A DNA stretch of 55,940 nt. Source: a virus. The DNA is taken from positions 1-55,940 of the IMG/VR virus record IMGVR_UViG_3300009184_005738, one strand, 5' to 3'. The translations under genes and the position numbers were made by a program. Every line of letters begins with the position of its first letter. Position 1 is the stretch's first letter. Positions 1-55,940 of the stretch are shown here, in pieces. Under the pieces are notes generated by a model, which did no database searches, had not been told where the DNA came from, and saw nothing but the letters and a program-made list of their open reading frames with translations.

Positions 1-105
1 AACAGCAGAAGCTTTTATTATTTTAAATGCCCAGGGTGCAAGTTGTCCGGTAAGTGGCTAGATCTAGCAAGAGGCTATTTTGAGTATAGAAAACGAACGT
101 CTTGA
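1..105 (+). CDS. 3' end of a CDS with a CPGC metal-binding pair (partial)
   Basis: The frame is open from the first base to a TGA at 103-105, so only the last 34 residues are visible. They contain CPGCK, which could be half of a zinc ribbon, followed by a basic tail. The downstream gene is a primase, so this may belong to the same replication group. The product cannot be named from this fragment. Confidence 0.5.
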   Translation, partial: NSRSFYYFKCPGCKLSGKWLDLARGYFEYRKRTS

Positions 106-256
106 AAAAAGAAATTGGCTTATTAATAATTTCCAATTAATATTTAACCAAGGATCTTATTACAGGTCACACAAGGAAATGTTTAAGCTGAAAAAGCAAG
201 TTTTATTTAACATCAACGAAGAACAGGGTAGCGTGGCAATAGATGAGACTTCCTGA
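80..256 (+). CDS. Small charged protein, TTG start (hypothetical)
   Basis: A 58-codon frame begins at TTG 80 behind AAGAGG at about 69-74 and overlaps both neighbours (by 26 nt and 14 nt), as the other genes of this operon do. The product is rich in Lys, Glu and Asn with no recognised domain. An internal ATG at 179 is the alternative start. Confidence is limited by its length and the non-ATG start. Confidence 0.4.
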   Translation: MSIENERLEKRNWLINNFQLIFNQGSYYRSHKEMFKLKKQVLFNINEEQGSVAIDETS

Positions 257-1445
257 TTCGGGAGATAAGTACACTAACCAATGGAAATACGTAGAGGTCG
301 CCAGGTATGTTGCGAATCTGAGTAGAGTTATTAGAGATAAGAAAAACGACAAACCTGTTTTCTATGAGTTCAATAATATGCACGAGTATTCAGAGCTTCA
401 TGAAAACCAGGGTATATACACGTCCGTATTCCAATATAACAAACCAAGTATAGACAATAGCATAAGACTAGGCTCCTTGTACTTTGACTTAGATTCTTCC
501 GATCTTGATGCTTCTCACACTGAGGTTAAGAATCTTTACTCTTACTTTAAGGAGTTTATGCCCGAAAATTCCATCAGGGTATACTTCACTGGGTTTAAGG
601 GTTTTCACATAGAGCTGGAAGCGCTAACCCTAGGTATCACGCCGAGCAACTCACTACATGAAGTTTTTAGGTACATAGCTAATCACCTTAAGTCTGAGAT
701 GAGTTTAGAGACAATTGATTTTGCTGTATACGATCTAAGGCGGATGTGGAGATTGCCTGGATCTATGCATCAAAAAACGGGACTATACAAAAACGATTTG
801 TCCTCGGACGAAGGCTTAATATTTGGAAGTCTTTCAGACATAAAGAAATACTGCCAGGAGCCTAGGCCAATCCAGGTGCCGGAGCAAGAGTTCAGCCTGA
901 AGTCTAATGAGTGGTATAGGAACTTCATATATAAGCGGGAAGAAGAAAAGCAAGGAAACAAATATACGCAGGAGTATCTGCTTGAAAGATTTAGGAAGCA
1001 GGGAACGTCCGTCCTTAAGACGATTGAGCAAGAAAAGATGTTTGATCCACATAGGCTTTTTGACAGCTGCCCATCAATAATGAGGATTTGGGGAAAGGCG
1101 GAAAAAGAAAAACACCTTGAGCATGAAGAGAGATTATTCCTCTGTTCATTACTAACATACTCAGATGATGCACTGTTCTACTTGCACGAGATACTGAAAA
1201 ACTGCTCTGATTACAACTTCGAGAAGTCCCAAGCACACATAGACGATTGGATCAAGAGGAGAGAGATAGGTATTGGTGGTAGACCCTATACGTGCGAAAG
1301 GGCCAACTCTGTAGGTATTGGGTGTGGAAACTGCGATTTAGAGAAAAAAAAGAAATGGGTTAAAGTAGGGGACTCATTCATAGAAACTGACGAGGAATCT
1401 TCCCCGTCTCCTATACGGTTCGCTTATAGAAAGGCCGCAGATTGA
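243..1445 (+). CDS. Archaeo-eukaryotic-type primase with PriL-like Fe-S domain
   Basis: This 400-residue protein should make the primers used by the DNA polymerase encoded downstream. The N-terminal half has the three AEP/PriS motifs: the metal-binding DLD at residues 82-84 after YF, the GFKGFH motif at 117-122, and a basic RLPGSMHQK motif at 170-178. The C-terminal part has four cysteines (276, 351, 361, 364) around a helical segment with HLEHEERL, which matches the layout of the [4Fe-4S] domain of the primase large subunit. It therefore looks like a PriS catalytic core and a PriL-type C-terminus in one chain. A primase-polymerase role is also possible. The gene overlaps the next one by a single base at TGATG. 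Confidence 0.8.
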   Translation: MRLPDSGDKYTNQWKYVEVARYVANLSRVIRDKKNDKPVFYEFNNMHEYSELHENQGIYTSVFQYNKPSIDNSIRLGSLYFDLDSSDLDASHTEVKNLYSYFKEFMPENSIRVYFTGFKGFHIELEALTLGITPSNSLHEVFRYIANHLKSEMSLETIDFAVYDLRRMWRLPGSMHQKTGLYKNDLSSDEGLIFGSLSDIKKYCQEPRPIQVPEQEFSLKSNEWYRNFIYKREEEKQGNKYTQEYLLERFRKQGTSVLKTIEQEKMFDPHRLFDSCPSIMRIWGKAEKEKHLEHEERLFLCSLLTYSDDALFYLHEILKNCSDYNFEKSQAHIDDWIKRREIGIGGRPYTCERANSVGIGCGNCDLEKKKKWVKVGDSFIETDEESSPSPIRFAYRKAAD

Positions 1446-1657
1446 TGGCTCAACAAGAAGATTATATACATGGTTTTTGTACAGACTGTAGAAACAAAGT
1501 GTCCGATAAATGGATGATGAATAGCCCATTTGCTCAAGGGGGAAAACCCCCTGCCTGTCCCGTTTGCGGCGGTGTCGTTGCAGTTATGGACTCAAGAAAA
1601 GCAAAGAAGGAAATAGATAAGGCGCAAAGACAGAGAGGAATACCGGTGGTCGACTAA
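1445..1657 (+). CDS. Small zinc-ribbon protein
   Basis: This 70-residue protein has CTDC and CPVC pairs about 25 residues apart, typical of a one-zinc ribbon, followed by a highly basic helical tail. ATG 1445 is chosen over TTG 1442 because it overlaps the primase stop as TGATG, a coupling used repeatedly here. Its place between primase and polymerase genes suggests nucleic-acid binding, but this is inference. Confidence 0.7.
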   Translation: MAQQEDYIHGFCTDCRNKVSDKWMMNSPFAQGGKPPACPVCGGVVAVMDSRKAKKEIDKAQRQRGIPVVD

Positions 1658-1869
1658 TGCCGAAATATGACTTTAAGTGCATAAAATGTGGTAAGATAGA
1701 AGAATCCACCGTCAACTCACCAAGCCCAGCTTGTGATTGCTCTGGAACAAGTTTGGAAATGAAAAGGATCTACGCTTTTGCTGGATCAGTATTAAAAGGC
1801 TCCGGTTGGTATTCCGTAGATAGGCGGAAGACCGATGGTGGCACTATAGGGATAGAAGACCCAACATAA
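1657..1869 (+). CDS. FmdB-type zinc-ribbon protein
   Basis: The 70-residue protein begins MPKYDFKCIKCG and carries a second Cys pair at 26 and 28. KGSGWY at 47-52 followed by SVD matches the signature that ends the FmdB regulatory-protein family. Such proteins are common in actinobacteria and their phages, and their exact role is not well known. The start overlaps the previous stop as TAATG. Confidence 0.75.
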   Translation: MPKYDFKCIKCGKIEESTVNSPSPACDCSGTSLEMKRIYAFAGSVLKGSGWYSVDRRKTDGGTIGIEDPT

Positions 1870-1880
1870 AGAGAGAGCAA

Positions 1881-4800
1881 GTGAAAAACTGGTGTAACCT
1901 ACACGTCCATACGACATTCTCAATGTTGGATGGGCACGGTAAGGTTGATAAGTATGCGGAGCGTGCAGCAGAATTGGGCATGACCGCATTAGCCCAAACA
2001 GATCATGGCAACGTGCATGGCTGGTTAGATTTCTACGAGGCTTGCAAGAAGGTGGATATTAAGCCCATATTGGGGCTTGAGGCATATCAGGCTAGGAAAT
2101 CTAGGTTCGATAGGGACCCGGAAGAGAGGTCTGGACCAGCACAGAACGAGTGGGACCAAAGAGGCCCATACCACTTAACGGTTCTAGCTAGTAACAAAGT
2201 GGGTTACAAGAACTTAATTAAGTTATCTTCTAAGGCTTACACCGAAGGTTTCTATGTAAAACCTAGGATTGACCACCAACTGGTGTCACAGTATAGCGAT
2301 GGTCTCATAGTCTTATCGGGCTGCCTAAACGGCGAGTTGCAGCAAGCTTTGCTGCGTGGCGATTATGCTAAGGCGTTAAAGCACGCATCGACTATGCAAG
2401 ACATTGTCGGTAAAGAAAATTACTTTGTAGAGATACAAGACCATGGGCTGGCAGAGCAGAAGAGCGTAAAGCAGCAGACGTTAGAAATCGCTAAAGCTAT
2501 AGGGGCTAAAGTGGTAGTTACAGGTGACTGCCACTACGTCAACAAAGCCGATGCCCACTACCATGACGTAATGCTTTGTTCTGGAACTAAGTCTTTGATG
2601 GACCAAGAAAATAGGTTCAGGTTTAGTGGGGATGAGTTTTATCTCAAGTCCTATGCGGAAATGGAATCTACATTCGAGCCGGAATGGTTAGAAAACACAC
2701 TGCTTGTCGCCGAAATGGTGAACATAGAGTTGGAGTTTAATGAATTCCATTTCCCCGAGTTCCCAGATGTCCCCAAAGATATTTCCGTCGAAGACCACCT
2801 GGAAGAGTTGGTCTGGGATGGCATTAGAAATAGGTATGGTGACCCTATCCCAAGTGAAGTAATAGCTAGGACAACTCACGAGCTCGGGGTTGTAAATAGA
2901 ATGGGGTTCCCTCACTACTTTCTCGTGGTTTCCGACATCGTTAGGTGGGCTAAGGAAAACGATATACGGGTTGGTTGGGGTAGGGGATCTGCGGCCGGCT
3001 CAATCCTTTCCTATGCATTGGAGATTACAAATTTAGATCCGCTAAAGTTCGGATTGCTCTTCGAGAGATTTCTAGTAGAAGGAAGAAAGTCGATGCCTGA
3101 TATCGACTTAGATTTTGATGACAGGTACAGAGACAAGGTCATAGAGTATGTAAGAAACCGTTACGGCAATGACCACGTGGCGCACATCTGCACATTTGGT
3201 ACTGTCGGAGCTAGGAGTGCAATTAGAGACACCACTAGAGTACTTGGCTACGAGTACAAGGTGGGGGACGACTTGGCTAAGCTTGTTCCTCCTGATGTTC
3301 TGGGCGTAGCAAAATCCCTTGATGAAGCGCTTAAGTCACCCGAGATGCTGAAAAAGTATGAATCAGATCCAGACGCTAAGATTATCATGGATACAGCAAA
3401 AGGCATAGAGGGCATACACAGGCAAACCGGAATACACGCTGCTGGAGTAGTGATCTCTAGAAAACCTTTGATCGAATACATACCAGTTATGCAAAAAGGA
3501 GAAAATGCTCCAGTTGTTACCCAATGGGACATGAATCGCGTAGAGCAAAACGGACTACTTAAGATTGACTTCCTAGGCTTAAGAAACCTAGGTGTTGTTG
3601 ATATGGCCGAAAAGCTAATCAACGAAAGGCATGGTACATCTGTAGATTGCTACAACCTACCACTGGACGACGAAGGCGTGTACAAATATCTTAGTAAAGG
3701 TAATTCTATGGGTATATTCCAGGTTGAATCTAGGGGCATGAGAGACATGATGCTATCTATGCGCCCAGATAGGATCGAAGATATAATGGGTCTCATATCC
3801 CTCTACAGACCGGGGCCCCTAGGTTCTGGTATGGATAAGATATATATCGACAGGAAGCACGGCCGAAAAAATTCCCAGGTTCCCCACCCTAAGCTAGAGG
3901 ATGTTCTCCAGAAGTCTCGTGGGGTAATGCTCTATCAGGAGGATGTTATAAATGTTGCTAGGGTCTTAGCCAACTTTAGTGCTTCGGAAGCCGACGACCT
4001 GCGTAAGGTCATAGGTAAGAAGCAGATGGACAAGGTACATCTATTTAGGGATAAGTTTGTAGACGGCTGCAAAAAGCATAGCGATGTAGATAGTCATCTT
4101 GCGAATAAGATATATTCCGATATAGAGTATTTTGCAGGGTATGGCTTCAATAAAGCTCACGCAGCATCCTATGCTGTGCTGTCTTACATTACAGCTTGGC
4201 TCAAGTACTACTACCCGTTGGAGTATATGACAGCTCTACTGACCTCTGTGGCCACGAATAAGGACAAGCTATCCCCATACCTCAACGAGTGCAGGAAAAT
4301 GTCCATTAACGTCTTGCCTCCCTCTATGAAAGATTCATCTTCGGACTTCACTATATCGGATGAGGATGAAATTATCTTTGGCTTTTCCGCTATAGATGGC
4401 ATTGGAGAGTCAAAGGTGCAGGAGATGCTAGCCAATAGGGGATCATCTAATATATGGGAATTCTTAAGGACTTGCGAGTCCGGGGTTATTAATAGGGCTA
4501 CCCTAGAGCACCTGATCAAGTCGGGAGCTTTCGATGAACTATCTCCTGGTAGCAAAAAAATAAATCGTTCAGATAAGCTTAACATTCTTGAGATGGAAAA
4601 GGATGAGTTAGGCCTATACGTGACAGACCACCCATTGCTTGGTATCTGGGATTTTATTACACCAAAGATTTCGTGTGAGATCGAAGACTTGAAAAATGTC
4701 TCAGAAGGAGAACTAGTCACCATAGGCGGAATCGTAGCAAAGAAGCAGTCAATAATCACTAAAGCCAATAAACAGATGTACCGTTTACAGGTAGATGACG

Positions 4801-5207
4801 TAACGACTACAGCCGAAGTGGTTGTTTTTCCTAAGTACTCATCAAAGATAAGCGAGCACGATATAGAGTCGGGGTCTCTGGTGACAGTATCGGGGAACGT
4901 AGCGTTTGAGGGTGATGAGGAAAACCTAATTATTAAGATATTATTAACAGATATAGAAAAACTCGATATATCTATATTGCATGGGGGTAAACCAATCAGG
5001 TTGAAGGCCGCTCATAAACCTTCCTATGGTCAGGTATCGAAGATTTATGGTATAATATCCAATGTGTCTGGTGATTCTCCCGTTTATTTAGAGTTTCCTG
5101 ATGGTAGCAACACAATGACTATGAAGTTCAACAACAGCACTTCCGACAGGATTGAAGAAGAGCTGCAACAGATAATACAGATTTTCGAACTTGAAAGAGA
5201 GCTTTGA
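1881..5207 (+). CDS. dnaE: DNA polymerase III alpha subunit (DnaE)
   Basis: This is a full-length C-family replicative polymerase of 1108 residues (E. coli DnaE has 1160). The PHP domain keeps all nine metal ligands expected from actinobacterial DnaE1: H8, H10, D17, H42, E67, H98, C148, D216 and H218. It should therefore have built-in 3'-5' proofreading. The palm has the DIDLDFD motif (D409 and D411 are the likely metal-binding pair) and KIDFLGLRNL for the third carboxylate. GWGRGSAAGS near 365-374 and a C-terminal OB fold follow. The start is GTG with GAGAG a few bases upstream. No clamp or clamp loader is visible here, so they lie elsewhere or come from the host. Confidence 0.97.
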   Translation: MKNWCNLHVHTTFSMLDGHGKVDKYAERAAELGMTALAQTDHGNVHGWLDFYEACKKVDIKPILGLEAYQARKSRFDRDPEERSGPAQNEWDQRGPYHLTVLASNKVGYKNLIKLSSKAYTEGFYVKPRIDHQLVSQYSDGLIVLSGCLNGELQQALLRGDYAKALKHASTMQDIVGKENYFVEIQDHGLAEQKSVKQQTLEIAKAIGAKVVVTGDCHYVNKADAHYHDVMLCSGTKSLMDQENRFRFSGDEFYLKSYAEMESTFEPEWLENTLLVAEMVNIELEFNEFHFPEFPDVPKDISVEDHLEELVWDGIRNRYGDPIPSEVIARTTHELGVVNRMGFPHYFLVVSDIVRWAKENDIRVGWGRGSAAGSILSYALEITNLDPLKFGLLFERFLVEGRKSMPDIDLDFDDRYRDKVIEYVRNRYGNDHVAHICTFGTVGARSAIRDTTRVLGYEYKVGDDLAKLVPPDVLGVAKSLDEALKSPEMLKKYESDPDAKIIMDTAKGIEGIHRQTGIHAAGVVISRKPLIEYIPVMQKGENAPVVTQWDMNRVEQNGLLKIDFLGLRNLGVVDMAEKLINERHGTSVDCYNLPLDDEGVYKYLSKGNSMGIFQVESRGMRDMMLSMRPDRIEDIMGLISLYRPGPLGSGMDKIYIDRKHGRKNSQVPHPKLEDVLQKSRGVMLYQEDVINVARVLANFSASEADDLRKVIGKKQMDKVHLFRDKFVDGCKKHSDVDSHLANKIYSDIEYFAGYGFNKAHAASYAVLSYITAWLKYYYPLEYMTALLTSVATNKDKLSPYLNECRKMSINVLPPSMKDSSSDFTISDEDEIIFGFSAIDGIGESKVQEMLANRGSSNIWEFLRTCESGVINRATLEHLIKSGAFDELSPGSKKINRSDKLNILEMEKDELGLYVTDHPLLGIWDFITPKISCEIEDLKNVSEGELVTIGGIVAKKQSIITKANKQMYRLQVDDVTTTAEVVVFPKYSSKISEHDIESGSLVTVSGNVAFEGDEENLIIKILLTDIEKLDISILHGGKPIRLKAAHKPSYGQVSKIYGIISNVSGDSPVYLEFPDGSNTMTMKFNNSTSDRIEEELQQIIQIFELEREL

Positions 5208-5620
5208 TGGAGTATTTAGCGCCGAAAGGGACTTATAGAGACCCTTTCGCAAAGAGCTGCTGGAAGACATGCGGATCATGCGGCAGGTGTTCCAATAAGG
5301 GAACTAGACCCGAATGCCGAAGCTGTAGCGGTAGGGTCGATGAATATGGGCAAAAAGTGCCTCATGTTGACGATTTGTGTAGGTGTGCGGAGGGTATTCT
5401 CCAGCTGGTCAATAAAGAGGGTAAGATGTATCAGGTAAGAATGCCGAATGACCCCTTCAAAGGCAAGGTTACTCACGAGGGCAAAACGGAAGACGAAAGG
5501 GATTACGAATCCTATCTTAGCGAGCAGAGGGAGATTAGGGATGATCCCACCTGGGATGCGGTCACATTTGATGACGGCAGTAGCGCACAGGACTGGTCTA
5601 ATTCTGGGAGAATAATTTGA
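5207..5620 (+). CDS. Cys-rich protein (hypothetical)
   Basis: The 137-residue product has about eight Cys in its first 70 residues (CWKTCGSCGRC, CRSC, CRC), enough for two metal sites, and then an acidic, hydrophilic tail. It is coupled to dnaE through TGATG and to the next gene through TTTGATGA. I do not recognise the family. A DNA- or polymerase-binding accessory is a guess from context. Confidence 0.65.
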   Translation: MEYLAPKGTYRDPFAKSCWKTCGSCGRCSNKGTRPECRSCSGRVDEYGQKVPHVDDLCRCAEGILQLVNKEGKMYQVRMPNDPFKGKVTHEGKTEDERDYESYLSEQREIRDDPTWDAVTFDDGSSAQDWSNSGRII

Positions 5621-5802
5621 TGATAAAAGAATTGTACCAGAACAATAGGATTACAATTGAGTCAAGAACTTATAAAACTGGCCATGTAGAGTACTGGGTG
5701 CAGGCTGGTCAAGCTGGCATATTTGTTGATAGTGACGATTTGGCAGACCTTAACGAACTGTTGTCTGCCCTACTAGAAGAATTGAGTCAAAATGAACATT
5801 GA
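5620..5802 (+). CDS. Small hypothetical protein
   Basis: This 60-residue protein has alternating hydrophobic residues followed by an acidic amphipathic helix (LADLNELLSALLEEL). ATG 5620 overlaps the previous stop and its own stop overlaps the next small gene. It lacks known motifs, so only its operon position between dnaE and a peptidase gene can be stated. Confidence 0.55.
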   Translation: MIKELYQNNRITIESRTYKTGHVEYWVQAGQAGIFVDSDDLADLNELLSALLEELSQNEH

Positions 5803-5932
5803 AGATGACTTCATGGAGATTGGCGAAACAGGCCTAATACCTATTGGTGAAGGTCTTTTTTGGGACAAGGTAAACAATTGCATAGTAGACCTACACGAGG
5901 GAGATGATGATGGCTTACCGGAAGATGCCTAA
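5792..5932 (+). CDS. 46-residue acidic microprotein
   Basis: ATG 5792 opens 46 codons ending at TAA 5932. It overlaps the upstream gene by 11 nt and the downstream gene by 29 nt, so it fills the only gap in this operon. The product is acidic (runs of Asp/Glu) with a single Cys. The gapless overlap pattern is the main evidence that it is expressed. Confidence 0.5.
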   Translation: MNIEDDFMEIGETGLIPIGEGLFWDKVNNCIVDLHEGDDDGLPEDA

Positions 5933-6266
5933 AGAGGTAACTGTTGGACCTTACACGTTTCAAATTAAGGGTGACAAAGTATCGATGGATGCAGCAAAAG
6001 TAAAGTTTGAGTGTCTAGAGGCTATTGGTTTTACATCTACTCACGAGCAATGTATCTATATAGATCCTGATCTCAATGAAGATATGCGTTCTGAGGTCTT
6101 ATTGCATGAGATAATGCATACTATTTGTGAAGCCACGGGAATAAATTCCTCTTTTGAAGAAAAAGAAGAAGAGCAGTTTATAGCAACAGTATCACCAACG
6201 CTGCTGGATACACTTAGAAGGAATGAAGCTGTTCTGTCATACCTGCTTGGAGATGTTATAGAATGA
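5904..6266 (+). CDS. HExxH zinc metallopeptidase-like protein
   Basis: The 120-residue protein has HEIMH at residues 68-72, preceded by a hydrophobic strand and LL, as in short zincin-like peptidases (SprT/ImmA type) found in many phages. A downstream cluster of Glu could supply the third ligand. There are three consecutive ATGs (5904, 5907, 5910). GAGGGAG ends directly before the first, so the second or third gives better spacing. The substrate is unknown. The 3' end overlaps the nuclease gene by ATGA. Confidence 0.7.
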   Translation: MMMAYRKMPKEVTVGPYTFQIKGDKVSMDAAKVKFECLEAIGFTSTHEQCIYIDPDLNEDMRSEVLLHEIMHTICEATGINSSFEEKEEEQFIATVSPTLLDTLRRNEAVLSYLLGDVIE

Positions 6267-7051
6267 AGGTTAGATCGGTAGAGGAACTATCGGATCTGGA
6301 AAAGCTATCATTAATACCGGTTAGCTACTCTAGGCTCAATACATTAAGCATGTGCGAGGCTAAGTACTTTTTCTCGTATATTCTTAAGGAGCCGCAAATT
6401 TTCGGACCTGCGGCAACATTGGGCAATATAATACATAAGGTATTAGAAGAAAAGTTGGAACCAGATAAAGCTATTGGTAGAGAGGATCTAGAATCCTTCG
6501 TACAGGAATACCACAATCAAATACCTAATTACGATCCTAAATCTGAAATCCCAGAAAATCTATTGATCGATGGAGAGAATATGCTGATGCAGTTTCTCGA
6601 TAGGCACGATGGTGAATCGTTTGAGATAGAAGACAAGGAACGTGGCTTTTCTATAGTCATAGGAAATGCGCTAGTAAACGGTTACATTGACCGTGTAGAT
6701 ATTGTGGGCGATACCCTTTATATTGTCGATTACAAGTCTGGCAAGCGCGAAGAAGCACAAAAGAACATACATAAAAATATACAACTCGGCATATATGCTT
6801 TAGCCATGAAGAAGGCATACCCAGATAAGCAAATTCATGCTTCACTTTACTATTTGCGTTCGGGCAAGCAAAAAGGCCATCTCTTTACAGATGATGACCT
6901 TTTTGAGATAGAGGTTCTTATAATAGGGCTTATCGATAAGTTGATCAATAAGAACAACTTCTCTTACACCCCTAATTCTTTTATCTGCTCGTTTTGTGAT
7001 TACGCCCAGAATGGGGTATGTCACGTTGGAGCAAAAAGAAATCGTCGTTAG
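6263..7051 (+). CDS. PD-(D/E)XK nuclease with Fe-S cysteines (Cas4/RecB-like)
   Basis: This 262-residue protein has the RecB-type nuclease core: H58 in GNIIHK, D143 in GYIDRVD, D156-Y-K158 in IVDYKSGK, and Q174/Y178 in QLGIYAL. One Cys lies near the N-terminus (C31) and three near the C-terminus (C242, C245, C253). This is the arrangement that holds a [4Fe-4S] cluster in Cas4, AddB and Dna2-type nucleases. It probably resects or processes ssDNA ends during phage replication or recombination. No cas1, cas2 or CRISPR array is nearby, so a CRISPR role is unlikely. Confidence 0.85.
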   Translation: MKVRSVEELSDLEKLSLIPVSYSRLNTLSMCEAKYFFSYILKEPQIFGPAATLGNIIHKVLEEKLEPDKAIGREDLESFVQEYHNQIPNYDPKSEIPENLLIDGENMLMQFLDRHDGESFEIEDKERGFSIVIGNALVNGYIDRVDIVGDTLYIVDYKSGKREEAQKNIHKNIQLGIYALAMKKAYPDKQIHASLYYLRSGKQKGHLFTDDDLFEIEVLIIGLIDKLINKNNFSYTPNSFICSFCDYAQNGVCHVGAKRNRR

Positions 7052-7212
7052 AAGGATGCTCCTTCAAAGCTTACGCTTTCCATAACTTCGACTGGGTCAA
7101 TGTCTACGTGTGAGAGTTCGTAGGCTTCCCCGGCTGGGGTTCCATAGTCTACTAGTTCACAGAAGATGCTGTCTTTTACTGACTGGATGAGTTTTTCGTT
7201 TAATGTGTTCAT
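7048..7212 (-). CDS. Small hypothetical protein opposing the + operon
   Basis: This 54-residue frame starts at the only ATG (7212) and has ordinary, non-repetitive amino-acid composition with an acidic C-terminus. Its stop overlaps the stop of the + strand nuclease gene as TTAG, the same arrangement as the convergent pair at 11981-11984. The Shine-Dalgarno sequence is weak. It lies in the only sizeable gap of the + strand operon (7052-7301). Confidence 0.4.
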   Translation of the reverse strand: MNTLNEKLIQSVKDSIFCELVDYGTPAGEAYELSHVDIDPVEVMESVSFEGASF

Positions 7213-7301
7213 GTGGGGTAGATTACCATTCTGTTCTTGTGATTTCAACTTTTGTTGATTTTTTTTGTTTTTTCCTATAGAATTGTATTGATAGGAGTTT
7301 C

Positions 7302-8213
7302 ATGGGAGAAAATTGGTCCCCCGTAGAAGATACTTTCCTCTTAGAGAACGCATCTAGGCTTTCTTACGAGGAGTTGTCATTATACTTAGGGAAAACAGAC
7401 AAGTCAATTCGTGAGAGAAGTTTCTCTCTAGGCTGCCACTCGCAGGTCTCGGGTAACCAAAAGGTTCATCGGGTCTGTAGGTACGCCGAATGTAGGAGAC
7501 TGTACAGGGTTAGGTATTCACTGTATAAGAAGCAAAAAAAGTTATTCTGCTCTCAAGAATGCGAAGATTTATACTCGGTTCTTTTTTACCCAACACGACA
7601 AGAAATTGAAAGTAAGATATCCTCTGATCTAAGTTTCGAAGAGATTTGCAAATCATTCAAGCTAATGCCCGGGGTCCTGTATGACTTGTATCTTGATTAC
7701 AATCTTCCTGGTAGAGATAGTTCTATAGAGAAAATTTTAATTCAAGATAAGGCAAAAGAACTTAAAAGAGATAAACTAGTCAAGCAAACTGGTGGTACCC
7801 CAATGAATAAGTTTAGAGGCGGCTACAAGCCATGCCTAGGAGTTTCGGTGCGTAGTGGATGGGAGAACAATGTTCTTCTATGGCTCAACGAAAAAAAGAT
7901 TAAGTGGGATTACGAACCAAAATCATTCTATTTTGAAGAAGTTAAGCGCGGGACAAAAGGATACATACCAGACATATGGCTAGAAAAAGAGCAAGTGTGG
8001 ATAGAAGTAAAGGGCTACATGTCGTCAGTTGATAAAACTAAGATTAAGAGGTTTAAGAAATACTATCCAGAAGAATTCCAAAAGCTGCAAGCAATAACTA
8101 AAAATGATAAAGTAGATAGTACAAAGTTTTTTAAAGATTTCGGTGTGCCAGTATACGCCTATTATGATGATATAGCGGAAGCGTACGCACACCTACCTAA
8201 CTGGATAAGATAG
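7302..8213 (+). CDS. Endonuclease: Myb/SANT-like HTH, zinc site, PD-(D/E)XK domain
   Basis: The 303-residue protein begins with a SANT/Myb-like helical repeat (residues 3-48, WSPVEDTFLLENA). A four-Cys site follows (59, 64, 83, 87). The C-terminal nuclease core has E188 in SGWENN, D224 in YIPDIW and E235-V-K237 in WIEVKG. This last part resembles T7 endonuclease I-type or Vsr-type phage nucleases. It could resolve recombination intermediates or act as a homing endonuclease. It stands at the start of a new group with the sigma-like gene. Confidence 0.75.
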   Translation: MGENWSPVEDTFLLENASRLSYEELSLYLGKTDKSIRERSFSLGCHSQVSGNQKVHRVCRYAECRRLYRVRYSLYKKQKKLFCSQECEDLYSVLFYPTRQEIESKISSDLSFEEICKSFKLMPGVLYDLYLDYNLPGRDSSIEKILIQDKAKELKRDKLVKQTGGTPMNKFRGGYKPCLGVSVRSGWENNVLLWLNEKKIKWDYEPKSFYFEEVKRGTKGYIPDIWLEKEQVWIEVKGYMSSVDKTKIKRFKKYYPEEFQKLQAITKNDKVDSTKFFKDFGVPVYAYYDDIAEAYAHLPNWIR

Positions 8214-8219
8214 AGGATT

Positions 8220-9077
8220 ATGCCTAGAACTAAGTCTAAAATAAAAAAAGATGTATCAAGCCAGTACTATATTCTATCTGAAGAAGAGATACAAGGATTA
8301 ATATCGAAAGCTAAAGCTGGTGATGGTTTTTCTCAGATTGAACTTCTCAAAATCTTTGAACCATTCCTTAATAAATACGTAAACTTACTCCACTATGGTA
8401 GGTACAAGCTCTCTGATTACGATATAAGACAATTCATAAACTTATTTGTTCCAGATAAAACTGTAGGCTTTTACCTAAAGAGAAATAAGCTTAACTCGAC
8501 AGGTTCAGCTAAAGTTCAGGAAACCATGCAAGGCATAAGATACATGGTGGAGAGGTACGGAGATGAAGAGGATACTCGCCAGACTGTCAACTTAGCATTC
8601 CTTCAATGCCTGATGAACTATAAGAGGACTGAATCAAAAGCTGGCGGTTATGTTCCATTTAGCGGATACATATACAGCTACTTTTATTTCATCTTAAGTA
8701 AGCATGTAAAGGTTTTCTTAATTGATCAGCTTGGTAGAAAAACATTTCCATTGATAAGCGATGATGATTTTGGGGATTCAGATTCCGAGGATAAGCCACA
8801 GGGCTTTACTGCACCTCCGGAACCTTCCGTAGAAGATCTTTTTGGTCCTGAAGTAATAGATGAGTTTTGGGTGGCTGGTGATACAACTATATTCCCATTT
8901 GATAGGTTAACCATTCAGGAGCGCCAGCTGGTAAAATGGCGATTTGTTGATGGATATAAATCTAGTGAAATAGCCCAAAGAATAACAGAACACCCTAATA
9001 CAGTAAGAGAACATTTCAACAAGATTCGTTTAAAGTTGATGGAAATTTTGATGGAAGATGACCTTGTTGGCCGGTGA
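8220..9077 (+). CDS. Sigma-70-like RNA polymerase factor
   Basis: The C-terminal part of this 285-residue protein (about 228-275) reads LTIQERQLVKWRF...SSEIAQRI...NTVREHFNKIRLKL, which is a sigma region 4 helix-turn-helix. The N-terminal half has a region 2-like helical segment with aromatic residues. A long acidic insertion (about 180-205) is unusual. It probably directs host RNA polymerase to late phage promoters, since tail and lysis genes follow directly. I see no obvious anti-sigma partner. Confidence 0.8.
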   Translation: MPRTKSKIKKDVSSQYYILSEEEIQGLISKAKAGDGFSQIELLKIFEPFLNKYVNLLHYGRYKLSDYDIRQFINLFVPDKTVGFYLKRNKLNSTGSAKVQETMQGIRYMVERYGDEEDTRQTVNLAFLQCLMNYKRTESKAGGYVPFSGYIYSYFYFILSKHVKVFLIDQLGRKTFPLISDDDFGDSDSEDKPQGFTAPPEPSVEDLFGPEVIDEFWVAGDTTIFPFDRLTIQERQLVKWRFVDGYKSSEIAQRITEHPNTVREHFNKIRLKLMEILMEDDLVGR

Positions 9078-9098
9078 AATAATGATATGGAGATTACT

Positions 9099-9260
9099 AT
9101 GATAAATGATATTTCTTTCGGAAGAGACTTTTGTATAAACTGTGGGCATTACCACCACAGGGAGCGCAGCAATAAACCATTTGATTGCATGCTTGGGCAT
9201 GACTGTAAGTGTAAAGAAAAAGACTTCTTACCCAGAAAAAACAAAAGCAGTTTCTCTTGA
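9099..9260 (+). CDS. Cys/His-rich microprotein
   Basis: A 53-residue protein starts at ATG 9099, six bases after GGAG (9089-9092). It has FCINCGHYHH and CMLGHDCKC, about six Cys and three His, so it probably folds around zinc. An in-frame ATG at 9087 is possible but overlaps the ribosome-binding site. It lies in the gap between sigma and tail-fibre genes. Confidence 0.6.
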   Translation: MINDISFGRDFCINCGHYHHRERSNKPFDCMLGHDCKCKEKDFLPRKNKSSFS

Positions 9261-9273
9261 TAGGATTTTATAA

Positions 9274-10275
9274 GTGGCTTTAGATTTCCCTAACTCACCA
9301 AGCGTAAATCAAACACATACCTCGGGCACCAGAACCTGGCAGTGGGATGGCACTGCGTGGGGGTTAACCGCCTCCGGCATAGTCGGACCGACTGGCGATA
9401 GTTCTCCGCCTGGTCTTATTTCGCCCTACGCAGGATTATCTGCACCATCTGGCTGGCTTTTCTGTGATGGTTCATCTGTAAGTAGAACTACTTACGCTAA
9501 CCTGTGGGCAACCCTTGCAGTATCTAAGGGTGCAGTAACCAGCATTGCTAATGGCGCTTCTGCCATAGTCAACAAACCATCTCACGGGCTAGTTGAGGGT
9601 GATGCCGTCTACCTCACCACGACTGGCGCATTACCCACCGGCTTATCAATCAATACTACTTATTACGTTAAGTTGATTGATGCCAATAACTTTAGATTGT
9701 CAACAGGTAGAACGGCTACGACCACCGTATCAAATGCAGCAGCCTCATTTACAACAGGCACTGCCATAACTACCAGTACTGCTGGAAGTGGCACTCATAC
9801 GGTTTACCTTGCCCCTTACGGCATTCCAGCAGCATCTACAACAAACTTTTTGCTACCCGATATGCGTGGTCGAACCCCCATGGGCCTTGACAACATCAAT
9901 GGTACTGACGCTGGTATTCTCACTATTCCCAATGCTATTGGTGCCAAATCAGGTGAAGAGAAGCATCTTCTTATTACTTCTGAAATGCCAAGTCATCTTC
10001 ACGATAATGGAACGCTTGCAAACTCAACCGATTCAACACACACACATACCGCTGGCAAATATGATGCACTTGGTATTGGCAATAATGGGGTGGCAGCCGG
10101 TGGTGATTATCAAGCCCTAATCGCTTCGGGTGCCAGTGCGACTACTCGCGTACTCACCAATGCTGGGACCAGCCATGGTCACACGATATCGGGGAATACC
10201 GGTTTAACCGGTGGGGATGACTATCACAATATCCTTCCACCGTTTATGCTCGTCAACTACATCATTAAAACTTAA
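9274..10275 (+). CDS. Tail fibre with phage tail-collar domain
   Basis: The 333-residue protein has the collar signature PSGWLFCDGSSVSRTTYANLW after a short N-terminal attachment region (WQWDGTAWG). It ends with HLLITSEMPSHLH and a HGH...LPPFMLVNYIIKT segment typical of short tail-fibre or receptor-binding tips. A middle insert (about residues 90-175) is Thr/Ala-rich and looks like a beta-structured spacer. The start is GTG 9274 with TAGGAT upstream. It is followed directly by the endolysin gene. Confidence 0.88.
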   Translation: MALDFPNSPSVNQTHTSGTRTWQWDGTAWGLTASGIVGPTGDSSPPGLISPYAGLSAPSGWLFCDGSSVSRTTYANLWATLAVSKGAVTSIANGASAIVNKPSHGLVEGDAVYLTTTGALPTGLSINTTYYVKLIDANNFRLSTGRTATTTVSNAAASFTTGTAITTSTAGSGTHTVYLAPYGIPAASTTNFLLPDMRGRTPMGLDNINGTDAGILTIPNAIGAKSGEEKHLLITSEMPSHLHDNGTLANSTDSTHTHTAGKYDALGIGNNGVAAGGDYQALIASGASATTRVLTNAGTSHGHTISGNTGLTGGDDYHNILPPFMLVNYIIKT

Positions 10276-10302
10276 TATCTACTAAATTTAGAAAAGGAAA
10301 AA

Positions 10303-11370
10303 ATGGAATTTTATTTATTAAACAACCCACCCGCAACACAACAGTTTTACCCATCAAGGAATAGTGGCCTAAGTGGTGGCGTAGTTATTCACACCACAGA
10401 GGGATCTGGTGGCTACAGCGCTGCAGAGAACACTGCAGGATTTATATCGAGGCGTTCCGATCCGGGCAGCTATCACATGATAGTTGACGTCGATTCATCC
10501 GTAGCGATGATGCCAGATGACTACACTGCTTTTGGTGTGGCAGCTTCTGGCTATAACAGCCGATGCTGGATGATCGCAATTGGGGCAAGGTCATCTGATC
10601 TTGATGGCAATAGCCCAGACACGCAGGCAGAAATTGACCGAATGGGTGCTGAAATCGTTGCTTTCTGGCAGCGCAATAATATCGATATTGCATCGGCTTC
10701 ACAGTTCATTGGCGAAGAGGTAAAGAACCGACCAGGACTCGCTCACCATGGTGATGTCCAGCCTCAAGACCGTAGCGATGCGTGGAGCCGCCGAGAAGAC
10801 CGCTGGGTCTTCGATTCGTTACTCCTCCAGGCTATTGGGCGCCATAGCGGAGCAGCCCCAGTTGCACCGCCCACCCCTACGCAACCAGTCCCTGTGCCTC
10901 CACAGTCGGTTTGGCACCTCGGATCCAGCGGCGATAAGGTCAGCGAGATCCAGAAGGTTGTAGGAGTCACTCAGGACGGCATATACGGCCCTCAGACCGC
11001 CTCAGCAGTGAGCCAATGGCAGACTAACCTAAGTCTACCACCAGACGGGGTATGGGGCCCTCAGACGGAAGAGGCGACACACAACCTATTCGTATTCCTA
11101 AGTAACCTCCCTGCCGTACAGGAGACAGCTCCAGATAACCAATTCTTTGCCGCACTAGATGAAGCAACTAAGCAGGTCCTTCGTCAGGGCTCAAGTGGTG
11201 GAGCAGTGAAGATACTTCAAGGTGGTCTCAATGGGATCGGTTACCGGCTCGTGGCTGATGGCGTATTCGGTCCAGCAACCGATAATATGGTGCGCAGATT
11301 CCAATCGGACCGTGGACTTGAGTCTGATGGCATAGTAGGCCCACAGACTTGGAAGGCATTGCTTTCCTAG
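10303..11370 (+). CDS. Endolysin: N-acetylmuramoyl-L-alanine amidase with two PG-binding domains
   Basis: The 355-residue protein has an amidase_2/PGRP-like domain (residues 1-175) with zinc ligands H30 (VVIHTTEG), H148 or H149 (GLAHHGD) and D159. A Pro-rich linker (183-202) leads to two peptidoglycan-binding_1 domains at about 205-260 and 293-355, each with the DG.xGPxT motif. It should cut the bond between muramic acid and the stem peptide. There is no signal peptide, so it needs the membrane protein encoded downstream. GGAAAA precedes the ATG. Confidence 0.93.
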   Translation: MEFYLLNNPPATQQFYPSRNSGLSGGVVIHTTEGSGGYSAAENTAGFISRRSDPGSYHMIVDVDSSVAMMPDDYTAFGVAASGYNSRCWMIAIGARSSDLDGNSPDTQAEIDRMGAEIVAFWQRNNIDIASASQFIGEEVKNRPGLAHHGDVQPQDRSDAWSRREDRWVFDSLLLQAIGRHSGAAPVAPPTPTQPVPVPPQSVWHLGSSGDKVSEIQKVVGVTQDGIYGPQTASAVSQWQTNLSLPPDGVWGPQTEEATHNLFVFLSNLPAVQETAPDNQFFAALDEATKQVLRQGSSGGAVKILQGGLNGIGYRLVADGVFGPATDNMVRRFQSDRGLESDGIVGPQTWKALLS

Positions 11371-11410
11371 AGCTTATATAAACTAACTTAATTCTATATA
11401 TCTATGCGGA

Positions 11411-11441
11411 ATAAGGCCTCTTAACAGGGGTCTTATTTTTA
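11411..11441 (+). terminator. Rho-independent terminator after endolysin
   Basis: A 10-bp stem (ATAAGGCCTC / GGGGTCTTAT, two G-U pairs) with a TTAACA loop is followed by a T run. It lies 40 nt after the endolysin stop. Confidence 0.75.
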
Positions 11442-11510
11442 TATTCTTTGTTCGGAATAAAAATACATTATTACTAATAAACATATCGTTCAAGCGGAAA
11501 GGCGAACCCA

Positions 11511-11984
11511 ATGCTCTCTAACGTATTTGCTGAATTGCCGCAGTGGCTAGAAACAATTGCCAGTGATCTCTCTACACTATGGCCAATCGTACTATTTGTT
11601 GGCGCAGGTTACGGTCTAATAAAATGGTTAAGCAGTAGGTTTAGAGATGAGGTAAGAGACCTTATCGTTGGTGAAGTGGAACCAATTAAGGCTGAATTCA
11701 AGAATAATGGCGGTTCTTCGTTCAGAGACGCTATAGACCGCTTAGATAACAACTTTAAAGACTTAAAAAATGATGTTAACCATATAAAGTCAGATGTTGA
11801 CTTGATGAGATTAGACCTGACTAGGACAGATAAAAATTCGCGCGATGCACATAAAGCCCTATCCGATAAGATAGGGCTCATAAGTGATAAGAATGATTCT
11901 ATTTGGGACGAGATGCAAAGACGACGTCCAGCTCACGATTATTACGACAGTGAGATGAAGAAGAGAAATAAAAACGAGTTTTAG
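11511..11984 (+). CDS. Holin-like membrane protein with coiled coil
   Basis: The 157-residue protein has one clear membrane segment (about residues 22-44, LWPIVLFVGAGYGLIKW), a basic stop, and a long charged coiled coil (about 70-140, heptads such as DNNFKDLKNDVNHIKSDVDLMRLDL). Its position after the endolysin suggests a holin or spanin-like lysis protein, although single-membrane holins are diverse and no signature motif is present. Its stop overlaps the convergent - strand gene by four bases (TTAG). Confidence 0.6.
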   Translation: MLSNVFAELPQWLETIASDLSTLWPIVLFVGAGYGLIKWLSSRFRDEVRDLIVGEVEPIKAEFKNNGGSSFRDAIDRLDNNFKDLKNDVNHIKSDVDLMRLDLTRTDKNSRDAHKALSDKIGLISDKNDSIWDEMQRRRPAHDYYDSEMKKRNKNEF

Positions 11985-12307
11985 GCTCTTCCCTCATTTT
12001 GGGCGTCTTTTACTATAATATACCGCTGGAAAGTCTCGCTAGAAGTTATAGCGAAGCCTAGTTCGGCTGCTTTTGTAATAGCATCTCTGAGTGATTCTAT
12101 GTCGGTAATTGACTCACCATCCAATGGCAGGGCTAAGCCCGAATAGATATCAATGTTCTCAAAGTTACCTATGTTTGCTTTTCTATTTACTCCACATATA
12201 AAAACTGGTGTGGTAGTAATGGATATGTTCGCTAATGCCTGCTCTACGGCACTTCCAATTGGTGAATCTTCTGTTTGTTCTTTTGCGCTTTTTGATATAT
12301 TAGGCAT
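11981..12307 (-). CDS. Hypothetical protein
   Basis: This 108-residue protein has no domain I recognise. The first 20 residues are polar and likely flexible. The rest alternates strands and helices (ISITTTPVFICG, SLRDAITKAAELGF). It overlaps the dNMP kinase gene by 8 nt and ends the first - strand operon. Confidence 0.65.
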   Translation of the reverse strand: MPNISKSAKEQTEDSPIGSAVEQALANISITTTPVFICGVNRKANIGNFENIDIYSGLALPLDGESITDIESLRDAITKAAELGFAITSSETFQRYIIVKDAQNEGRA

Positions 12308-13088
12308 TGATCCTACTAATCTCTTTCCTGATTACGTTTAATGAGGCTTTTGCTTGTTCTGATATAGACATATTATCAGTGTTGATAACGCAATCTATAA
12401 TTTCTTCCCTGATTAATTCCACTTGTTCGGACTTGTGGTTCAGCTCACTATCGGGCATAGTATAGCCGTCCCTCTTCTGTAGCCTGTTCATCCTTATGTC
12501 GTTAGACGCATCAAACCTTATAAGAATTCCGCCAGGAAGAGACTTAATCATTTCAGCTTCGTTCTCATATCTTACGTCAGATATAATACATACGTAGCGG
12601 TCAATGTTTTCGTTTGCCTCATCTTTGTCTGACAGGATAGTAGCAGACCTTTGGTAGGCTTTCTTCTTAGCCCATTGAGTGAAGCAGTTTTCGTACTCTC
12701 TCCGACACAGTTCGCCGGCCTTCTGTAAGAACATTCTCGGCTTCATATCCTCATCTACCGGCATGGGTATCTCGGCAATCTCTTTAGTGAGATTCACAAA
12801 CTGGTCGTAAGAAGGAGCGCCGTATAGTGGACTACCGCCAAAAAGATCAAAAAGAACATCGTGCAGCTGGAAGAGTACCCTATCTTCTTCCTTGTCGCCC
12901 TTAGTCATTCTCTTGATTGATGCCATTTCGTAAAGCGGCATAGCAAAGAAGCTGTGATCCCATACCACACCATTTTCGTGGTCAAATTTAACTGCGTGCG
13001 ACGGCACAATAGCGTTGGCGACACTGGTTTTTCCGGTACCTGCCCTTCCGCAAAGGCCTATTATGATTGGGTAATTTTCTGAATTCAT
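12300..13088 (-). CDS. Deoxynucleoside monophosphate kinase-like P-loop protein
   Basis: The 262-residue protein begins IIIGLCGRAGTGKTSVA (Walker A at 14-21) and has a later ISDVRYENEAEMI segment and a basic LQKRDG segment. Together these match the phage dNMP kinase family (T4 gp1-like) that converts dNMPs to dNDPs for replication. The length is close to the T4 enzyme. Three TGTGATCTAA repeats lie in its upstream region, a possible control site. Confidence 0.75.
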   Translation of the reverse strand: MNSENYPIIIGLCGRAGTGKTSVANAIVPSHAVKFDHENGVVWDHSFFAMPLYEMASIKRMTKGDKEEDRVLFQLHDVLFDLFGGSPLYGAPSYDQFVNLTKEIAEIPMPVDEDMKPRMFLQKAGELCRREYENCFTQWAKKKAYQRSATILSDKDEANENIDRYVCIISDVRYENEAEMIKSLPGGILIRFDASNDIRMNRLQKRDGYTMPDSELNHKSEQVELIREEIIDCVINTDNMSISEQAKASLNVIRKEISRINA

Positions 13089-13170
13089 AGATGTATTATA
13101 TCATTCCTTGTAGGAGTTTATTGTATTTTTGTCATATATTATTAGCTAAATCCTTAGAAGGATATTGCGC

Positions 13171-13232
13171 TGTGATCTAAAACCCTAGTTAAAAACCTGT
13201 GATCTAAGGCACTAATAAAATCTGTGATCTAA
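13171..13232. repeat. Three direct copies of TGTGATCTAA
   Basis: Exact copies lie at 13171-13180, 13198-13207 and 13223-13232, spaced 27 and 25 nt. They fall in the 194-nt gap upstream of the - strand kinase gene, where no gene is visible. On the - strand each reads TTAGATCACA. Another exact copy lies at 52561 and a one-mismatch copy at 55800, both upstream of - strand genes. A regulatory site is the simplest reading. Confidence 0.7.
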
Positions 13233-13282
13233 AGCACCAAACTAAAAAACGCGTACGCCTTTTTAAAAAAAGACAAAGAGAA

Positions 13283-13519
13283 TTACTTTGATTCGGCGCG
13301 CCATGTTCTCATGTTGTAGTAGTTCATAGCCCACCACATAAGCGACATAGCTATAAATCCCGGCTTGCCGTAAATAAAGCTATAGATAAACCAAGGAATA
13401 GAGTGTAAAAGGATAATCAGCCATCCCCACCAGTACTTTTTTCCGACAAAAAAGGTACCAGTTATGCCAAAAATCTCAAAGACGAATAGCACCCAAGTCC
13501 AAGTTGTTTCTGCATCCAT
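13283..13519 (-). CDS. Small three-helix membrane protein, PnuC-like
   Basis: The 78-residue protein has three hydrophobic segments (about 9-26, 31-50 and 52-70) rich in Trp and Tyr and ends YYNMRTWR, recalling the last helices of PnuC-type nicotinamide riboside transporters. It is much shorter than PnuC (about 220 residues), so it may be a minimal relative or an unrelated phage membrane protein. Confidence 0.65.
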   Translation of the reverse strand: MDAETTWTWVLFVFEIFGITGTFFVGKKYWWGWLIILLHSIPWFIYSFIYGKPGFIAMSLMWWAMNYYNMRTWRAESK

Positions 13520-13610
13520 ACCGGTACCTTACTATAGTATATTAGGGGTAATTATATACTAGCATATTGGCGCATGTTTTGGCCAACAAAGTTCTCCGAT
13601 AGGCATTTAG

Positions 13611-13898
13611 TCAAGGTTCAGGGTAGAACTCATAGTCTTCTTCACTGAAAGGGCTTCCGTATACACGGCCACTTTCTATGTCAAAGTAGCTTTCATCAAT
13701 TTCGAAGAAATTAAGAATTTCCTCAGAAAAATCTTCTTTAGCTAGTTCGTCCTTGTCAACTTCCACAACTGTCCAAAGGTGACATATGGATGAGTTGGAT
13801 TCAAGGTTGTCCAAGTCAACCACTAGCTCAGTAACGTCCTTATCGGACCAGTCTTTATCAGAATAAATAACTATTGTAGATTTATAGAGGTGACCCAT
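13611..13898 (-). CDS. Acidic hypothetical protein
   Basis: A start at ATG 13898 is chosen because GGAG lies five bases upstream; a longer frame to 13964 lacks such a site. The 95-residue product is strongly acidic (many Asp/Glu) with beta-strand-like TIVIYSDKDW and HLWTVVEVD segments. I do not recognise the family. Confidence 0.6.
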   Translation of the reverse strand: MGHLYKSTIVIYSDKDWSDKDVTELVVDLDNLESNSSICHLWTVVEVDKDELAKEDFSEEILNFFEIDESYFDIESGRVYGSPFSEEDYEFYPEP

Positions 13899-14012
13899 GA
13901 TAGCTCCATTTACTTCAACGTTTGTTTTATCAAATATAATATCACAAGTTATAAAAATATTCAACTATAAGATTAGCATACTGCGGCAAGGCAAAGCTAA
14001 TGGTGGATTGAA

Positions 14013-14822
14013 CTACGTCCAGATAGTCTTATAAATGCCCGGATTATCTGCTACTACTTTGTTTTCGGCCACGACTTCCATATCTCTGATTGTGTCACGT
14101 AGTTCTGCGTTAGCATTTTGGATTTTCGTCAATGCTGTACTGGTGATTAGCGAATGTTCTCTATATTTTTCTGTTTCACGCTTAGCGTTTTTTAGTTCTG
14201 CCCTTAGCCTAGCTACTTCTTCTAGAATGGCGTTTGGGGTCCCGTTTTCCAATTCCTTGAGAAGGTGGTCTATTTCTATATCTTTATCATAGACTTTTTT
14301 GCGTAACTTAGCATTTTCCTTGAGCACATCTACCCCCCTAGGGGCGCCTTGCTTCGTTACGCCTATGGGCCTTACTGCCGTAAAACCTCTCTCCATAGAA
14401 GCCTCTAAGTAGCCTTCCTCAACGATACCGGCTGAAGCTAGGGCCTTAAGGATCCTAGTATACTGGGCCCAGGTGATCTCTTTGTCTATATAGAGATGAC
14501 CATGTCCAAGCTTTGAGGAAGGCACTACATACATGGGGACGTCTATGTCTATAACTGGGGCATGTTTGCCGCTAGTGCAGCGAGAAGAAATTAAGTTAGC
14601 TCCATGACTATTCTCAGGGCTGATAACCTTATAGTCATAAAGCTTTTCCCCATTTTCTAAGGTTATATTAATATCATACTCGTTGCTATTGCTTTGGCTC
14701 GCAACGTATTCTTTTAGTGCGTTAAGCCCTTCTTCGGTCATATCTACTTTGGAGGAGTAGAGATAGATTCTTTGAGGTGGAATCTTATGTTTTACTGGCT
14801 TTGGTAACTTTAGCCTTGCCAT
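14013..14822 (-). CDS. Hypothetical protein with C-terminal coiled coil
   Basis: This 269-residue protein has an N-terminal basic region, a mixed globular region (about 60-150) and a long coiled coil (about 165-250, e.g. ILEEVARLRAELKNAKRETEKY). Helix-turn-helix-like spacing appears near WAQYTRILKALASAGIVEEG, so DNA binding is possible but unproved. Confidence 0.65.
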   Translation of the reverse strand: MARLKLPKPVKHKIPPQRIYLYSSKVDMTEEGLNALKEYVASQSNSNEYDINITLENGEKLYDYKVISPENSHGANLISSRCTSGKHAPVIDIDVPMYVVPSSKLGHGHLYIDKEITWAQYTRILKALASAGIVEEGYLEASMERGFTAVRPIGVTKQGAPRGVDVLKENAKLRKKVYDKDIEIDHLLKELENGTPNAILEEVARLRAELKNAKRETEKYREHSLITSTALTKIQNANAELRDTIRDMEVVAENKVVADNPGIYKTIWT

Positions 14823-14833
14823 TTTTTACCTAT

Positions 14834-15178
14834 TCATTTGCTAGTAGTTTTGCAGGCATACGTTTCTTCTAGGTATAAGCGTAAATCATCTTCAAAATCT
14901 GGGTTTACAGTATATAATTCATCTGTTTCCCAGGCAAAGGCATGAAAAATATCTCCTAGAAAATCAACTGCTTCCAATTGGTATCCGACCTTATTGCCGG
15001 GAACCACAACTTTACTTGTTATTTTCAAAAAGTATATATCAAAAACAATATCATCAATAGCTATTTCCCCTACCCTACAAGGGTAGAGGTTGCCATCTTG
15101 CTTTAAGCTATTGACGTAAGCATACTTGGGGATACATTCTGAGCTATCTTTTTTTGGGTCATTTCTAAAAAATAACAT
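14834..15178 (-). CDS. Hypothetical protein
   Basis: ATG 15178 is chosen because AAGGA precedes it; an upstream extension to 15262 would run through RNA hairpins. The 114-residue product has a beta-rich core (IDDIVFDIYFLKITSKVVVPG) and an acidic C-terminus. It has no recognised domain. Confidence 0.65.
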   Translation of the reverse strand: MLFFRNDPKKDSSECIPKYAYVNSLKQDGNLYPCRVGEIAIDDIVFDIYFLKITSKVVVPGNKVGYQLEAVDFLGDIFHAFAWETDELYTVNPDFEDDLRLYLEETYACKTTSK

Positions 15179-15204
15179 AATATAATTTTCCTTAATAAGA
15201 AAGA

Positions 15205-15234
15205 GGCTGGCACCCCCAACACTAGGTGCCAGCC
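15205..15234 (-). terminator. Strong stem-loop with downstream T-rich stretch
   Basis: On the - strand GGCTGGCACC pairs perfectly with GGTGCCAGCC across a 10-nt loop, followed by TCTTTCTTATT. This is a good intrinsic terminator for the gene at 15311, placed just before the Shine-Dalgarno sequence of the next gene. It could also be an attenuator. Confidence 0.7.
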
Positions 15235-15236
15235 AA

Positions 15237-15266
15237 GCCACTTGCGTTACCACTAAACGCAATGGC
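15237..15266 (-). other. Second stem-loop (GCCA-TTGCGT / ACGCAA-G-TGGC)
   Basis: This hairpin has a 10-bp stem with one bulge and a TTAGTGGTA loop that resembles a tRNA D-loop. It sits between the minihelix and the terminator-like hairpin. The six-base inner stem is too long for a normal D-arm, so I do not call it a tRNA half. Confidence 0.45.
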
Positions 15267-15270
15267 TAAG

Positions 15271-15312
15271 AGGCCTTCCGGGAATCGAACCCGGAAGTAA
15301 TCCAATAGGCCT
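15271..15312 (-). ncRNA. tRNA-like acceptor/T-arm minihelix without anticodon arm
   Basis: On the - strand AGGCCTA, an 11-nt spacer, CCGGG-TTCGATT-CCCGG and AAGGCCT follow each other. This is a perfect T-arm with a canonical TTCGATT loop and a six-pair acceptor stem, but no room for D or anticodon arms. It overlaps the stop of the gene at 15311 by two bases. A decayed tRNA or a tRNA mimic are both possible. A similar element lies at 36737. Confidence 0.5.
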
Positions 15313-15523
15313 ATTTATAATCCATGACTGGTATAATTTTTTCTACTTTATTCCAAAGGTTTTTGCTAAGAATGTATCTCTCATCGTTATGGGGAACTGG
15401 CGTGTCCGCCTCACATGCATGACGCATACCGTGAAAGAACTCGACAACCGCAGCATTAAGGTAGCATGCTTCCATATAGTTCAGATTAAGAGTGTATTCT
15501 TGCTCACCCTCGAATTGCTCCAT
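15311..15523 (-). CDS. Hypothetical protein
   Basis: The 70-residue product has an amphipathic N-terminal half (YMEACYLNAAVVEFFHGM) and two Cys. Its ATG overlaps the stop of the gene at 15523. No family is recognised. Confidence 0.6.
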   Translation of the reverse strand: MEQFEGEQEYTLNLNYMEACYLNAAVVEFFHGMRHACEADTPVPHNDERYILSKNLWNKVEKIIPVMDYK

Positions 15524-15753
15524 CAGTCTTCTTCGTCCTCTGCTGGTGGGTTCATTTTGTAGTCATAGTCTAGAGCTGCAGTTTTATTGAGGAACATCAT
15601 ATCTTTATATTGCCACGCAAAGCCCCTCTTAGGGAGGAGTCGATGGGTTTGGGTGCAATACATGGGTTCGTCACTCATATTTAGTATCTGAACCGTATTA
15701 CCGATGTCAGTTTTTCTTGTTGTTGTTGTTTTTCCGCTTCTGCCTTTACCCAT
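15523..15753 (-). CDS. Hypothetical protein
   Basis: This 76-residue protein starts with a Gly/Lys/Thr-rich basic tail, continues with a beta-rich middle (NTVQILNMSDEPMYCTQ) and ends in an acidic EDEED tail. It is the first gene after the tRNA-like element at 15777. Function unknown. Confidence 0.6.
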   Translation of the reverse strand: MGKGRSGKTTTTRKTDIGNTVQILNMSDEPMYCTQTHRLLPKRGFAWQYKDMMFLNKTAALDYDYKMNPPAEDEED

Positions 15754-15776
15754 TTTTTCCTTTAATATAGATACAG

Positions 15777-15843
15777 TACTCCCGGAAGGGTTTACACCTT
15801 CACCCCTACATTATGTAGGTGCTCTATCTTAAACTACGGGAGT
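15777..15843 (-). ncRNA. Degenerate tRNA-like cloverleaf
   Basis: The - strand folds as acceptor ACTCCCG/CGGGAGT (7 perfect pairs), TA, a D-arm GTTT-AAGATA-GAGC, an arm CCTAC-ATAAT-GTAGG, three bases, and T-arm GAAGG-TGTAAAC-CCTTC. It lacks the D-loop GG and the TTC of the T-loop. Its middle loop has five bases, or seven with A at position 33, so no anticodon can be assigned. It fills the gap 15754-15904 between genes. It may be a pseudo-tRNA or a tRNA mimic. Confidence 0.55.
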
Positions 15844-15904
15844 CGGATATGGTTAGGTCCCATACCTGATATGTAGTTTTATTTACTAACTTTCAATTAC
15901 CTTA

Positions 15905-16126
15905 CTACAAATCCGAAGATATGGCTTTGATTTCTCTAACTTCTTTTTCGGAAATGTCAAAGATTTTTGAAAGATCTTTATTAGATTTTCCTTTAAGGAA
16001 ATTCATAAGAATTGATTCAAGTCGTTTCAGTCTACTATCTAGCAGAGCTAATTCTTCAGGCTTACTGCCCTGACTTGCGGAGATCACTTTGGCTTCTATC
16101 GCGTTACTATTAACGTCACTGGTCAA
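15905..16126 (-). CDS. Small protein with HTH-like C-terminus
   Basis: This 73-residue protein has a helical middle (LLDSRLKRLESILMNFLKG) and a C-terminal NKDLSKIFDISEKEVREIKA segment spaced like a helix-turn-helix. It overlaps the upstream gene by ATGA. A small regulator is possible. Confidence 0.55.
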   Translation of the reverse strand: MTSDVNSNAIEAKVISASQGSKPEELALLDSRLKRLESILMNFLKGKSNKDLSKIFDISEKEVREIKAISSDL

Positions 16127-16554
16127 GACGCCTCCTTAGAGTTCTTTCTCTCAAACTGCCTACGCTTTAGCGTATATAAGCTTGGATTCATTTTTTTGTA
16201 CGCTGCCCAACAGCCTTCGCAGTCATGTCTAGGCACTTTAACGGCACCATAGTAGGGGTGATCGCGACATAGGTCCGACTTAGGCCTAGCAACTTTGACG
16301 CTGTTAGGGTTCTTAGGGGCTTTGGTCGGTCTATTTTTTGCCTTCGGGATTTCTTTAGAGCCTTCAGCAACTGCGTCCTCTTGTGCGGGAGAAGAATCCG
16401 CTACATGGAGTGCGTCATATATTCTCATCACTGTCGCCGACTGTTCGATATCTAGTACAGATATTTCTTTGCGTATTCTTCCTCTAGCTCTTTCGAACAT
16501 ATTGAGAAGAAATGTAAAATCATCATCTTCTTCTATTTTAATATATTTAGCCAT
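16123..16554 (-). CDS. Basic protein with Cys/His metal site
   Basis: ATG 16554 is chosen because it overlaps the stop of the gene at 16547, as is usual here. The 143-residue product has an acidic N-terminus, a Lys/Pro-rich linker, and CRDHPYYGAVKVPRHDCEGC, a probable Cys3His-type zinc site, before a basic tail. DNA or RNA binding is likely by composition only. Confidence 0.6.
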   Translation of the reverse strand: MAKYIKIEEDDDFTFLLNMFERARGRIRKEISVLDIEQSATVMRIYDALHVADSSPAQEDAVAEGSKEIPKAKNRPTKAPKNPNSVKVARPKSDLCRDHPYYGAVKVPRHDCEGCWAAYKKMNPSLYTLKRRQFERKNSKEAS

Positions 16555-16735
16555 TTTCGCCAGCCTTAAGTCCGTAGCGGTCACCAAATATATCTTCCGC
16601 AATATTTCTTATATCTTCGGTAGAAGCTTGCACATAGTGGTAAGATTGGGTATTGGATTGTGCTGCGGTTGAATACCAGTGGTCATCTCTATAGTTGGTA
16701 AAGTAGGTAGATCTTCTTTTTCTCTTCTTACTCAT
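16547..16735 (-). CDS. Small basic protein
   Basis: A 62-residue protein starts with KKRKRRS and is rich in Tyr, Ser and Gln. It begins just downstream of the tRNA-Arg on the same strand and is coupled to the next gene by an 8-nt overlap. No family recognised. Confidence 0.55.
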   Translation of the reverse strand: MSKKRKRRSTYFTNYRDDHWYSTAAQSNTQSYHYVQASTEDIRNIAEDIFGDRYGLKAGENG

Positions 16736-16748
16736 TTTACTCTCTTTG

Positions 16749-16823
16749 TGCCCCCTGAGGGACTCGAACCCCCGGCCTAGTGGGTAGAAACCACTTGCTC
16801 TAGTCCAGCTGAGCTAAGAGGGC
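16749..16823 (-). tRNA. tRNA-Arg (anticodon TCT)
   Basis: A complete cloverleaf: acceptor GCCCTCT/AGGGGGC with one G-U pair, D-arm GCTC...GAGC, anticodon arm AGTGG-TTTCTAC-CCACT, and T-arm with TTCGAGT. CCA is not encoded. It reads AGA, a frequent codon in this AT-rich genome and rare in GC-rich actinobacteria. Confidence 0.95.
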
Positions 16824-16828
16824 GTTGC

Positions 16829-17230
16829 TCAAACCTGCTTTAAGTCTTCAGGTTTTGGGATCGAATAAAGCTCTACTGTTTTCTTGTCTATCCAAACATG
16901 AATTATCATACCTTCATTTACCTGATCTATGCAAATCGCGCCGTTTGAATAGATCGCCGCCGTACTAAATGTCGCGTTGAAGGGTTGTTGAAATTTCAGT
17001 ATGTGGATTGGAGTAGACGTGTGCATTTCAAAACCGTAAACCTCCACATAAGCCAAGGAATTTATATAAAACTCCATAAGTTGAACTATGAAAGTTTCAT
17101 TTATTGCCGCAGTATAGAAGTAAAACTTGTCTTCCAAGTCTAACGCATAATACAAGCTAAGGGTGAAAGACTCTTCATCGTCGAATAGCGAGCGCTGCGA
17201 TGCTAGTATTTCTTTCACCACTTTGCTCAT
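16829..17230 (-). CDS. Hypothetical protein
   Basis: This 133-residue protein has alternating hydrophobic and polar strands (VEVYGFEMH, HILKFQQPFNATFSTAAIYSNG). It lacks known motifs and overlaps the upstream gene by 4 nt. Function unknown. Confidence 0.65.
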   Translation of the reverse strand: MSKVVKEILASQRSLFDDEESFTLSLYYALDLEDKFYFYTAAINETFIVQLMEFYINSLAYVEVYGFEMHTSTPIHILKFQQPFNATFSTAAIYSNGAICIDQVNEGMIIHVWIDKKTVELYSIPKPEDLKQV

Positions 17231-17571
17231 GATGCTGACATATTCTTTTTAGCTCTTAAAGTTTTTACGAACCTTATTCTTTCCTCTACAGAGGCTTTAA
17301 ATCTTAAGGCTGTAACTTTCCATTTGTCTTCTGTTGCTTTAAACTTGTACCAATCATTATTGTTCCACTGAGGGCCTAGTTCTACTTTCTTTTCAGAAAT
17401 ACGTCCCCTTTGCGCTGCTAGTTGAATTTCAACATCACGCAAAAGAACATTGAGCTCATCTAGCCAAAGCCTAAAGTCGCTAGACAAGTCCTCAACTAAA
17501 TCGTCAGAATCTCTCCTGACGTCTTTGGCTACTAAGCCTTTAAAGTCTTCCTTTGAAATATTAGCTATCAT
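17227..17571 (-). CDS. Helical hypothetical protein
   Basis: The 114-residue product is mostly charged helix (LRDVEIQLAAQRGRISEKKVEL, VEERIRFVKTLRAKK) and probably forms a coiled coil. It overlaps the UDG-like gene by 4 nt, so the two are co-translated. No recognised family. Confidence 0.65.
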   Translation of the reverse strand: MIANISKEDFKGLVAKDVRRDSDDLVEDLSSDFRLWLDELNVLLRDVEIQLAAQRGRISEKKVELGPQWNNNDWYKFKATEDKWKVTALRFKASVEERIRFVKTLRAKKNMSAS

Positions 17572-18332
17572 TTTTCACCGTAGACAAAGTTGTATGCTCT
17601 TCCAAAATCTTGTTCAAATAAGGAAGGCAGATTTCCGCTTCCGCGTAAAACGTAGGCGGGAGAATACGTCGGTAATACAGGCCAAGGCCCAAGCCATATA
17701 ATCTTACCTCGTTCTTCATTCATATGCAATTTAGCTGGAAGTATAGAGCATGTTGCTACTAGTCCCATAGTTACTATGAGTTTAGGCTTAAGTGTCTGTA
17801 TCTCATTCAGTAGGTATGGTATGCAGTTTTCTATTTCTTCCATCGTATGTTTGACTCTAGATTTTTTGCTGCATCTATTTACAAACGACATGCATATTCT
17901 TGAAGAGGTAAAACCAGCCTCAGATGCAGTCCTAGTGAAGTAATCCAAACTGTTTGGGTCAGACATTGGAACTTCAGATATAAAGACTACATCTGGGTCA
18001 GCTACGTTCCAAAATGGTATAGTAGCTCCAGGTTGTGTTTCTGGGCATTTCCTGCAATTCTTAGTGACAATGTGAAGCTGTTCTAAAGTTTGTTCTTTTT
18101 CGAAATCATCGAGCTGAGAACTCCTTAGCTCATGCAACACCATCTGAACATCTGCTTTGTTCAAGTATGGAGTTAAAACTGAATCCAGTTTCTCTAGTAG
18201 CGCTGAGTCACCAAAGGATAAGGGGATTTTTGAAGATACCCTGAAGGCATTGCCCCCCTTATCCCTTAACGCCTGCTCGACTAGCTGAAGAACTTCATCT
18301 TCGTCAAAGTCTTGCTGGATTTCCTCGTCCAT
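17568..18332 (-). CDS. Uracil-DNA glycosylase superfamily protein (family 4-like, Fe-S)
   Basis: The 254-residue protein has the four Cys of the Fe-S family 4/5 UDGs (C93, C96, C154, C170). It also has strand-turn segments VVFISEVP (119-122, the usual GEAPG position), LIVTMG at 185-190 and TYSPAY at 222-227, where family 4 enzymes have HPS. The motif 1 and motif 3 residues are changed, so its substrate may not be plain uracil. It starts by TGATG overlap with the SSB gene, which supports a DNA-repair or replication role. Confidence 0.75.
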   Translation of the reverse strand: MDEEIQQDFDEDEVLQLVEQALRDKGGNAFRVSSKIPLSFGDSALLEKLDSVLTPYLNKADVQMVLHELRSSQLDDFEKEQTLEQLHIVTKNCRKCPETQPGATIPFWNVADPDVVFISEVPMSDPNSLDYFTRTASEAGFTSSRICMSFVNRCSKKSRVKHTMEEIENCIPYLLNEIQTLKPKLIVTMGLVATCSILPAKLHMNEERGKIIWLGPWPVLPTYSPAYVLRGSGNLPSLFEQDFGRAYNFVYGEK

Positions 18333-18739
18333 CAGAATGAGCTAGGAGCTACGCTCTCTGCGCTAGTGGCCGCCGGGGCAGCACCCTCTGGCTTGCTACG
18401 TGAGGCGTATGTAATATTTTCGGCCACAATCACTACCTTTGAAGACTTCTTGTCGTCTGTGGACCAACGCTCCTGGACAAGGCGTCCTATCAAGCGAATC
18501 TGGCTACCCTTGGAGAGCTTGCCACTTGAGATTTGATTGCGAACGAATTCACAGTTGCGCTTATTCTCATCGCTATTCAAATAATAGGTAACATCAAAGT
18601 ACCCCGTGCTATTATCTGAACCCTTTTCGGAACCAGCATAATCGACGGCAACTCGGAACTTAGCGATGTTCTCTGTAGGCATTTCGGGATCTGCGACAAC
18701 GCCGCATGTAAGGTTTAGGTTATTGTTTGGATCTATCAC
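18332..18739 (-). CDS. ssb: Single-stranded DNA-binding protein (SSB)
   Basis: The 135-residue protein has an OB fold of SSB type: LTCGVVADPEM, AKFRVAVDY, YFDVTYYL, and SKGSQIRLIGRLVQERW followed by SSKVVIVAENITYA. The C-terminal tail is Ala/Ser-rich and ends PSSF, not the acidic DDxPF tip that recruits partners in most bacterial SSBs. It is coupled to the UDG-like gene and presumably coats replication intermediates. Confidence 0.85.
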   Translation of the reverse strand: MIDPNNNLNLTCGVVADPEMPTENIAKFRVAVDYAGSEKGSDNSTGYFDVTYYLNSDENKRNCEFVRNQISSGKLSKGSQIRLIGRLVQERWSTDDKKSSKVVIVAENITYASRSKPEGAAPAATSAESVAPSSF

Positions 18740-18740
18740 T

Positions 18741-18950
18741 TCACTTACTTTCTAATGGGTTTTTACTAATTGTTCTTAGGCCAGCTGATATAGAGTCTAG
18801 CCATTTAGCTGTTTCTTCTTTAGCTTGCTCCATAGGAACAAACTGGGATAGGTGCTGACACATGGAAACTGATAGGTTAAATATACCATTTCTTAGTTCT
18901 TCACTATAGTTTTTGGTAAATTCGTTCTGTTTTTCTTCCTCTTCCATCAT
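18741..18950 (-). CDS. Small acidic helical protein
   Basis: This 69-residue protein begins MMEEEEKQN and continues as amphipathic helices with one Cys. It starts by ATGA overlap with the MerR-like gene and lies directly before the SSB gene. Function unknown. Confidence 0.6.
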   Translation of the reverse strand: MMEEEEKQNEFTKNYSEELRNGIFNLSVSMCQHLSQFVPMEQAKEETAKWLDSISAGLRTISKNPLESK

Positions 18951-19249
18951 ACACCCACTTTCTTTGACAGCGCTGTATCCATAATCCTGCCAAGTTCCTT
19001 GGAATCTTTATAACCTTTATCGTATAGTATCGATATGACTGGTTTTGGGTCTAGGGACTTATAGGTCAGTAGCTGTAGGTTTAGTACATCGTTCACAGTG
19101 TATATCCTGTAGTTATTTAAATCACGTTTTGCTTCTGGGTATTTTCCAGATCGTTCCCTATTAGCAATAGTTAGCGGCGTAACATTTAGTATCTTAGCTA
19201 CTTCACCCCTACTTAAAATTGGGTTCGAGATTGATGTTGCTGTTCTCAT
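18947..19249 (-). CDS. MerR/excisionase-like helix-turn-helix protein
   Basis: ATG 19249 is chosen because GAGGA lies seven bases upstream; the longer frame to 19273 lacks this. The 100-residue protein has LSRGEVAKILNVTPLTIANRE...YPEAKRDLNNYRIYTVNDV, the winged HTH of MerR or Xis-type proteins. It probably regulates the SSB/UDG group it precedes, or acts in DNA architecture. Confidence 0.75.
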   Translation of the reverse strand: MRTATSISNPILSRGEVAKILNVTPLTIANRERSGKYPEAKRDLNNYRIYTVNDVLNLQLLTYKSLDPKPVISILYDKGYKDSKELGRIMDTALSKKVGV

Positions 19250-19316
19250 AAAATAGTCCTCACTATATGACAATATATACCTATATTATAGTAAAGCCTA
19301 TATATTATTATTAAAA

Positions 19317-20153
19317 CTATGCAACAGAAAAACTATTTACAATTTTGACCATAGCTTCACGGATGTCCATACCCGAGTGCTGGCCTGCGTCATTTACGAA
19401 TGCATCTAGGGTATTTTTGAAAGTAGTTTCAACTTCAAAATCGCCACCAGAGGTATTGCGCTTAGGGTCCGACCATCTAGTTTCAAGTACGTTAAGAAGA
19501 GATAGTTTTTCCCAACTTTTGAAAAAGTTAAGATGATTCTTGATACTCGTACCGCTTGATAAGGCGGAAGGGATACCTGTGCGCATACTGTATTCGATAG
19601 TATCTGATAGGTCTAGGTTCCAGCCAGAATTCCATACCATATTGTAGGCGGCGTGAATTCCGTCTGCAAACGTTTCGCATGGTTCAAAATTTTCAAAGAT
19701 AGGGTTACACAAGGTGGAGTCGTAGTAAAGGTTTAGCATAGGTAGCATGTAAACCTTATCGCCCCAAGAGTATAGGGGTTCGTTTCTGCAGTAAACCCTA
19801 ACAGTTACCGGATTATTGTAGTCGTCGAATAAGACGTAGTAGATGGTCCACGGTATAGGGAGACTAAAGGATAGTACAGACGTACTGCTATTGATATTAT
19901 CTTTTTTATCAAAAGCAATTTCCACAAATTGAACAGTTGGTGGTCTCTCGAATACTGCTATCCGCTGGTTGTCAGATATCCACCTAACAGCTGGGGGTAG
20001 TAAGCCTAGGTCTTTCCTGTCTAGATTAACCATGCTTTTATATATATCTTCGCAATTTTTTTTTGCTAAAGGTATATTAGGGCTACCTGGCCCAGACTGA
20101 AAATAACCATCAACAGTATTGTTTGAGTCGTGTATATTTAAGTTAATTTTCAT
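19317..20153 (-). CDS. E2/UBC-like protein (PRTRC-B/Prok-E2 type), copy 1
   Basis: The protein (278 residues from ATG 20153) shares a block order with its upstream neighbour: LPPAVRWISDNQRIAVFERPP (51-72), LPIPWTIYYVLF (98-109) and LPMLNLYYDSTLC (137-149). This is the pattern of prokaryotic E2-like proteins, with C149 as the candidate catalytic Cys after the PN-like turn. It probably acts with the E1 and Ubl of the 28-32 kb operon. A TTG start 11 codons upstream is possible. The assignment rests on motif spacing, since overall similarity to classical E2s is very low. Confidence 0.6.
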   Translation of the reverse strand: MKINLNIHDSNNTVDGYFQSGPGSPNIPLAKKNCEDIYKSMVNLDRKDLGLLPPAVRWISDNQRIAVFERPPTVQFVEIAFDKKDNINSSTSVLSFSLPIPWTIYYVLFDDYNNPVTVRVYCRNEPLYSWGDKVYMLPMLNLYYDSTLCNPIFENFEPCETFADGIHAAYNMVWNSGWNLDLSDTIEYSMRTGIPSALSSGTSIKNHLNFFKSWEKLSLLNVLETRWSDPKRNTSGGDFEVETTFKNTLDAFVNDAGQHSGMDIREAMVKIVNSFSVA

Positions 20154-20175
20154 AGTAGGACAATTCCTTTTGTTG

Positions 20176-21090
20176 TCAAGATACAATCTCTTTAAAGAAT
20201 CGACTTAGAGTGTTTTTATTTACGGCAACTTGTTGTGCATTTCCACTTAGGTTTAATGAATTACACTGCTGCCCAACTGTCCTTACTTCTTGAGAAAAAC
20301 TTTCACTCATGACATCTTCCATAGACATTTTTGACCACTCAGAAAGGTAGCTGTCTGCAGTGTCACATCTTCCGCGCGCTTCGTACGGGAGTAGTATGTC
20401 CCCACTTAGGTAGGTTAGGTCGTTGTTAAACCATCCAGTCCAGAAACCGTTTATCGAATCAAGTAGATAGGCACCAAGACTGGCATATGATGTTCTGGGC
20501 ATGTTGTAAAGAACATCGCCCCAGCAGATTTTTGCGTCCTCATAAAGGTTTGGTAGCGGCAAGCTATACAGCATGTCGTCCATACTTGTCACCATTGTTG
20601 GTCTGGAATAAGCTTGGCAAGATGAAATGTGAACCAAATCTTTATCTAATTCGAAAAACCACAAAGTCCACGGCACGTTGAGGGTATATTCTGCCCGGAA
20701 CAGTTCACGGTTTTCTTCTTCCCAGCCGCATTGGCATTCATCAAGTTCATTAGAGTAACATTCGTCACACCTGTCTGATTCTTCTGCATGGTCGCCGTGT
20801 ATGTCTATGTACTTGACGGTTACCACGAATGGTGGTCGTTCAACCATGATGTGCATCATGTCCTTGGATACCCATCTAGTCACTGGAGGTAAGATATCTG
20901 TATCTTGGGAAGCTTTAGAGAAAAATTTCTTCGCAACTAAGCTAACGTCTAATTGCTCTATTTCAAAGATCCCATACGAGAATGAAGCCCTGGACGTAGT
21001 AATACTTACGGACTGAGCGATTGAGTCGACCGGCTCTTCTTCTAGTACTTTATTGGCTATTGATTGAATTTGATAATCTGTTGTTGTCAT
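20176..21090 (-). CDS. E2/UBC-like protein (PRTRC-B/Prok-E2 type), copy 2, with zinc insert
   Basis: This 304-residue protein has LPPVTRWVSKDMMHIMVERPP (67-87), LNVPWTLWFFELDKD (137-151) and LPLPNLYEDAKICWG (177-191). C189 is the likely active-site Cys. A Cys insert CDEC...CQC (108-121), absent from copy 1, probably binds zinc. It lies directly upstream of copy 1 in the same operon, consistent with a duplication followed by divergence. It is the clearest of the three dispersed E2-like proteins. Loss of catalysis in one copy, giving a UEV-like partner, is possible. Confidence 0.65.
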   Translation of the reverse strand: MTTTDYQIQSIANKVLEEEPVDSIAQSVSITTSRASFSYGIFEIEQLDVSLVAKKFFSKASQDTDILPPVTRWVSKDMMHIMVERPPFVVTVKYIDIHGDHAEESDRCDECYSNELDECQCGWEEENRELFRAEYTLNVPWTLWFFELDKDLVHISSCQAYSRPTMVTSMDDMLYSLPLPNLYEDAKICWGDVLYNMPRTSYASLGAYLLDSINGFWTGWFNNDLTYLSGDILLPYEARGRCDTADSYLSEWSKMSMEDVMSESFSQEVRTVGQQCNSLNLSGNAQQVAVNKNTLSRFFKEIVS

Positions 21091-21110
21091 GATAAAACCT
21101 ATCTATCGAG

Positions 21111-22322
21111 TTAAACGTTAGCTACATACTGAGAGTATGTATCTAGGGGTTTTTCTTCTGGGTTTATCGGGGTAAAACCATTAAAACCTGGAGATTCATA
21201 AATAGCTTTTATAAGACTCAGGTTTTCTATCGGTTCATGGTCCACATCGTTGTCGCTTTTGATTACGCGCCAGAACATTACTCCTAAACCATACCTACGA
21301 CTTTGTAGAGTGTATACTTTTTCGCTATCAATTGCTACGGTAGTGGAGTGGTCTTCCCAGGTTTCTGGAACGTAAGATTTACACAGGTACTGAGAACCCG
21401 AATCAGTATACTTGCAGCTAGGATTAGGGGTGTTTTCGGCAAGCATCACTATGGGACTTGAACAGTTGGATACATATTTTGGTGGAGTATCAAACTTATA
21501 GTGAGAGCTGGGCGCTGACCCATTCGACTCGGAAGGGTCGTGTTTGGGTGTGTAAAATTTACAGCTGACTGTCTTTTTGGTATCTTTAGCGATAATGCAT
21601 ATATCTTTGATATCAAAAACATCTTGACCAAGTAAAGTATATGAATCAAAAATGCCCTTAAAGTCTACTGATAAAATTTCCTGACCCTCATAGATGAATA
21701 TATCTATTTTGATTTCTGGACTATCAGAATCTTTTTCGGCTATAAAAGCTTTTTGTGATTTATCATTATTTGATTCATCAACTGTTACGACGTTGTATTT
21801 AACAACTTCTTTTGGGTCAAGCCCAAAACTGTCAGTGTTTTCAACATCTTTAACATTAACAAATAGACCTGAACCGTCAGTGAAGTATTGCTCACCATCT
21901 GGGGCTGTTACGATTGTGGTGCTATTGCTGGAGGGGATAGTGGTGGGAGGGATAATGCCGCCGTTTGCTCCGCTTAAGGGAGATATATGAAATTTACCGG
22001 TGTCACCAGCGGGGCCTGACGGGCCAATTAGGCTATGTACCGAAATTTTTGGGGTCAGGTGTTTTAGGATTTTCGTTGATGTGTTCTCTCCGAAGGATTG
22101 TAAGAGTTTCCACAACTCTTCATCCTTCCACGAGTCATCCTCCTCAGGGTTGCTCGATGATGCTTCGGCCACCAGCTTCCCCAGTAGCTCCATAGCTTGC
22201 TGAGCGTCCGCCTGAGCCGCTGCTTGCTCCATAATGGAGTCATCTACGTCTGAGCCCCCCAAATTGAACTGGGGCTGTTCAGGCTGTTCGTTTTCGTTGG
22301 TTATTTTAGAAAAGATATCCAT
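21111..22322 (-). CDS. Large hypothetical protein with collagen-like short stretch
   Basis: ATG 22322 is preceded by GGAG and overlaps the upstream stop. The 403-residue product has an acidic N-terminus rich in Gln/Ala, a GPSGPAGDTG collagen-like patch (about 103-112), and a beta-rich C-terminal half with several Cys. It has no recognised domain. Its position directly before the two E2-like genes makes it a candidate partner or substrate. Confidence 0.65.
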   Translation of the reverse strand: MDIFSKITNENEQPEQPQFNLGGSDVDDSIMEQAAAQADAQQAMELLGKLVAEASSSNPEEDDSWKDEELWKLLQSFGENTSTKILKHLTPKISVHSLIGPSGPAGDTGKFHISPLSGANGGIIPPTTIPSSNSTTIVTAPDGEQYFTDGSGLFVNVKDVENTDSFGLDPKEVVKYNVVTVDESNNDKSQKAFIAEKDSDSPEIKIDIFIYEGQEILSVDFKGIFDSYTLLGQDVFDIKDICIIAKDTKKTVSCKFYTPKHDPSESNGSAPSSHYKFDTPPKYVSNCSSPIVMLAENTPNPSCKYTDSGSQYLCKSYVPETWEDHSTTVAIDSEKVYTLQSRRYGLGVMFWRVIKSDNDVDHEPIENLSLIKAIYESPGFNGFTPINPEEKPLDTYSQYVANV

Positions 22323-22324
22323 GT

Positions 22325-22930
22325 TCAACTCCAGTTAAACGATGCCCTGTTGTTTACCAGTGCATCTTGGTTTTCATAAGTGGTCTTTAGGGTATGAAAA
22401 GATTCTGTAATTTCTTCATTAACTTTTCTAAGTTGTTGATTTTCCGCTCTCATTTTTTGTACTGATTGCAAAAGTGCATAATTTTTTGAATCATTTATGC
22501 CGATTTCCGCGCCAGAAATTTTTAAATTGCTTCTGAGGCAGGTTACGTTGAGTGTGGTGGTTGACATGTGGTCTATGGTGATTCTGTATATTCTTTTGTC
22601 TTCTACGAGTTTTATTGCTTTGTATATTTCTTTGATTGGTGTGTTGGTGTTGGTTGTGGCCATGAATGTGTCGAGGATGTCTTTAAATAGCAGGTCTTTG
22701 TCGCTGAGGTATCCGTAGATGGTTGTGTCTTCGTATTTGTTTTGGAGTGCTTCTGCTATGTTGGCTTCGAATGTTCCTGTTAGCCATTTGTCCATGCCTG
22801 GGTATTCGTTGGTGAAGTTGGAGAGTTTGTTGTTTGTCATCCAACTTTGTGTCCATACTGCTCGTTCTGTATATATTTTTAGAAGTAGGTTTGCTAGATA
22901 CAAAACTTTTTGTTCTTGCAGTTCATTCAT
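22325..22930 (-). CDS. Helical hypothetical protein
   Basis: This 201-residue protein has a hydrophobic N-terminal helix, a middle globular part and a C-terminal coiled coil (LQSVQKMRAENQQLRKVNEEI). No known family. It belongs to the operon between the AAA+ and the E2-like genes. Confidence 0.65.
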   Translation of the reverse strand: MNELQEQKVLYLANLLLKIYTERAVWTQSWMTNNKLSNFTNEYPGMDKWLTGTFEANIAEALQNKYEDTTIYGYLSDKDLLFKDILDTFMATTNTNTPIKEIYKAIKLVEDKRIYRITIDHMSTTTLNVTCLRSNLKISGAEIGINDSKNYALLQSVQKMRAENQQLRKVNEEITESFHTLKTTYENQDALVNNRASFNWS

Positions 22931-22944
22931 TTGTTGTCCTATTA

Positions 22945-23226
22945 TCAGGCGGTAAAGTTAATTTTAATGTCGTGAATAGTGACGTGTCCTTCGAGGAGTA
23001 GTTTGTAGACGTCTCCTTGGAGGACTGCTATTGACGATAGTTGTGGGTGGAGCTTCTTGGCTACTATGTAGGCTTTTCCAAGGAGTTCTAGGCTGTTGTA
23101 GATGTCGAATTCTTCGTCGTCTACTACGAGTAGTCCTACGTTGTTTTCTGCTATGTAGAACTCAGTTTTCTGGAGCCACGTTTTCCATGGGTTTTTCAGG
23201 CTCTGGGTTTCCGTTTTCCATGACAT
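22945..23226 (-). CDS. Small hypothetical protein
   Basis: The 93-residue frame starts at ATG 23226, which overlaps the upstream gene by 65 nt. The true start could be a later non-ATG codon near 23165. The remaining part (NNVGLLVVDDEEFDIYNSLELLG) looks like an alpha/beta domain. Function unknown. Confidence 0.5.
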   Translation of the reverse strand: MSWKTETQSLKNPWKTWLQKTEFYIAENNVGLLVVDDEEFDIYNSLELLGKAYIVAKKLHPQLSSIAVLQGDVYKLLLEGHVTIHDIKINFTA

Positions 23227-23536
23227 CTGACGTGTACTCCAGGGTTTCTAGCATTATCGTTCTTAGTTCCATTACTTTTTCTTGGAAGGACTTTTGTCTT
23301 TCTTCGTTTTCGTATTGGAGTTGGAACAGTAGGGCTTCTAGGAGGACGGCTTGTTCTGCAAAGCCTACGGTAACTGTTGCTAGTTGTTGTTCTAATGCTT
23401 CTACTTTTGAGCTGTGTAGCTCTAGTTCTTCTGTAAATAGTCTTTGGTGGGATCTGAATGATCCGTCTACTTTGGAGTAGAATAGGTCGAGGTCTTCTTG
23501 GGAGACTGACCTTGGGATTTGTGATTCTTCTGTCAT
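23162..23536 (-). CDS. Coiled-coil hypothetical protein
   Basis: This 124-residue protein is almost entirely charged helix (VEALEQQLATVTVGFAEQAV, FQEKVMELRTIMLETLEY) with an acidic Pro-rich tail. It starts at the stop of the gene at 23536 (ATTATT overlap). It is probably a scaffold or adaptor, by structure only. Confidence 0.6.
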   Translation of the reverse strand: MTEESQIPRSVSQEDLDLFYSKVDGSFRSHQRLFTEELELHSSKVEALEQQLATVTVGFAEQAVLLEALLFQLQYENEERQKSFQEKVMELRTIMLETLEYTSDVMENGNPEPEKPMENVAPEN

Positions 23537-24144
23537 TATTCAACAAACCATTCTAAGTTTGAGTTGGCATTTGAAGCAAGGCATAGGTCTACTCTGTATG
23601 ATATTTCAGCCATTTCTACTCTTGTTATTTTGATTGAGTCGGTAGATAGTGGGCTTGACATGTCTGGTAGGAATGCGCCGGAGGATGATTTGTTTGCTTT
23701 GAAGTGTCCGCATTTGAATATGAATGCACTGTTGTCGTATTCGGTTTCGCCTTTGCGCCAGTAGTGTGATTTGAATATGCGTGATATTGGTTTTCCGTCT
23801 GGTCCTGTTCCTCCACCGTAGAAGGCTACGCCTTCGTCGGTTGGTACACCGAGTTTTGCGTTGGTTTTGTACAGGTTTTTTCCGTATCCTGCGGTTACTG
23901 CTTTGCAGTAGGTGGCGAATAGGATTGAGTCGACGAATGTTTCGGTGTGTGATTTGAGGCTTGCGTCTGAACCGGTTGCGCCTATGTCTATTCTGAATTT
24001 ACCTATTTTGAGCAGTGGTTTGATTGATACGAATCCACTGGCTGATGGTGATTTAAACCATTTTTTGTATAGGTCAGGAATAATTTTTTTGTCGGCGCTT
24101 GAATCGCTTGCGATTATTGGTTCTTGGTCTAAGTTTAGGTCCAT
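23536..24144 (-). CDS. Hypothetical protein next to AAA+ ATPase
   Basis: This 202-residue protein has a basic Gly/Ser-rich middle with GTGPDGKPISRIFKSHYWRKGE and a C-terminal strand-rich segment. I do not recognise it. It follows the ATPase gene by 8 nt, so it may be its adaptor or substrate. Confidence 0.65.
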   Translation of the reverse strand: MDLNLDQEPIIASDSSADKKIIPDLYKKWFKSPSASGFVSIKPLLKIGKFRIDIGATGSDASLKSHTETFVDSILFATYCKAVTAGYGKNLYKTNAKLGVPTDEGVAFYGGGTGPDGKPISRIFKSHYWRKGETEYDNSAFIFKCGHFKANKSSSGAFLPDMSSPLSTDSIKITRVEMAEISYRVDLCLASNANSNLEWFVE

Positions 24145-24152
24145 TGATTTCC

Positions 24153-25730
24153 TTAGAATGATTGCATTACTGGTTTACGTTTTTTGCTGGTTGGTCCGTT
24201 GAGTAGGGTTTGTGCGTCTGCGAGTTGGGCGGAACTGGCCCAGTCCCATTCGGCTATTGCCCTTTGGTACATTTCGACGACTGTGGCACGATGTTTTACC
24301 CACATGCGGTTTTGTTGTGTTGGGATGAGTGTTTCTACATCTTCTTGGCTGATCTTGCGCTTTTCTCTGACAGAGATTTTGAAACGGGCTTCACGGATGA
24401 GGGCTTTTATTTCTGCACCCGTGAAGGTTTCCGTCATTGCAGCAAGTGTGTCTAGGTTGAAGCGTTCTGCATCTTTGTCTAAGTGTATGTTGAAGATGCT
24501 GAGACGTTCTTCGAATGATGGTAGGCCGACAAACATGATTTTGTCGAACCTGTCGGCACGGAGCATTTCTGGGCTGATGTGCCCAATCTGATTTGCTGCG
24601 GCCATGAGTAGTACGTTGTCTGGAAGTTCTTGTATGCCGGTTAGGAATTCACCGTGAACACGAGAGGTTGTACCTCCGTCGCCTTGGTAGTCTCCGGCGG
24701 AGAGGTCACGTCCGAGCTCGTCCATCCATACAACTAGTGGAGCCATTGCCCGTAGTTGTGCGAATGCTGAGCGCATACGCTTTTCTGATTCACCGATAAA
24801 CTTATCCATCATCTGGCTTACGCCAAATTTGGCAAGGTCAAGATTTAGTGTGCTGGCTGTGGCTTCGCAGATGGCTGATTTTCCAGTACCTGGCACACCA
24901 ACGAACAGTATGCGCCTTAGCGGCATGATGTCTAGTTCTGCAGCTTCTTGAGGGTTGTTCCATGTCCATACAACATTCTCGATTAGCTCTTTGGCAAGGT
25001 CGAGTCCGCCTATTTGGTCTAGGGAGATTGATGGCCGGCGGATTTCTAGGATCCCACCTTCTTTGACGCGATCCATCTTCCACTTAGCTATGTAAGCTGG
25101 GTCTACAGTCTTTTCGGTGTTGAGGCTCATTAGCGATACTTGGATGAACTCTTGCTCGGTTAGCCCTAGGCCAGCTTTTACGATTTGGCTGAGGTCTATG
25201 TTCCCTGAGTCTAGGATTGGGTCTTGCGAGAACATGGAGGCGCATAGGTGTGCGAGTTCTGCTTCGGATGGGTATCCGGGGGAGGACACAACGAAGTGCT
25301 TGATGAGTTCTTTGGGCACTTCTTCTGTGCACGACAGTAGGATAAACTGTGGGCCTATTTTGGTTTTATCGTTTTGGATTACCGCAGAGCGATATTTATT
25401 GTAGACTCCACTGAATAACCCTATAAGGTTTTCTGCTATTATATGGCCATTTTCTAAGATGATGCAAGCATTCTTGTCGATGACATACTGAATAGCAACT
25501 TCTAAATTGCTTGTTGGAACTTCCCTGAGGTCGCCTTCTTCTGCGGAACCCATCTCAATGAGAACGGTTTTCCAAGAATTGTCCCGCCAAACACTTAATC
25601 CTTCGAAAGGGTCTAGGTGGTAAACTTCATTGACACTTGTGCTGCAAATGATTTCCGTGACCCGTTCGGGCTCGACGGTGTTGACCCATATTAGCGGGGA
25701 GCCAATACGGAGGTGTTGGATGAGTTCCAT
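24153..25730 (-). CDS. Ycf46-like AAA+ ATPase
   Basis: The 525-residue protein has an N-terminal alpha/beta domain (1-200) beginning with HLRIGSPLIWVNTVEPERV, typical of Ycf46-like proteins. A single AAA+ module follows: Walker A GVPGTGKS (278-285), Walker B VVWMDE (333-338), sensor AAN (378-380) and arginine-finger segment RADRFD (391-396). The IGESE pore-side motif is also present. It lies in the same strand group as the E1, JAB, Ubl and E2-like genes. A role as an unfoldase or remodeller of Ubl-tagged proteins is plausible, but no protease is fused to it. Independent phage functions are possible. Confidence 0.85.
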   Translation of the reverse strand: MELIQHLRIGSPLIWVNTVEPERVTEIICSTSVNEVYHLDPFEGLSVWRDNSWKTVLIEMGSAEEGDLREVPTSNLEVAIQYVIDKNACIILENGHIIAENLIGLFSGVYNKYRSAVIQNDKTKIGPQFILLSCTEEVPKELIKHFVVSSPGYPSEAELAHLCASMFSQDPILDSGNIDLSQIVKAGLGLTEQEFIQVSLMSLNTEKTVDPAYIAKWKMDRVKEGGILEIRRPSISLDQIGGLDLAKELIENVVWTWNNPQEAAELDIMPLRRILFVGVPGTGKSAICEATASTLNLDLAKFGVSQMMDKFIGESEKRMRSAFAQLRAMAPLVVWMDELGRDLSAGDYQGDGGTTSRVHGEFLTGIQELPDNVLLMAAANQIGHISPEMLRADRFDKIMFVGLPSFEERLSIFNIHLDKDAERFNLDTLAAMTETFTGAEIKALIREARFKISVREKRKISQEDVETLIPTQQNRMWVKHRATVVEMYQRAIAEWDWASSAQLADAQTLLNGPTSKKRKPVMQSF

Positions 25731-25741
25731 TTTTTTAAATC

Positions 25742-25972
25742 CTAATAGTTAAGAGTAACGTTGATTTCTATATTGGAGTCTTCAGCCCAGTTAAGTAGAT
25801 TAACTATTTGGCTTGGAGTGGATGCTCGGTAGTATCGGATGAATCGATAGCTACTTTCATTATAGAATATTCCCGGTGGGAACCTAGTACTGTCCTGCGC
25901 TACTGACATGATGGACACAGAAACTGCGCCAATCATAGTTGAGTAAAGTCCGTAATAACTTACATTATCCAT
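25742..25972 (-). CDS. Small hypothetical protein
   Basis: This 76-residue protein is mildly hydrophobic in the first 30 residues (YGLYSTMIGAVSVSIMSVAQ), with a basic Tyr/Arg-rich middle. It overlaps the upstream gene by 8 nt and precedes the AAA+ gene by 11 nt. No known family. Confidence 0.55.
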   Translation of the reverse strand: MDNVSYYGLYSTMIGAVSVSIMSVAQDSTRFPPGIFYNESSYRFIRYYRASTPSQIVNLLNWAEDSNIEINVTLNY

Positions 25973-26492
25973 ACGAATAATCGCTTTCTTGATGCCAGCC
26001 TTTTTCTTCTCGCGAAGAAGCGATTTGTATCGCTTGGACCTTATCTAATAGTTTTCTTGCAGATTCAGAAGCTATTCTGGCTGCTACTTCTTGCGCTTCT
26101 GCTAATTCGATTACTGCTTCAAGAGTTGACATTTCTATAAACTCTTTTTCTGCAACCGCTATTGCATTAGCTTCTCGTTCTTGTGCGTTTTTGGCTGAAC
26201 CGCCAAGTGCAGCTTTGTACTTGCGTTTGTATCTTCCTTCAGCAAGTTTGTAGTGGGCTCTTGCGATACCACCAAATCTCGCGATCCTGCCATAGTTGTT
26301 GGATGTTCTTGCAACCATGGACATCAAAGAACCTACAGTTAAGTCTATATCATCAGCTGTTGGCAATTCTATAAATGATGAACCACTACTGCCTGGATCA
26401 GCTACTATAAGTGATATAATTTGCTCTAACTCTGGTCCAAGAATTTCTATTAAAAGCGTTTCCGCTTGATGTACTGGGCTCACTGTAGACAT
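25965..26492 (-). CDS. Helical, Ala/Glu-rich hypothetical protein
   Basis: ATG 26492 has AAGGAG four bases upstream, so the longer frame to 26555, which crosses a stem-loop, is rejected. The 175-residue product is mostly helix with many Ala, Glu and Lys (about 75-160: GRYKRKYKAALGG, AVAEKEFIEMSTLEAVIELA). It could be a recombination mediator or scaffold, but this is only by composition. Confidence 0.65.
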   Translation of the reverse strand: MSTVSPVHQAETLLIEILGPELEQIISLIVADPGSSGSSFIELPTADDIDLTVGSLMSMVARTSNNYGRIARFGGIARAHYKLAEGRYKRKYKAALGGSAKNAQEREANAIAVAEKEFIEMSTLEAVIELAEAQEVAARIASESARKLLDKVQAIQIASSREEKGWHQESDYSYG

Positions 26493-26509
26493 GGTTCTCC
26501 TTGAGTATA

Positions 26510-26551
26510 GTCCCAGCTTACACTCACGGAGCATAGAGTGCAAGCCGGGAC
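26510..26551 (-). promoter_or_regulatory. 16-bp stem-loop between genes, best paired on - strand RNA
   Basis: The - strand arms GTCCCGGCTTGCACTC and GAGTGTAAGCTGGGAC pair fully if two G-U pairs are allowed, whereas the + strand would have A-C mismatches. It therefore acts on leftward transcripts. There is no T run, so it is likely an attenuator or mRNA-stabilising element. The next gene's Shine-Dalgarno sequence lies about ten bases downstream. Confidence 0.6.
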
Positions 26552-26569
26552 GCATACTAGTTACCTAGT

Positions 26570-26878
26570 TCAGGCGAAAAGCTCGTTGACTTCAACGGTT
26601 GAAAGCTTGTAGATGCTGTCGGTCTCAGTGTCGAGAACTCGAGTACCATCGGTGCGGCCTGGGTGGAACGACTTGATAGCCGATTCACGGTTAGGTGCTT
26701 CTACCCAGAAAGTTCCAGTGATCTCGAAAACGCTAGGTTCAGCGTTACGGGTCCAGTTTGCCTTCATTGCTGCAGCGGACGGAGCAGTGATCTTGAGCGC
26801 CTTAGCGACATCCTGACTGCTCTTGCCCTTTGCGAACATGGCGTGAGCCTTCTCACGCATTGCGTTAGTTAGTGCCAT
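26570..26878 (-). CDS. HTH-like small protein, GC-rich and probably highly expressed
   Basis: The 102-residue protein has an N-terminal REKAHAMFAKGKSSQDVAKALKI segment spaced like a helix-turn-helix, then a beta-rich C-terminal part (FEITGTFWVEAPNRESAIKSF). It has a strong GGAG site and clearly higher GC than its neighbours, which suggests strong expression or later arrival. It is flanked by stem-loops. A nucleoid-like or regulatory role is a guess. Confidence 0.65.
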   Translation of the reverse strand: MALTNAMREKAHAMFAKGKSSQDVAKALKITAPSAAAMKANWTRNAEPSVFEITGTFWVEAPNRESAIKSFHPGRTDGTRVLDTETDSIYKLSTVEVNELFA

Positions 26879-26895
26879 TACTTTTCTCCTTGAAA

Positions 26896-27948
26896 TTATT
26901 TGTTGTTATTTATGCTTTGGTTATCGTAGAAGTTAGAGTTTGCGTTGTTTAAGAGAAGAACCATCTCGGATAGTGAATACTTTACCCATGATTTAGGGTC
27001 ATTATTTGGAAGTATACTAAACCAATACGATTCCATTGGCGTAGAGGTAGAATTACCCCTGTAATGCACAATGCCTCTTGGTATAACGGCCATGTTTGAT
27101 TCAATGTGGGTTTTAACTAGACAGGACCAACTCATCCATGCGCTGTGCAACATATTGTTATTGCAATACAGCAAATAGTGCCTAAGATGATCGTAGTCTA
27201 GGTAACCTGTGTCGTGCAAGTCTAATAGGTTTTCGGGGACTATGTTCCATAATGATTGTCTGGAGCTCCAGTTGTCCCTAAAAGACATCGCAGTATTTGT
27301 TAATCTGAACCAGCAGCCTTTTGATGTCAGTTTATTCTTTGTTGATTTTATTAATTGAATCGTTTCTTCACCGAATATTGACATTAAGTCGGCATGCATG
27401 TAACTAAGTGAGCCAGGAGCTAGTGCCGAAACAGCTTCTGTTAAGTCGCCATTCCAGGTTTTAGCTTCTGGCCATTTCTTCTCAATTTGCTGATAGGTTG
27501 AAAGTTGTTTTTCTACTAGCAGCATTTGAGTTTTGCTTACGGATTTAATATCCATAAGTTCTTGTGGCTCATTGGATAACTCTGGTAATAATACACAGAA
27601 TCCAGAGCCGAGATCTGTATCTATAGAAGATTTCTCGTTAAAAGATATTTGTCTTTTAATCGGGATGTTGTATGAAGATTCTTCTATGTAGTCTGCTGGG
27701 GTTTCCATCCCAACGAGGTCTAAACCCAGTTTGGTTACAACCCATAGGTCGGCTCGCCTGCCACGTTTAGCTCTTGGGTGGTGATCTTGTTTTCTCTTAA
27801 TAAGCTTTTCAACTAATAACTCTTTACGAGAATGCAAAAATTCATGTTGTGTGGTTAATTTTGCGCGACGAAGATCGGTTGAAGTTACAGTCTTATGTTC
27901 GGCAATATAGTGCAGCATTTTGGTGGCACTATCAGAAACTTTTATCAT
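26896..27948 (-). CDS. Winged-helix DNA-binding protein (hypothetical)
   Basis: The first 85 residues form a winged-helix domain like MarR or replication-initiator families: ATKMLHYIAEHKTVTSTDLRRAKLTTQ, then a basic PRAKRGRRADLWVVTKLG wing. The remaining 265 residues are unrecognised. AAAGG precedes the ATG. It could regulate the Ubl operon that lies directly upstream, from which it is separated by a stem-loop. Confidence 0.65.
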   Translation of the reverse strand: MIKVSDSATKMLHYIAEHKTVTSTDLRRAKLTTQHEFLHSRKELLVEKLIKRKQDHHPRAKRGRRADLWVVTKLGLDLVGMETPADYIEESSYNIPIKRQISFNEKSSIDTDLGSGFCVLLPELSNEPQELMDIKSVSKTQMLLVEKQLSTYQQIEKKWPEAKTWNGDLTEAVSALAPGSLSYMHADLMSIFGEETIQLIKSTKNKLTSKGCWFRLTNTAMSFRDNWSSRQSLWNIVPENLLDLHDTGYLDYDHLRHYLLYCNNNMLHSAWMSWSCLVKTHIESNMAVIPRGIVHYRGNSTSTPMESYWFSILPNNDPKSWVKYSLSEMVLLLNNANSNFYDNQSINNNK

Positions 27949-27968
27949 AAAGACCTTTTCTTGATGCC

Positions 27969-28012
27969 CCCTGCGGTAGAGAGCTATTTTTTAAATACCC
28001 CCTACCGCAGGG
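27969..28012 (-). terminator. 11-bp perfect stem-loop after the Ubl gene
   Basis: CCCTGCGGTAG and CTACCGCAGGG pair perfectly across a 22-nt loop, 16 nt after the Ubl stop. The loop is AT-rich but no T run follows the second arm, so it may end or stabilise the Ubl mRNA. It marks the end of the conjugation cassette. Confidence 0.6.
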
Positions 28013-28028
28013 AAAACCATGGCTTTTG

Positions 28029-28274
28029 TCAGCCCTTTTCGCCTGCTCGACGATGGAACTCGACGTTGTCGCCGGGCTGAATGACATAAGAGTCATCCAA
28101 CTTCTCTTTACCCTTGTAGGCGTTAGCGTCTGTTGGGATTCCCCACATTGCGCTGAACTGTCCACGAAGATCTGACACACTCTTGCCTGCGTGGCTACCT
28201 GGGTTGTTGTATACGCCGTAACGGATCTGGGCAGACCCATTGCTTTCGGCGCTAGACGATGATGCTTGCTGCAT
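28029..28274 (-). CDS. Ubiquitin-like beta-grasp protein (PRTRC-C-like)
   Basis: The 81-residue protein has a Ser-rich flexible N-terminus (1-15), then a beta-grasp-like pattern (QIRYGVYNN, a helix at about 33-45, and SYVIQPGDNVEFHRRAGEKG at 62-81). The last part matches, as I recall it, the conserved end of the PRTRC protein C family. It ends in Gly with no extension, so it could be adenylated without processing. Its Shine-Dalgarno AAGGAGC lies in the last codons of the E1 gene and its start is two bases after the E1 stop, so the two are coupled. It is the likely modifier of this system. Confidence 0.75.
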   Translation of the reverse strand: MQQASSSSAESNGSAQIRYGVYNNPGSHAGKSVSDLRGQFSAMWGIPTDANAYKGKEKLDDSYVIQPGDNVEFHRRAGEKG

Positions 28275-28275
28275 T

Positions 28276-29058
28276 TTAAGCTCCTTGATATACTATATCG
28301 TTAATGTTAATACTGCGATCAAAACTTTGGGCTAGACCGGCTTCCAAGTCAAAGAAATACTCAGAATTAAAAGCCGGATCTTTACCTTCAACAATGACCA
28401 TGTTGAACCGCGCTAGCAATGCTGCTGTTACGGCCATATTCGTGGCTAGAAGTTGCGTCCCTCCATCTAGTTGGGCTCTTTCTTGACACGAAAGTTCACC
28501 AGGGTTACGGTCAGGAGGATCAACATATTCCTCATGCCATACCGAAGGATGATCTACCAGCTCTACACCATCACGCTTTGCGTAGTGATAGGTGGAGCCA
28601 AAATATCTTTCATCATTACCGCCAAGGAATACATCAACATCATTAAGCTCACTAGCAGCATCAATGAGTTGCTTCCTTGCTTTGAAGTTATCTACTACCG
28701 CAAAGATTACGTCGCCCTCAGCTATTAGATCGCAAGCAGCGATCTTACCTGCAGATGGCGTTCCGTCTTCTTCCTTGTCTTCCTTACCATTTTCTGCCAC
28801 TTTGTCAACAACCCAGTAGGGCATTGGTATGATAAAGGTTTTATCAAATTGCGGTATCAATTCGTTAGCTAAAACTTCTGCTTTATTTCCAACACCATTA
28901 AAGAATTGGCGTTGTTTGTTTTTAGCTTCGAAATTATCGCCATCAACAATTAGCAGGGCCGAACCTGGCATGGTCCATTCTAGTGTCATAGCAATAGAGC
29001 GAGACAGTAAAGAACCTATACCGCCTGCCCCAACGATGACTACTCTTTTTTCTTGCAT
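28276..29058 (-). CDS. E1-like ThiF-family adenylating enzyme
   Basis: The 260-residue protein has the nucleotide-binding GAGGIG (10-15), the DGDNFEAKN..RQ motif (39-51), and VDNFKARKQ (122-130), all key ThiF/E1 residues. The candidate catalytic Cys is C191 in GELSCQERA, followed by a helix rich in small residues as in E1-like proteins. It should adenylate the C-terminal Gly of the Ubl encoded directly downstream and pass it to an E2-like Cys. AAGGA, formed by the last codons of the upstream gene, serves as its binding site. The length fits PRTRC-type ThiF proteins. Confidence 0.88.
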   Translation of the reverse strand: MQEKRVVIVGAGGIGSLLSRSIAMTLEWTMPGSALLIVDGDNFEAKNKQRQFFNGVGNKAEVLANELIPQFDKTFIIPMPYWVVDKVAENGKEDKEEDGTPSAGKIAACDLIAEGDVIFAVVDNFKARKQLIDAASELNDVDVFLGGNDERYFGSTYHYAKRDGVELVDHPSVWHEEYVDPPDRNPGELSCQERAQLDGGTQLLATNMAVTAALLARFNMVIVEGKDPAFNSEYFFDLEAGLAQSFDRSININDIVYQGA

Positions 29059-29763
29059 TTAAAATTCCTTGTAATCAATAAACAGTTTTTCGCTGTTGGT
29101 GGAAGATTTCTCAAAAGTATTTTCAACGACTAAGTGATCGTAGTCGAAGGATTCGCAAGTGATTATTTTTTCGCCTATAACACCGTGATACAGAAAATCT
29201 GCTACAGATTTCCTTATCTCAGGACATTTCTCGGTATAATAATTGACGCAATCTTTACAGAGACTGTATTGGTCGTCTTCATTGTACAAACTATCCCAAA
29301 TACCGGGAGGTACATCTGACGTATCTTCCCATGATAATGGCTTCACACAAAGGCATGCTGCCCATGTTTGGTCGCAGCAGATCATCCAAGGATCGTCATC
29401 AGAATAGAATGCGTCAATTTTTTGCACTGTTTCGGGGCTTGCCGAAGCATAGAAATCATCCCAATCTGTTTCCACAAATTTAACTCCACAGTCCTCACAG
29501 CTAGAGTCTAAATACTCTATATAGCTGATACAGTTGGGGTTAAGGCATTCAATGACTAAGGCTTCTTGCTTTTCTATCAATGTTTCATTGACGGAAATAT
29601 CAAGATTACCTAGCGGGTGGTAGCAATATGGGCATGAACTGTACTTAGCTTCTGTTTCGTCCAACTCTTGGTAACATTCATAACAGAATGCCGCAGATGT
29701 TGAACGTTCAGCTATTTTCCCGCAACACCACCTACTCCGCCTGCACCGTGGAAAAGTTCGCAT
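29059..29763 (-). CDS. Multi-zinc protein between JAB and E1 genes
   Basis: This 234-residue protein has six or more Cys pairs: CC (13-14), CYEC and CPYC near 27-45, CLNPNC and CEDC around 73-92, CCD and CLC further on, and CKDC near 170. They are spaced like several zinc ribbons or treble clefs. Its start overlaps the JAB gene by 52 nt and its stop abuts E1, so it belongs to the cassette. RING and other zinc folds serve as E3s in ubiquitin systems. An E3 or substrate adaptor is a reasonable but unproved guess. Confidence 0.6.
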   Translation of the reverse strand: MRTFPRCRRSRWCCGKIAERSTSAAFCYECYQELDETEAKYSSCPYCYHPLGNLDISVNETLIEKQEALVIECLNPNCISYIEYLDSSCEDCGVKFVETDWDDFYASASPETVQKIDAFYSDDDPWMICCDQTWAACLCVKPLSWEDTSDVPPGIWDSLYNEDDQYSLCKDCVNYYTEKCPEIRKSVADFLYHGVIGEKIITCESFDYDHLVVENTFEKSSTNSEKLFIDYKEF

Positions 29764-30971
29764 TCTTCTTTTTCGCCGCGACGCCAGATGTAAACATCCC
29801 TAGAAACACCCATTTCTATATCGATCTCTGTAGAGTAAAGACCTTTGCTCTTTCGCTCAATACAGATATCATTTAGTGTTTCACCGGGTAGCATTATGTA
29901 ATTGTGGCAGCCGAGGCAACGTCGTTTTTCGTAGTCAGCTTTGATAAACTTAGTTAGACAAAATGGACATTCTTTTTCTTTGTCTTCTTTAAGTTCTGCA
30001 ACAATAGTATTCTTATTTGGATCTGGAAAACCTGCTGGAAGCTTTACTGAAACGCTTCCGTAGCTAGTGGAATACTTATTGCCGGAGCTTGTGCTGGGAG
30101 CATAGCTCGTAGAGCCATACCCATAACTATAGCCAGAGGGGGTAACTACTGGGGCTTTTTTGGATACCTTTTCCATCCACTGATCTACAACTGGTGAAGG
30201 TTCTGGTTTTGGAAAAGATTCAAATACTTGGCTTGGTTCCATAGTGAAAACTCCGCCAGGTGTTTGAAGCTCAATATAGTATTCTGTGGCGTTGTTATTG
30301 TGGCTTTTGCGCCAACCATAAGTTATATGAATTCCCGGAAAATCTGCTTGATCTTTATGATCAGTTCCGGAAGCAAAGGCTGACATTGCCGGATGAGAAT
30401 GTGCGGATCCTACGACATAAACATGCTCTTCTTTTTGTTGAGCAATAGATTCGTGATCATACAAGCAATCTGCGGCAGTATTTACTTGATCGGGAACTAA
30501 GATGCCCCAGCCTTCGCTTGGGTTATCTTTTTCAAGGTAGTCTGGATCGTAAGTAAGCAGGACTATAGACTCGGTGCCATGCTTAGCTTCTACTGCCCTA
30601 AAGAAATCGTCCATCATTTGAACATGGCTATAAGGGATGGCCGGAAGCTTGTAATTGGCTTCGACAGTCATTTGATCTAGGCCGAGTTCGTCAGGGTCTG
30701 CTACGGTTACAGACCTAGATATAATGGTATTAACAACCTTGAAAATTGTAGGCCTCTCTGAGGCTTTAGTCACTTTACCATCATTGTGATTATACTTCTC
30801 TACGCACATAACGTAGTAGAAACTATAACCATGAGCTTCGATGTGGCTACAAATTTTGTCTATATCACCAACAAAGCATGGTAAACCGTTAGGCAGATCA
30901 AACTGCTTAATTTGATCTAGCGGTATTAGTTCCACTATATCTTCTTCTATTACATCTTTTTCTGTGGTCAT
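29712..30971 (-). CDS. JAB/JAMM metallo-isopeptidase (PRTRC-A-like)
   Basis: The 419-residue protein has a complete JAMM motif, HSHPAMSAFASGTD (191-204), i.e. HxHx7SxxD, with E153 (SEGWGILVP) as the likely upstream Glu. A Ser/Tyr-rich linker (265-310) leads to a zinc ribbon (C335, C338, C352, C355). The tail ends in GAGGVGGVAGK. It should cleave Ubl from proteins or process the Ubl. All four catalytic positions are kept, so it is probably active. It follows the E2-like gene by 46 nt with GGAG before ATG. Confidence 0.9.
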   Translation of the reverse strand: MTTEKDVIEEDIVELIPLDQIKQFDLPNGLPCFVGDIDKICSHIEAHGYSFYYVMCVEKYNHNDGKVTKASERPTIFKVVNTIISRSVTVADPDELGLDQMTVEANYKLPAIPYSHVQMMDDFFRAVEAKHGTESIVLLTYDPDYLEKDNPSEGWGILVPDQVNTAADCLYDHESIAQQKEEHVYVVGSAHSHPAMSAFASGTDHKDQADFPGIHITYGWRKSHNNNATEYYIELQTPGGVFTMEPSQVFESFPKPEPSPVVDQWMEKVSKKAPVVTPSGYSYGYGSTSYAPSTSSGNKYSTSYGSVSVKLPAGFPDPNKNTIVAELKEDKEKECPFCLTKFIKADYEKRRCLGCHNYIMLPGETLNDICIERKSKGLYSTEIDIEMGVSRDVYIWRRGEKEECELFHGAGGVGGVAGK

Positions 30972-31017
30972 TGTTGTGCTCCAGATTAGATTAGAATCTT
31001 ATCGATTCTTCAATTAT

Positions 31018-32355
31018 TTAAACGGACTGAGCAGTCGCTGCGTAATTAGTCGAACAACTAACGCATGAGTTATTTTCTTCTAATATCGTAAATTCGTTGC
31101 ATTTAACGCAATAACTTGCATTTGCGCAGTCAGTGCAGTGGAAGTTAAAAATTCCTTCATACTGATAATAATACAAATAGGAAAAGTGCTTTTTACTTAA
31201 ACAAGAAGCGCATGTTTCGTACTCTACTTCAAAACAACTAGTGCATACATTGCCGTCGTCGGTTTCTATGCAGTGCTCGTAACCATAAAAACCTTTACAT
31301 GCATAACAGCAAAATGACGGGCCAGCTATGGGAATTATTGGTTCGTTTTGATTTAATGGTTGTACTTCTTTATGTTTTGTATTCGTAAATGCTTTTTTGA
31401 TATTACTCAGAACGTCTTTGCCGCTTGGATTCTCCAGATCAGATCTAGAAAAAGATTGGTAAGATTTTATTGGTTCTGAATCAGTATAATAAGCTTTATA
31501 TTTTCCGTCCATAGCGGAACCAATGGTGAGGTGCTCTCCATTTTCATGGTGTTTACCTTGAGAGTCAAGTCCTTCCACCATTACCGGCAGCCAGATTGAG
31601 GGATCTAGTGTCCATTGGAATCCTTCAGTTTCGCTTTTTTGTTCCCAGTCTTCTGGGTTCCAAAGGTAAGAATATGATTGGAACTCTTCATCGTTTTCGA
31701 CGTTGTAAGTTCCTTTATATTCGCAAAATTCTTTTGTATAGCATTCGTGGTAAAACCTTGGGCCATCAGTTTCGCTCATGTTAGAGTCGTTATAGGCTTC
31801 TGTTCCACCAGATCGTTCTAAAAGGTGAGATATTTTGTGCCCTATATCTAGTTTAGATATGGAAGGTTGATTATGGTACAAGCATATCCATCCAACTCCT
31901 ACACCACCACCAGCGTGGCTTTGGCTATAGCCTTTACAGTTTAGGTTTGGAAGATTTACGTGGAATAATATTTGATTTTTGCTTGTTATTGGACTAATAC
32001 TATAGAAGTGTCTTGCACCATAAAATTCATTGTTAAGGAAATCTCCAATGACAATTCTATATGGCATTGCTAGATCGTAATGGATTGCTTCTTGATCGCC
32101 TTCGTTTTTGCCCCAAATAACCCTGTATATTTCTGGCTTGTGCTGAAATACAACCTGCATTCTATCGAAAGATTTGCGTATAGATAGAACACCAGAGCCG
32201 TCTAAGGGTAACAATCCCGTTTCGAAAAAGGATACTTCCGACAGGGACAAGAAGAAGTCGCTAAGGTCAACTTCTTCTATTTTAGACTGATTTCCGGCAT
32301 TGATTGTTAATTGAGCTTTTTGTTCATTCAGCAATAAATAAGAATCAATACTCAT
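31018..32355 (-). CDS. E2/UBC-like domain fused to a RING-like zinc domain
   Basis: The 445-residue protein has an E2-like region (about 90-185): DLAMPYRIVIGDF, FYSISPITSKNQILFHVNLPN (120-137) and GWICLY with C158 as candidate catalytic Cys. This matches the E2 order strand, HPN-like turn, then Cys-Leu. A linker leads to a 13-Cys C-terminal region (349-434) with CxxC pairs at 350/353, 371/374, 382/385, 407/410, 416/419 and 431/434, which would bind three zincs. An E2 with its own E3-like zinc domain would be unusual. C140 is a second possible catalytic Cys. Confidence 0.7.
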   Translation of the reverse strand: MSIDSYLLLNEQKAQLTINAGNQSKIEEVDLSDFFLSLSEVSFFETGLLPLDGSGVLSIRKSFDRMQVVFQHKPEIYRVIWGKNEGDQEAIHYDLAMPYRIVIGDFLNNEFYGARHFYSISPITSKNQILFHVNLPNLNCKGYSQSHAGGGVGVGWICLYHNQPSISKLDIGHKISHLLERSGGTEAYNDSNMSETDGPRFYHECYTKEFCEYKGTYNVENDEEFQSYSYLWNPEDWEQKSETEGFQWTLDPSIWLPVMVEGLDSQGKHHENGEHLTIGSAMDGKYKAYYTDSEPIKSYQSFSRSDLENPSGKDVLSNIKKAFTNTKHKEVQPLNQNEPIIPIAGPSFCCYACKGFYGYEHCIETDDGNVCTSCFEVEYETCASCLSKKHFSYLYYYQYEGIFNFHCTDCANASYCVKCNEFTILEENNSCVSCSTNYAATAQSV

Positions 32356-32367
32356 ATATAATCCTTG

Positions 32368-32766
32368 TTATTTATCTTCGGATTGAAGAAGTTTTTTGAC
32401 TGCATCATCAATTTCATCATCAAAATCACCAAAAGCCCAAGCGAGCCAATTTGGATCTTTTTCTGCAATATCTACTAAAGATTTGCGTTTCAATAATTCA
32501 TCGTAGGGTTCTATTATTTCGGATAAACGACCTAGACCTTTAGATAGTCCAGCTAGTTCACCTTTATCATGAGATAATTGAAGGATTGCACCAAGGATGG
32601 GGTTCCCATCTATTGTAAACCTTTTTATAATTGTGTCTATCCGAGTCTCAAGTGCCTCTATCTGCAATTCCATTTCTTGCTTTGCAAAAGAGGCACTTGT
32701 AGTACTGAATTTAAACGACTTAATAGGGCTTACTGGCAAACCTTCATGGGAAGGTTGATTCGTCAA
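32368..32766 (-). CDS. Helical hypothetical protein
   Basis: The 132-residue protein has a coiled-coil-like stretch (MELQIEALETRIDTIIKRF) and an acidic C-terminus. It overlaps the upstream gene by 23 nt and precedes the E2-zinc gene by 12 nt, with AAGGA for that gene in the gap. No recognised family. Confidence 0.65.
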   Translation of the reverse strand: MTNQPSHEGLPVSPIKSFKFSTTSASFAKQEMELQIEALETRIDTIIKRFTIDGNPILGAILQLSHDKGELAGLSKGLGRLSEIIEPYDELLKRKSLVDIAEKDPNWLAWAFGDFDDEIDDAVKKLLQSEDK

Positions 32767-32992
32767 AGTTTAATCCCTTACTGGTTTTGCTTCTATTTTG
32801 TAAGTAGTCTATTAATTCCTTAGCAGACCACCAAGCAGTGCAGAAAGCTACAATGCTTCGGGTAATAAGTTTAATGATATACTCTTCTTTCGTACCGTCA
32901 AAAAGTCTTGCTCCGCCTGGACTTTGAAAATCGAAATAAATGTTATCTAAGAATAGTTGTATTTGATTTGCGAAGTTGTCTTTGTTGTCCAT
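32744..32992 (-). CDS. Small hypothetical protein
   Basis: This 82-residue protein has a central amphipathic or weakly hydrophobic helix (IIKLITRSIVAFCTAWWSAKELI). It heads the group that runs into the E2-zinc gene. Function unknown. The 87-nt gap upstream (32993-33079) could hold the promoter of the conjugation operon, but I see no clear -35/-10 pair. Confidence 0.55.
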   Translation of the reverse strand: MDNKDNFANQIQLFLDNIYFDFQSPGGARLFDGTKEEYIIKLITRSIVAFCTAWWSAKELIDYLQNRSKTSKGLNFDESTFP

Positions 32993-33079
32993 AACTCGGT
33001 TCGTGTCTTACTTTTGGTTGATGTTTGTTTTTTACTCAAATTGTAATTAAGCATTATTGGTTCGCTCCTGTTAATATAA

Positions 33080-33580
33080 CTATAGTTTTAGTTCAGCTAA
33101 TCGTGTTTCAATTTTTTCTACACGATTTATTTTAATGTCGCTTATTTCATTCTCATTAATCCCATTTTTTTCCATAAAAGAATCATGCAATAATTCAATG
33201 GTTTCAGAGATTATATATTCGCTTCGATCATTCCACTGTACCCAGACATTTCCATACTCTGAAATAATATCTTTTGTTACAGCTTGAATTTCTCTAGCAC
33301 TGTACCCGCCCCACACCCCATATTCTTCTCGGTTCACCAAAGCTAGCCTAAGGCATTGCTTTACTGTAGGGCATGTGGTGCAAACGGTAGAAGCTACACC
33401 TAGCTCCTGGACGTTGCTCCTGGGATACATAACAGATACTTCAAGGTCCCAGCAGGAAGCCAATGGTGCCCAGCTTTTTTTGTGGGATTGAAGATATCTA
33501 GAATAGTGCTCCACCTCTTTGTATGGTGGAAGAAGATCAACTACTGGTTCTTCCTCAGTAGTTGCTTGAGTGTTCTCCAT
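33080..33580 (-). CDS. WhiB-type Fe-S transcription regulator
   Basis: The 166-residue protein has the WhiB core: C43, C67, C70 and C76 (CTTCPTVKQC) for a [4Fe-4S] cluster, then GVWGGYS (88-94) and a basic region. WhiB proteins bind sigma factor and occur almost only in actinobacteria and their phages. The 60-residue C-terminal extension after the turn is unusual. It overlaps the upstream gene by 26 nt. Confidence 0.9.
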   Translation of the reverse strand: MENTQATTEEEPVVDLLPPYKEVEHYSRYLQSHKKSWAPLASCWDLEVSVMYPRSNVQELGVASTVCTTCPTVKQCLRLALVNREEYGVWGGYSAREIQAVTKDIISEYGNVWVQWNDRSEYIISETIELLHDSFMEKNGINENEISDIKINRVEKIETRLAELKL

Positions 33581-34217
33581 GTATTTTCTTTTCCTTACCG
33601 GCCAAGATGTTGATTACTTCTAACATTCTTGAGGACTTATAGAATTTACTAGAAATAAAATCTTCAGTTACGCCAAATTCAAGTAGCCCTTCTTCTGGTT
33701 CTTTATTTAGATCTGAGCATATTCTTAAGTATTGTTTTTTTAGATCTGCCATTTTCCAGTCAAAGAATCCTAAGAAAACACCAGTTATCATACTTAAGTA
33801 ATTATTTTCATCTTCTAGGTTAGGCACAAACCGTTCATTTATAGTGATATCAGAGTAGTTGCGCAAAACATGCATAGAAGATATAGCGTACCTAACTTCG
33901 TGGAGTTCTAGATACTTTGTCAGTAGACCTTCTGTTAAGTCATTCACTACATCATATAGAGCGGCAAGTTCGGGTTCGTAATTTTCACTGGTAAGTACCC
34001 TGCCGTAAAATGATATTAGCTCACTGGCAAATATAATCTCTTCAGGCAAAGTGCTTTCAACTAGCCAAGCTGATTCGTCGATTCCAAAAAGTTCTCTAAA
34101 TTTATCTGCTATCTGAGAAGGAGCAGAAGTATTTGGATTCTTATTATTCGAATTAGTTGCGTCTTCAAATAGATCTGCGTCTTCATCCCCGGTAAGATAC
34201 GGATTTGATATACTCAT
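33555..34217 (-). CDS. Helical hypothetical protein
   Basis: This 220-residue protein has an acidic disordered N-terminus (about 1-35) and a mostly helical remainder with no Cys pairs apart from one. No family recognised. It sits between RNase H and WhiB genes in one operon. Confidence 0.65.
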   Translation of the reverse strand: MSISNPYLTGDEDADLFEDATNSNNKNPNTSAPSQIADKFRELFGIDESAWLVESTLPEEIIFASELISFYGRVLTSENYEPELAALYDVVNDLTEGLLTKYLELHEVRYAISSMHVLRNYSDITINERFVPNLEDENNYLSMITGVFLGFFDWKMADLKKQYLRICSDLNKEPEEGLLEFGVTEDFISSKFYKSSRMLEVINILAGKEKKIHGEHSSNY

Positions 34218-34223
34218 TTTCCC

Positions 34224-34658
34224 TCACTTAATTGAGTTTGCTATTTTATCTTTTTGCAATTCATTCAAAAAAATATTAGCTAGTTTATCGGCTTCGTGAA
34301 CAAAAGCTCTAGGCACGTGTTGAATCCTAAACCTAAATTGCTCTTGTATAATTCTTATAGATTTCAACAACGTAAAAAGGTTGTCATTTTTACATTGCCA
34401 CTTTCCATTTACTTGATTCACCACAACTGCAGAATCCGAATATATAATTGGATCATTCAATTGAGCCATAGAGCATATCAATAAGCTTGTTATGACCGCC
34501 TCGTATTCTGCTTCGTTGTTTGTGCGTTTGCCTAAGCCTCTAGCGTATTTGGCTATTTCTTTTTTGTTTTTATAAACAACAATGCCACAGGCAGCTTCTC
34601 CAGTTTTTTTCTGGCCTTGACCTCTTGCAGCACCATCACAAACAACTTCTATTAACAT
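34224..34658 (-). CDS. RNase H-like protein
   Basis: The 144-residue protein has the four carboxylates of type 1 RNase H: D8 (VVCDGA), E49 (NNEAEYEA), D75 (YSDSAVV) and D124 (HEADKLAN). The length fits a single-domain enzyme of the short bacterial/plant type. It should remove RNA primers or R-loops during phage replication. Confidence 0.88.
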   Translation of the reverse strand: MLIEVVCDGAARGQGQKKTGEAACGIVVYKNKKEIAKYARGLGKRTNNEAEYEAVITSLLICSMAQLNDPIIYSDSAVVVNQVNGKWQCKNDNLFTLLKSIRIIQEQFRFRIQHVPRAFVHEADKLANIFLNELQKDKIANSIK

Positions 34659-34664
34659 GAGGAC

Positions 34665-35000
34665 CTATTCTACGTCTCCGTATACTTCTTTCTTAAATAC
34701 CTCTAATAGTGGTTCTAATTTAGATTGAATAAAAATTGAACTACTTGAATAAATATTTAATACTTTATCTAGTTCACCTACGCTGTAGAATGTTCTACTA
34801 GTCCAGTGAATCTTCCCTGAGATAAGGTAAGAAAATATCTTTACTAGATAACCTTCACTTAATCTAGTGTTTGATATGAAATTTTTCTCTGATTCTTTAG
34901 CAATAAAATCAAGTATTTCGTAACGCTCTTCGTTGTTAAGTGACATCACGTCATTAACTGGTAGCTCTTCGGAAGCTACCGATTCAATCATAGTTGACAT
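34665..35000 (-). CDS. Hypothetical protein
   Basis: This 111-residue protein has a helical N-terminal half (NNEERYEILDFIAKESEKN) and an acidic C-terminus. It overlaps the small gene upstream by one base (TGATG), so translation is coupled. No known motif. Confidence 0.6.
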   Translation of the reverse strand: MSTMIESVASEELPVNDVMSLNNEERYEILDFIAKESEKNFISNTRLSEGYLVKIFSYLISGKIHWTSRTFYSVGELDKVLNIYSSSSIFIQSKLEPLLEVFKKEVYGDVE

Positions 35001-35167
35001 CAGTTTACCTCTGGTGTTGTTATTGAGCTAACTATTATATTTCTAATATCCAGGAAAGCATTGGTAACTTTATCTGAGTCACAAAGTTTTTGGTTAGTAA
35101 ATTCCTGCATATTAATATCTATCATAGATATAATTTCTTCCAAATTTGGTGTTGCTGACGCTATCAT
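35000..35167 (-). CDS. 55-residue microprotein
   Basis: ATG 35167, preceded by GAAGGA, opens 55 codons to TGA, which overlaps the next gene's ATG. It fills a gap of 179 nt in the operon. The product is helical with one Cys. No family recognised. Confidence 0.6.
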   Translation of the reverse strand: MIASATPNLEEIISMIDINMQEFTNQKLCDSDKVTNAFLDIRNIIVSSITTPEVN

Positions 35168-35179
35168 AAGTCCTTCGGT

Positions 35180-35695
35180 CTAAAGCTCATGCCAATAGAA
35201 ATTTTTGCTTGTGACATCGTACGCAAAAAGGAGTCTATTGGCTCCAAAATGGTCAACTATAATACTAGCAATTAATCGATTAGAATCAATTGAGTTCTTT
35301 AGATTAATTAAGGCATCCATAAGATCTTCATCTAATATGCACTGCTTATACATTTCATGGATTGGAACAAATTTATAAAAATTACTTGCATTAATTTCTT
35401 GATCTACAGGCATTTTGTCAGCCCAGGAATCTTCAAGAATTGAAGGGTCAGTTTTTGCAAGTATAGAGTTTATGTAAGGGCGACCATGTTCGTCGGTATC
35501 TTCGTTGTAATCTGCTTCGATCATTATTCCTAACCCAAGGAACATTGGATGGTTGGCGTGAATCTGTTCGCACTCAAGTGCCAAACTATCCTTGAGGTTT
35601 AACGCCATATCATTAAGGGAATTGTTGAGACCGTTAATGTAGCTAGATAGCGTCCTTTTTAGCTTGGGAGTTGAACTTATTGTGTTGGTTGACAT
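35180..35695 (-). CDS. Hypothetical protein
   Basis: This 171-residue protein begins with a helical region (TLSSYINGLNNSLNDMALNLK) and has an acidic beta/alpha middle with several Asp, such as YNEDTDEHGRPYINSI. Its start overlaps the stop of the gene at 35695. No recognised family. Confidence 0.65.
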   Translation of the reverse strand: MSTNTISSTPKLKRTLSSYINGLNNSLNDMALNLKDSLALECEQIHANHPMFLGLGIMIEADYNEDTDEHGRPYINSILAKTDPSILEDSWADKMPVDQEINASNFYKFVPIHEMYKQCILDEDLMDALINLKNSIDSNRLIASIIVDHFGANRLLFAYDVTSKNFYWHEL

Positions 35696-36045
35696 TAGTC
35701 GACTACCTCCATAATTTTATGATTTTTTACTTTTCCGCCAAGCCAATCATACATTGGCATATCGCCAAGGTAATCTTGTACGGTTGGGATAAAACCTAAA
35801 TCTTCCAAGATATGGTTTTCACATATATCTCTTACTTGGTAATCTTTACCATTAGAGTTTGTGCGGTAGATTCCGAAGAGCTCTTGGGCTATATAAGCGC
35901 CAAAACTACTGTGAAGTATTGCGCGGTGCCTCATGTCTGGAACATGCGCTTTAGATGAATCCAGAAATTCATGTATATCTATATAGTCATCTATAGTTCC
36001 GCTAAATTTAACTACAGACAATTTTGCGTGAACTAGTGGTTTCAT
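35695..36045 (-). CDS. Conserved phage-type protein (DUF6915-like)
   Basis: The 116-residue protein has HAKLSVVKFSGTIDDYIDIH, then DSSKAHVPDMRHRAILHSSFG and VRDICENHILEDLGFIPTVQDYLGDMP. This is the order of a widespread phage and bacterial family that I recall as DUF6915. Conserved His, Arg and Asp residues suggest a catalytic or metal-binding site, but the function is unknown. Confidence 0.65.
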   Translation of the reverse strand: MKPLVHAKLSVVKFSGTIDDYIDIHEFLDSSKAHVPDMRHRAILHSSFGAYIAQELFGIYRTNSNGKDYQVRDICENHILEDLGFIPTVQDYLGDMPMYDWLGGKVKNHKIMEVVD

Positions 36046-36053
36046 ATTTTAGC

Positions 36054-36647
36054 TTAAAGCTCGCTAAATTCTATGCCACTAGAATATATTGTTTTAGTAA
36101 CTTGTTCTCCATCTTCGCCCGGAGCTACGCATACGAAAGATGCTCCGAAGTCAACAGAGCTAATAATAATAGGCTTATGAGATTCAAGCTTATCAGGGTT
36201 TGGTACAATCGTAACGCCATTTAAGAAGTTTCTTGGAAAAGAGATTTTTTCTTCATTAGAGACATTGTAATTAATCATGCCAGGCATGCAGGAAAGCCAG
36301 TAGCAAAGAATCTTTTCTCTTAATGTGACATTGCTAGTATTTTTAAAAACTTTATTTAGATACTTAACCGACAAACTATTTCCTGTAATGTTTGAAGGTA
36401 AAAACGCACAGTATTCAGGTATAAAGTTTTTGTTATTAAGAAAAATTTCTATCTTTTTAAATAAGTCAAATTCTTTTTTCTTGTCTAGCTTCCCTATTAT
36501 GTAATAATCGTTATCAAGATCGGTGAGAAAGCATTCTACAGAGCAGAATGTCCCACTAATTACCCGATTTTCTACTGGATTACTTAAGGTGTAATAAACA
36601 GCTTGGTCAGCATTGATGCTGGCACATTCTGGGCATTCTTGCTCCAT
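36054..36647 (-). CDS. Hypothetical protein with N-terminal zinc-like site
   Basis: ATG 36647 has AAGGAGG four bases upstream, the strongest site in this region; the longer frame lacks it. The 197-residue product begins MEQECPECASI and has CSVEC at about 27-31, a probable zinc ribbon. The rest is unrecognised alpha/beta sequence. Confidence 0.65.
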   Translation of the reverse strand: MEQECPECASINADQAVYYTLSNPVENRVISGTFCSVECFLTDLDNDYYIIGKLDKKKEFDLFKKIEIFLNNKNFIPEYCAFLPSNITGNSLSVKYLNKVFKNTSNVTLREKILCYWLSCMPGMINYNVSNEEKISFPRNFLNGVTIVPNPDKLESHKPIIISSVDFGASFVCVAPGEDGEQVTKTIYSSGIEFSEL

Positions 36648-36736
36648 TGTTCCTCCTTGTAGAAACAACAATTCCCCCCCCTTTTACCTGTTAGGGTGGG
36701 TGATTACTAAACGCAGCTTAAACATCGCCCTCCGGC

Positions 36737-36781
36737 CGAATGGAAAGAATCGAACTTCCAGAATATCTCACCATGCATTCG
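36737..36781 (-). ncRNA. Second acceptor/T-arm minihelix
   Basis: On the - strand CGAATG, a 16-nt spacer, GGAAG-TTCGATT-CTTTC and CATTCG follow each other: a T-arm (one G-U pair) with the same TTCGATT loop as the element at 15271, and a six-pair acceptor stem. D and anticodon arms are absent. It lies just after the stop of the E2-like gene at 36784. Confidence 0.45.
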
Positions 36782-36783
36782 CT

Positions 36784-37554
36784 TTAGACTAGTTCCATTA
36801 AAGCTATATTTGCTGGAACTAATTTATATTCATTAAAAATTGAATCAAAACTGCGAATAAATTGTTTGTCGTCTTGATATGACCCTCCTAACTGCAATGG
36901 TATTTCATCCATAAGAGAATAAATTTCTGCATTTTCTGACGGCCAAAAATTAATTGGATCAACAGTAAGTTTTTCCCATTTTTTGAAAAAACTAGGCCAG
37001 TTTTTAGTATTCCATATTTTAGCTAAATAACGTGCTAATGGAACTTTTGTAATTGTACCGGAAACTTTGTGGATCAATGGGTAGTCATTATTGCCAACAT
37101 CATAAGAAAAAGTTGAGTAAGCTCTATTAAAAATGTCAATATAGTTATAATCAAATAACATTGATTTTTCTGAATTTCTTTTAAATTCTTTATAAGAAGC
37201 ACCACAAAGGCTTCCGTTCATATCCATATTTGAAAATGGGGCATCCATCATACATTTGGAGTCATCCATTTTTTCGCCACAAAAAAATATTCTATTTATT
37301 TTAATATCATAACTATGACTATAAGAAAGATTGCCATCGCTTGCTTTATAGCCGTAGTTATAGCAAGAGTAATTTTCTGATACTAAAAAATATGTCCAAG
37401 GAACAGGCAATGAATATTGTGTTCTGGCATAGGTGTAGCGCATTAAATGTGGCGGAGTCTCGTAAAGAAACCAATTACTTTTGAAAGCGCTATAATTATT
37501 ATTGTTTTCTTTTATTAAGTTTTTTTCATCTGTTTTTGCTATTAAATTTAACAT
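36784..37554 (-). CDS. E2/UBC-like protein, copy 3, divergent
   Basis: Start ATG 37554 is chosen because the longer frame would enter the tmRNA. The 256-residue protein has YSLPVPWTYFLVSE (47-60) and APFSNMDMNGSLCG (105-118) with C117 as the Cys, matching LPxPW and the Asn-(x)-Cys spacing of copies 1 and 2. The N-terminal RW...RPP block is weak (ETPPHLMRY). A C-terminal helical part, WPSFFKKWEKLTV, resembles FFKSWEKLSL of copy 1, which supports homology. It starts only 8 nt after the tmRNA end with no Shine-Dalgarno sequence. Confidence 0.55.
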   Translation of the reverse strand: MLNLIAKTDEKNLIKENNNNYSAFKSNWFLYETPPHLMRYTYARTQYSLPVPWTYFLVSENYSCYNYGYKASDGNLSYSHSYDIKINRIFFCGEKMDDSKCMMDAPFSNMDMNGSLCGASYKEFKRNSEKSMLFDYNYIDIFNRAYSTFSYDVGNNDYPLIHKVSGTITKVPLARYLAKIWNTKNWPSFFKKWEKLTVDPINFWPSENAEIYSLMDEIPLQLGGSYQDDKQFIRSFDSIFNEYKLVPANIALMELV

Positions 37555-37561
37555 AGTTAAG

Positions 37562-37951
37562 TGGAGCTGGGGTGAATCGAACCCCCGTCTTTCGGACGAG
37601 TTTCTATTGTGATACAACTATTCCCGCTAAACGGCGGGTCGCTAGGGCCGATCGGCTCATTTGAGCTTCACGTATTCCACCAGTTATTCTTTCATAACAG
37701 TCAAGTAGTCTTTCCTATTAGCCCACCTGTCTATCCAGGTTGTCCGCCTAGTTTCCGTTGATAGGCACTAGGCAAGCCCCGGGACACTAGTTAGACTAGT
37801 GCACCCTCCTCAGCGAGAAGAGTGGCCATAGCGGCATCCCAATCGACGATGTTAGTATCGGCGTTTATTTTTTGTGCCCGCTTTAACGTCTCTGAGCTAG
37901 ACGAGTTGCACGCCAGAACTTCTGACCCCGAAATCGAAACCAGTCAGCCCC
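37562..37951 (-). ncRNA. ssrA: tmRNA
   Basis: The 390-nt - strand RNA begins GGGGCTGACTGGTTTCGA, the usual tmRNA 5' end, and ends with T-arm GGGGG-TTCGATT-CACCC and acceptor CAGCTCC, which pairs with GGGGCTG (one G-U). CCA is not encoded. A stop-terminated tag frame lies at 37862-37791 and several pseudoknot-like hairpins follow it. It should rescue stalled ribosomes during infection. Phage-borne tmRNAs are known from Bxz1-type mycobacteriophages. Confidence 0.92.
37791..37862 (-). other. tmRNA tag reading frame (23 residues, ends ALV)
   Basis: The frame starts at a GCC resume codon (37860-37862), begins ADTNIV and ends AEEGALV before TAA. Most bacterial tags end ALAA, which ClpXP recognises. 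The ALV end agrees with what I recall of the Bxz1 tag. The resume codon is inferred by analogy. Confidence 0.75.
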
Positions 37952-37994
37952 TTGAAAATCTTGGATAACTATTTATAGTACCAAGAAAGTTAAT

Positions 37995-38267
37995 TTAGAA
38001 GGAATTTTTCTCTCTACCAAGGTCATAAGCACCGCTGGGTAAGAAGAATTCTATTTCATCTTCATCTCTTATTACATAGTCCCAACTAACTTGTATACAC
38101 CTGGAGGGTATTGAGTTTGAGGGATTCCTTTTCAGAACTTTCATTGGGGAGAAGTTAAGGGATATCCCTTCAAAATATTCTTTATATTCAACAATTGCTT
38201 TCTGTATAGTCATTCCAGCAGCATTTTGAATATTGTATGTTTTTTTATCCCAAACTATTTTTGGCAT
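37995..38267 (-). CDS. Second ubiquitin-like (beta-grasp) candidate
   Basis: The 90-residue protein begins with strands (PKIVWDKKTYNI), a helix (TIQKAIVEYKEYFE) and ends DYVIRDEDEIEFFLPSGAYDLG plus six residues. The end aligns with SYVIQPGDNVEFHRRAGEKG of the Ubl at 28029, sharing YVI, D, EF and two Gly. The extra tail would need trimming before activation, perhaps by the JAB protein. It lies next to the tmRNA and an E2-like gene. AAAGGA precedes the ATG. Confidence 0.5.
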   Translation of the reverse strand: MPKIVWDKKTYNIQNAAGMTIQKAIVEYKEYFEGISLNFSPMKVLKRNPSNSIPSRCIQVSWDYVIRDEDEIEFFLPSGAYDLGREKNSF

Positions 38268-38373
38268 CTTGGTCCTTTCCCCTATTTAATCTTTCTTCAA
38301 ACACTTTAAAAAGTTGTTCTATTTTGTCTTCAGCTTTTTTAACTTCGGACTTTTTCTTTTTGATCTTTTTCAT
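38245..38373 (-). CDS. Lys-rich microprotein
   Basis: A 42-residue protein from ATG 38373 begins MKKIKKKKSEVKK and forms a charged helix. It overlaps its upstream neighbour by 35 nt and the Ubl-like gene by 23 nt. The binding site is weak, so expression is uncertain. Confidence 0.4.
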   Translation of the reverse strand: MKKIKKKKSEVKKAEDKIEQLFKVFEERLNRGKDQDAKNSLG

Positions 38374-38491
38374 ATTCCGAATCTTTCCATAGCCTAAGTC
38401 CGGAGTTGTGGGTATCGCTGTCGTGACCCCATGGTAGCATACAATTGTCTTTACCTCCATAAGGTAAAGCGCCACATCTGCAAGATTTCAT
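38339..38491 (-). CDS. 50-residue Cys/Trp microprotein
   Basis: ATG 38491 with AGGA six bases upstream opens 50 codons. The product begins MKSCRCGALPYGG and has CMLPWGHD, which recalls CMLGHD in the microprotein at 9099. It probably binds a metal. It is preferred over the other frame of this region, which lacks a start site. Upstream 38492-38670 has no gene that I can see and is AT-rich. Confidence 0.5.
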   Translation of the reverse strand: MKSCRCGALPYGGKDNCMLPWGHDSDTHNSGLRLWKDSEYEKDQKEKVRS

Positions 38492-38670
38492 TCTACATCC
38501 TAGTATTTAGAGTAATAATAATTGGCTAACTAATAAAAAAGATAGTTATACCATTATAAAAATGCTTTTTATTGATACGTATATTGACGAGCTCAACAGT
38601 AGATAGTAGCAAATTTTCTTATTGAGACTTAGTGATTTCCACCAGTATATAATAAATTCTTTATCTTCTA

Positions 38671-39084
38671 TCAAAAGAATTCGGCTCTATAAACAAAATC
38701 TTTTGCTACCCAAAGATTTATCCTATCCTTCACAAAACCTGGCCCTATTAAATCCCCGATCCCATCGCGCATAACAACTCTGCACTGATGGCCGGATTGT
38801 ATGGCCAAATCAAACGCCCTATCTTCTGTTTTATCTATAAAATCTATAGCTATTTCAAAACTTTGCGCTAACATTACCGACACTATCCTTACGCCTGGCC
38901 TTTGATAAAACCAGCTTTTAAAGGTGTTCACAACCTCACTAGAAGATAATACCTCTAACGGCCAGGAATCGCCTTCAACGAAGGGAATATAAACTCTTTC
39001 GTAAAGCGGAAAATCTTGATTAAATTCCTCGACAAAGACTAAACCTTCGCCACTACTTGTTTCTATGTTGACAATGTATTCCAT
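38671..39084 (-). CDS. Hypothetical protein
   Basis: This 137-residue protein is beta-rich (EYIVNIETSSGEGLVFVEEF, RIVSVMLAQSFEIAIDFI) with no known motif. It follows the upstream gene by one base. Function unknown. Confidence 0.65.
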   Translation of the reverse strand: MEYIVNIETSSGEGLVFVEEFNQDFPLYERVYIPFVEGDSWPLEVLSSSEVVNTFKSWFYQRPGVRIVSVMLAQSFEIAIDFIDKTEDRAFDLAIQSGHQCRVVMRDGIGDLIGPGFVKDRINLWVAKDFVYRAEFF

Positions 39085-39085
39085 A

Positions 39086-39478
39086 TTATTGATTTTCTAC
39101 TAATTTCTTGATAGAGAAAAAATCAGGCAAGTATTTGAGAGTTTCTTTTTTTGTTAGCCCGTAATTTTCTAAGGATGTTATAAATTGGTTAATGTTAAAA
39201 TTGTAGAAATCATCGCCATGTATTGCTTTTAATTTTTCTGTGTATAAAGAATCAGGAAACATATAGTCTAGCTCGTAGATTCTTAGGTCCCCATACGTAT
39301 CGGAATAGGTTGTTGCTACAGCTTCTTTAGCTTCTTCTAGTGTCTCGTAGTACCGACCATGTGATACAGCTTCGCCATAGCAACTGTATGTCTCATCGTT
39401 ATACTCTAAGTTAGTAGCTAACACAACAAAAACTTCTTTTGGTTTAGATGCGCTTTCACTAGCCAGATAATGCTTCAT
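39086..39478 (-). CDS. Hypothetical protein
   Basis: This 130-residue protein has a beta-strand pair and helix at the start (EVFVVLATNL, YYETLEEAKEAVATTY) and a C-terminal helix-turn-helix-like part with YGLTKKETLKYLPDF. Its start overlaps the gene at 39475 by ATGA. No recognised family. Confidence 0.65.
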   Translation of the reverse strand: MKHYLASESASKPKEVFVVLATNLEYNDETYSCYGEAVSHGRYYETLEEAKEAVATTYSDTYGDLRIYELDYMFPDSLYTEKLKAIHGDDFYNFNINQFITSLENYGLTKKETLKYLPDFFSIKKLVENQ

Positions 39479-39681
39479 TGAGCAAACTCATCTTCTTTGT
39501 TTGGTCGAAAAAGTTTATAGAATGAGTAAATTTCCTCATTGAACATTGCTTTCTTATAATTTTTAGCAATAGATATAACTGCAGAACCTATCAAGAAGGA
39601 ATAAAGTAAAGACTTACCAAAGTACGTCATTGTTTCTTTTATGTCTATCTTAGTCTGTTCATCTAAGTCTTTTACATTCAT
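39475..39681 (-). CDS. Small single-pass membrane protein
   Basis: The 68-residue protein has one hydrophobic segment (about 23-40, FGKSLLYSFLIGSAVISIA) between charged ends. It lies between an MSMEG_6728-type gene and a hypothetical gene. Function unknown. Confidence 0.6.
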   Translation of the reverse strand: MNVKDLDEQTKIDIKETMTYFGKSLLYSFLIGSAVISIAKNYKKAMFNEEIYSFYKLFRPNKEDEFAQ

Positions 39682-39694
39682 AACTTAATCCTTT

Positions 39695-40144
39695 TTATGT
39701 GAAACTTATTTGTTTATCTATCTCGTGGGTCGGCCACCAATAGTCTATCGTATCAGGTTCTTCCCAGTTAAATCTACAATAATGATCATAGTCTTTGCGG
39801 AGCAGGTTACTTCTATGCGATGAGTGCATTTTTTCGTTGCCAAGCCATTCAGGCACGGTAAAGTCATCGTCTAAATTATTGAAAGCTTCTAAGGTTTTTT
39901 GTAAACATACAATGTCTTTATATCCTCTGCTCACCCACTCTGCCACGATTGCTCTCTGATAGTCCATTAGAGCGCCTTCGTGGTTCTCCCACATCCTAAC
40001 TGCAGGGTGGTTGGCCCAGCCATCGCTAAGGCCACACAGGGTATTCATTATCTGCATTGTTTCTACGCGCTGTTTACCTAAACGCCTATAGTCTAAGCAC
40101 TGCGCGGTTTTTTCAAAATTGCTGTACGGAAGGAAAGTTTGCAT
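39695..40144 (-). CDS. MSMEG_6728-type protein (pyrimidine-dimer glycosylase-like family)
   Basis: The 149-residue protein has the family order QTFLPYSNFEKTAQCLDYRRLGKQRVET, GWANHPAVRMWENHEGAL and HSSHRSNLLRKD. This matches the actinobacterial MSMEG_6728 family, which is annotated as related to pyrimidine-dimer DNA glycosylase. It may repair UV damage or process DNA. Direct activity has not been shown in what I know. Confidence 0.8.
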   Translation of the reverse strand: MQTFLPYSNFEKTAQCLDYRRLGKQRVETMQIMNTLCGLSDGWANHPAVRMWENHEGALMDYQRAIVAEWVSRGYKDIVCLQKTLEAFNNLDDDFTVPEWLGNEKMHSSHRSNLLRKDYDHYCRFNWEEPDTIDYWWPTHEIDKQISFT

Positions 40145-40150
40145 AAATAC

Positions 40151-40639
40151 TCAACGTTCGTTATAATAATGCCATTTTGCTAATGGAAGTTTTATTGGTT
40201 GATTATTGCTATAAAAAACAACATACCTTACATAAGCTTCCGCCAGTAAAGATTTACAATGAATACAGGGGGAAGTATTTGGCATTCTTGTTTTAGTTTT
40301 ATTTCGTGTTCCGGCGATATAAACTGTACCACCCTTCAAAGAAGGAGTACGGTAGAACAAGTCTAGTTCGGCGTGAACGCCGCATATTTCTGGATAAGCC
40401 TCATCTATGGTATTCGCTCGTCTAGTGAGCCTATTCAATCCTAAGTGCGAGCGACTTCCCTTTACCCATTTAGCCACCATATTATAGCTACCGCCAGACT
40501 TATGGTGTAATGACTGCTCGGAAAGTTTATCCAATATGCTTATGTCGCTCTTTGTCATTCCTAGGTCAGTCGTCAACTCTAAGATTGCTGGACTACGTAA
40601 CTCTAAGAGTTTATCGTATTGAACAGCATTAATGCCCAT
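40151..40639 (-). CDS. Cytidine-deaminase-fold protein
   Basis: The protein (162 residues from ATG 40639) has the zinc motifs of the deaminase fold: H89-A-E91 (GVHAELDLFY) and P124-C125-x2-C128 (SPCIHC). Strand and helix between them (GGTVYIAGT) fit the family. The substrate could be dCMP, cytidine or a base. The N-terminal 60 residues are helical and unrecognised. The ATG directly follows the upstream stop. Confidence 0.8.
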   Translation of the reverse strand: MGINAVQYDKLLELRSPAILELTTDLGMTKSDISILDKLSEQSLHHKSGGSYNMVAKWVKGSRSHLGLNRLTRRANTIDEAYPEICGVHAELDLFYRTPSLKGGTVYIAGTRNKTKTRMPNTSPCIHCKSLLAEAYVRYVVFYSNNQPIKLPLAKWHYYNER

Positions 40640-40640
40640 A

Positions 40641-40817
40641 TTAGATTGACGTTTCAAAAGTTTTTATTAAAAAGTCTAAACTATGCACGTTTTTAAATCC
40701 ATTTTCTACGATATCAGACATAATAGAGAATGGTATTTTTACGTAAGTATAAGGTTGCACTTGGGCTTCACACCAACAATCAAGTGTAGCACAAAGTTCA
40801 AAATTTTCATTATCCAT
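40641..40817 (-). CDS. Small hypothetical protein
   Basis: ATG 40817 has GGAG five bases upstream. A longer frame would run through tRNA-Leu and is rejected. The 58-residue product has two Cys close together (LDCWC) and a C-terminal helix. No family recognised. Confidence 0.6.
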   Translation of the reverse strand: MDNENFELCATLDCWCEAQVQPYTYVKIPFSIMSDIVENGFKNVHSLDFLIKTFETSI

Positions 40818-40835
40818 AAGGACTCCTTTGTAAGT

Positions 40836-40916
40836 GCGGGTAGTGGGACTTGAACCCACAAGTCCGAAGACGGAGGCTTTTAAGGCCTCTGCGTATGCCG
40901 ATTCCGCCATACCCGC
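40836..40916 (-). tRNA. tRNA-Leu (anticodon TAA)
   Basis: A complete class II tRNA: acceptor GCGGGTA/TACCCGC, D-arm with GG, anticodon arm GAGGC-CTTAAAA-GCCTC, a long variable arm, T-arm GTGGG-TTCAAGT-CCCAC. CCA is not encoded. It reads UUA, a rare codon in GC-rich actinobacteria. Confidence 0.95.
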
Positions 40917-40921
40917 TAGAA

Positions 40922-41647
40922 CTAAACGGTAGCTGAGTTGGTAGAACCGTAGAACTTGAGTTCGTCAATTAAATTATCTTGAGCAATGCAGTGCAGTTTC
41001 CCAGAGGATGGATCTGACTCATAAAGTGCTTCTGTATGAAAAAGGGAATCAGCAACGAGTGCACTGTGAACCCATTCTCGCCTATGGTCTATCCACTCTA
41101 TGCTTTTAAACTTTGATTCTAAGGCCATATTTTCTATAACGTTCATGTAGCGATTGCCTTCATATGTTAACCAGACATAGTTTGCGTCACGAAACAAGTG
41201 ATAATGGAAAGATTTATTAGGATCAAACGTCAATGGGTCAGCTAAGCTACATATTAGGCTATATACAAGGCGACTATCTTTTTCTAATAGATCTAAGTAT
41301 TGTATAATTTCTAATGCGTCTTCTGCTGATTTTTCAAAACAAGAGTCATCAAACGGTTGATAGTGTAAAAAGCTAAAGAAACAACTAAAAATCAATACAT
41401 CTAGTACATCTATGCTTAGTTTTTTTGTTTCTTGATCTAGTTTGTCTACCGCTTTAATTGATCTTTCTACAAGCAACCAGTTAGAAAATGGTCTGGCATT
41501 ATTGGTATAGTATTCATCAAGTAGATTGAACCATTTATCTGTTAGGTTTTTATCCTTAATGAATTCATTTTTATAGATGCAATCATTCCAAGCAAAGTAA
41601 AGATAATCTATATCGTACGGAAGTCTAACGCTATTTGCATTTGACAT
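40922..41647 (-). CDS. Hypothetical protein
   Basis: ATG 41647 is chosen because AAAGGA lies five bases upstream. The 241-residue protein is mostly helical and acidic with several Trp and Cys. No known family. It is the first gene after tRNA-Leu on this strand. Confidence 0.65.
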   Translation of the reverse strand: MSNANSVRLPYDIDYLYFAWNDCIYKNEFIKDKNLTDKWFNLLDEYYTNNARPFSNWLLVERSIKAVDKLDQETKKLSIDVLDVLIFSCFFSFLHYQPFDDSCFEKSAEDALEIIQYLDLLEKDSRLVYSLICSLADPLTFDPNKSFHYHLFRDANYVWLTYEGNRYMNVIENMALESKFKSIEWIDHRREWVHSALVADSLFHTEALYESDPSSGKLHCIAQDNLIDELKFYGSTNSATV

Positions 41648-41648
41648 A

Positions 41649-41822
41649 TTAGTCCTTTTTGTAAATAACTCTGACAGGGCTAGATCCATGTTCCCAAGTA
41701 GGATCTATTTCAGCAAAAACAGAAGCGTCTAAGGAATAATGGAAAGGATCTTCGGTTTTTCCGACTAAAATTTCTTCAACTTCATTAATTTCATTTTTAC
41801 GTTGTAGAAAAACCTTAAACAT
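41649..41822 (-). CDS. 57-residue microprotein
   Basis: ATG 41822 with AGGTGG upstream opens 57 codons to TAA 41649, filling the gap between two longer genes and sharing bases with the next gene's binding site. It begins MFKVFLQRKNEINEVEEIL and is otherwise polar. Function unknown. Confidence 0.6.
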   Translation of the reverse strand: MFKVFLQRKNEINEVEEILVGKTEDPFHYSLDASVFAEIDPTWEHGSSPVRVIYKKD

Positions 41823-41831
41823 TTTCCACCT

Positions 41832-42416
41832 TTAAAACATTAGTAGTCTGTCTATTTTTTCTATTGTTAGACCCTGATAAAAGTCTAAATCAAAACCATC
41901 TTCTAGTAACCATTTCATCACATCGGATGGCTTACCTATACCGCTGCTTAGCTTCATACCAAAGGCAATAATATCGCTTACGCTTTTTGGGTAACACAGT
42001 GTATCTTTTGCCAGCTCAATGGTTTCATCGTATACTACTTCGCCGGAAACTATACTATAGGGAAAAGGCTCAGCAAGCGCGGAGACACTATTGGCCATAA
42101 TGGTTATTATGGAATCTTTTACGCTTCCATCTTCATAAGTTACCGTATTGCCAAAAGTTATTAAGCATTCAGATGAAGCAATAGAGCTTCCTAGCATCAT
42201 AATCTTAGCAATTTGTTCTATAAGATTTTGTTCGCTTTCGAAAAAAGTCCCGTTCACTCTACACAAGTTACCCAGATTATTGTAGAAAACTACGGAAGGG
42301 GTTATTTGTCTGCCATTAATGATAGATTCTCTGTAATCATCAAGTGCTTGTTTTTTTGCTGTGTTGCTTTCATCTTCATCAAACAACGAAACACTAAATC
42401 TAAGTGGTGAATCCAT
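41832..42416 (-). CDS. Hypothetical protein
   Basis: This 194-residue protein has strand-rich (PSVVFYNNLGNLCRV, DSIITIMANSVSALA) and helical parts. It shows no known motif. It is well placed by its operon spacing of 10 nt to the next gene. Confidence 0.65.
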   Translation of the reverse strand: MDSPLRFSVSLFDEDESNTAKKQALDDYRESIINGRQITPSVVFYNNLGNLCRVNGTFFESEQNLIEQIAKIMMLGSSIASSECLITFGNTVTYEDGSVKDSIITIMANSVSALAEPFPYSIVSGEVVYDETIELAKDTLCYPKSVSDIIAFGMKLSSGIGKPSDVMKWLLEDGFDLDFYQGLTIEKIDRLLMF

Positions 42417-42463
42417 TTATGGCTCCTTTATTTTACACCGACATGTTTTCTTTCTCCCCTTTT

Positions 42464-42667
42464 TCACTGAGAGATAGACACAACGTGAATTTTATCAGAA
42501 GCGTCTATGATTACTTCTACTTCTTTTATCATTGATAAATCTATTCTTTTCCCATTACCGATACAACCTGAACAATCATACATTCCAGCGCGAACTTTGT
42601 TTATACATGAGGCTTCAAGAATGCAATCGGCTAATGGTGCTAGTATCCAATTGTTGCTAGTTTCCAT
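42464..42667 (-). CDS. Small Cys-containing protein
   Basis: ATG 42667 has AGGTGG five bases upstream. The 67-residue product has CSGCIGNGKR and two further Cys, suggesting a metal site. No family recognised. It lies just after the Rpf-like gene in transcription order. Confidence 0.55.
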   Translation of the reverse strand: METSNNWILAPLADCILEASCINKVRAGMYDCSGCIGNGKRIDLSMIKEVEVIIDASDKIHVVSISQ

Positions 42668-42764
42668 TATTACCACCTACTTAAGAATAAAAGCCCACCT
42701 TTTTCAAGGTGAGCTTCTATTACCGATAAATTTAGCTTTAAAGAATGCTCCTATAGGCCATATA

Positions 42765-43355
42765 TTACGACCAGTTAAATTTGCTACTACACCCTGGCCA
42801 AGCTTTCCAACCAGAACTAGCTAATATCCGTTCAGCAACTACGATTTGCTGTTCACGGGATGCTTCCCAAGGGTGTGGCGCAAATTCGCCGCCTCCATAA
42901 GAAAGCCATGTAGAATAAGAAGATTGATGCATGAATTGCAGACCTCCACCGAAACCATTTCCGGTATTGCAACCCCAGTTTCCACCACACTCGCACTTTG
43001 CAAGCTGATCCCAACGAGAACCGTCTCCTGGATCATAATTAGACTTATCTACTAGTCTTGCGGGTGGATTAGCTGCAGCATCAGCAGCAGCCTGTTCTTG
43101 GCGCTTAACTTCTTCAACGTACGCAACAACTTTATTTACTTCAGCTGCCACTATAGCGTTGACATCATAACTAACATAAGAATCTTCAATTTTTTTAGCT
43201 TCTACCGTAGTCTCATTTTCGACTACTTTTAATGTTTCACTGTTTGAAGAAATTGTTTCACTACCAGTTACTTCTACTGCAAATACTATACTAACTATAA
43301 AGAATACTGCTACAAACAATACTATTAATTTAATATGCTTTCTGAAAATAGACAC
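42765..43355 (-). CDS. Rpf-type lytic transglycosylase (membrane-anchored or secreted)
   Basis: The 196-residue protein has an N-terminal signal or anchor (about 9-28), an Ala/Glu-rich spacer (40-100) and a C-terminal Rpf domain (114-190): WDQLAKCECGGNWGCNTGNGFGGGLQF and ERILASSGWKAWPGC. E122 is the catalytic Glu (CESGG in most members, CECGG here). It should cut peptidoglycan from the outer side or act at DNA entry. Host actinobacteria use Rpf for resuscitation, so it might also change host dormancy. Confidence 0.88.
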   Translation of the reverse strand: MSIFRKHIKLIVLFVAVFFIVSIVFAVEVTGSETISSNSETLKVVENETTVEAKKIEDSYVSYDVNAIVAAEVNKVVAYVEEVKRQEQAAADAAANPPARLVDKSNYDPGDGSRWDQLAKCECGGNWGCNTGNGFGGGLQFMHQSSYSTWLSYGGGEFAPHPWEASREQQIVVAERILASSGWKAWPGCSSKFNWS

Positions 43356-43387
43356 AATAGTTTCTCCTTATTGGATGAATATAACTA

Positions 43388-43774
43388 TTAGCCTCCTTCC
43401 GGGTTGTTTATCGATGAAAGCGGTCGCTTGAAGAAATCGAGCATATTGCCCTTAATAATTTTTTCAAGTAAAAGAGCTTCTTCTCTTTTTAGAAAACCGC
43501 TAGACTTATCTACGGCAACGCTATGCTGAGCATCTTCACCTTTGTGAAGCTCAAGATATACTTTACTTAAAACACCTTCCATAGCAATTGCCGTCTCAAT
43601 CAATCCTTTACAAGCATTGACTAGATCTATGGTTGTTAGATGGATCTCTTCTGGAACGATTTGAGCGATTTGTACAAGCCAAATTTTCTCTAAGGCTTCA
43701 ATCCAGGTCATACTTTCGAAGACAGACTTCAAATCGTTTTCAGTTAGATCGTTGTTAAATGAATTTTCACTCAT
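43388..43774 (-). CDS. Helical hypothetical protein
   Basis: This 128-residue protein is mostly amphipathic helix (SMTWIEALEKIWLVQIAQIV, LVNACKGLIETAIAMEGVLSK). It shows no known motif. The stop is 33 nt from the Rpf start. Function unknown. Confidence 0.6.
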   Translation of the reverse strand: MSENSFNNDLTENDLKSVFESMTWIEALEKIWLVQIAQIVPEEIHLTTIDLVNACKGLIETAIAMEGVLSKVYLELHKGEDAQHSVAVDKSSGFLKREEALLLEKIIKGNMLDFFKRPLSSINNPEGG

Positions 43775-43795
43775 TAGACAATTATATCAGATGAT

Positions 43796-44161
43796 TCAAG
43801 CAGTTTCATCTTCTGGGTCATCATCTGGACCCATCATTTGTTTAGTGGCATTTACTACGCCATCTGGTATTGCAGCTAGACGGCAGTAACCATTGGGCTC
43901 TATACTTCTGGCTACAATATGGCACATATTTTCACTTTCATAGTGCGCACAATTGCTGCACTTAACGCCTATTTCGACATTATCATTATCTTCAGCAGAT
44001 ACATAGCCGACCCATATACCTTTACCGTCATTATCTGCAAGTTTTCCATGACGCTCAACAATGCCCTCCATAGCCTGAACAAATTCTTTTTCAGGTTGAG
44101 GCATTGTTGTCTCTATTAGTTTTACGAATTCTGCAAGCCATATGCTATGATTGGGGTTCAT
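43796..44161 (-). CDS. Protein with four-Cys site
   Basis: The 121-residue protein has CSNCAHYESENMC and a fourth Cys eleven residues on (GYCRLAAIPDGV). The C-x2-C-x8-C-x11-C spacing could hold zinc or an Fe-S cluster, as in small phage proteins with such a HiPIP-like motif. The N-terminal half is helical. Function unknown. Confidence 0.65.
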   Translation of the reverse strand: MNPNHSIWLAEFVKLIETTMPQPEKEFVQAMEGIVERHGKLADNDGKGIWVGYVSAEDNDNVEIGVKCSNCAHYESENMCHIVARSIEPNGYCRLAAIPDGVVNATKQMMGPDDDPEDETA

Positions 44162-44179
44162 TTTATTCCTTACTTAGAT

Positions 44180-44353
44180 CTACGGATAGTTATTATCCAT
44201 GTCGATACACTGATAGTAACCTACATAACTGGAATTATTCTGATTTGAGATAGAAAACTCATCAAATATATATAGCTTTTTAATACCTTGTTCAGTAAGT
44301 TGTGGATATCTTTCGCAAAAACTGCAATGATATTTCCTGTTTTTATCGGCCAC
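44180..44353 (-). CDS. Small CxxC protein, GTG start
   Basis: GTG 44353, with AAAGG about eight bases upstream, avoids overlap with tRNA-Arg, which the longer frame would enter. The 57-residue product begins VADKNRKYHCSFC and has one further Cys. It could bind a metal as a dimer. No family recognised. Confidence 0.5.
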   Translation of the reverse strand: MADKNRKYHCSFCERYPQLTEQGIKKLYIFDEFSISNQNNSSYVGYYQCIDMDNNYP

Positions 44354-44386
44354 ACCAACACCTTTCTTATAACTGTATTTTCTTTG

Positions 44387-44458
44387 TACCCCCGAGTGGA
44401 CTCGAACCACCGCACATGGTTTAGGAAACCAATGCTCTATCCCCTGAGCTACGAGGGC
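44387..44458 (-). tRNA. tRNA-Arg (anticodon CCT)
   Basis: Acceptor GCCCTCG/CGGGGGT (two G-U pairs), D-arm GCTC...GAGC, anticodon arm TTGGT-TTCCTAA-ACCAT, T-arm GGTGG-TTCGAGT-CCACT. It reads AGG, a common codon here. CCA is not encoded. Confidence 0.93.
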
Positions 44459-44463
44459 GAGAT

Positions 44464-44802
44464 TTATAGTGAGCTTTTAACGCCAGAACCCGTAACAAGC
44501 CATTTATCGCCTAGGTCATCTTCTTCTATTCCCCACCAGTAATTGCAGCACTTTACGTTTCCGATAGTTGAATGTGATGCTTTTCCACTATTTTTTAGCT
44601 TTGGAATTGAATCCCATATCTCTTTACTGCAATCGTGGCAAAGTTTAATGAGTATAGAATTGTCATTCATATCATCAAAAAATCCGCTGTAGTATCCAAA
44701 AACCTCAAATTCAAGACCATTTTCAATCATATGGTCTTTTTCGTCAAGATGAAGATTCATGCTGGATCCTTCAGCTTCTTTTTCGCATTTATCGCAAATC
44801 AT
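44464..44802 (-). CDS. Zinc-site hypothetical protein
   Basis: The 112-residue protein begins MICDKC and has CHDC near residue 55 and KCC at about 84, which could form one or two zinc sites. It lies between tRNA-Asn and tRNA-Arg(CCT). No recognised family. Confidence 0.6.
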   Translation of the reverse strand: MICDKCEKEAEGSSMNLHLDEKDHMIENGLEFEVFGYYSGFFDDMNDNSILIKLCHDCSKEIWDSIPKLKNSGKASHSTIGNVKCCNYWWGIEEDDLGDKWLVTGSGVKSSL

Positions 44803-44817
44803 TTTTCTCCTTTTAAG

Positions 44818-44890
<73 letters not shown>

Positions 44891-44891
44891 A

Positions 44892-44976
44892 TGGTGGACG
44901 CGGTAGGATTCGAACCTACGAACTCTGAGAGGTCGGGTTTACAGCCCGAAGCATTTGGCCGCTTTGCTACACGTCC
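44892..44976 (-). tRNA. tRNA-Tyr (anticodon GTA)
   Basis: Acceptor GGACGTG/CGCGTCC with discriminator A and CCA encoded, anticodon arm TCGGG-CTGTAAA-CCCGA, a long variable arm, T-arm GTAGG-TTCGAAT-CCTAC. Encoded CCA is shared only with tRNA-Ser in this set. Confidence 0.96.
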
Positions 44977-44983
44977 GAGTTTG

Positions 44984-45208
44984 TTAAGGTATGAGGTTTT
45001 CTGTTAAATCTAGAAATTCAAGGGCGCTAATAAAAGTTTCTTTATCAACAGCTATTTCTGCAACTGTACTATATGACTTGTTGTCGCCTGTCTCAGTGTA
45101 GTGAGATACAGTTATGCACAAAATATCATTTACTCTGTCAAGACCAATACATTTTGTATCATGCTTGTCTACGTCTTCTATCCACACGGTTGTATGGTTG
45201 TTGTTCAT
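44984..45208 (-). CDS. Small hypothetical protein
   Basis: ATG 45208 has GGAG upstream. The 74-residue product is beta-rich (TVWIEDVD, NDILCITVSHYTE) with a C-terminal helix. It lies directly before tRNA-Tyr. No family recognised. Confidence 0.55.
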   Translation of the reverse strand: MNNNHTTVWIEDVDKHDTKCIGLDRVNDILCITVSHYTETGDNKSYSTVAEIAVDKETFISALEFLDLTENLIP

Positions 45209-45224
45209 TGACTTAACACTCCTT

Positions 45225-45419
45225 TTAAAGATGTTTGATTTGGTTAATTTCTTTTTGAAGTTCATTCATCTTGTTCACTAGTGCGACTATAACTTCCATC
45301 GAACAAGGAAAAATTGAAGACTCCTTAGCTTTATCTGGAAGAGTTACATTAAAAGTTCCATCTGGTAGTTGATTAACTACTGGGCTGGCAAATTTATGAG
45401 TACATATGCATCCGTACAT
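45225..45419 (-). CDS. Small hypothetical protein
   Basis: This 64-residue protein has an N-terminal strand-rich part and a C-terminal coiled coil (VIVALVNKMNELQKEINQIK). The domain order recalls small phage proteins with a helical tail. Function unknown. Confidence 0.55.
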   Translation of the reverse strand: MYGCICTHKFASPVVNQLPDGTFNVTLPDKAKESSIFPCSMEVIVALVNKMNELQKEINQIKHL

Positions 45420-45428
45420 TAGTTGCTA

Positions 45429-45599
45429 TCACGCATTTAAGTGCTCTTTCCATAATAGATCATTATTTATGGACAGTAATTGATATGAATCAGCCCCATA
45501 AATCAAGAATCCTTCGCCAATCTTTTCTGCATGTTCTATCGCTGCAGACTCGTCGCCATCTACGCACATGGATATAACAAGGGTGTATTGAGTTTTCAT
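45429..45599 (-). CDS. 56-residue microprotein
   Basis: ATG 45599 with AGGA six bases upstream opens 56 codons to TGA 45429. The product (MKTQYTLVISMCVDGDE... ) looks like a small alpha/beta protein. It fills the gap 45420-45614 between a gene and tRNA-Ser. Confidence 0.6.
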   Translation of the reverse strand: MKTQYTLVISMCVDGDESAAIEHAEKIGEGFLIYGADSYQLLSINNDLLWKEHLNA

Positions 45600-45614
45600 T
45601 AATTGTCCTTTTTG

Positions 45615-45706
45615 TGGCGGAGAGAGTGGGATTTGAACCCACGGATGGTTTAACCCATCACCTCCTTAGCAGGGAGGCACATTCAACCGGACTCTGCCAT
45701 CTCTCC
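45615..45706 (-). tRNA. tRNA-Ser (anticodon GCT)
   Basis: A class II tRNA with encoded CCA: acceptor GGAGAGA/TCTCTCC, anticodon arm CCTCC-CTGCTAA-GGAGG, a long variable arm, T-arm GTGGG-TTCAAAT-CCCAC. It reads AGC and AGU. The 5' end touches the stop of the gene at 45706. Confidence 0.95.
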
Positions 45707-46101
45707 TAAACCTTTATTTTTAATTTTATATTAGAATCAGATTTTTTACGGTCTTGCCAAGATTCGATCAGGCCAAACATCTTCGTGACCGCCCATTGCG
45801 AGACTGTGTGGAGATCGACATTCCTGTCGAAGAAGGTGCCAGCATTCTCGGGCCACCACTCCGCATCGTGCTCTACGTTCCCATTATCGTCAGGCCCGTA
45901 AAAAGTCACGACTACGAGGTAAGAGACAACAGATGTTGACCCTTCTACGATTTCGAGCAGGTACCCCATCAAGTAGTCTTGATCAAGAGTAAGGATAACC
46001 GCATTTATATAGGTATCCCCATCGACATCCCAGTAGTCCGGGGCTGGATGCTTGGGCGTCGTTAAGAACGTATCAATAACTTCTGCTCTTGTTGCGGTCA
46101 T
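45706..46101 (-). CDS. Hypothetical protein
   Basis: The 131-residue protein has VLTLDQDYLMGYLLEIVEG and an acidic, Trp-rich middle (HDAEWWPENAGTF). No family recognised. It overlaps the upstream gene by 4 nt (ATGA type). Confidence 0.65.
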   Translation of the reverse strand: MTATRAEVIDTFLTTPKHPAPDYWDVDGDTYINAVILTLDQDYLMGYLLEIVEGSTSVVSYLVVVTFYGPDDNGNVEHDAEWWPENAGTFFDRNVDLHTVSQWAVTKMFGLIESWQDRKKSDSNIKLKIKV

Positions 46102-46439
46102 AGTTGCGCCTTTGCTAGTTCACACGAAGAAACTACTGTAGACAAGATTTCATCTATTTTGCTTGCGCTCATCAAAGCGCCGGGATTAGTAAGAGTTGAT
46201 ACTACCCACCTTGGAAGAGCTACCTGAATGCTATCTTCGTTAGGTATGGGCGTAATTTTCTTTGCTAAATGTCCTAAACGATCTAATAAATACTTATTGT
46301 CTAAATCTTTAATTCTAATCCTACGATTAAGATCCTCTAGTTCATCAGCAGCTGCATACATCAATGCTCTGTAGCATTCATCTGGTTTACTATCAATTAC
46401 CCCATCTGCTTCGTCCCGAAGTTCCTTAATCAGATCCAT
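46098..46439 (-). CDS. AADE-type helical protein
   Basis: The 113-residue protein begins MDLIKELRDEADGVIDSKP and has AAADELEDLNRRI, a pattern shared with the genes at 46674, 47024 and 47166. The second half is a different, beta-like sequence. The repeated LRxEA...AADExExL pattern suggests paralogs. Function unknown. Confidence 0.65.
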   Translation of the reverse strand: MDLIKELRDEADGVIDSKPDECYRALMYAAADELEDLNRRIRIKDLDNKYLLDRLGHLAKKITPIPNEDSIQVALPRWVVSTLTNPGALMSASKIDEILSTVVSSCELAKAQL

Positions 46440-46668
46440 TGATAAGACTCCAAGTTTTTATACATGCTTGATGAATAGTCCTTAAATCTTCTTCAACCAA
46501 TTCAAAAGACTGATTGACTTCACGCTCTATAAGATCTTTAGGAAGATAAACAGCTATTAAATACTCTTCGTTTTCGGTATCCTCATTTGATTTAGCTGCT
46601 TTTAATTCCGCTTCACGGGCCATTAGCGCACCGATACTAGCAACCGACTGTGAACCATAACTACCCAT
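46426..46668 (-). CDS. Small hypothetical protein
   Basis: This 80-residue protein has an Ala/Glu-rich helix near the N-terminus and a beta-helix tail. It overlaps the next gene by 14 nt. No known family. Confidence 0.55.
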   Translation of the reverse strand: MGSYGSQSVASIGALMAREAELKAAKSNEDTENEEYLIAVYLPKDLIEREVNQSFELVEEDLRTIHQACIKTWSLINGSD

Positions 46669-46673
46669 TTATA

Positions 46674-47027
46674 TCAATCGCCTTCTTTAATCATTTTTTG
46701 ATATTCTACAATTTTCAATTGAAGCTGTTCAATTTCATCTGCAGCTTGATGATGGAGCCAGCAATCTGTATGGCCATGATCCTCTTTAGGATTATCTCCG
46801 GTATGAGGAAGCCCCGATGGACAGGCTCGTTCCCTCAACATTTCAACAAGGGTGAACGGAGAATTATACCGATCAACTTTAGTCGAAGATTGCTTTAACT
46901 GCCTTACTTCCGACTCTAGTGCCTCAATGCGGTCGGCACCGGTCAGCAATAACAATTGATAACGATATTCGGGTTCTCGACCATAAACGCCGGTTGCTTC
47001 ATTGCGAAGTTCTAATGCTACGTTCAT
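46674..47027 (-). CDS. AADE-type helical protein with Cys pair
   Basis: The 117-residue protein has two blocks: LRNEATGVYGREP...GADRIEALESEVRQL and, later, HTDCWLHHQAADEIEQLQLKIVEYQ, each ending in a coiled coil. A CPSGLPHTGDNPKEDHGHTDC segment with two Cys and several His between them may bind metal. It starts by ATGA overlap with the gene at 47024. Confidence 0.6.
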   Translation of the reverse strand: MNVALELRNEATGVYGREPEYRYQLLLLTGADRIEALESEVRQLKQSSTKVDRYNSPFTLVEMLRERACPSGLPHTGDNPKEDHGHTDCWLHHQAADEIEQLQLKIVEYQKMIKEGD

Positions 47028-47173
47028 CGCCCGACCGCCCTACGAAGTGCGAGCCATGCTGCGTGGTACGGCCCGTCAATATTTTCAGGGTCATCATCTG
47101 CATCGACCCATGAGGTGATTAGCGCGCGCAAGCTATGCAGCTCAGCTTTTAAGAATTCTATTTCATCAGCCAT
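47024..47173 (-). CDS. 49-residue AADE-type microprotein
   Basis: ATG 47173 opens 49 codons ending at TGA 47024, which overlaps the next ATG. The product begins MADEIEFLKAELHSLR, matching the coiled-coil block of its neighbours, so it is a short family member. AGG upstream is weak. Confidence 0.55.
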   Translation of the reverse strand: MADEIEFLKAELHSLRALITSWVDADDDPENIDGPYHAAWLALRRAVGR

Positions 47174-47639
47174 TGAGCCTATCACTGTTTTCCTTTTTAT
47201 CTATGGAATTTTTAAGTGCTTTCCAAGCATTTTTCATGCGAAAACTTAATTCATTCTTGGCATCAAGGTTATGCCAGCTTGCAGCTCGATCCCGCGCTTC
47301 CCTACTTTCAACTGCTTCTTGAATGATTAGACGAAGATGTTCTATTTCTTTTGCCGCTTCTAGAAACAGGCCACCAGATAACATTGTTACAACAATGGCA
47401 TCAGAATCAGCTGCTTCAGCAAAGAAAAGTAGCTCTTCAACTATATCTAATTCTCTTGATGAATCAGTTGAATTTTGATTTAATTCTTTATTCAAGTTTT
47501 CTGAGTTTTTAAAAACCGCAGAATATGAATTAGATAATTGTTTTTTAAGGTTCTCAATTTCTTCAGCCGCTTCAGAAAAAAGAGTGTCTCCGGTGTGCAT
47601 GGACCAAGACCACAAACGACTTGCTAAATCTTTTTTCAT
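47166..47639 (-). CDS. AADE-type helical protein with internal repeat
   Basis: This 157-residue protein has SEAAEEIENLKKQL and later LEAAKEIEHLRLII, so the AADE block is duplicated inside one chain. A Ser/Asn-rich linker joins them. It is all helix and probably coiled coil. Its stop overlaps the start of the gene at 47024. Confidence 0.6.
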   Translation of the reverse strand: MKKDLASRLWSWSMHTGDTLFSEAAEEIENLKKQLSNSYSAVFKNSENLNKELNQNSTDSSRELDIVEELLFFAEAADSDAIVVTMLSGGLFLEAAKEIEHLRLIIQEAVESREARDRAASWHNLDAKNELSFRMKNAWKALKNSIDKKENSDRLNG

Positions 47640-47878
47640 TATAAAACTTCATACCATTGAACTTGATTAGGGTTTGCTTGTTGTATATGAAGATCCTTGG
47701 GAGGATGCAATTTACTTACTTCCAAGGTCTCATTAGGGCAGTTCCATCCATTGAATCTTGTATAAGATCCATGTTTAGCCACATTGAATTCTTCTTCGCA
47801 ACAAACTAGCCAAGGCAGATTGTTGTCAGACCAACCATCTTGATGGTGGACTACATCTACTTCGATTTCTGTTTCCAT
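47639..47878 (-). CDS. Small hypothetical protein
   Basis: The 79-residue protein is acidic with several Trp and three Cys (LVCCEEEF). Its stop overlaps the start of the next gene. No known family. Confidence 0.55.
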   Translation of the reverse strand: METEIEVDVVHHQDGWSDNNLPWLVCCEEEFNVAKHGSYTRFNGWNCPNETLEVSKLHPPKDLHIQQANPNQVQWYEVL

Positions 47879-47880
47879 TG

Positions 47881-48033
47881 TTAACCTTCCAAAGCGTTAT
47901 TCATAGCTTCATCAAAAATTTCACCACTGTACCATTCGCCTTCGGGGTTACTCATAGCCTGAGCTACAACCCGTGGCAACACTATTGTTACTAAATCGTT
48001 TAATTCTTCTTCTGTAGGATTCTCTGCTGACAT
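47881..48033 (-). CDS. Small acidic protein
   Basis: ATG 48033 has GGAG six bases upstream; the longer frame would run through tRNA-Ile. The 50-residue product is a helical acidic protein (EEELNDLVTIVLPRVVAQAM). Function unknown. Confidence 0.6.
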   Translation of the reverse strand: MSAENPTEEELNDLVTIVLPRVVAQAMSNPEGEWYSGEIFDEAMNNALEG

Positions 48034-48047
48034 ATTATTCTCCTTAG

Positions 48048-48121
48048 TCCGCCAGGGTGGAATTGAACCACCGACCGCATGTATATAAGACATGTGCTCG
48101 AACCGACTGAGCTACTGGCGG
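48048..48121 (-). tRNA. tRNA-Ile (anticodon TAT)
   Basis: Acceptor CCGCCAG/CTGGCGG, D-arm GCTC...GAGC, anticodon arm CATGT-CTTATAT-ACATG, T-arm GGTGG-TTCAATT-CCACC. It reads AUA, common in this genome and rare in GC-rich actinobacteria. CCA is not encoded. Confidence 0.94.
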
Positions 48122-48182
48122 TAATTGTGGGATCAATAAAGTTGTAAATGGGGCAGTTTGATGACATACCCCAGGTCGTAGT

Positions 48183-50774
48183 TCATATCCCACCCATTTT
48201 TGCCAGTGAACCGGCAGCCTTCTCGACATAGGTTACGCCGTATGGCAGGGGGAATCTTTTACTAAGTTCATCTATAGTTGCGTCAGGGTATTGCTTTTTG
48301 AAAGATTCTCTTTGTTCGTACGTTTGTTGACGTTTTAATTCGTATTCCCTATTTGCTTGCATGTGCTCTTCAGATAGGAATCCGCCAATTTTATGTACTG
48401 TTGGTCCAGAAGAAACTATTTCAACTGGTGTTTCCGCAACTGTAGACGTTGTACCACCAGACAAGTCATTCAAAGTAATGACACTGCTCTGGGTGTTAAG
48501 CCTCCAATTAGGACAAAGGTTTGCGTAGAGCATTTGCTTTTGCCTCATAGAGTCATTATCCATGACTAAAGCATTGCCAATTCCACCTGTTGCTCTTGCA
48601 TTATAGCCAACTCGACTCATATGGTTTTTATACAAAGCGTGGCCACATTCGCAGGTTGGTGATAACCAGTTAACTATTTCAACTTGATCATAATTTCTAT
48701 CACAGTTAACGCAACGCCAAGCGTCTGTTGCATCAATCTGGTCTGGTTCACCTTGATCCTCGAAGATTACCATTTCCTCGTCAAACGCTGGCATGTGTGT
48801 TTTATCTGACCCACGGCGCTTTCCGTAATAGCCTCTAGACAGCTGATAGCCGTAAAGTTGTTGACGCACAGATACGTTTCTGCTAACTTCGCCGGCCATA
48901 CCAAGTGCGACTTCATCGTCAAGTCTATTTACAAATTCTTCTGTACTAGTTACGGGATTACCTGACTCGTCATACATTCCGCCAATTGCCGGTATGTTAG
49001 TGGTATACATTTCTTCAGGCCAGATAACACTTGATTCCACCACGCCACCAAGTTCTTCCCTATATCTTGGGTGAGAAGTCAAAGTTGCCAACATTTCTTC
49101 TTGCAACCTTTGTGGAGTTTGTGCATGTTGTCGCTTACCTACCCGCAACTCTTCTTCCACTATAGCTGTATTATATGGGCCAAGGTCAAAATCAATATCG
49201 GTTCTTTCTGAACCAAAAGAATCCATAAAGACTTTGCGCAAATCAAGCCCAACAGGGCTAGAGCATCTTGGCTTAGATGGTTCTTCCGTAGAAGTCCTCA
49301 ACCAACTTGGCCGAACTTTAACTGGGCTAGTAAAGTGTAGCATGCTCGTAACTTGATGATACTGTTTAGTTATACTCGTTGCAGCACTATTTCCATACTT
49401 AGCTTTTGCTACTCTGATTAATTCTGGAAGATAGATTCGAAAAACTGTAGCATTAGCTGCATTATCTGAGTATGCTTCCGGCAAATTCCCATTACCATCA
49501 ACTGCTATATAATCACCAAATCGTTTCTCTACATGCATTATACCATGAGCTGGGAATACATATTCAGTTCTTGTCTGATGCCCTTTGGTAAATTCTATTG
49601 AGCCTTGAACTATGTTTTGACGCGGCGCTTTAGAATGGTAGTAGCATGGTTGGTTCTTCCCAACGCTGCACCTTGGGCATTCGCTGTTCACTAGATCACC
49701 CCATATAGGGTTTTCTATTGCTATTTTATCTGGAAGTTGTGGCCATTTGCGTTTAACTACTTTGAGATTGTCAGGTAGATTAAACTGTTTATGAAATGGA
49801 TACATAATTTCTGCTACACCACGACGGACATCAGTATAGTCGTGGTCGTGATTATATCCTATTTCTGTATCATCGTTGATGTAAACACGAGCATCGTAAG
49901 CGGCAATGATAGCTACCGTATTATTGGTCTCAAAGCGCACTTTATATTTAAGTTGTCCTTGATGATAATCTTTACGTAGAATTTGCACAGTAAACGACAA
50001 TACGCGCCCATTACCTTGGGTTTGTTTTTTCCACAGGGCAAGTCCAAGCGACTGCCACGTAGGTATATCAAGCGCTTCTGATTCTTTCAGCGCAATTTCT
50101 TTTTCCCATGGTGTCAGTGCAGCGTTATCATTCAGCTCTAAGTAGTTGAATTGCCATTGATCTCCCGCATAATCAAGGTAGTAGCAGTTAGCACAACTAG
50201 GAGATTCTACACGCTTACCCTTTGGAGAGAAGTCACAGTAAAGTCTATTACCATTCTTTTCTATTCCCTCTACGGGCAGAGAACAAGATCCGCCTACTGC
50301 GACTTTCCACTTCCTTACAGGGGAACCATCAGAAGAAAAAGGTTCAAGTACTAACTTACCATTTTTCTCTACAGGTTTAAAAAGTATTTCAGAATCCACC
50401 TTACCAGGCGGAGCTACATCAACTTCTATAGGTAGGAAATGGTCACACGATAGGCATTGGCGCCTTACATCATGGCCACAAGTTTCTACAAATGCTCTTG
50501 TTTTGTATTGCGATTCTTGATCTATCGCAACTACTCGATTATTATGGTCAGTAGTATTTAGTACCTTTACTTCATCCCAGATTTTACTGGGGGAGCATGC
50601 ATAGTCTGATGCTTCAAAGTCATTAGATGACTTAGCTTTTACTATTTCTACTTTGTTGTGAGCCCAAAACTTATCACTAGTTTTAGTACAGGTACGACAC
50701 ACTAGTTCTTGTGGGCGGGATGAATACTGTTCACATAAAGAAATTTCTTCAATGAAAATTGCTTGCTGCTTCAT
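48183..50774 (-). CDS. Very large Cys-rich protein (hypothetical)
   Basis: ATG 50774 is chosen because it overlaps the upstream stop by 26 nt. The 863-residue protein has many Cys pairs in its first third (CRTC, CLSC, CANC), then CPRC...CYY and CVNC...CEC near the C-terminal half, so at least three zinc sites are possible. The middle has a beta-rich region with acidic DDTEIGYNHDHDYTD. It is the largest - strand product. It is not a known helicase or structural protein by motif. It might be a virion-associated or host-take-over protein. Confidence 0.75.
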   Translation of the reverse strand: MKQQAIFIEEISLCEQYSSRPQELVCRTCTKTSDKFWAHNKVEIVKAKSSNDFEASDYACSPSKIWDEVKVLNTTDHNNRVVAIDQESQYKTRAFVETCGHDVRRQCLSCDHFLPIEVDVAPPGKVDSEILFKPVEKNGKLVLEPFSSDGSPVRKWKVAVGGSCSLPVEGIEKNGNRLYCDFSPKGKRVESPSCANCYYLDYAGDQWQFNYLELNDNAALTPWEKEIALKESEALDIPTWQSLGLALWKKQTQGNGRVLSFTVQILRKDYHQGQLKYKVRFETNNTVAIIAAYDARVYINDDTEIGYNHDHDYTDVRRGVAEIMYPFHKQFNLPDNLKVVKRKWPQLPDKIAIENPIWGDLVNSECPRCSVGKNQPCYYHSKAPRQNIVQGSIEFTKGHQTRTEYVFPAHGIMHVEKRFGDYIAVDGNGNLPEAYSDNAANATVFRIYLPELIRVAKAKYGNSAATSITKQYHQVTSMLHFTSPVKVRPSWLRTSTEEPSKPRCSSPVGLDLRKVFMDSFGSERTDIDFDLGPYNTAIVEEELRVGKRQHAQTPQRLQEEMLATLTSHPRYREELGGVVESSVIWPEEMYTTNIPAIGGMYDESGNPVTSTEEFVNRLDDEVALGMAGEVSRNVSVRQQLYGYQLSRGYYGKRRGSDKTHMPAFDEEMVIFEDQGEPDQIDATDAWRCVNCDRNYDQVEIVNWLSPTCECGHALYKNHMSRVGYNARATGGIGNALVMDNDSMRQKQMLYANLCPNWRLNTQSSVITLNDLSGGTTSTVAETPVEIVSSGPTVHKIGGFLSEEHMQANREYELKRQQTYEQRESFKKQYPDATIDELSKRFPLPYGVTYVEKAAGSLAKMGGI

Positions 50775-51186
50775 TGATTGTCTCGCTTTCGATTGAGCGT
50801 TTATATAAAGAAAGCATTTCAATTGTTTCTGCCAAAAACAAAGACCTAGCATCATCAGGCAAAGCCCGAGCAGATGCCAATATTAATTCTGCAGGTCGTT
50901 CCTTTAGTGTTGCTGCCACTACAAGAACATTCATTCTTATTATTTCACTCAGCTCTGACACTAAAGCGTCTGCGTCGCCTAAGGTATTTCTGAGTTGTGT
51001 CGCTGCAGTATAAGCTTCTATTAAAAACTCATCTGTTGTTAATGATTTTACTTTATCTTTTGCATTTTGAATTGAGTTAGCATTTTGATTAGTGATTTCC
51101 CCAGATGATATTGAAGCATAGTTTGATTCTATTTCGTAAACATCTTCTAACTCTTCCGACTCAAACACATCAGCATTATCTATCAA
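50749..51186 (-). CDS. Helical acidic hypothetical protein
   Basis: The 145-residue protein has an acidic N-terminus (MIDNADVFESEELEDVYEIE) and a helical C-terminal part with LILASARALPDDARSLFLAETI. It shows no known motif. It is translated directly before the large Cys-rich protein and overlaps it. Confidence 0.65.
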   Translation of the reverse strand: MIDNADVFESEELEDVYEIESNYASISSGEITNQNANSIQNAKDKVKSLTTDEFLIEAYTAATQLRNTLGDADALVSELSEIIRMNVLVVAATLKERPAELILASARALPDDARSLFLAETIEMLSLYKRSIESETINEAASNFH

Positions 51187-51198
51187 GAACTACTCCCT

Positions 51199-51468
51199 TT
51201 ATGAGTGCCAATAGAACCTTACATTACCTTTGCTTCTAAACTTGGTTTGTATAGCTCCAGAAGATATTGGAACACCACCCGAGAGCACTTTTCCGCCCCA
51301 TACTCCATTATTTGTGCACGACGATTGACCCTCTTTAAGGCAATCTTCTTGGATACTGCAATGTTTGCATATTTCAGCTGCTCTGACTAGATCCCTAACT
51401 TTGCTAGAGAAAAAGTAGTCTTTTTTATCTTGAGGTAAAGATTTACAAGTTGCTTTTGAATAATCCAT
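51199..51468 (-). CDS. WhiB-like Fe-S protein, short form
   Basis: The 89-residue protein has C8, C34, C37 and C43 (ICKHCSIQEDC) and GVWGGK (55-60), the WhiB pattern. The first Cys lies 25 residues before the second, as expected. It lacks the long tails of the protein at 33080. It probably also binds sigma factor and controls transcription. Confidence 0.88.
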   Translation of the reverse strand: MDYSKATCKSLPQDKKDYFFSSKVRDLVRAAEICKHCSIQEDCLKEGQSSCTNNGVWGGKVLSGGVPISSGAIQTKFRSKGNVRFYWHS

Positions 51469-51469
51469 C

Positions 51470-51679
51470 TTAACCTTTTCTTTTAATTGAGTAGATTTCC
51501 ATTAGTTCGGGTACAGCAACCGAAAAGGAGTATAGAAACGGTTGCTGTACCCGAACACTGGGCCTAACCTTAGCGGGGGGACTAAGATCAGGCATCTGAG
51601 ATTTGTCTACAACGAAACTATGGCTCTCACTGGAGTCCTTAATAGCCCAGATGAACTGTGCTGTAGGTTCAACAACCAA
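51470..51679 (-). CDS. Possible small protein overlapping an inverted repeat
   Basis: A 69-codon frame from TTG 51679 has ordinary amino-acid composition and ends two bases before the WhiB gene. No Shine-Dalgarno sequence is visible, and a 17-bp inverted repeat lies inside it. Either a coding gene or a non-coding structured region is possible, and I give both as separate entries. Confidence 0.3.
   Translation of the reverse strand: MVVEPTAQFIWAIKDSSESHSFVVDKSQMPDLSPPAKVRPSVRVQQPFLYSFSVAVPELMEIYSIKRKG
51506..51555. repeat. Perfect 17-bp inverted repeat with 16-nt loop
   Basis: TTCGGGTACAGCAACCG at 51506-51522 pairs with CGGTTGCTGTACCCGAA at 51539-51555. The loop AAAAGGAGTATAGAAA holds an AAGGAG. 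It would form a very stable hairpin on either strand. No T run follows, so it may be a regulator, stabiliser or recombination site. Confidence 0.75.
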
Positions 51680-51711
51680 GATAAGGGTGACTTGGCACTC
51701 AGATTTTCTAG

Positions 51712-52029
51712 TTATGATATGGACTTTCGTATCTGTTTTACTTTTGATTTAGAAAGTTTTTGATATTTATAAAATGTAACTACAATATCACATTTGTCCG
51801 ATAGCACGAAGACATTGTCTTCATTGCGAAAATGTTTGCGATTGTGAGAACCTTTTGATAGTGGATTTTGAAAGCACATAGCGAATAATTCATTTCTTAT
51901 CCTACCTTCTACGTTAAGGTAGTCTGACTTAGTTATTGCTGACTTTACTTTCAGATCATTTCTTTCAAGATATCTTGTTTTTGCGTGGTGTGATATTTTT
52001 ACTTCATAAGGATTAAACTTAGCATTCAT
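51712..52029 (-). CDS. Hypothetical protein
   Basis: ATG 52029 is preferred over the ATG at 52065, which overlaps the upstream gene more. The 105-residue basic protein has ISHHAKTRYLERNDL near the N-terminus and a beta-rich end (NVFVLSDKCDIVVTFYKY). The His/Arg-rich start recalls small toxin-like nucleases, but this is weak. Confidence 0.55.
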   Translation of the reverse strand: MNAKFNPYEVKISHHAKTRYLERNDLKVKSAITKSDYLNVEGRIRNELFAMCFQNPLSKGSHNRKHFRNEDNVFVLSDKCDIVVTFYKYQKLSKSKVKQIRKSIS

Positions 52030-52033
52030 AATG

Positions 52034-52240
52034 TCAGTTTTCACACCAGTTATTGCTAATAACATTTATAGATTTCAGCATTAAACGCGCATACCATATA
52101 TCGTTGCAGCACTCTGCGCATAAATCTTGTGATTCTTCTATATCATACAAGCTGGCAATATCACTCTTACACACGTCACAGTTTGCTCGATAACTAGGGT
52201 GGAAATCTATAAAACCATCAAAGATTCTTGCGGAAAACAT
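52034..52240 (-). CDS. Small zinc-ribbon protein
   Basis: The 68-residue protein has CDVC and CAEC pairs about 19 residues apart, and a helical C-terminus. It overlaps the upstream gene by 23 nt. No specific family recognised. Confidence 0.6.
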   Translation of the reverse strand: MFSARIFDGFIDFHPSYRANCDVCKSDIASLYDIEESQDLCAECCNDIWYARLMLKSINVISNNWCEN

Positions 52241-52523
52241 TTTTATTCCATTCTCCTAAAGTTGGAACATGTACGAGATCGCTTGGTTCATCCCAATAGC
52301 AATCTCTAACTATGCCACTAGTAACGAACCTAAGGTTTTCAATTTCATCAAATGGGATTACCCACAAAGAACCAAACTCATCTATTTCCCTAATTGATAC
52401 TTCTGAATCAGAGAGGTTAACAGAAGCTATACCTGTAATCTGTGCGTCAGAATTTTTCACAAGTGCAGAAACTTTACTATTATCAAATCTTTCTATAGGA
52501 ATATTCCTAGTGAAAGTAACCAT
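52218..52523 (-). CDS. Hypothetical protein under a TGTGATCTAA element
   Basis: ATG 52523 has GGAG five bases upstream; the longer frame to 52616 is rejected. The 101-residue product is beta-rich (AQITGIASVNLSDSEVSI, LWVIPFDEIENLRFV). The upstream region has an exact TGTGATCTAA copy at 52561-52570. Confidence 0.6.
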   Translation of the reverse strand: MVTFTRNIPIERFDNSKVSALVKNSDAQITGIASVNLSDSEVSIREIDEFGSLWVIPFDEIENLRFVTSGIVRDCYWDEPSDLVHVPTLGEWNKNVFRKNL

Positions 52524-52560
52524 TTTTACTCCTTTGTAGAAACGATAATTGACTAAAACC

Positions 52561-52570
52561 TGTGATCTAA
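52561..52570. repeat. TGTGATCTAA element, single copy
   Basis: Exact copy of the element found three times at 13171-13232, placed 38 nt upstream of ATG 52523 on the - strand. Its repeated position in front of leftward genes suggests a control site. Confidence 0.6.
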
Positions 52571-52689
52571 GCAGGCCATAGAAAAAATTCTTAGGCCTTT
52601 GGATCACCTTGGGCATTCGTAAAATAGATGCATTCTGGTAGATGCACGAATACCAAGAAAGAATATAACTCCATTGAAACCCCCAATGT

Positions 52690-52795
52690 CGTGGTGAATG
52701 ATACTGTATGTGATACTCCAGCTTCTCTGGGCCAGAAGGAAACGCTCTATCCTTCCGACCCAGATCAGCTTTGGAGTATCATTCACGCTAGGGAA
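52690..52795 (-). ncRNA. Long structured region (possible ncRNA or attenuator)
   Basis: GTGAATGATAC near 52695 pairs with GTATCATTCAC near 52780, and GATACTCCA with TGGAGTATC inside, then CTGGGCCAGAAGG with CCTTCCGACCCAG allowing G-U. The folded stem is about 45 pairs with small gaps and a short loop. A weak frame (52604-52786) runs through it but has no binding site. It fills a gap of about 260 nt in the operon. Confidence 0.5.
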
Positions 52796-53423
52796 TGTCG
52801 AGTGCGACGGCAGCTTCGAACCCTTCCATTTCCCTCTCTTTTCTTAAAGCCGCAATTTCAAACATCGCAGCCCAAGAATCAATCATTCCATTATTGTCCA
52901 ATTCAGTGCTGTCAATGATTTCATCTAGTTCATCTTTACTTAAGAATGTAAGTTTATGGTTATCTAAAAGTATTTGCAGTAACGTTATGTCTACTTTTGA
53001 TCTATGTGAAGCGGCTATTCTATCCGCAAGGTAAAGGGGACCTTCACGGTCTTCGTAGCGCCAGACTATTTCAGGAAAATTGTCAGTAAGCCAATTTATA
53101 TGGTAGATTACTTCGTCTTCGGTGAGTTCATCATTATCTTTTGTATGATTTGGAAAAATGTTTGAAACAAAATTACTTATTTGAACTCTTTGGCCGGCAA
53201 CTTCGTTCTGAGCTTGCTTCTTAATGTCGCGATAACTACAGAGATCACATTTGCAATCTGATTCATGTTCTGGTTCGCCAGTTATTTTCCCGATAATTGC
53301 TGCAAGTAAAACTTTAGGTGATACCATCATGCCGGCACCGGCAACTCGGGGAGTTAAGATTGGCACAGTGGTTATAAAGCAATCTGATTTAAATTGTTTA
53401 AGATTATTTAGATACCTGCCCAT
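52788..53423 (-). CDS. Hypothetical protein with hydrophobic leader-like N-terminus
   Basis: The 211-residue protein begins with QFKSDCFITTVPILTP and a small-residue/hydrophobic part (GAGMMVSPKVLLAAIIG), then CKCDLC, and an acidic helical remainder. The F-S-x-x-F-ITT-x-P block recurs in the protein at 53772. AGGA precedes the ATG. Function unknown. Confidence 0.65.
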   Translation of the reverse strand: MGRYLNNLKQFKSDCFITTVPILTPRVAGAGMMVSPKVLLAAIIGKITGEPEHESDCKCDLCSYRDIKKQAQNEVAGQRVQISNFVSNIFPNHTKDNDELTEDEVIYHINWLTDNFPEIVWRYEDREGPLYLADRIAASHRSKVDITLLQILLDNHKLTFLSKDELDEIIDSTELDNNGMIDSWAAMFEIAALRKEREMEGFEAAVALDIP

Positions 53424-53803
53424 GCGTGATCCTTTTCATTTAGCGGATCAGCAATGTAGCCTTTAATTAGTTGACCAAGACCACTTACAAAATCTTCATC
53501 AAAGAAGTCAGTTTTGTTAGAACCCCAGTCGTGGATTACTAAATCGAAACGTTCGTCTTGATATGCGTAATATTCTTGATTAACTGGTCTTGGTCGTTCA
53601 ATGTTTGATGATTTTGTTTTATTGTTGCTTGATTTTTCTTCTTTATCAAACAGGGAACTGAGGATTGCTAACGGACCAACTTGCATAAGATCTCCACCAG
53701 ACCCTGCACCAAAGATGGGTGCTACAGAAAGATAGGTGGATTTGCGCCAATTCTCAAACCTAACAAATGGATTACCCAATTGGATTATCTGCTGTTGGGT
53801 CAA
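53408..53803 (-). CDS. Hypothetical protein with related leader
   Basis: The 131-residue protein has RKSTYLSVAPIFGAGSGGDLMQVGPLA (about 20-45), similar in order to its neighbours' leader. The rest is polar and acidic. The start is TTG 53803, overlapping the upstream gene by 32 nt, or TTG 53779. The start is uncertain. Confidence 0.5.
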   Translation of the reverse strand: MTQQQIIQLGNPFVRFENWRKSTYLSVAPIFGAGSGGDLMQVGPLAILSSLFDKEEKSSNNKTKSSNIERPRPVNQEYYAYQDERFDLVIHDWGSNKTDFFDEDFVSGLGQLIKGYIADPLNEKDHAWAGI

Positions 53804-54140
53804 TCATCGGCGGCATATGCATAGTGTATGTGGGCTGCAGCATTGGCGCATACTGTGGCTGTGAATACGTTGTTGGTTGATGATATGCGTACGGTGATGA
53901 ACGTTGCTTAAACAAATCGTCTACAGGCTTACAAACACTGCGCGCACAATCGCATGCAGTGACCGCCCCTTTCTTCAAAGCATTCGAGCTGAGTTGCATC
54001 GCCCTGATTGAAGTAGACATATTGTTAAGCGAGGCCATAGGCCCGATAATGCCAGGGAGTCCAGTCGTAATAAAGAATGTCTCAGACTGGAACTGTTGCA
54101 GTTGCAAACGCAGAGAAATCAGTAGCTTCTTTGGATTCAT
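53772..54140 (-). CDS. Hypothetical protein with leader and Pro/Tyr-rich tail
   Basis: ATG 54140 has AGGAGG seven bases upstream. The 122-residue protein has FQSETFFITTGLPGIIGPMA (about 17-36), a CDCARSVC Cys cluster near 64, and a long Pro/Tyr/Met-rich tail (YAYHQPTTYSQPQYAPML). The tail suggests a disordered or structural protein. It overlaps the M50 protease gene by 59 nt. Confidence 0.6.
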   Translation of the reverse strand: MNPKKLLISLRLQLQQFQSETFFITTGLPGIIGPMASLNNMSTSIRAMQLSSNALKKGAVTACDCARSVCKPVDDLFKQRSSPYAYHQPTTYSQPQYAPMLQPTYTMHMPPMIDPTADNPIG

Positions 54141-54594
54141 TCTTGTGCCTCCTGAAACGACGCCCATCAGCGCCAAAAGTACCGGACCATACCTGGAAAA
54201 GCAGCATCCACATTGACGCCCACGCCATTGGCGTGAAACGCATTGCGATAGCAGCTAGCATCATGACAACAGCAATGATAGACCCAACCACTGGTCCCGC
54301 CAAGGCGACCGACTGAAGATGGGTTGGATCTTTACCTTTTACTGTGGTACCACCTAGCACCCCATATATCAATGGGATGAAGAATGGCAGCAAAGGCATT
54401 TGCCCTGTTGTTGCAGCAGCAAAATAATGTCCAAACTCATGTGCTGCAACAATAATCATGATAAGCATGCCTAGCCAAAGTGGCAACATGGCATATAGTA
54501 CAGCAGCGGTTGCAGCAGCACTACCGACACAATAGGTAGCTTGCCAAGCAGCTCGCTTTACTTTCTTAGCATTAATCTTTTTAAACCAACTCAT
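54082..54594 (-). CDS. M50-type (site-2) membrane metalloprotease, copy 1
   Basis: The 170-residue protein (ATG 54594) has HEFGH (52-56) in a membrane segment and an Asp-Gly motif GADGR (D143) for the third zinc ligand, as in S2P/M50 intramembrane proteases. Three or four hydrophobic helices surround them (about 20-60, 68-80, 95-120). It lacks PDZ domains, so it is a minimal member. Targets could be the leader-like proteins encoded beside it. It is one of two tandem copies. Confidence 0.8.
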   Translation of the reverse strand: MSWFKKINAKKVKRAAWQATYCVGSAAATAAVLYAMLPLWLGMLIMIIVAAHEFGHYFAAATTGQMPLLPFFIPLIYGVLGGTTVKGKDPTHLQSVALAGPVVGSIIAVVMMLAAIAMRFTPMAWASMWMLLFQVWSGTFGADGRRFRRHKNESKEATDFSAFATATVPV

Positions 54595-54766
54595 ATGCCA
54601 ACCCCATTTCCGTAGCAACAGAACGGCTACGGCGGTTGACACTAGCAAGCCATTTCTCAGCGAAAGGGCTAACTACAGCATCGAAAGTTTGCTTGAACAA
54701 CCAGCCCAAGAAACTAAGTACGAACCACTTCAACATGCCTTTAAGCATGAACGACGCAACCCTCAT
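54581..54766 (-). CDS. Small membrane protein between the two M50 genes
   Basis: ATG 54766 has GGAGGG six bases upstream. The 61-residue protein has one amphipathic hydrophobic segment (MLKGMLKWFVLSFLGWLF) and a basic end. It overlaps both M50 genes. It may be a substrate, adaptor or regulator of the proteases. Confidence 0.6.
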   Translation of the reverse strand: MRVASFMLKGMLKWFVLSFLGWLFKQTFDAVVSPFAEKWLASVNRRSRSVATEMGLAYELV

Positions 54767-55278
54767 TGCGCTACCCTCCAATTAGTATGTTCGTGCAGGT
54801 CCCATGCTACAGAAACTGTCGAGACGTTTTTAGTGTTTGCACTTCGCTTTCTAGCTTTACGGAATTTGCGCCCATCTCCACCAAAGGTGGCATTGAGCAG
54901 TTCTCTTATTGCCATACCACCTGAGAACCAAGCACCTAGTGGAGATCCAGCTAGCAAGAATGCGATAAACATCGCAAGACTAACTAGGAGACCTGCTATA
55001 GGGCCGGCCATGGAGATGGCACGGATCTTCTCAGCATCCTTTGTTGGTATCCAAGTCGCACCTACTGCGATAGGACCTAATGGAATAAACAAAGGCAATG
55101 CTGCTTTTGCGTTAAGGAGTTTGGCTGCACCAAAATGACCAAGTTCATGGGCTATTAGAACAGCCATAAGCATGACAATCAACCAGTAAGGATAGAACAT
55201 AAGCATGACTGCTGCAGATGCAGCAACTGTGCCCATAAACCATCCAATTTGGGTTAAGGACCAGCTTATTTTACTCAT
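54763..55278 (-). CDS. M50-type (site-2) membrane metalloprotease, copy 2
   Basis: The 171-residue protein has HELGH (44-48), SMAGPIAGLL (89-98) and GGDGRKFR (D135) and the same helix layout as copy 1, so the pair arose by duplication. C-terminal 30 residues are different and Ser/Thr/Asn-rich. It overlaps its neighbours by a few bases. It should cut a membrane-spanning substrate, presumably phage- or host-encoded. Confidence 0.82.
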   Translation of the reverse strand: MSKISWSLTQIGWFMGTVAASAAVMLMFYPYWLIVMLMAVLIAHELGHFGAAKLLNAKAALPLFIPLGPIAVGATWIPTKDAEKIRAISMAGPIAGLLVSLAMFIAFLLAGSPLGAWFSGGMAIRELLNATFGGDGRKFRKARKRSANTKNVSTVSVAWDLHEHTNWRVAQ

Positions 55279-55640
55279 TTGATCTCAAATGTCTGGTTGA
55301 TAAGTTCATGCGTTTTACCTTTAGGGTAGAAACGAAGAACTTGGAGACGTAGCTGATTATCATCTTGGGTTGTCAAAATTTTGCCTTGAATGCCACCATA
55401 TTTTGCGTTATGCAGCCACGATATTTGACGAGTCTCTGGGCTTTCAAGAACCCATTTTGTATTAGGGGAATCTTTTCGAAGGTTTTGTGTAGCGATAGCA
55501 AACGCTCCGAAAAAGGTTCTACGAAACAAAGAATACTGGTCGTCTACGTTTTCAATAACTAGAGTGTCTTTACCGATTCTTCCGATACGGGACGGACCGT
55601 AAAGAGCATTGTGGATAGTCACCATTACATCAGCGTTCAT
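55275..55640 (-). CDS. Hypothetical protein
   Basis: This 121-residue protein is beta-rich (GRIGKDTLVIENVDDQYSLF, ISWLHNAKYGGIQGKILTT). GGAG lies eight bases upstream of its ATG. It is the first gene of the M50 operon, under the inverted-repeat region at 55726. Confidence 0.65.
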   Translation of the reverse strand: MNADVMVTIHNALYGPSRIGRIGKDTLVIENVDDQYSLFRRTFFGAFAIATQNLRKDSPNTKWVLESPETRQISWLHNAKYGGIQGKILTTQDDNQLRLQVLRFYPKGKTHELINQTFEIK

Positions 55641-55725
55641 ACTATGATACTCCTATTCATGGTATAAACCTATATAAATTAAGTGGAAAATTTACATAGA
55701 TTTTGGATGTTTTGTGTGTTTTAAG

Positions 55726-55796
55726 ATGTTAACGGTTACATTATTGGATTTTTATTTATAAAACGTCATACATATACAAAATAGCACCGTTAACAT
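55726..55796. repeat. Paired 11-bp inverted repeat around an AT-rich region
   Basis: ATGTTAACGGT at 55726-55736 and ACCGTTAACAT at 55786-55796 are exact inverted copies, centres 60 bp apart. Each holds a GTTAAC palindrome. They lie about 90-150 bp upstream of the - strand gene at 55275, in a region without genes. Repressor sites that allow looping are a plausible reading. A one-mismatch TGTGATCTAA copy follows at 55800. Confidence 0.55.
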
Positions 55797-55830
55797 TTTT
55801 GTGATTTAAGATCTTATAAAAGCAAGGGTT

Positions 55831-55860
55831 GTGGAAGCCGGCCCGCAGGCCGACCCCCAC
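55831..55860 (-). terminator. GC-rich stem-loop after the last gene
   Basis: On the - strand GTGGGGGTCGGCC pairs with GGCCGGCTTCCAC (three G-U pairs) across a TGCG loop, followed by AACCCTTGCTTTT. It lies just after the stop of the partial gene at 55872 and would end its transcript. GC is much higher than in the rest of the window. Confidence 0.6.
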
Positions 55861-55871
55861 GTCCCAGTGGT

Positions 55872-55940
55872 TCAGAAAGGATCCTCTTCAAGCGATCCAT
55901 CAGTTGAAGCAGTGGTGTCGATGACCGATGAGGTGGTCAT
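55872..55940 (-). CDS. 3' end of a - strand CDS (partial)
   Basis: The frame is open from the window end to TGA at 55872-55874 and gives 22 residues ending SLEEDPF. An ATG falls exactly at 55938-55940, so it may be the start or an internal Met. The GC-rich codons differ from those of neighbours. The acidic EEDPF end resembles the DxPF tail of bacterial SSBs, but so little is visible that this is only a hint. Confidence 0.4.
   Translation of the reverse strand: MTTSSVIDTTASTDGSLEEDPF

Follow-up and report, generated by a model that had tools for sequence, protein, structure and literature searches.

The window analysed here covers positions 1 to 55,940 of IMGVR_UViG_3300009184_005738, a 55.9 kb viral fragment (the record is classed as virus), and to judge from its sequence it holds what looks like a complete ubiquitin-type pathway: a tag, an activating enzyme (E1), several conjugating enzymes (E2), a tag remover and an unfolding motor. 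We read it as a phage-borne counterpart of the PRTRC-type ubiquitin-like (Ubl) system of plasmids, an E1-E2-JAMM-AAA+ pathway acting on proteins, and put the probability of this reading at roughly three in four. A preliminary description had proposed a five-gene cassette for Ubl conjugation and deconjugation. The five adjacent - strand open reading frames are present between 28029 and 32355, and the predicted functions are backed by the E1 and JAMM profiles, the predicted Ubl fold, the E2-like motif and Prok-E2_D profile links, and co-conservation. The cassette is larger than described, as the operon spans well over five genes and adds a Cdc48/p97-class AAA+ ATPase, two further E2-like genes with N-x7-C, and perhaps a third. 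The features are as follows.

17568..18332, - strand: uracil-DNA glycosylase family protein, conserved downstream neighbour (Pfam UDG 1e-11)
18332..18739, - strand: SSB, conserved downstream neighbour (Pfam SSB 2.9e-6)
19317..20186, - strand: E2c, paralogue of E2b with N-x7-C (N and C invariant in alignment A6)
20176..21090, - strand: E2b, Prok-E2_D type with PN-x7-C (LPNLYEDAKICWG)
23162..23536, - strand: p124, conserved small protein
23536..24144, - strand: p202, adjoining the AAA+ gene, conserved in all loci with this flank, no family match
24153..25730, - strand: AAA+ ATPase of the Cdc48/p97/PAN class, 525 aa (Pfam AAA 8e-25)
28029..28274, - strand: Ubl, 81 aa, predicted beta-grasp, C-terminus EFHRRAGEKG
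28276..29058, - strand: E1 of the ThiF family (Pfam ThiF 1.5e-10), putative catalytic Cys191 in ELSCQER
29059..29763, - strand: multi-zinc open reading frame, likely a 218-aa -1 extension of JAMM from the heptamer
29715..29721, - strand: slippery heptamer G GGA AAA (GGGAAAA), predicted -1 site directly before the JAMM stop codon
29712..30971, - strand: candidate JAMM/JAB isopeptidase, 0-frame product of 419 aa bearing a CxxC..CxxC zinc motif
31018..32355, - strand: E2a, E2-like by motif and profile links, with the LPNLNC..GWICLYH region and a C-terminal zinc region
32368..32766, - strand: up1, small conserved protein encoded just upstream of E2a
36784..37617, - strand: E2d, weak E2-like candidate with N-x7-C (PFSNMDMNGSLCG), read from sequence
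37995..38267, - strand: possible second small Ubl-like protein, a weak lead read from sequence

The set is retained as a unit. Every related viral locus having both flanks (38/38) carries the complete set in identical gene order, which argues for a core phage operon, and as the E1s of the related loci fall into 30 lineages at <95% identity, including two distant variants, a single order across them excludes chance. For E1 and Ubl the dN/dS is low, about 0.05, a value obtained with dS saturated. The cassette lies together with the terminase large subunit on eight long contigs among the related viral loci; given this and the virus record, the objection that the stretch might be bacterial chromosome fails, and the complete set can be regarded as phage-owned, as had been suggested. 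A bacterial origin was considered for the one match in genome collections, a 10.4 kb contig of a metagenome-assembled genome with the same split-JAMM layout, and set aside; this is probably a phage contig binned with that genome. The hosts of these large phages are probably actinobacterial.

Not all parts of the operon evolve at the same pace. Between phages whose E1s are 86–88% identical, E2b is just 40–41% identical and the zinc extension 36–38%. Such variability would suit a role in host takeover or anti-defence, in which host proteins are tagged and the variable E2-like and zinc parts track differences between hosts. However, relaxed constraint could also give fast change, and we hold this reading only tentatively. 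The uses first suggested for the cassette, tagging of host defence proteins, modification of the virion or shielding of phage proteins, are likewise conjectural.

The individual components sustain the reading of a PRTRC-type pathway to differing degrees. The E1 is a single-domain protein of 260 aa in which GxGGIG and Cys191 are invariant across the alignment, and the motif NPGE[LM]SC[QE] was found in 48/48 of the related viral loci that formed our motif survey; with the ThiF profile match, these bear out the earlier assignment of an E1/ThiF protein with a nucleotide-binding motif and a Cys. For the Ubl, PDB profile and NCBIfam searches by sequence alone gave no match. Its predicted structure is a beta-grasp (pLDDT 76.8); TtuB, ubiquitin and MoaD are among the structures that match it best, at Z 8.0–8.7, with rmsd mostly 1.8–2.5 over 60–68 residues; Foldseek matches include the ubiquitin of Caldiarchaeum subterraneum. 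The C-terminus is KG rather than GG, and the AGEKG tail is kept across relatives, a few of which carry two-residue extensions. The proposal of a Gly-ended beta-grasp protein is in keeping with this predicted ubiquitin-like fold and with a terminal Gly on a conserved tail. For the second candidate Ubl at 37995–38267, the profile match is only 13 residues long and a Pfam search gave no match.

For the E2-like proteins the evidence is more graded. In E2a, Cys140, Cys158 and the four CxxC pairs of the zinc region are invariant, an LPNxNC..WxCLY motif occurs in 43/43 related loci, and a profile link joins it to E2b and E2c (probability 94.4, E 9e-8). The assignment as E2-like is based on this motif and these links. 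Thus the Cys, the zinc pairs and the profile kinship of the E2-like plus zinc domain protein first described are upheld, and its UBC fold is unconfirmed: the E2a model has a mean pLDDT of 63, falling below 50 in the Cys loop, and no E2 appears among the structural matches listed. RING and FYVE identities were tried for the zinc region and gave chance-level matches only; an E3 role would be speculation. On E2b, Pfam Prok-E2_D scores 2.1e-4, below the cut-off, and for E2d the profile match is non-significant (E 0.53 at Z=1000).

The JAMM protein is matched by Pfam Prok-JAB just under the cut-off (3.4e-5), and its H191, H193, S201 and D204 are invariant in an alignment of 12, in agreement with the predicted JAB/JAMM peptidase. 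Across the 48 surveyed loci, the H-x-H-P..S..D signature is absent solely from three that are cut by contig ends (L022, L053, L062); it is present in L041 with a neighbouring T-to-V change and in L066 at a different spacing. The best PDB match of the JAMM profile, a non-significant one, is the Rpn11 homologue of Caldiarchaeum subterraneum (E 0.015).

The multi-zinc protein that had been listed as a gene of its own has its open reading frame where it was placed, but is probably not a separate gene. Probably, we infer, it extends JAMM through -1 ribosomal frameshifting, with a predicted fusion of 637 aa, because the slippery heptamer lies at the JAMM stop in 6/6 split loci, and in most relatives JAMM and the zinc region form one fused reading frame. 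In the window the RNA fold downstream of the heptamer has a z of -2.56, and the six split loci give -2.6, -2.4, -5.3, -2.6, -1.7 and -0.3, of which two are weak. An independent zinc gene starting within the JAMM overlap, with no frameshift, could use the in-frame ATG at 29763 of the window. This we consider improbable given the heptamer and the fused relatives, and at loci L002 and L021 no usual start codon occurs in the zinc frame until well inside the conserved part. Frameshifting, if real, could set the dose of the tag-removing enzyme.

The AAA+ ATPase is conserved in the operon; its AAA domain has Walker A/B motifs and a lid and is of Cdc48-class similarity (4e-38 against the Cdc48 model; 4.7e-71 for a PDB profile match to a VCP-like ATPase). 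At its C-terminus the HbYX proteasome docking motif was looked for and none was seen. Some relatives have an HslV/proteasome-like peptidase gene close to the cassette. We also considered the AAA+ gene as a marker for Ubl sets and rejected it, as in other, cultured phages related AAA+ genes stand without any Ubl gene detectable in their neighbourhood; its link to tagging could therefore be incidental.

While gene content, gene order and motifs are observed, the reaction steps are what we infer from them. E1 would adenylate the C-terminal Gly81 of the Ubl and then hold the Ubl as a thioester on Cys191; the conserved Cys of the E2-like proteins would then receive it for transfer to amines of the targets, with the zinc modules of E2a and of the frameshift-extended JAMM perhaps serving as substrate or E3-like docking parts. 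JAMM would strip the Ubl off again and also trim the few precursors with extra C-terminal residues, and the Cdc48-like AAA+ may extract tagged proteins from complexes. Since the phage and plasmid sets both lie near replication or partition genes, our best guess at the targets, a speculative one, is DNA-associated proteins of phage or host. It is conceivable, though we would not favor it, that the whole works as a ubiquitin-unfoldase system, in some relatives with the nearby HslV/proteasome-like peptidase gene, in which proteins of the phage or the host are marked by several E2s to be remodelled or broken down; frameshifting would then fix how much short JAMM is made relative to the zinc-extended form, and so balance tagging against removal.

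Two other uses of such a gene set appear less probable. The phage might tag rival phages, as bacterial Bil acts on phage tails, and the component classes do match those of Bil (PMC11354881); yet universal retention in the core of a phage family is unlike a typical accessory weapon, and the single-domain E1 differs from the E1 BilD, which has two adenylation domains (PMC11354881), so that we think this unlikely. Least probable of all is a sulfur carrier pathway, with a ThiS/MoaD/TtuB-like Ubl, an E1 that only activates and JAMM as maturation protease, serving thiolation and not tagging: TtuB is the Ubl's top structural match and ThiF/MoeB models also score on the E1, but N-x7-C is conserved in several E2-like genes of the operon, the profile kinship of E1 to PRTRC ThiF covers the Cys motif, and no sulfurtransferase was noticed within the cassette.

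If the PRTRC-type reading is true, bacterial viruses run their own protein-tagging pathway, for which the core genes of a family of large phages encode E1-E2-Ubl-JAMM and a Cdc48-like motor. In the literature searched, which leaves preprints and most subscription papers outside, we found no description of phage-encoded E1-E2-Ubl-JAMM sets, and bacterial Ubl conjugation appears there mainly as a host antiphage weapon (Bil, Bub, type II CBASS). What is known is the relatives on bacterial plasmids; what is new, within that literature, is an apparent phage core function. No purpose of the plasmid PRTRC cassette was found described there, and the phage set offers a possible route to it. Ubiquitin's early history would also gain divergent E2-like families, and the set could be developed into a tagging system that is compact and orthogonal.

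Among the relatives tested, the plasmid PRTRC systems are the nearest. The PRTRC cassette of large bacterial plasmids is operon type 6d of Iyer et al. 2006 (PMC1779556; NCBIfam TIGR03734–TIGR03742). Both sets have a ThiF-type E1, Prok-E2_D, JAB and a small Ubl with an [R]xxG-x-K-G tail, and both lie near replication or partition genes. Profile-profile comparison links PRTRC ThiF to the phage E1 (E 1.4e-20, Cys motif included), PRTRC B to E2b and E2c (E 4e-8) and PRTRC A to JAMM (E 3.7e-5), and weakly, by hhalign, PRTRC C to the Ubl (probability 7.7, E 0.0045); E2a has no direct profile match to PRTRC B. The NCBIfam PRTRC models score well below their cut-offs (ThiF 21.1 vs 144.75 bits, A 15.2 vs 101.8). 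PRTRC ParB had no match in eight virus records, possibly fragments, and the search for PRTRC E and F gave no match, nor did its control. Unlike PRTRC, the phage set has a Cdc48-like AAA+, several E2-like genes, zinc modules and a location in the phage core.

The likeness to both PRTRC and Bil that had been proposed is thus borne out for PRTRC by these ThiF, A and B links, and for Bil at the level of component classes taken from descriptions. Bil (BilABCD; PMC11354881) and Bub (PMC13373217) have the same E1, E2, Ubl and JAB-type classes, but are host-encoded and described as antiphage, whereas the window's set is phage-encoded; its single 81-aa Ubl, against the two Ubl domains of BilA (PMC11354881), together with its E1 sets it apart from Bil as published. 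The archaeal ubiquitin system of Caldiarchaeum subterraneum is alike at the level of folds and motifs (Rpn11-like JAMM, ubiquitin) and is cellular. The lambdoid tail genes TAPI/TAPK are a phage-borne Ubl and JAB pair of tail assembly (PMC1779556); they differ in being tail genes, while here the set comes with E1, E2-like, AAA+ and replication genes. Burkholderia phage BgVeeders33 and Bacillus phage KLEB27-3 have ThiF, JAB and Prok-E2_D side by side, as here. In KLEB27-3 the set consists of ThiF, JAB and E2_D; that of BgVeeders33, unlike the window's, is of the usual PRTRC type and its Ubl resembles PRTRC C, and the genes of neither are close to the window's in sequence.

The ubiquitin-like cassette is real, is core to a phage family, and is more elaborate than first described. 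Its five open reading frames were recovered on the minus strand with the coordinates originally assigned:

31018-32355, minus strand, E2-like candidate (E2a)
29712-30971, minus strand, JAMM peptidase
29059-29763, minus strand, zinc ORF
28276-29058, minus strand, E1/ThiF protein
28029-28274, minus strand, ubiquitin-like protein (Ubl)

The E1 and JAB/JAMM identities proposed in the preliminary description held, with a ThiF match of 1.5e-10 and a Prok-JAB match of 3.4e-5, the latter slightly under the curated cut-off. The Ubl had no family match, and its proposed beta-grasp fold is supported by an AF2 model (pLDDT 76.8, 12 sequences) whose structural matches were mostly to beta-grasp proteins, ubiquitin and its relatives among them (Z scores: TtuB 8.7, Fubi 8.6, MoaD 8.3, ubiquitin about 8); Foldseek E-values were modest (best 1.8e-3), as expected of so small a protein. 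In several related loci (L014/L030, L049, L053, L055, L061, L066, L067) the precursor runs one or two residues past the conserved Gly, with tails such as GEKGNI, GEKGSL, GEKGLA, AGAKGF and AGTKGC, and from these sequences trimming would be needed ahead of conjugation.

The E2 assignment fared less evenly. E2a had no family match and its structure model did not confirm a UBC fold, but a profile-profile link (probability 94.4, E 9e-8) ties it to a group of E2-like proteins further down the operon, E2b (20176-21090) and its paralogue E2c (19317-20186). E2b itself matches Prok-E2_D weakly (2.1e-4, below cut-off), and 4 of 22 family members match. Only eight positions are invariant among the 22 aligned members, and two of them are the Asn and Cys of an N-x7-C motif. 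Classical E2s have equal spacing in their HPN...Cys motif, and so do the B proteins of PRTRC, the ubiquitin-like cassette of large bacterial plasmids; E2a showed no direct profile-profile link to PRTRC B. Elsewhere in the window, a 90-aa protein, Ubl-like near its C-terminus (37995-38267), lies close to an N-x7-C E2-like protein (36784-37617), and the two might conceivably be a second tag/E2 pair.

The multi-zinc protein is probably not a gene of its own, as had been thought, but a -1 frameshift extension of JAMM. The majority of related phages encode JAMM together with the zinc region in a single ORF of about 540-590 aa. All six split loci carry a slippery heptamer X XXY YYZ (GGGAAAA in five, AAAAAAA in one), the JAMM frame stops zero to two codons on, and the -1 frame continues into the zinc region. 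The split-locus ORFs contain 17 such in-frame heptamers in about 2,540 codons; by chance about 3% of ORFs would have one within the last four codons, against 6/6 observed. The 70 bases downstream gave better folds than shuffled sequence in the window, with z -2.6, and in three other loci, with z -2.4, -5.3 and -2.6; the effect was weak in the remaining two (-1.7, -0.3). L002/L021 lack a usual start codon in the zinc frame ahead of its conserved part. The predicted frameshift would yield a 419-aa JAMM alongside a 637-aa fusion.

Related viral loci were recovered with the neighbouring AAA+ gene (16) and with an E1 alignment (48) as queries. The order up1, E2a, JAMM, E1, Ubl, AAA+, p202, p124 is kept in all 38 loci having both flanks, each of which also has E2b/c-type genes, and catalytic motifs are retained across related loci. 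The E1s form 30 lineages under 95% identity, including two distant variants, L066 and L067. E1 and Ubl are slow-evolving: measured against near relatives, dN/dS is about 0.05, a rough figure given saturated dS. Phage pairs with E1s 86-88% identical, by contrast, share only 40-41% identity in E2b and 36-38% in the zinc extension; a stable core combined with rapidly changing recognition parts would fit targets that differ between hosts.

In L066 and L067 an E1 about 31% identical accompanies Ubl, JAB and E2-like genes; no AAA+ gene was recognised near them, and both have a reverse-transcriptase-like ORF between modules. A 267.8 kb viral contig, IMGVR_UViG_3300042868_009074, holds two different whole-cassette copies (L007/L045, L011/L056) about 215 kb apart, a layout that points to a double cassette or else to chimeric assembly. 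The same phage cassette occurs on a 10.4 kb contig of an Ectothiorhodospiraceae MAG (PXAT01000157.1), probably a misbinned phage contig.

The AAA+ protein (24153-25730) belongs to the Cdc48/p97/PAN class of ATPases (Cdc48 model 4e-38; PDB profile to a VCP-like ATPase 4.7e-71), and its Walker motifs are retained. It can stand alone, since no Ubl genes were detectable around its more distant relatives in phages of Mycobacterium, Rhizobium, Rhodobacter and Aeromonas. Eight fetched loci carry an HslV/proteasome-like peptidase gene downstream of the Ubl-AAA+ operon:

L092:2358-2966, minus strand
L093:1477-2088
L094:1617-2231
L096:1863-2474
L097:3019-3630, minus strand
L009:20643-21263
L014:20133-20762
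L017:20183-20803

All five peptidases scanned match Pfam Proteasome (phrog_1040 3e-24). This peptidase is a possible protease partner of the ATPase, and a lead only, because none turned up in the window fragment and such peptidases also occur in other phages.

The 55,940-base IMG/VR virus record is phage-like in content, and its genes point to an actinobacterial host (DnaE-type polymerase, SSB, RNase H, amidase, a WhiB protein, a second WhiB-like protein, an Rpf-type transglycosylase, tRNAs, tmRNA). Terminase large subunit was present in 8 of 11 related records tested. Seven tRNA genes accompany the tmRNA:

37561-37951, minus strand, tmRNA gene, predicted tag ADTNIVDWDAAMATLLAEEGALV

From established knowledge of these families, Ubl would pass from E1 to E2 to a target protein, and JAMM would take it off. 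The cassette opens a phage ubiquitin-like pathway to direct testing with just a few small proteins. Neighbouring genes, SSB and UDG in the phage and SSB, DNA polymerase III subunits, primase and ParB beside plasmid PRTRC, weakly suggest a replication link.

For comparison, the PRTRC_B model yielded one PRTRC locus, whose ThiF protein in turn yielded ten plasmid loci; these were aligned and compared with the phage profiles. E1 matched ThiF (probability 99.3, E 1.4e-20, with the Cys motifs lined up), E2b/c matched B (94.9, E 4e-8, spanning P-x-x-N-x7-C), JAMM matched A (71, E 3.7e-5) and Ubl matched C weakly (E 0.0045), both ending on the same tail. Judged by NCBIfam cut-offs, the phage proteins are not PRTRC members, and no PRTRC ParB was found in eight virus records, possibly fragments. 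The phage system therefore appears to share ancestry with PRTRC, which we identify by gene content as operon type 6d of Iyer et al. 2006 (PMC1779556), but as a separate branch, and probably works in a like manner. Phage carriage as such has database precedent, since two cultured phages, Burkholderia phage BgVeeders33 (L091) and Bacillus phage KLEB27-3 (L088), carry PRTRC-like genes, partly annotated as hypothetical, and are ready laboratory models of phage-borne Ubl systems.
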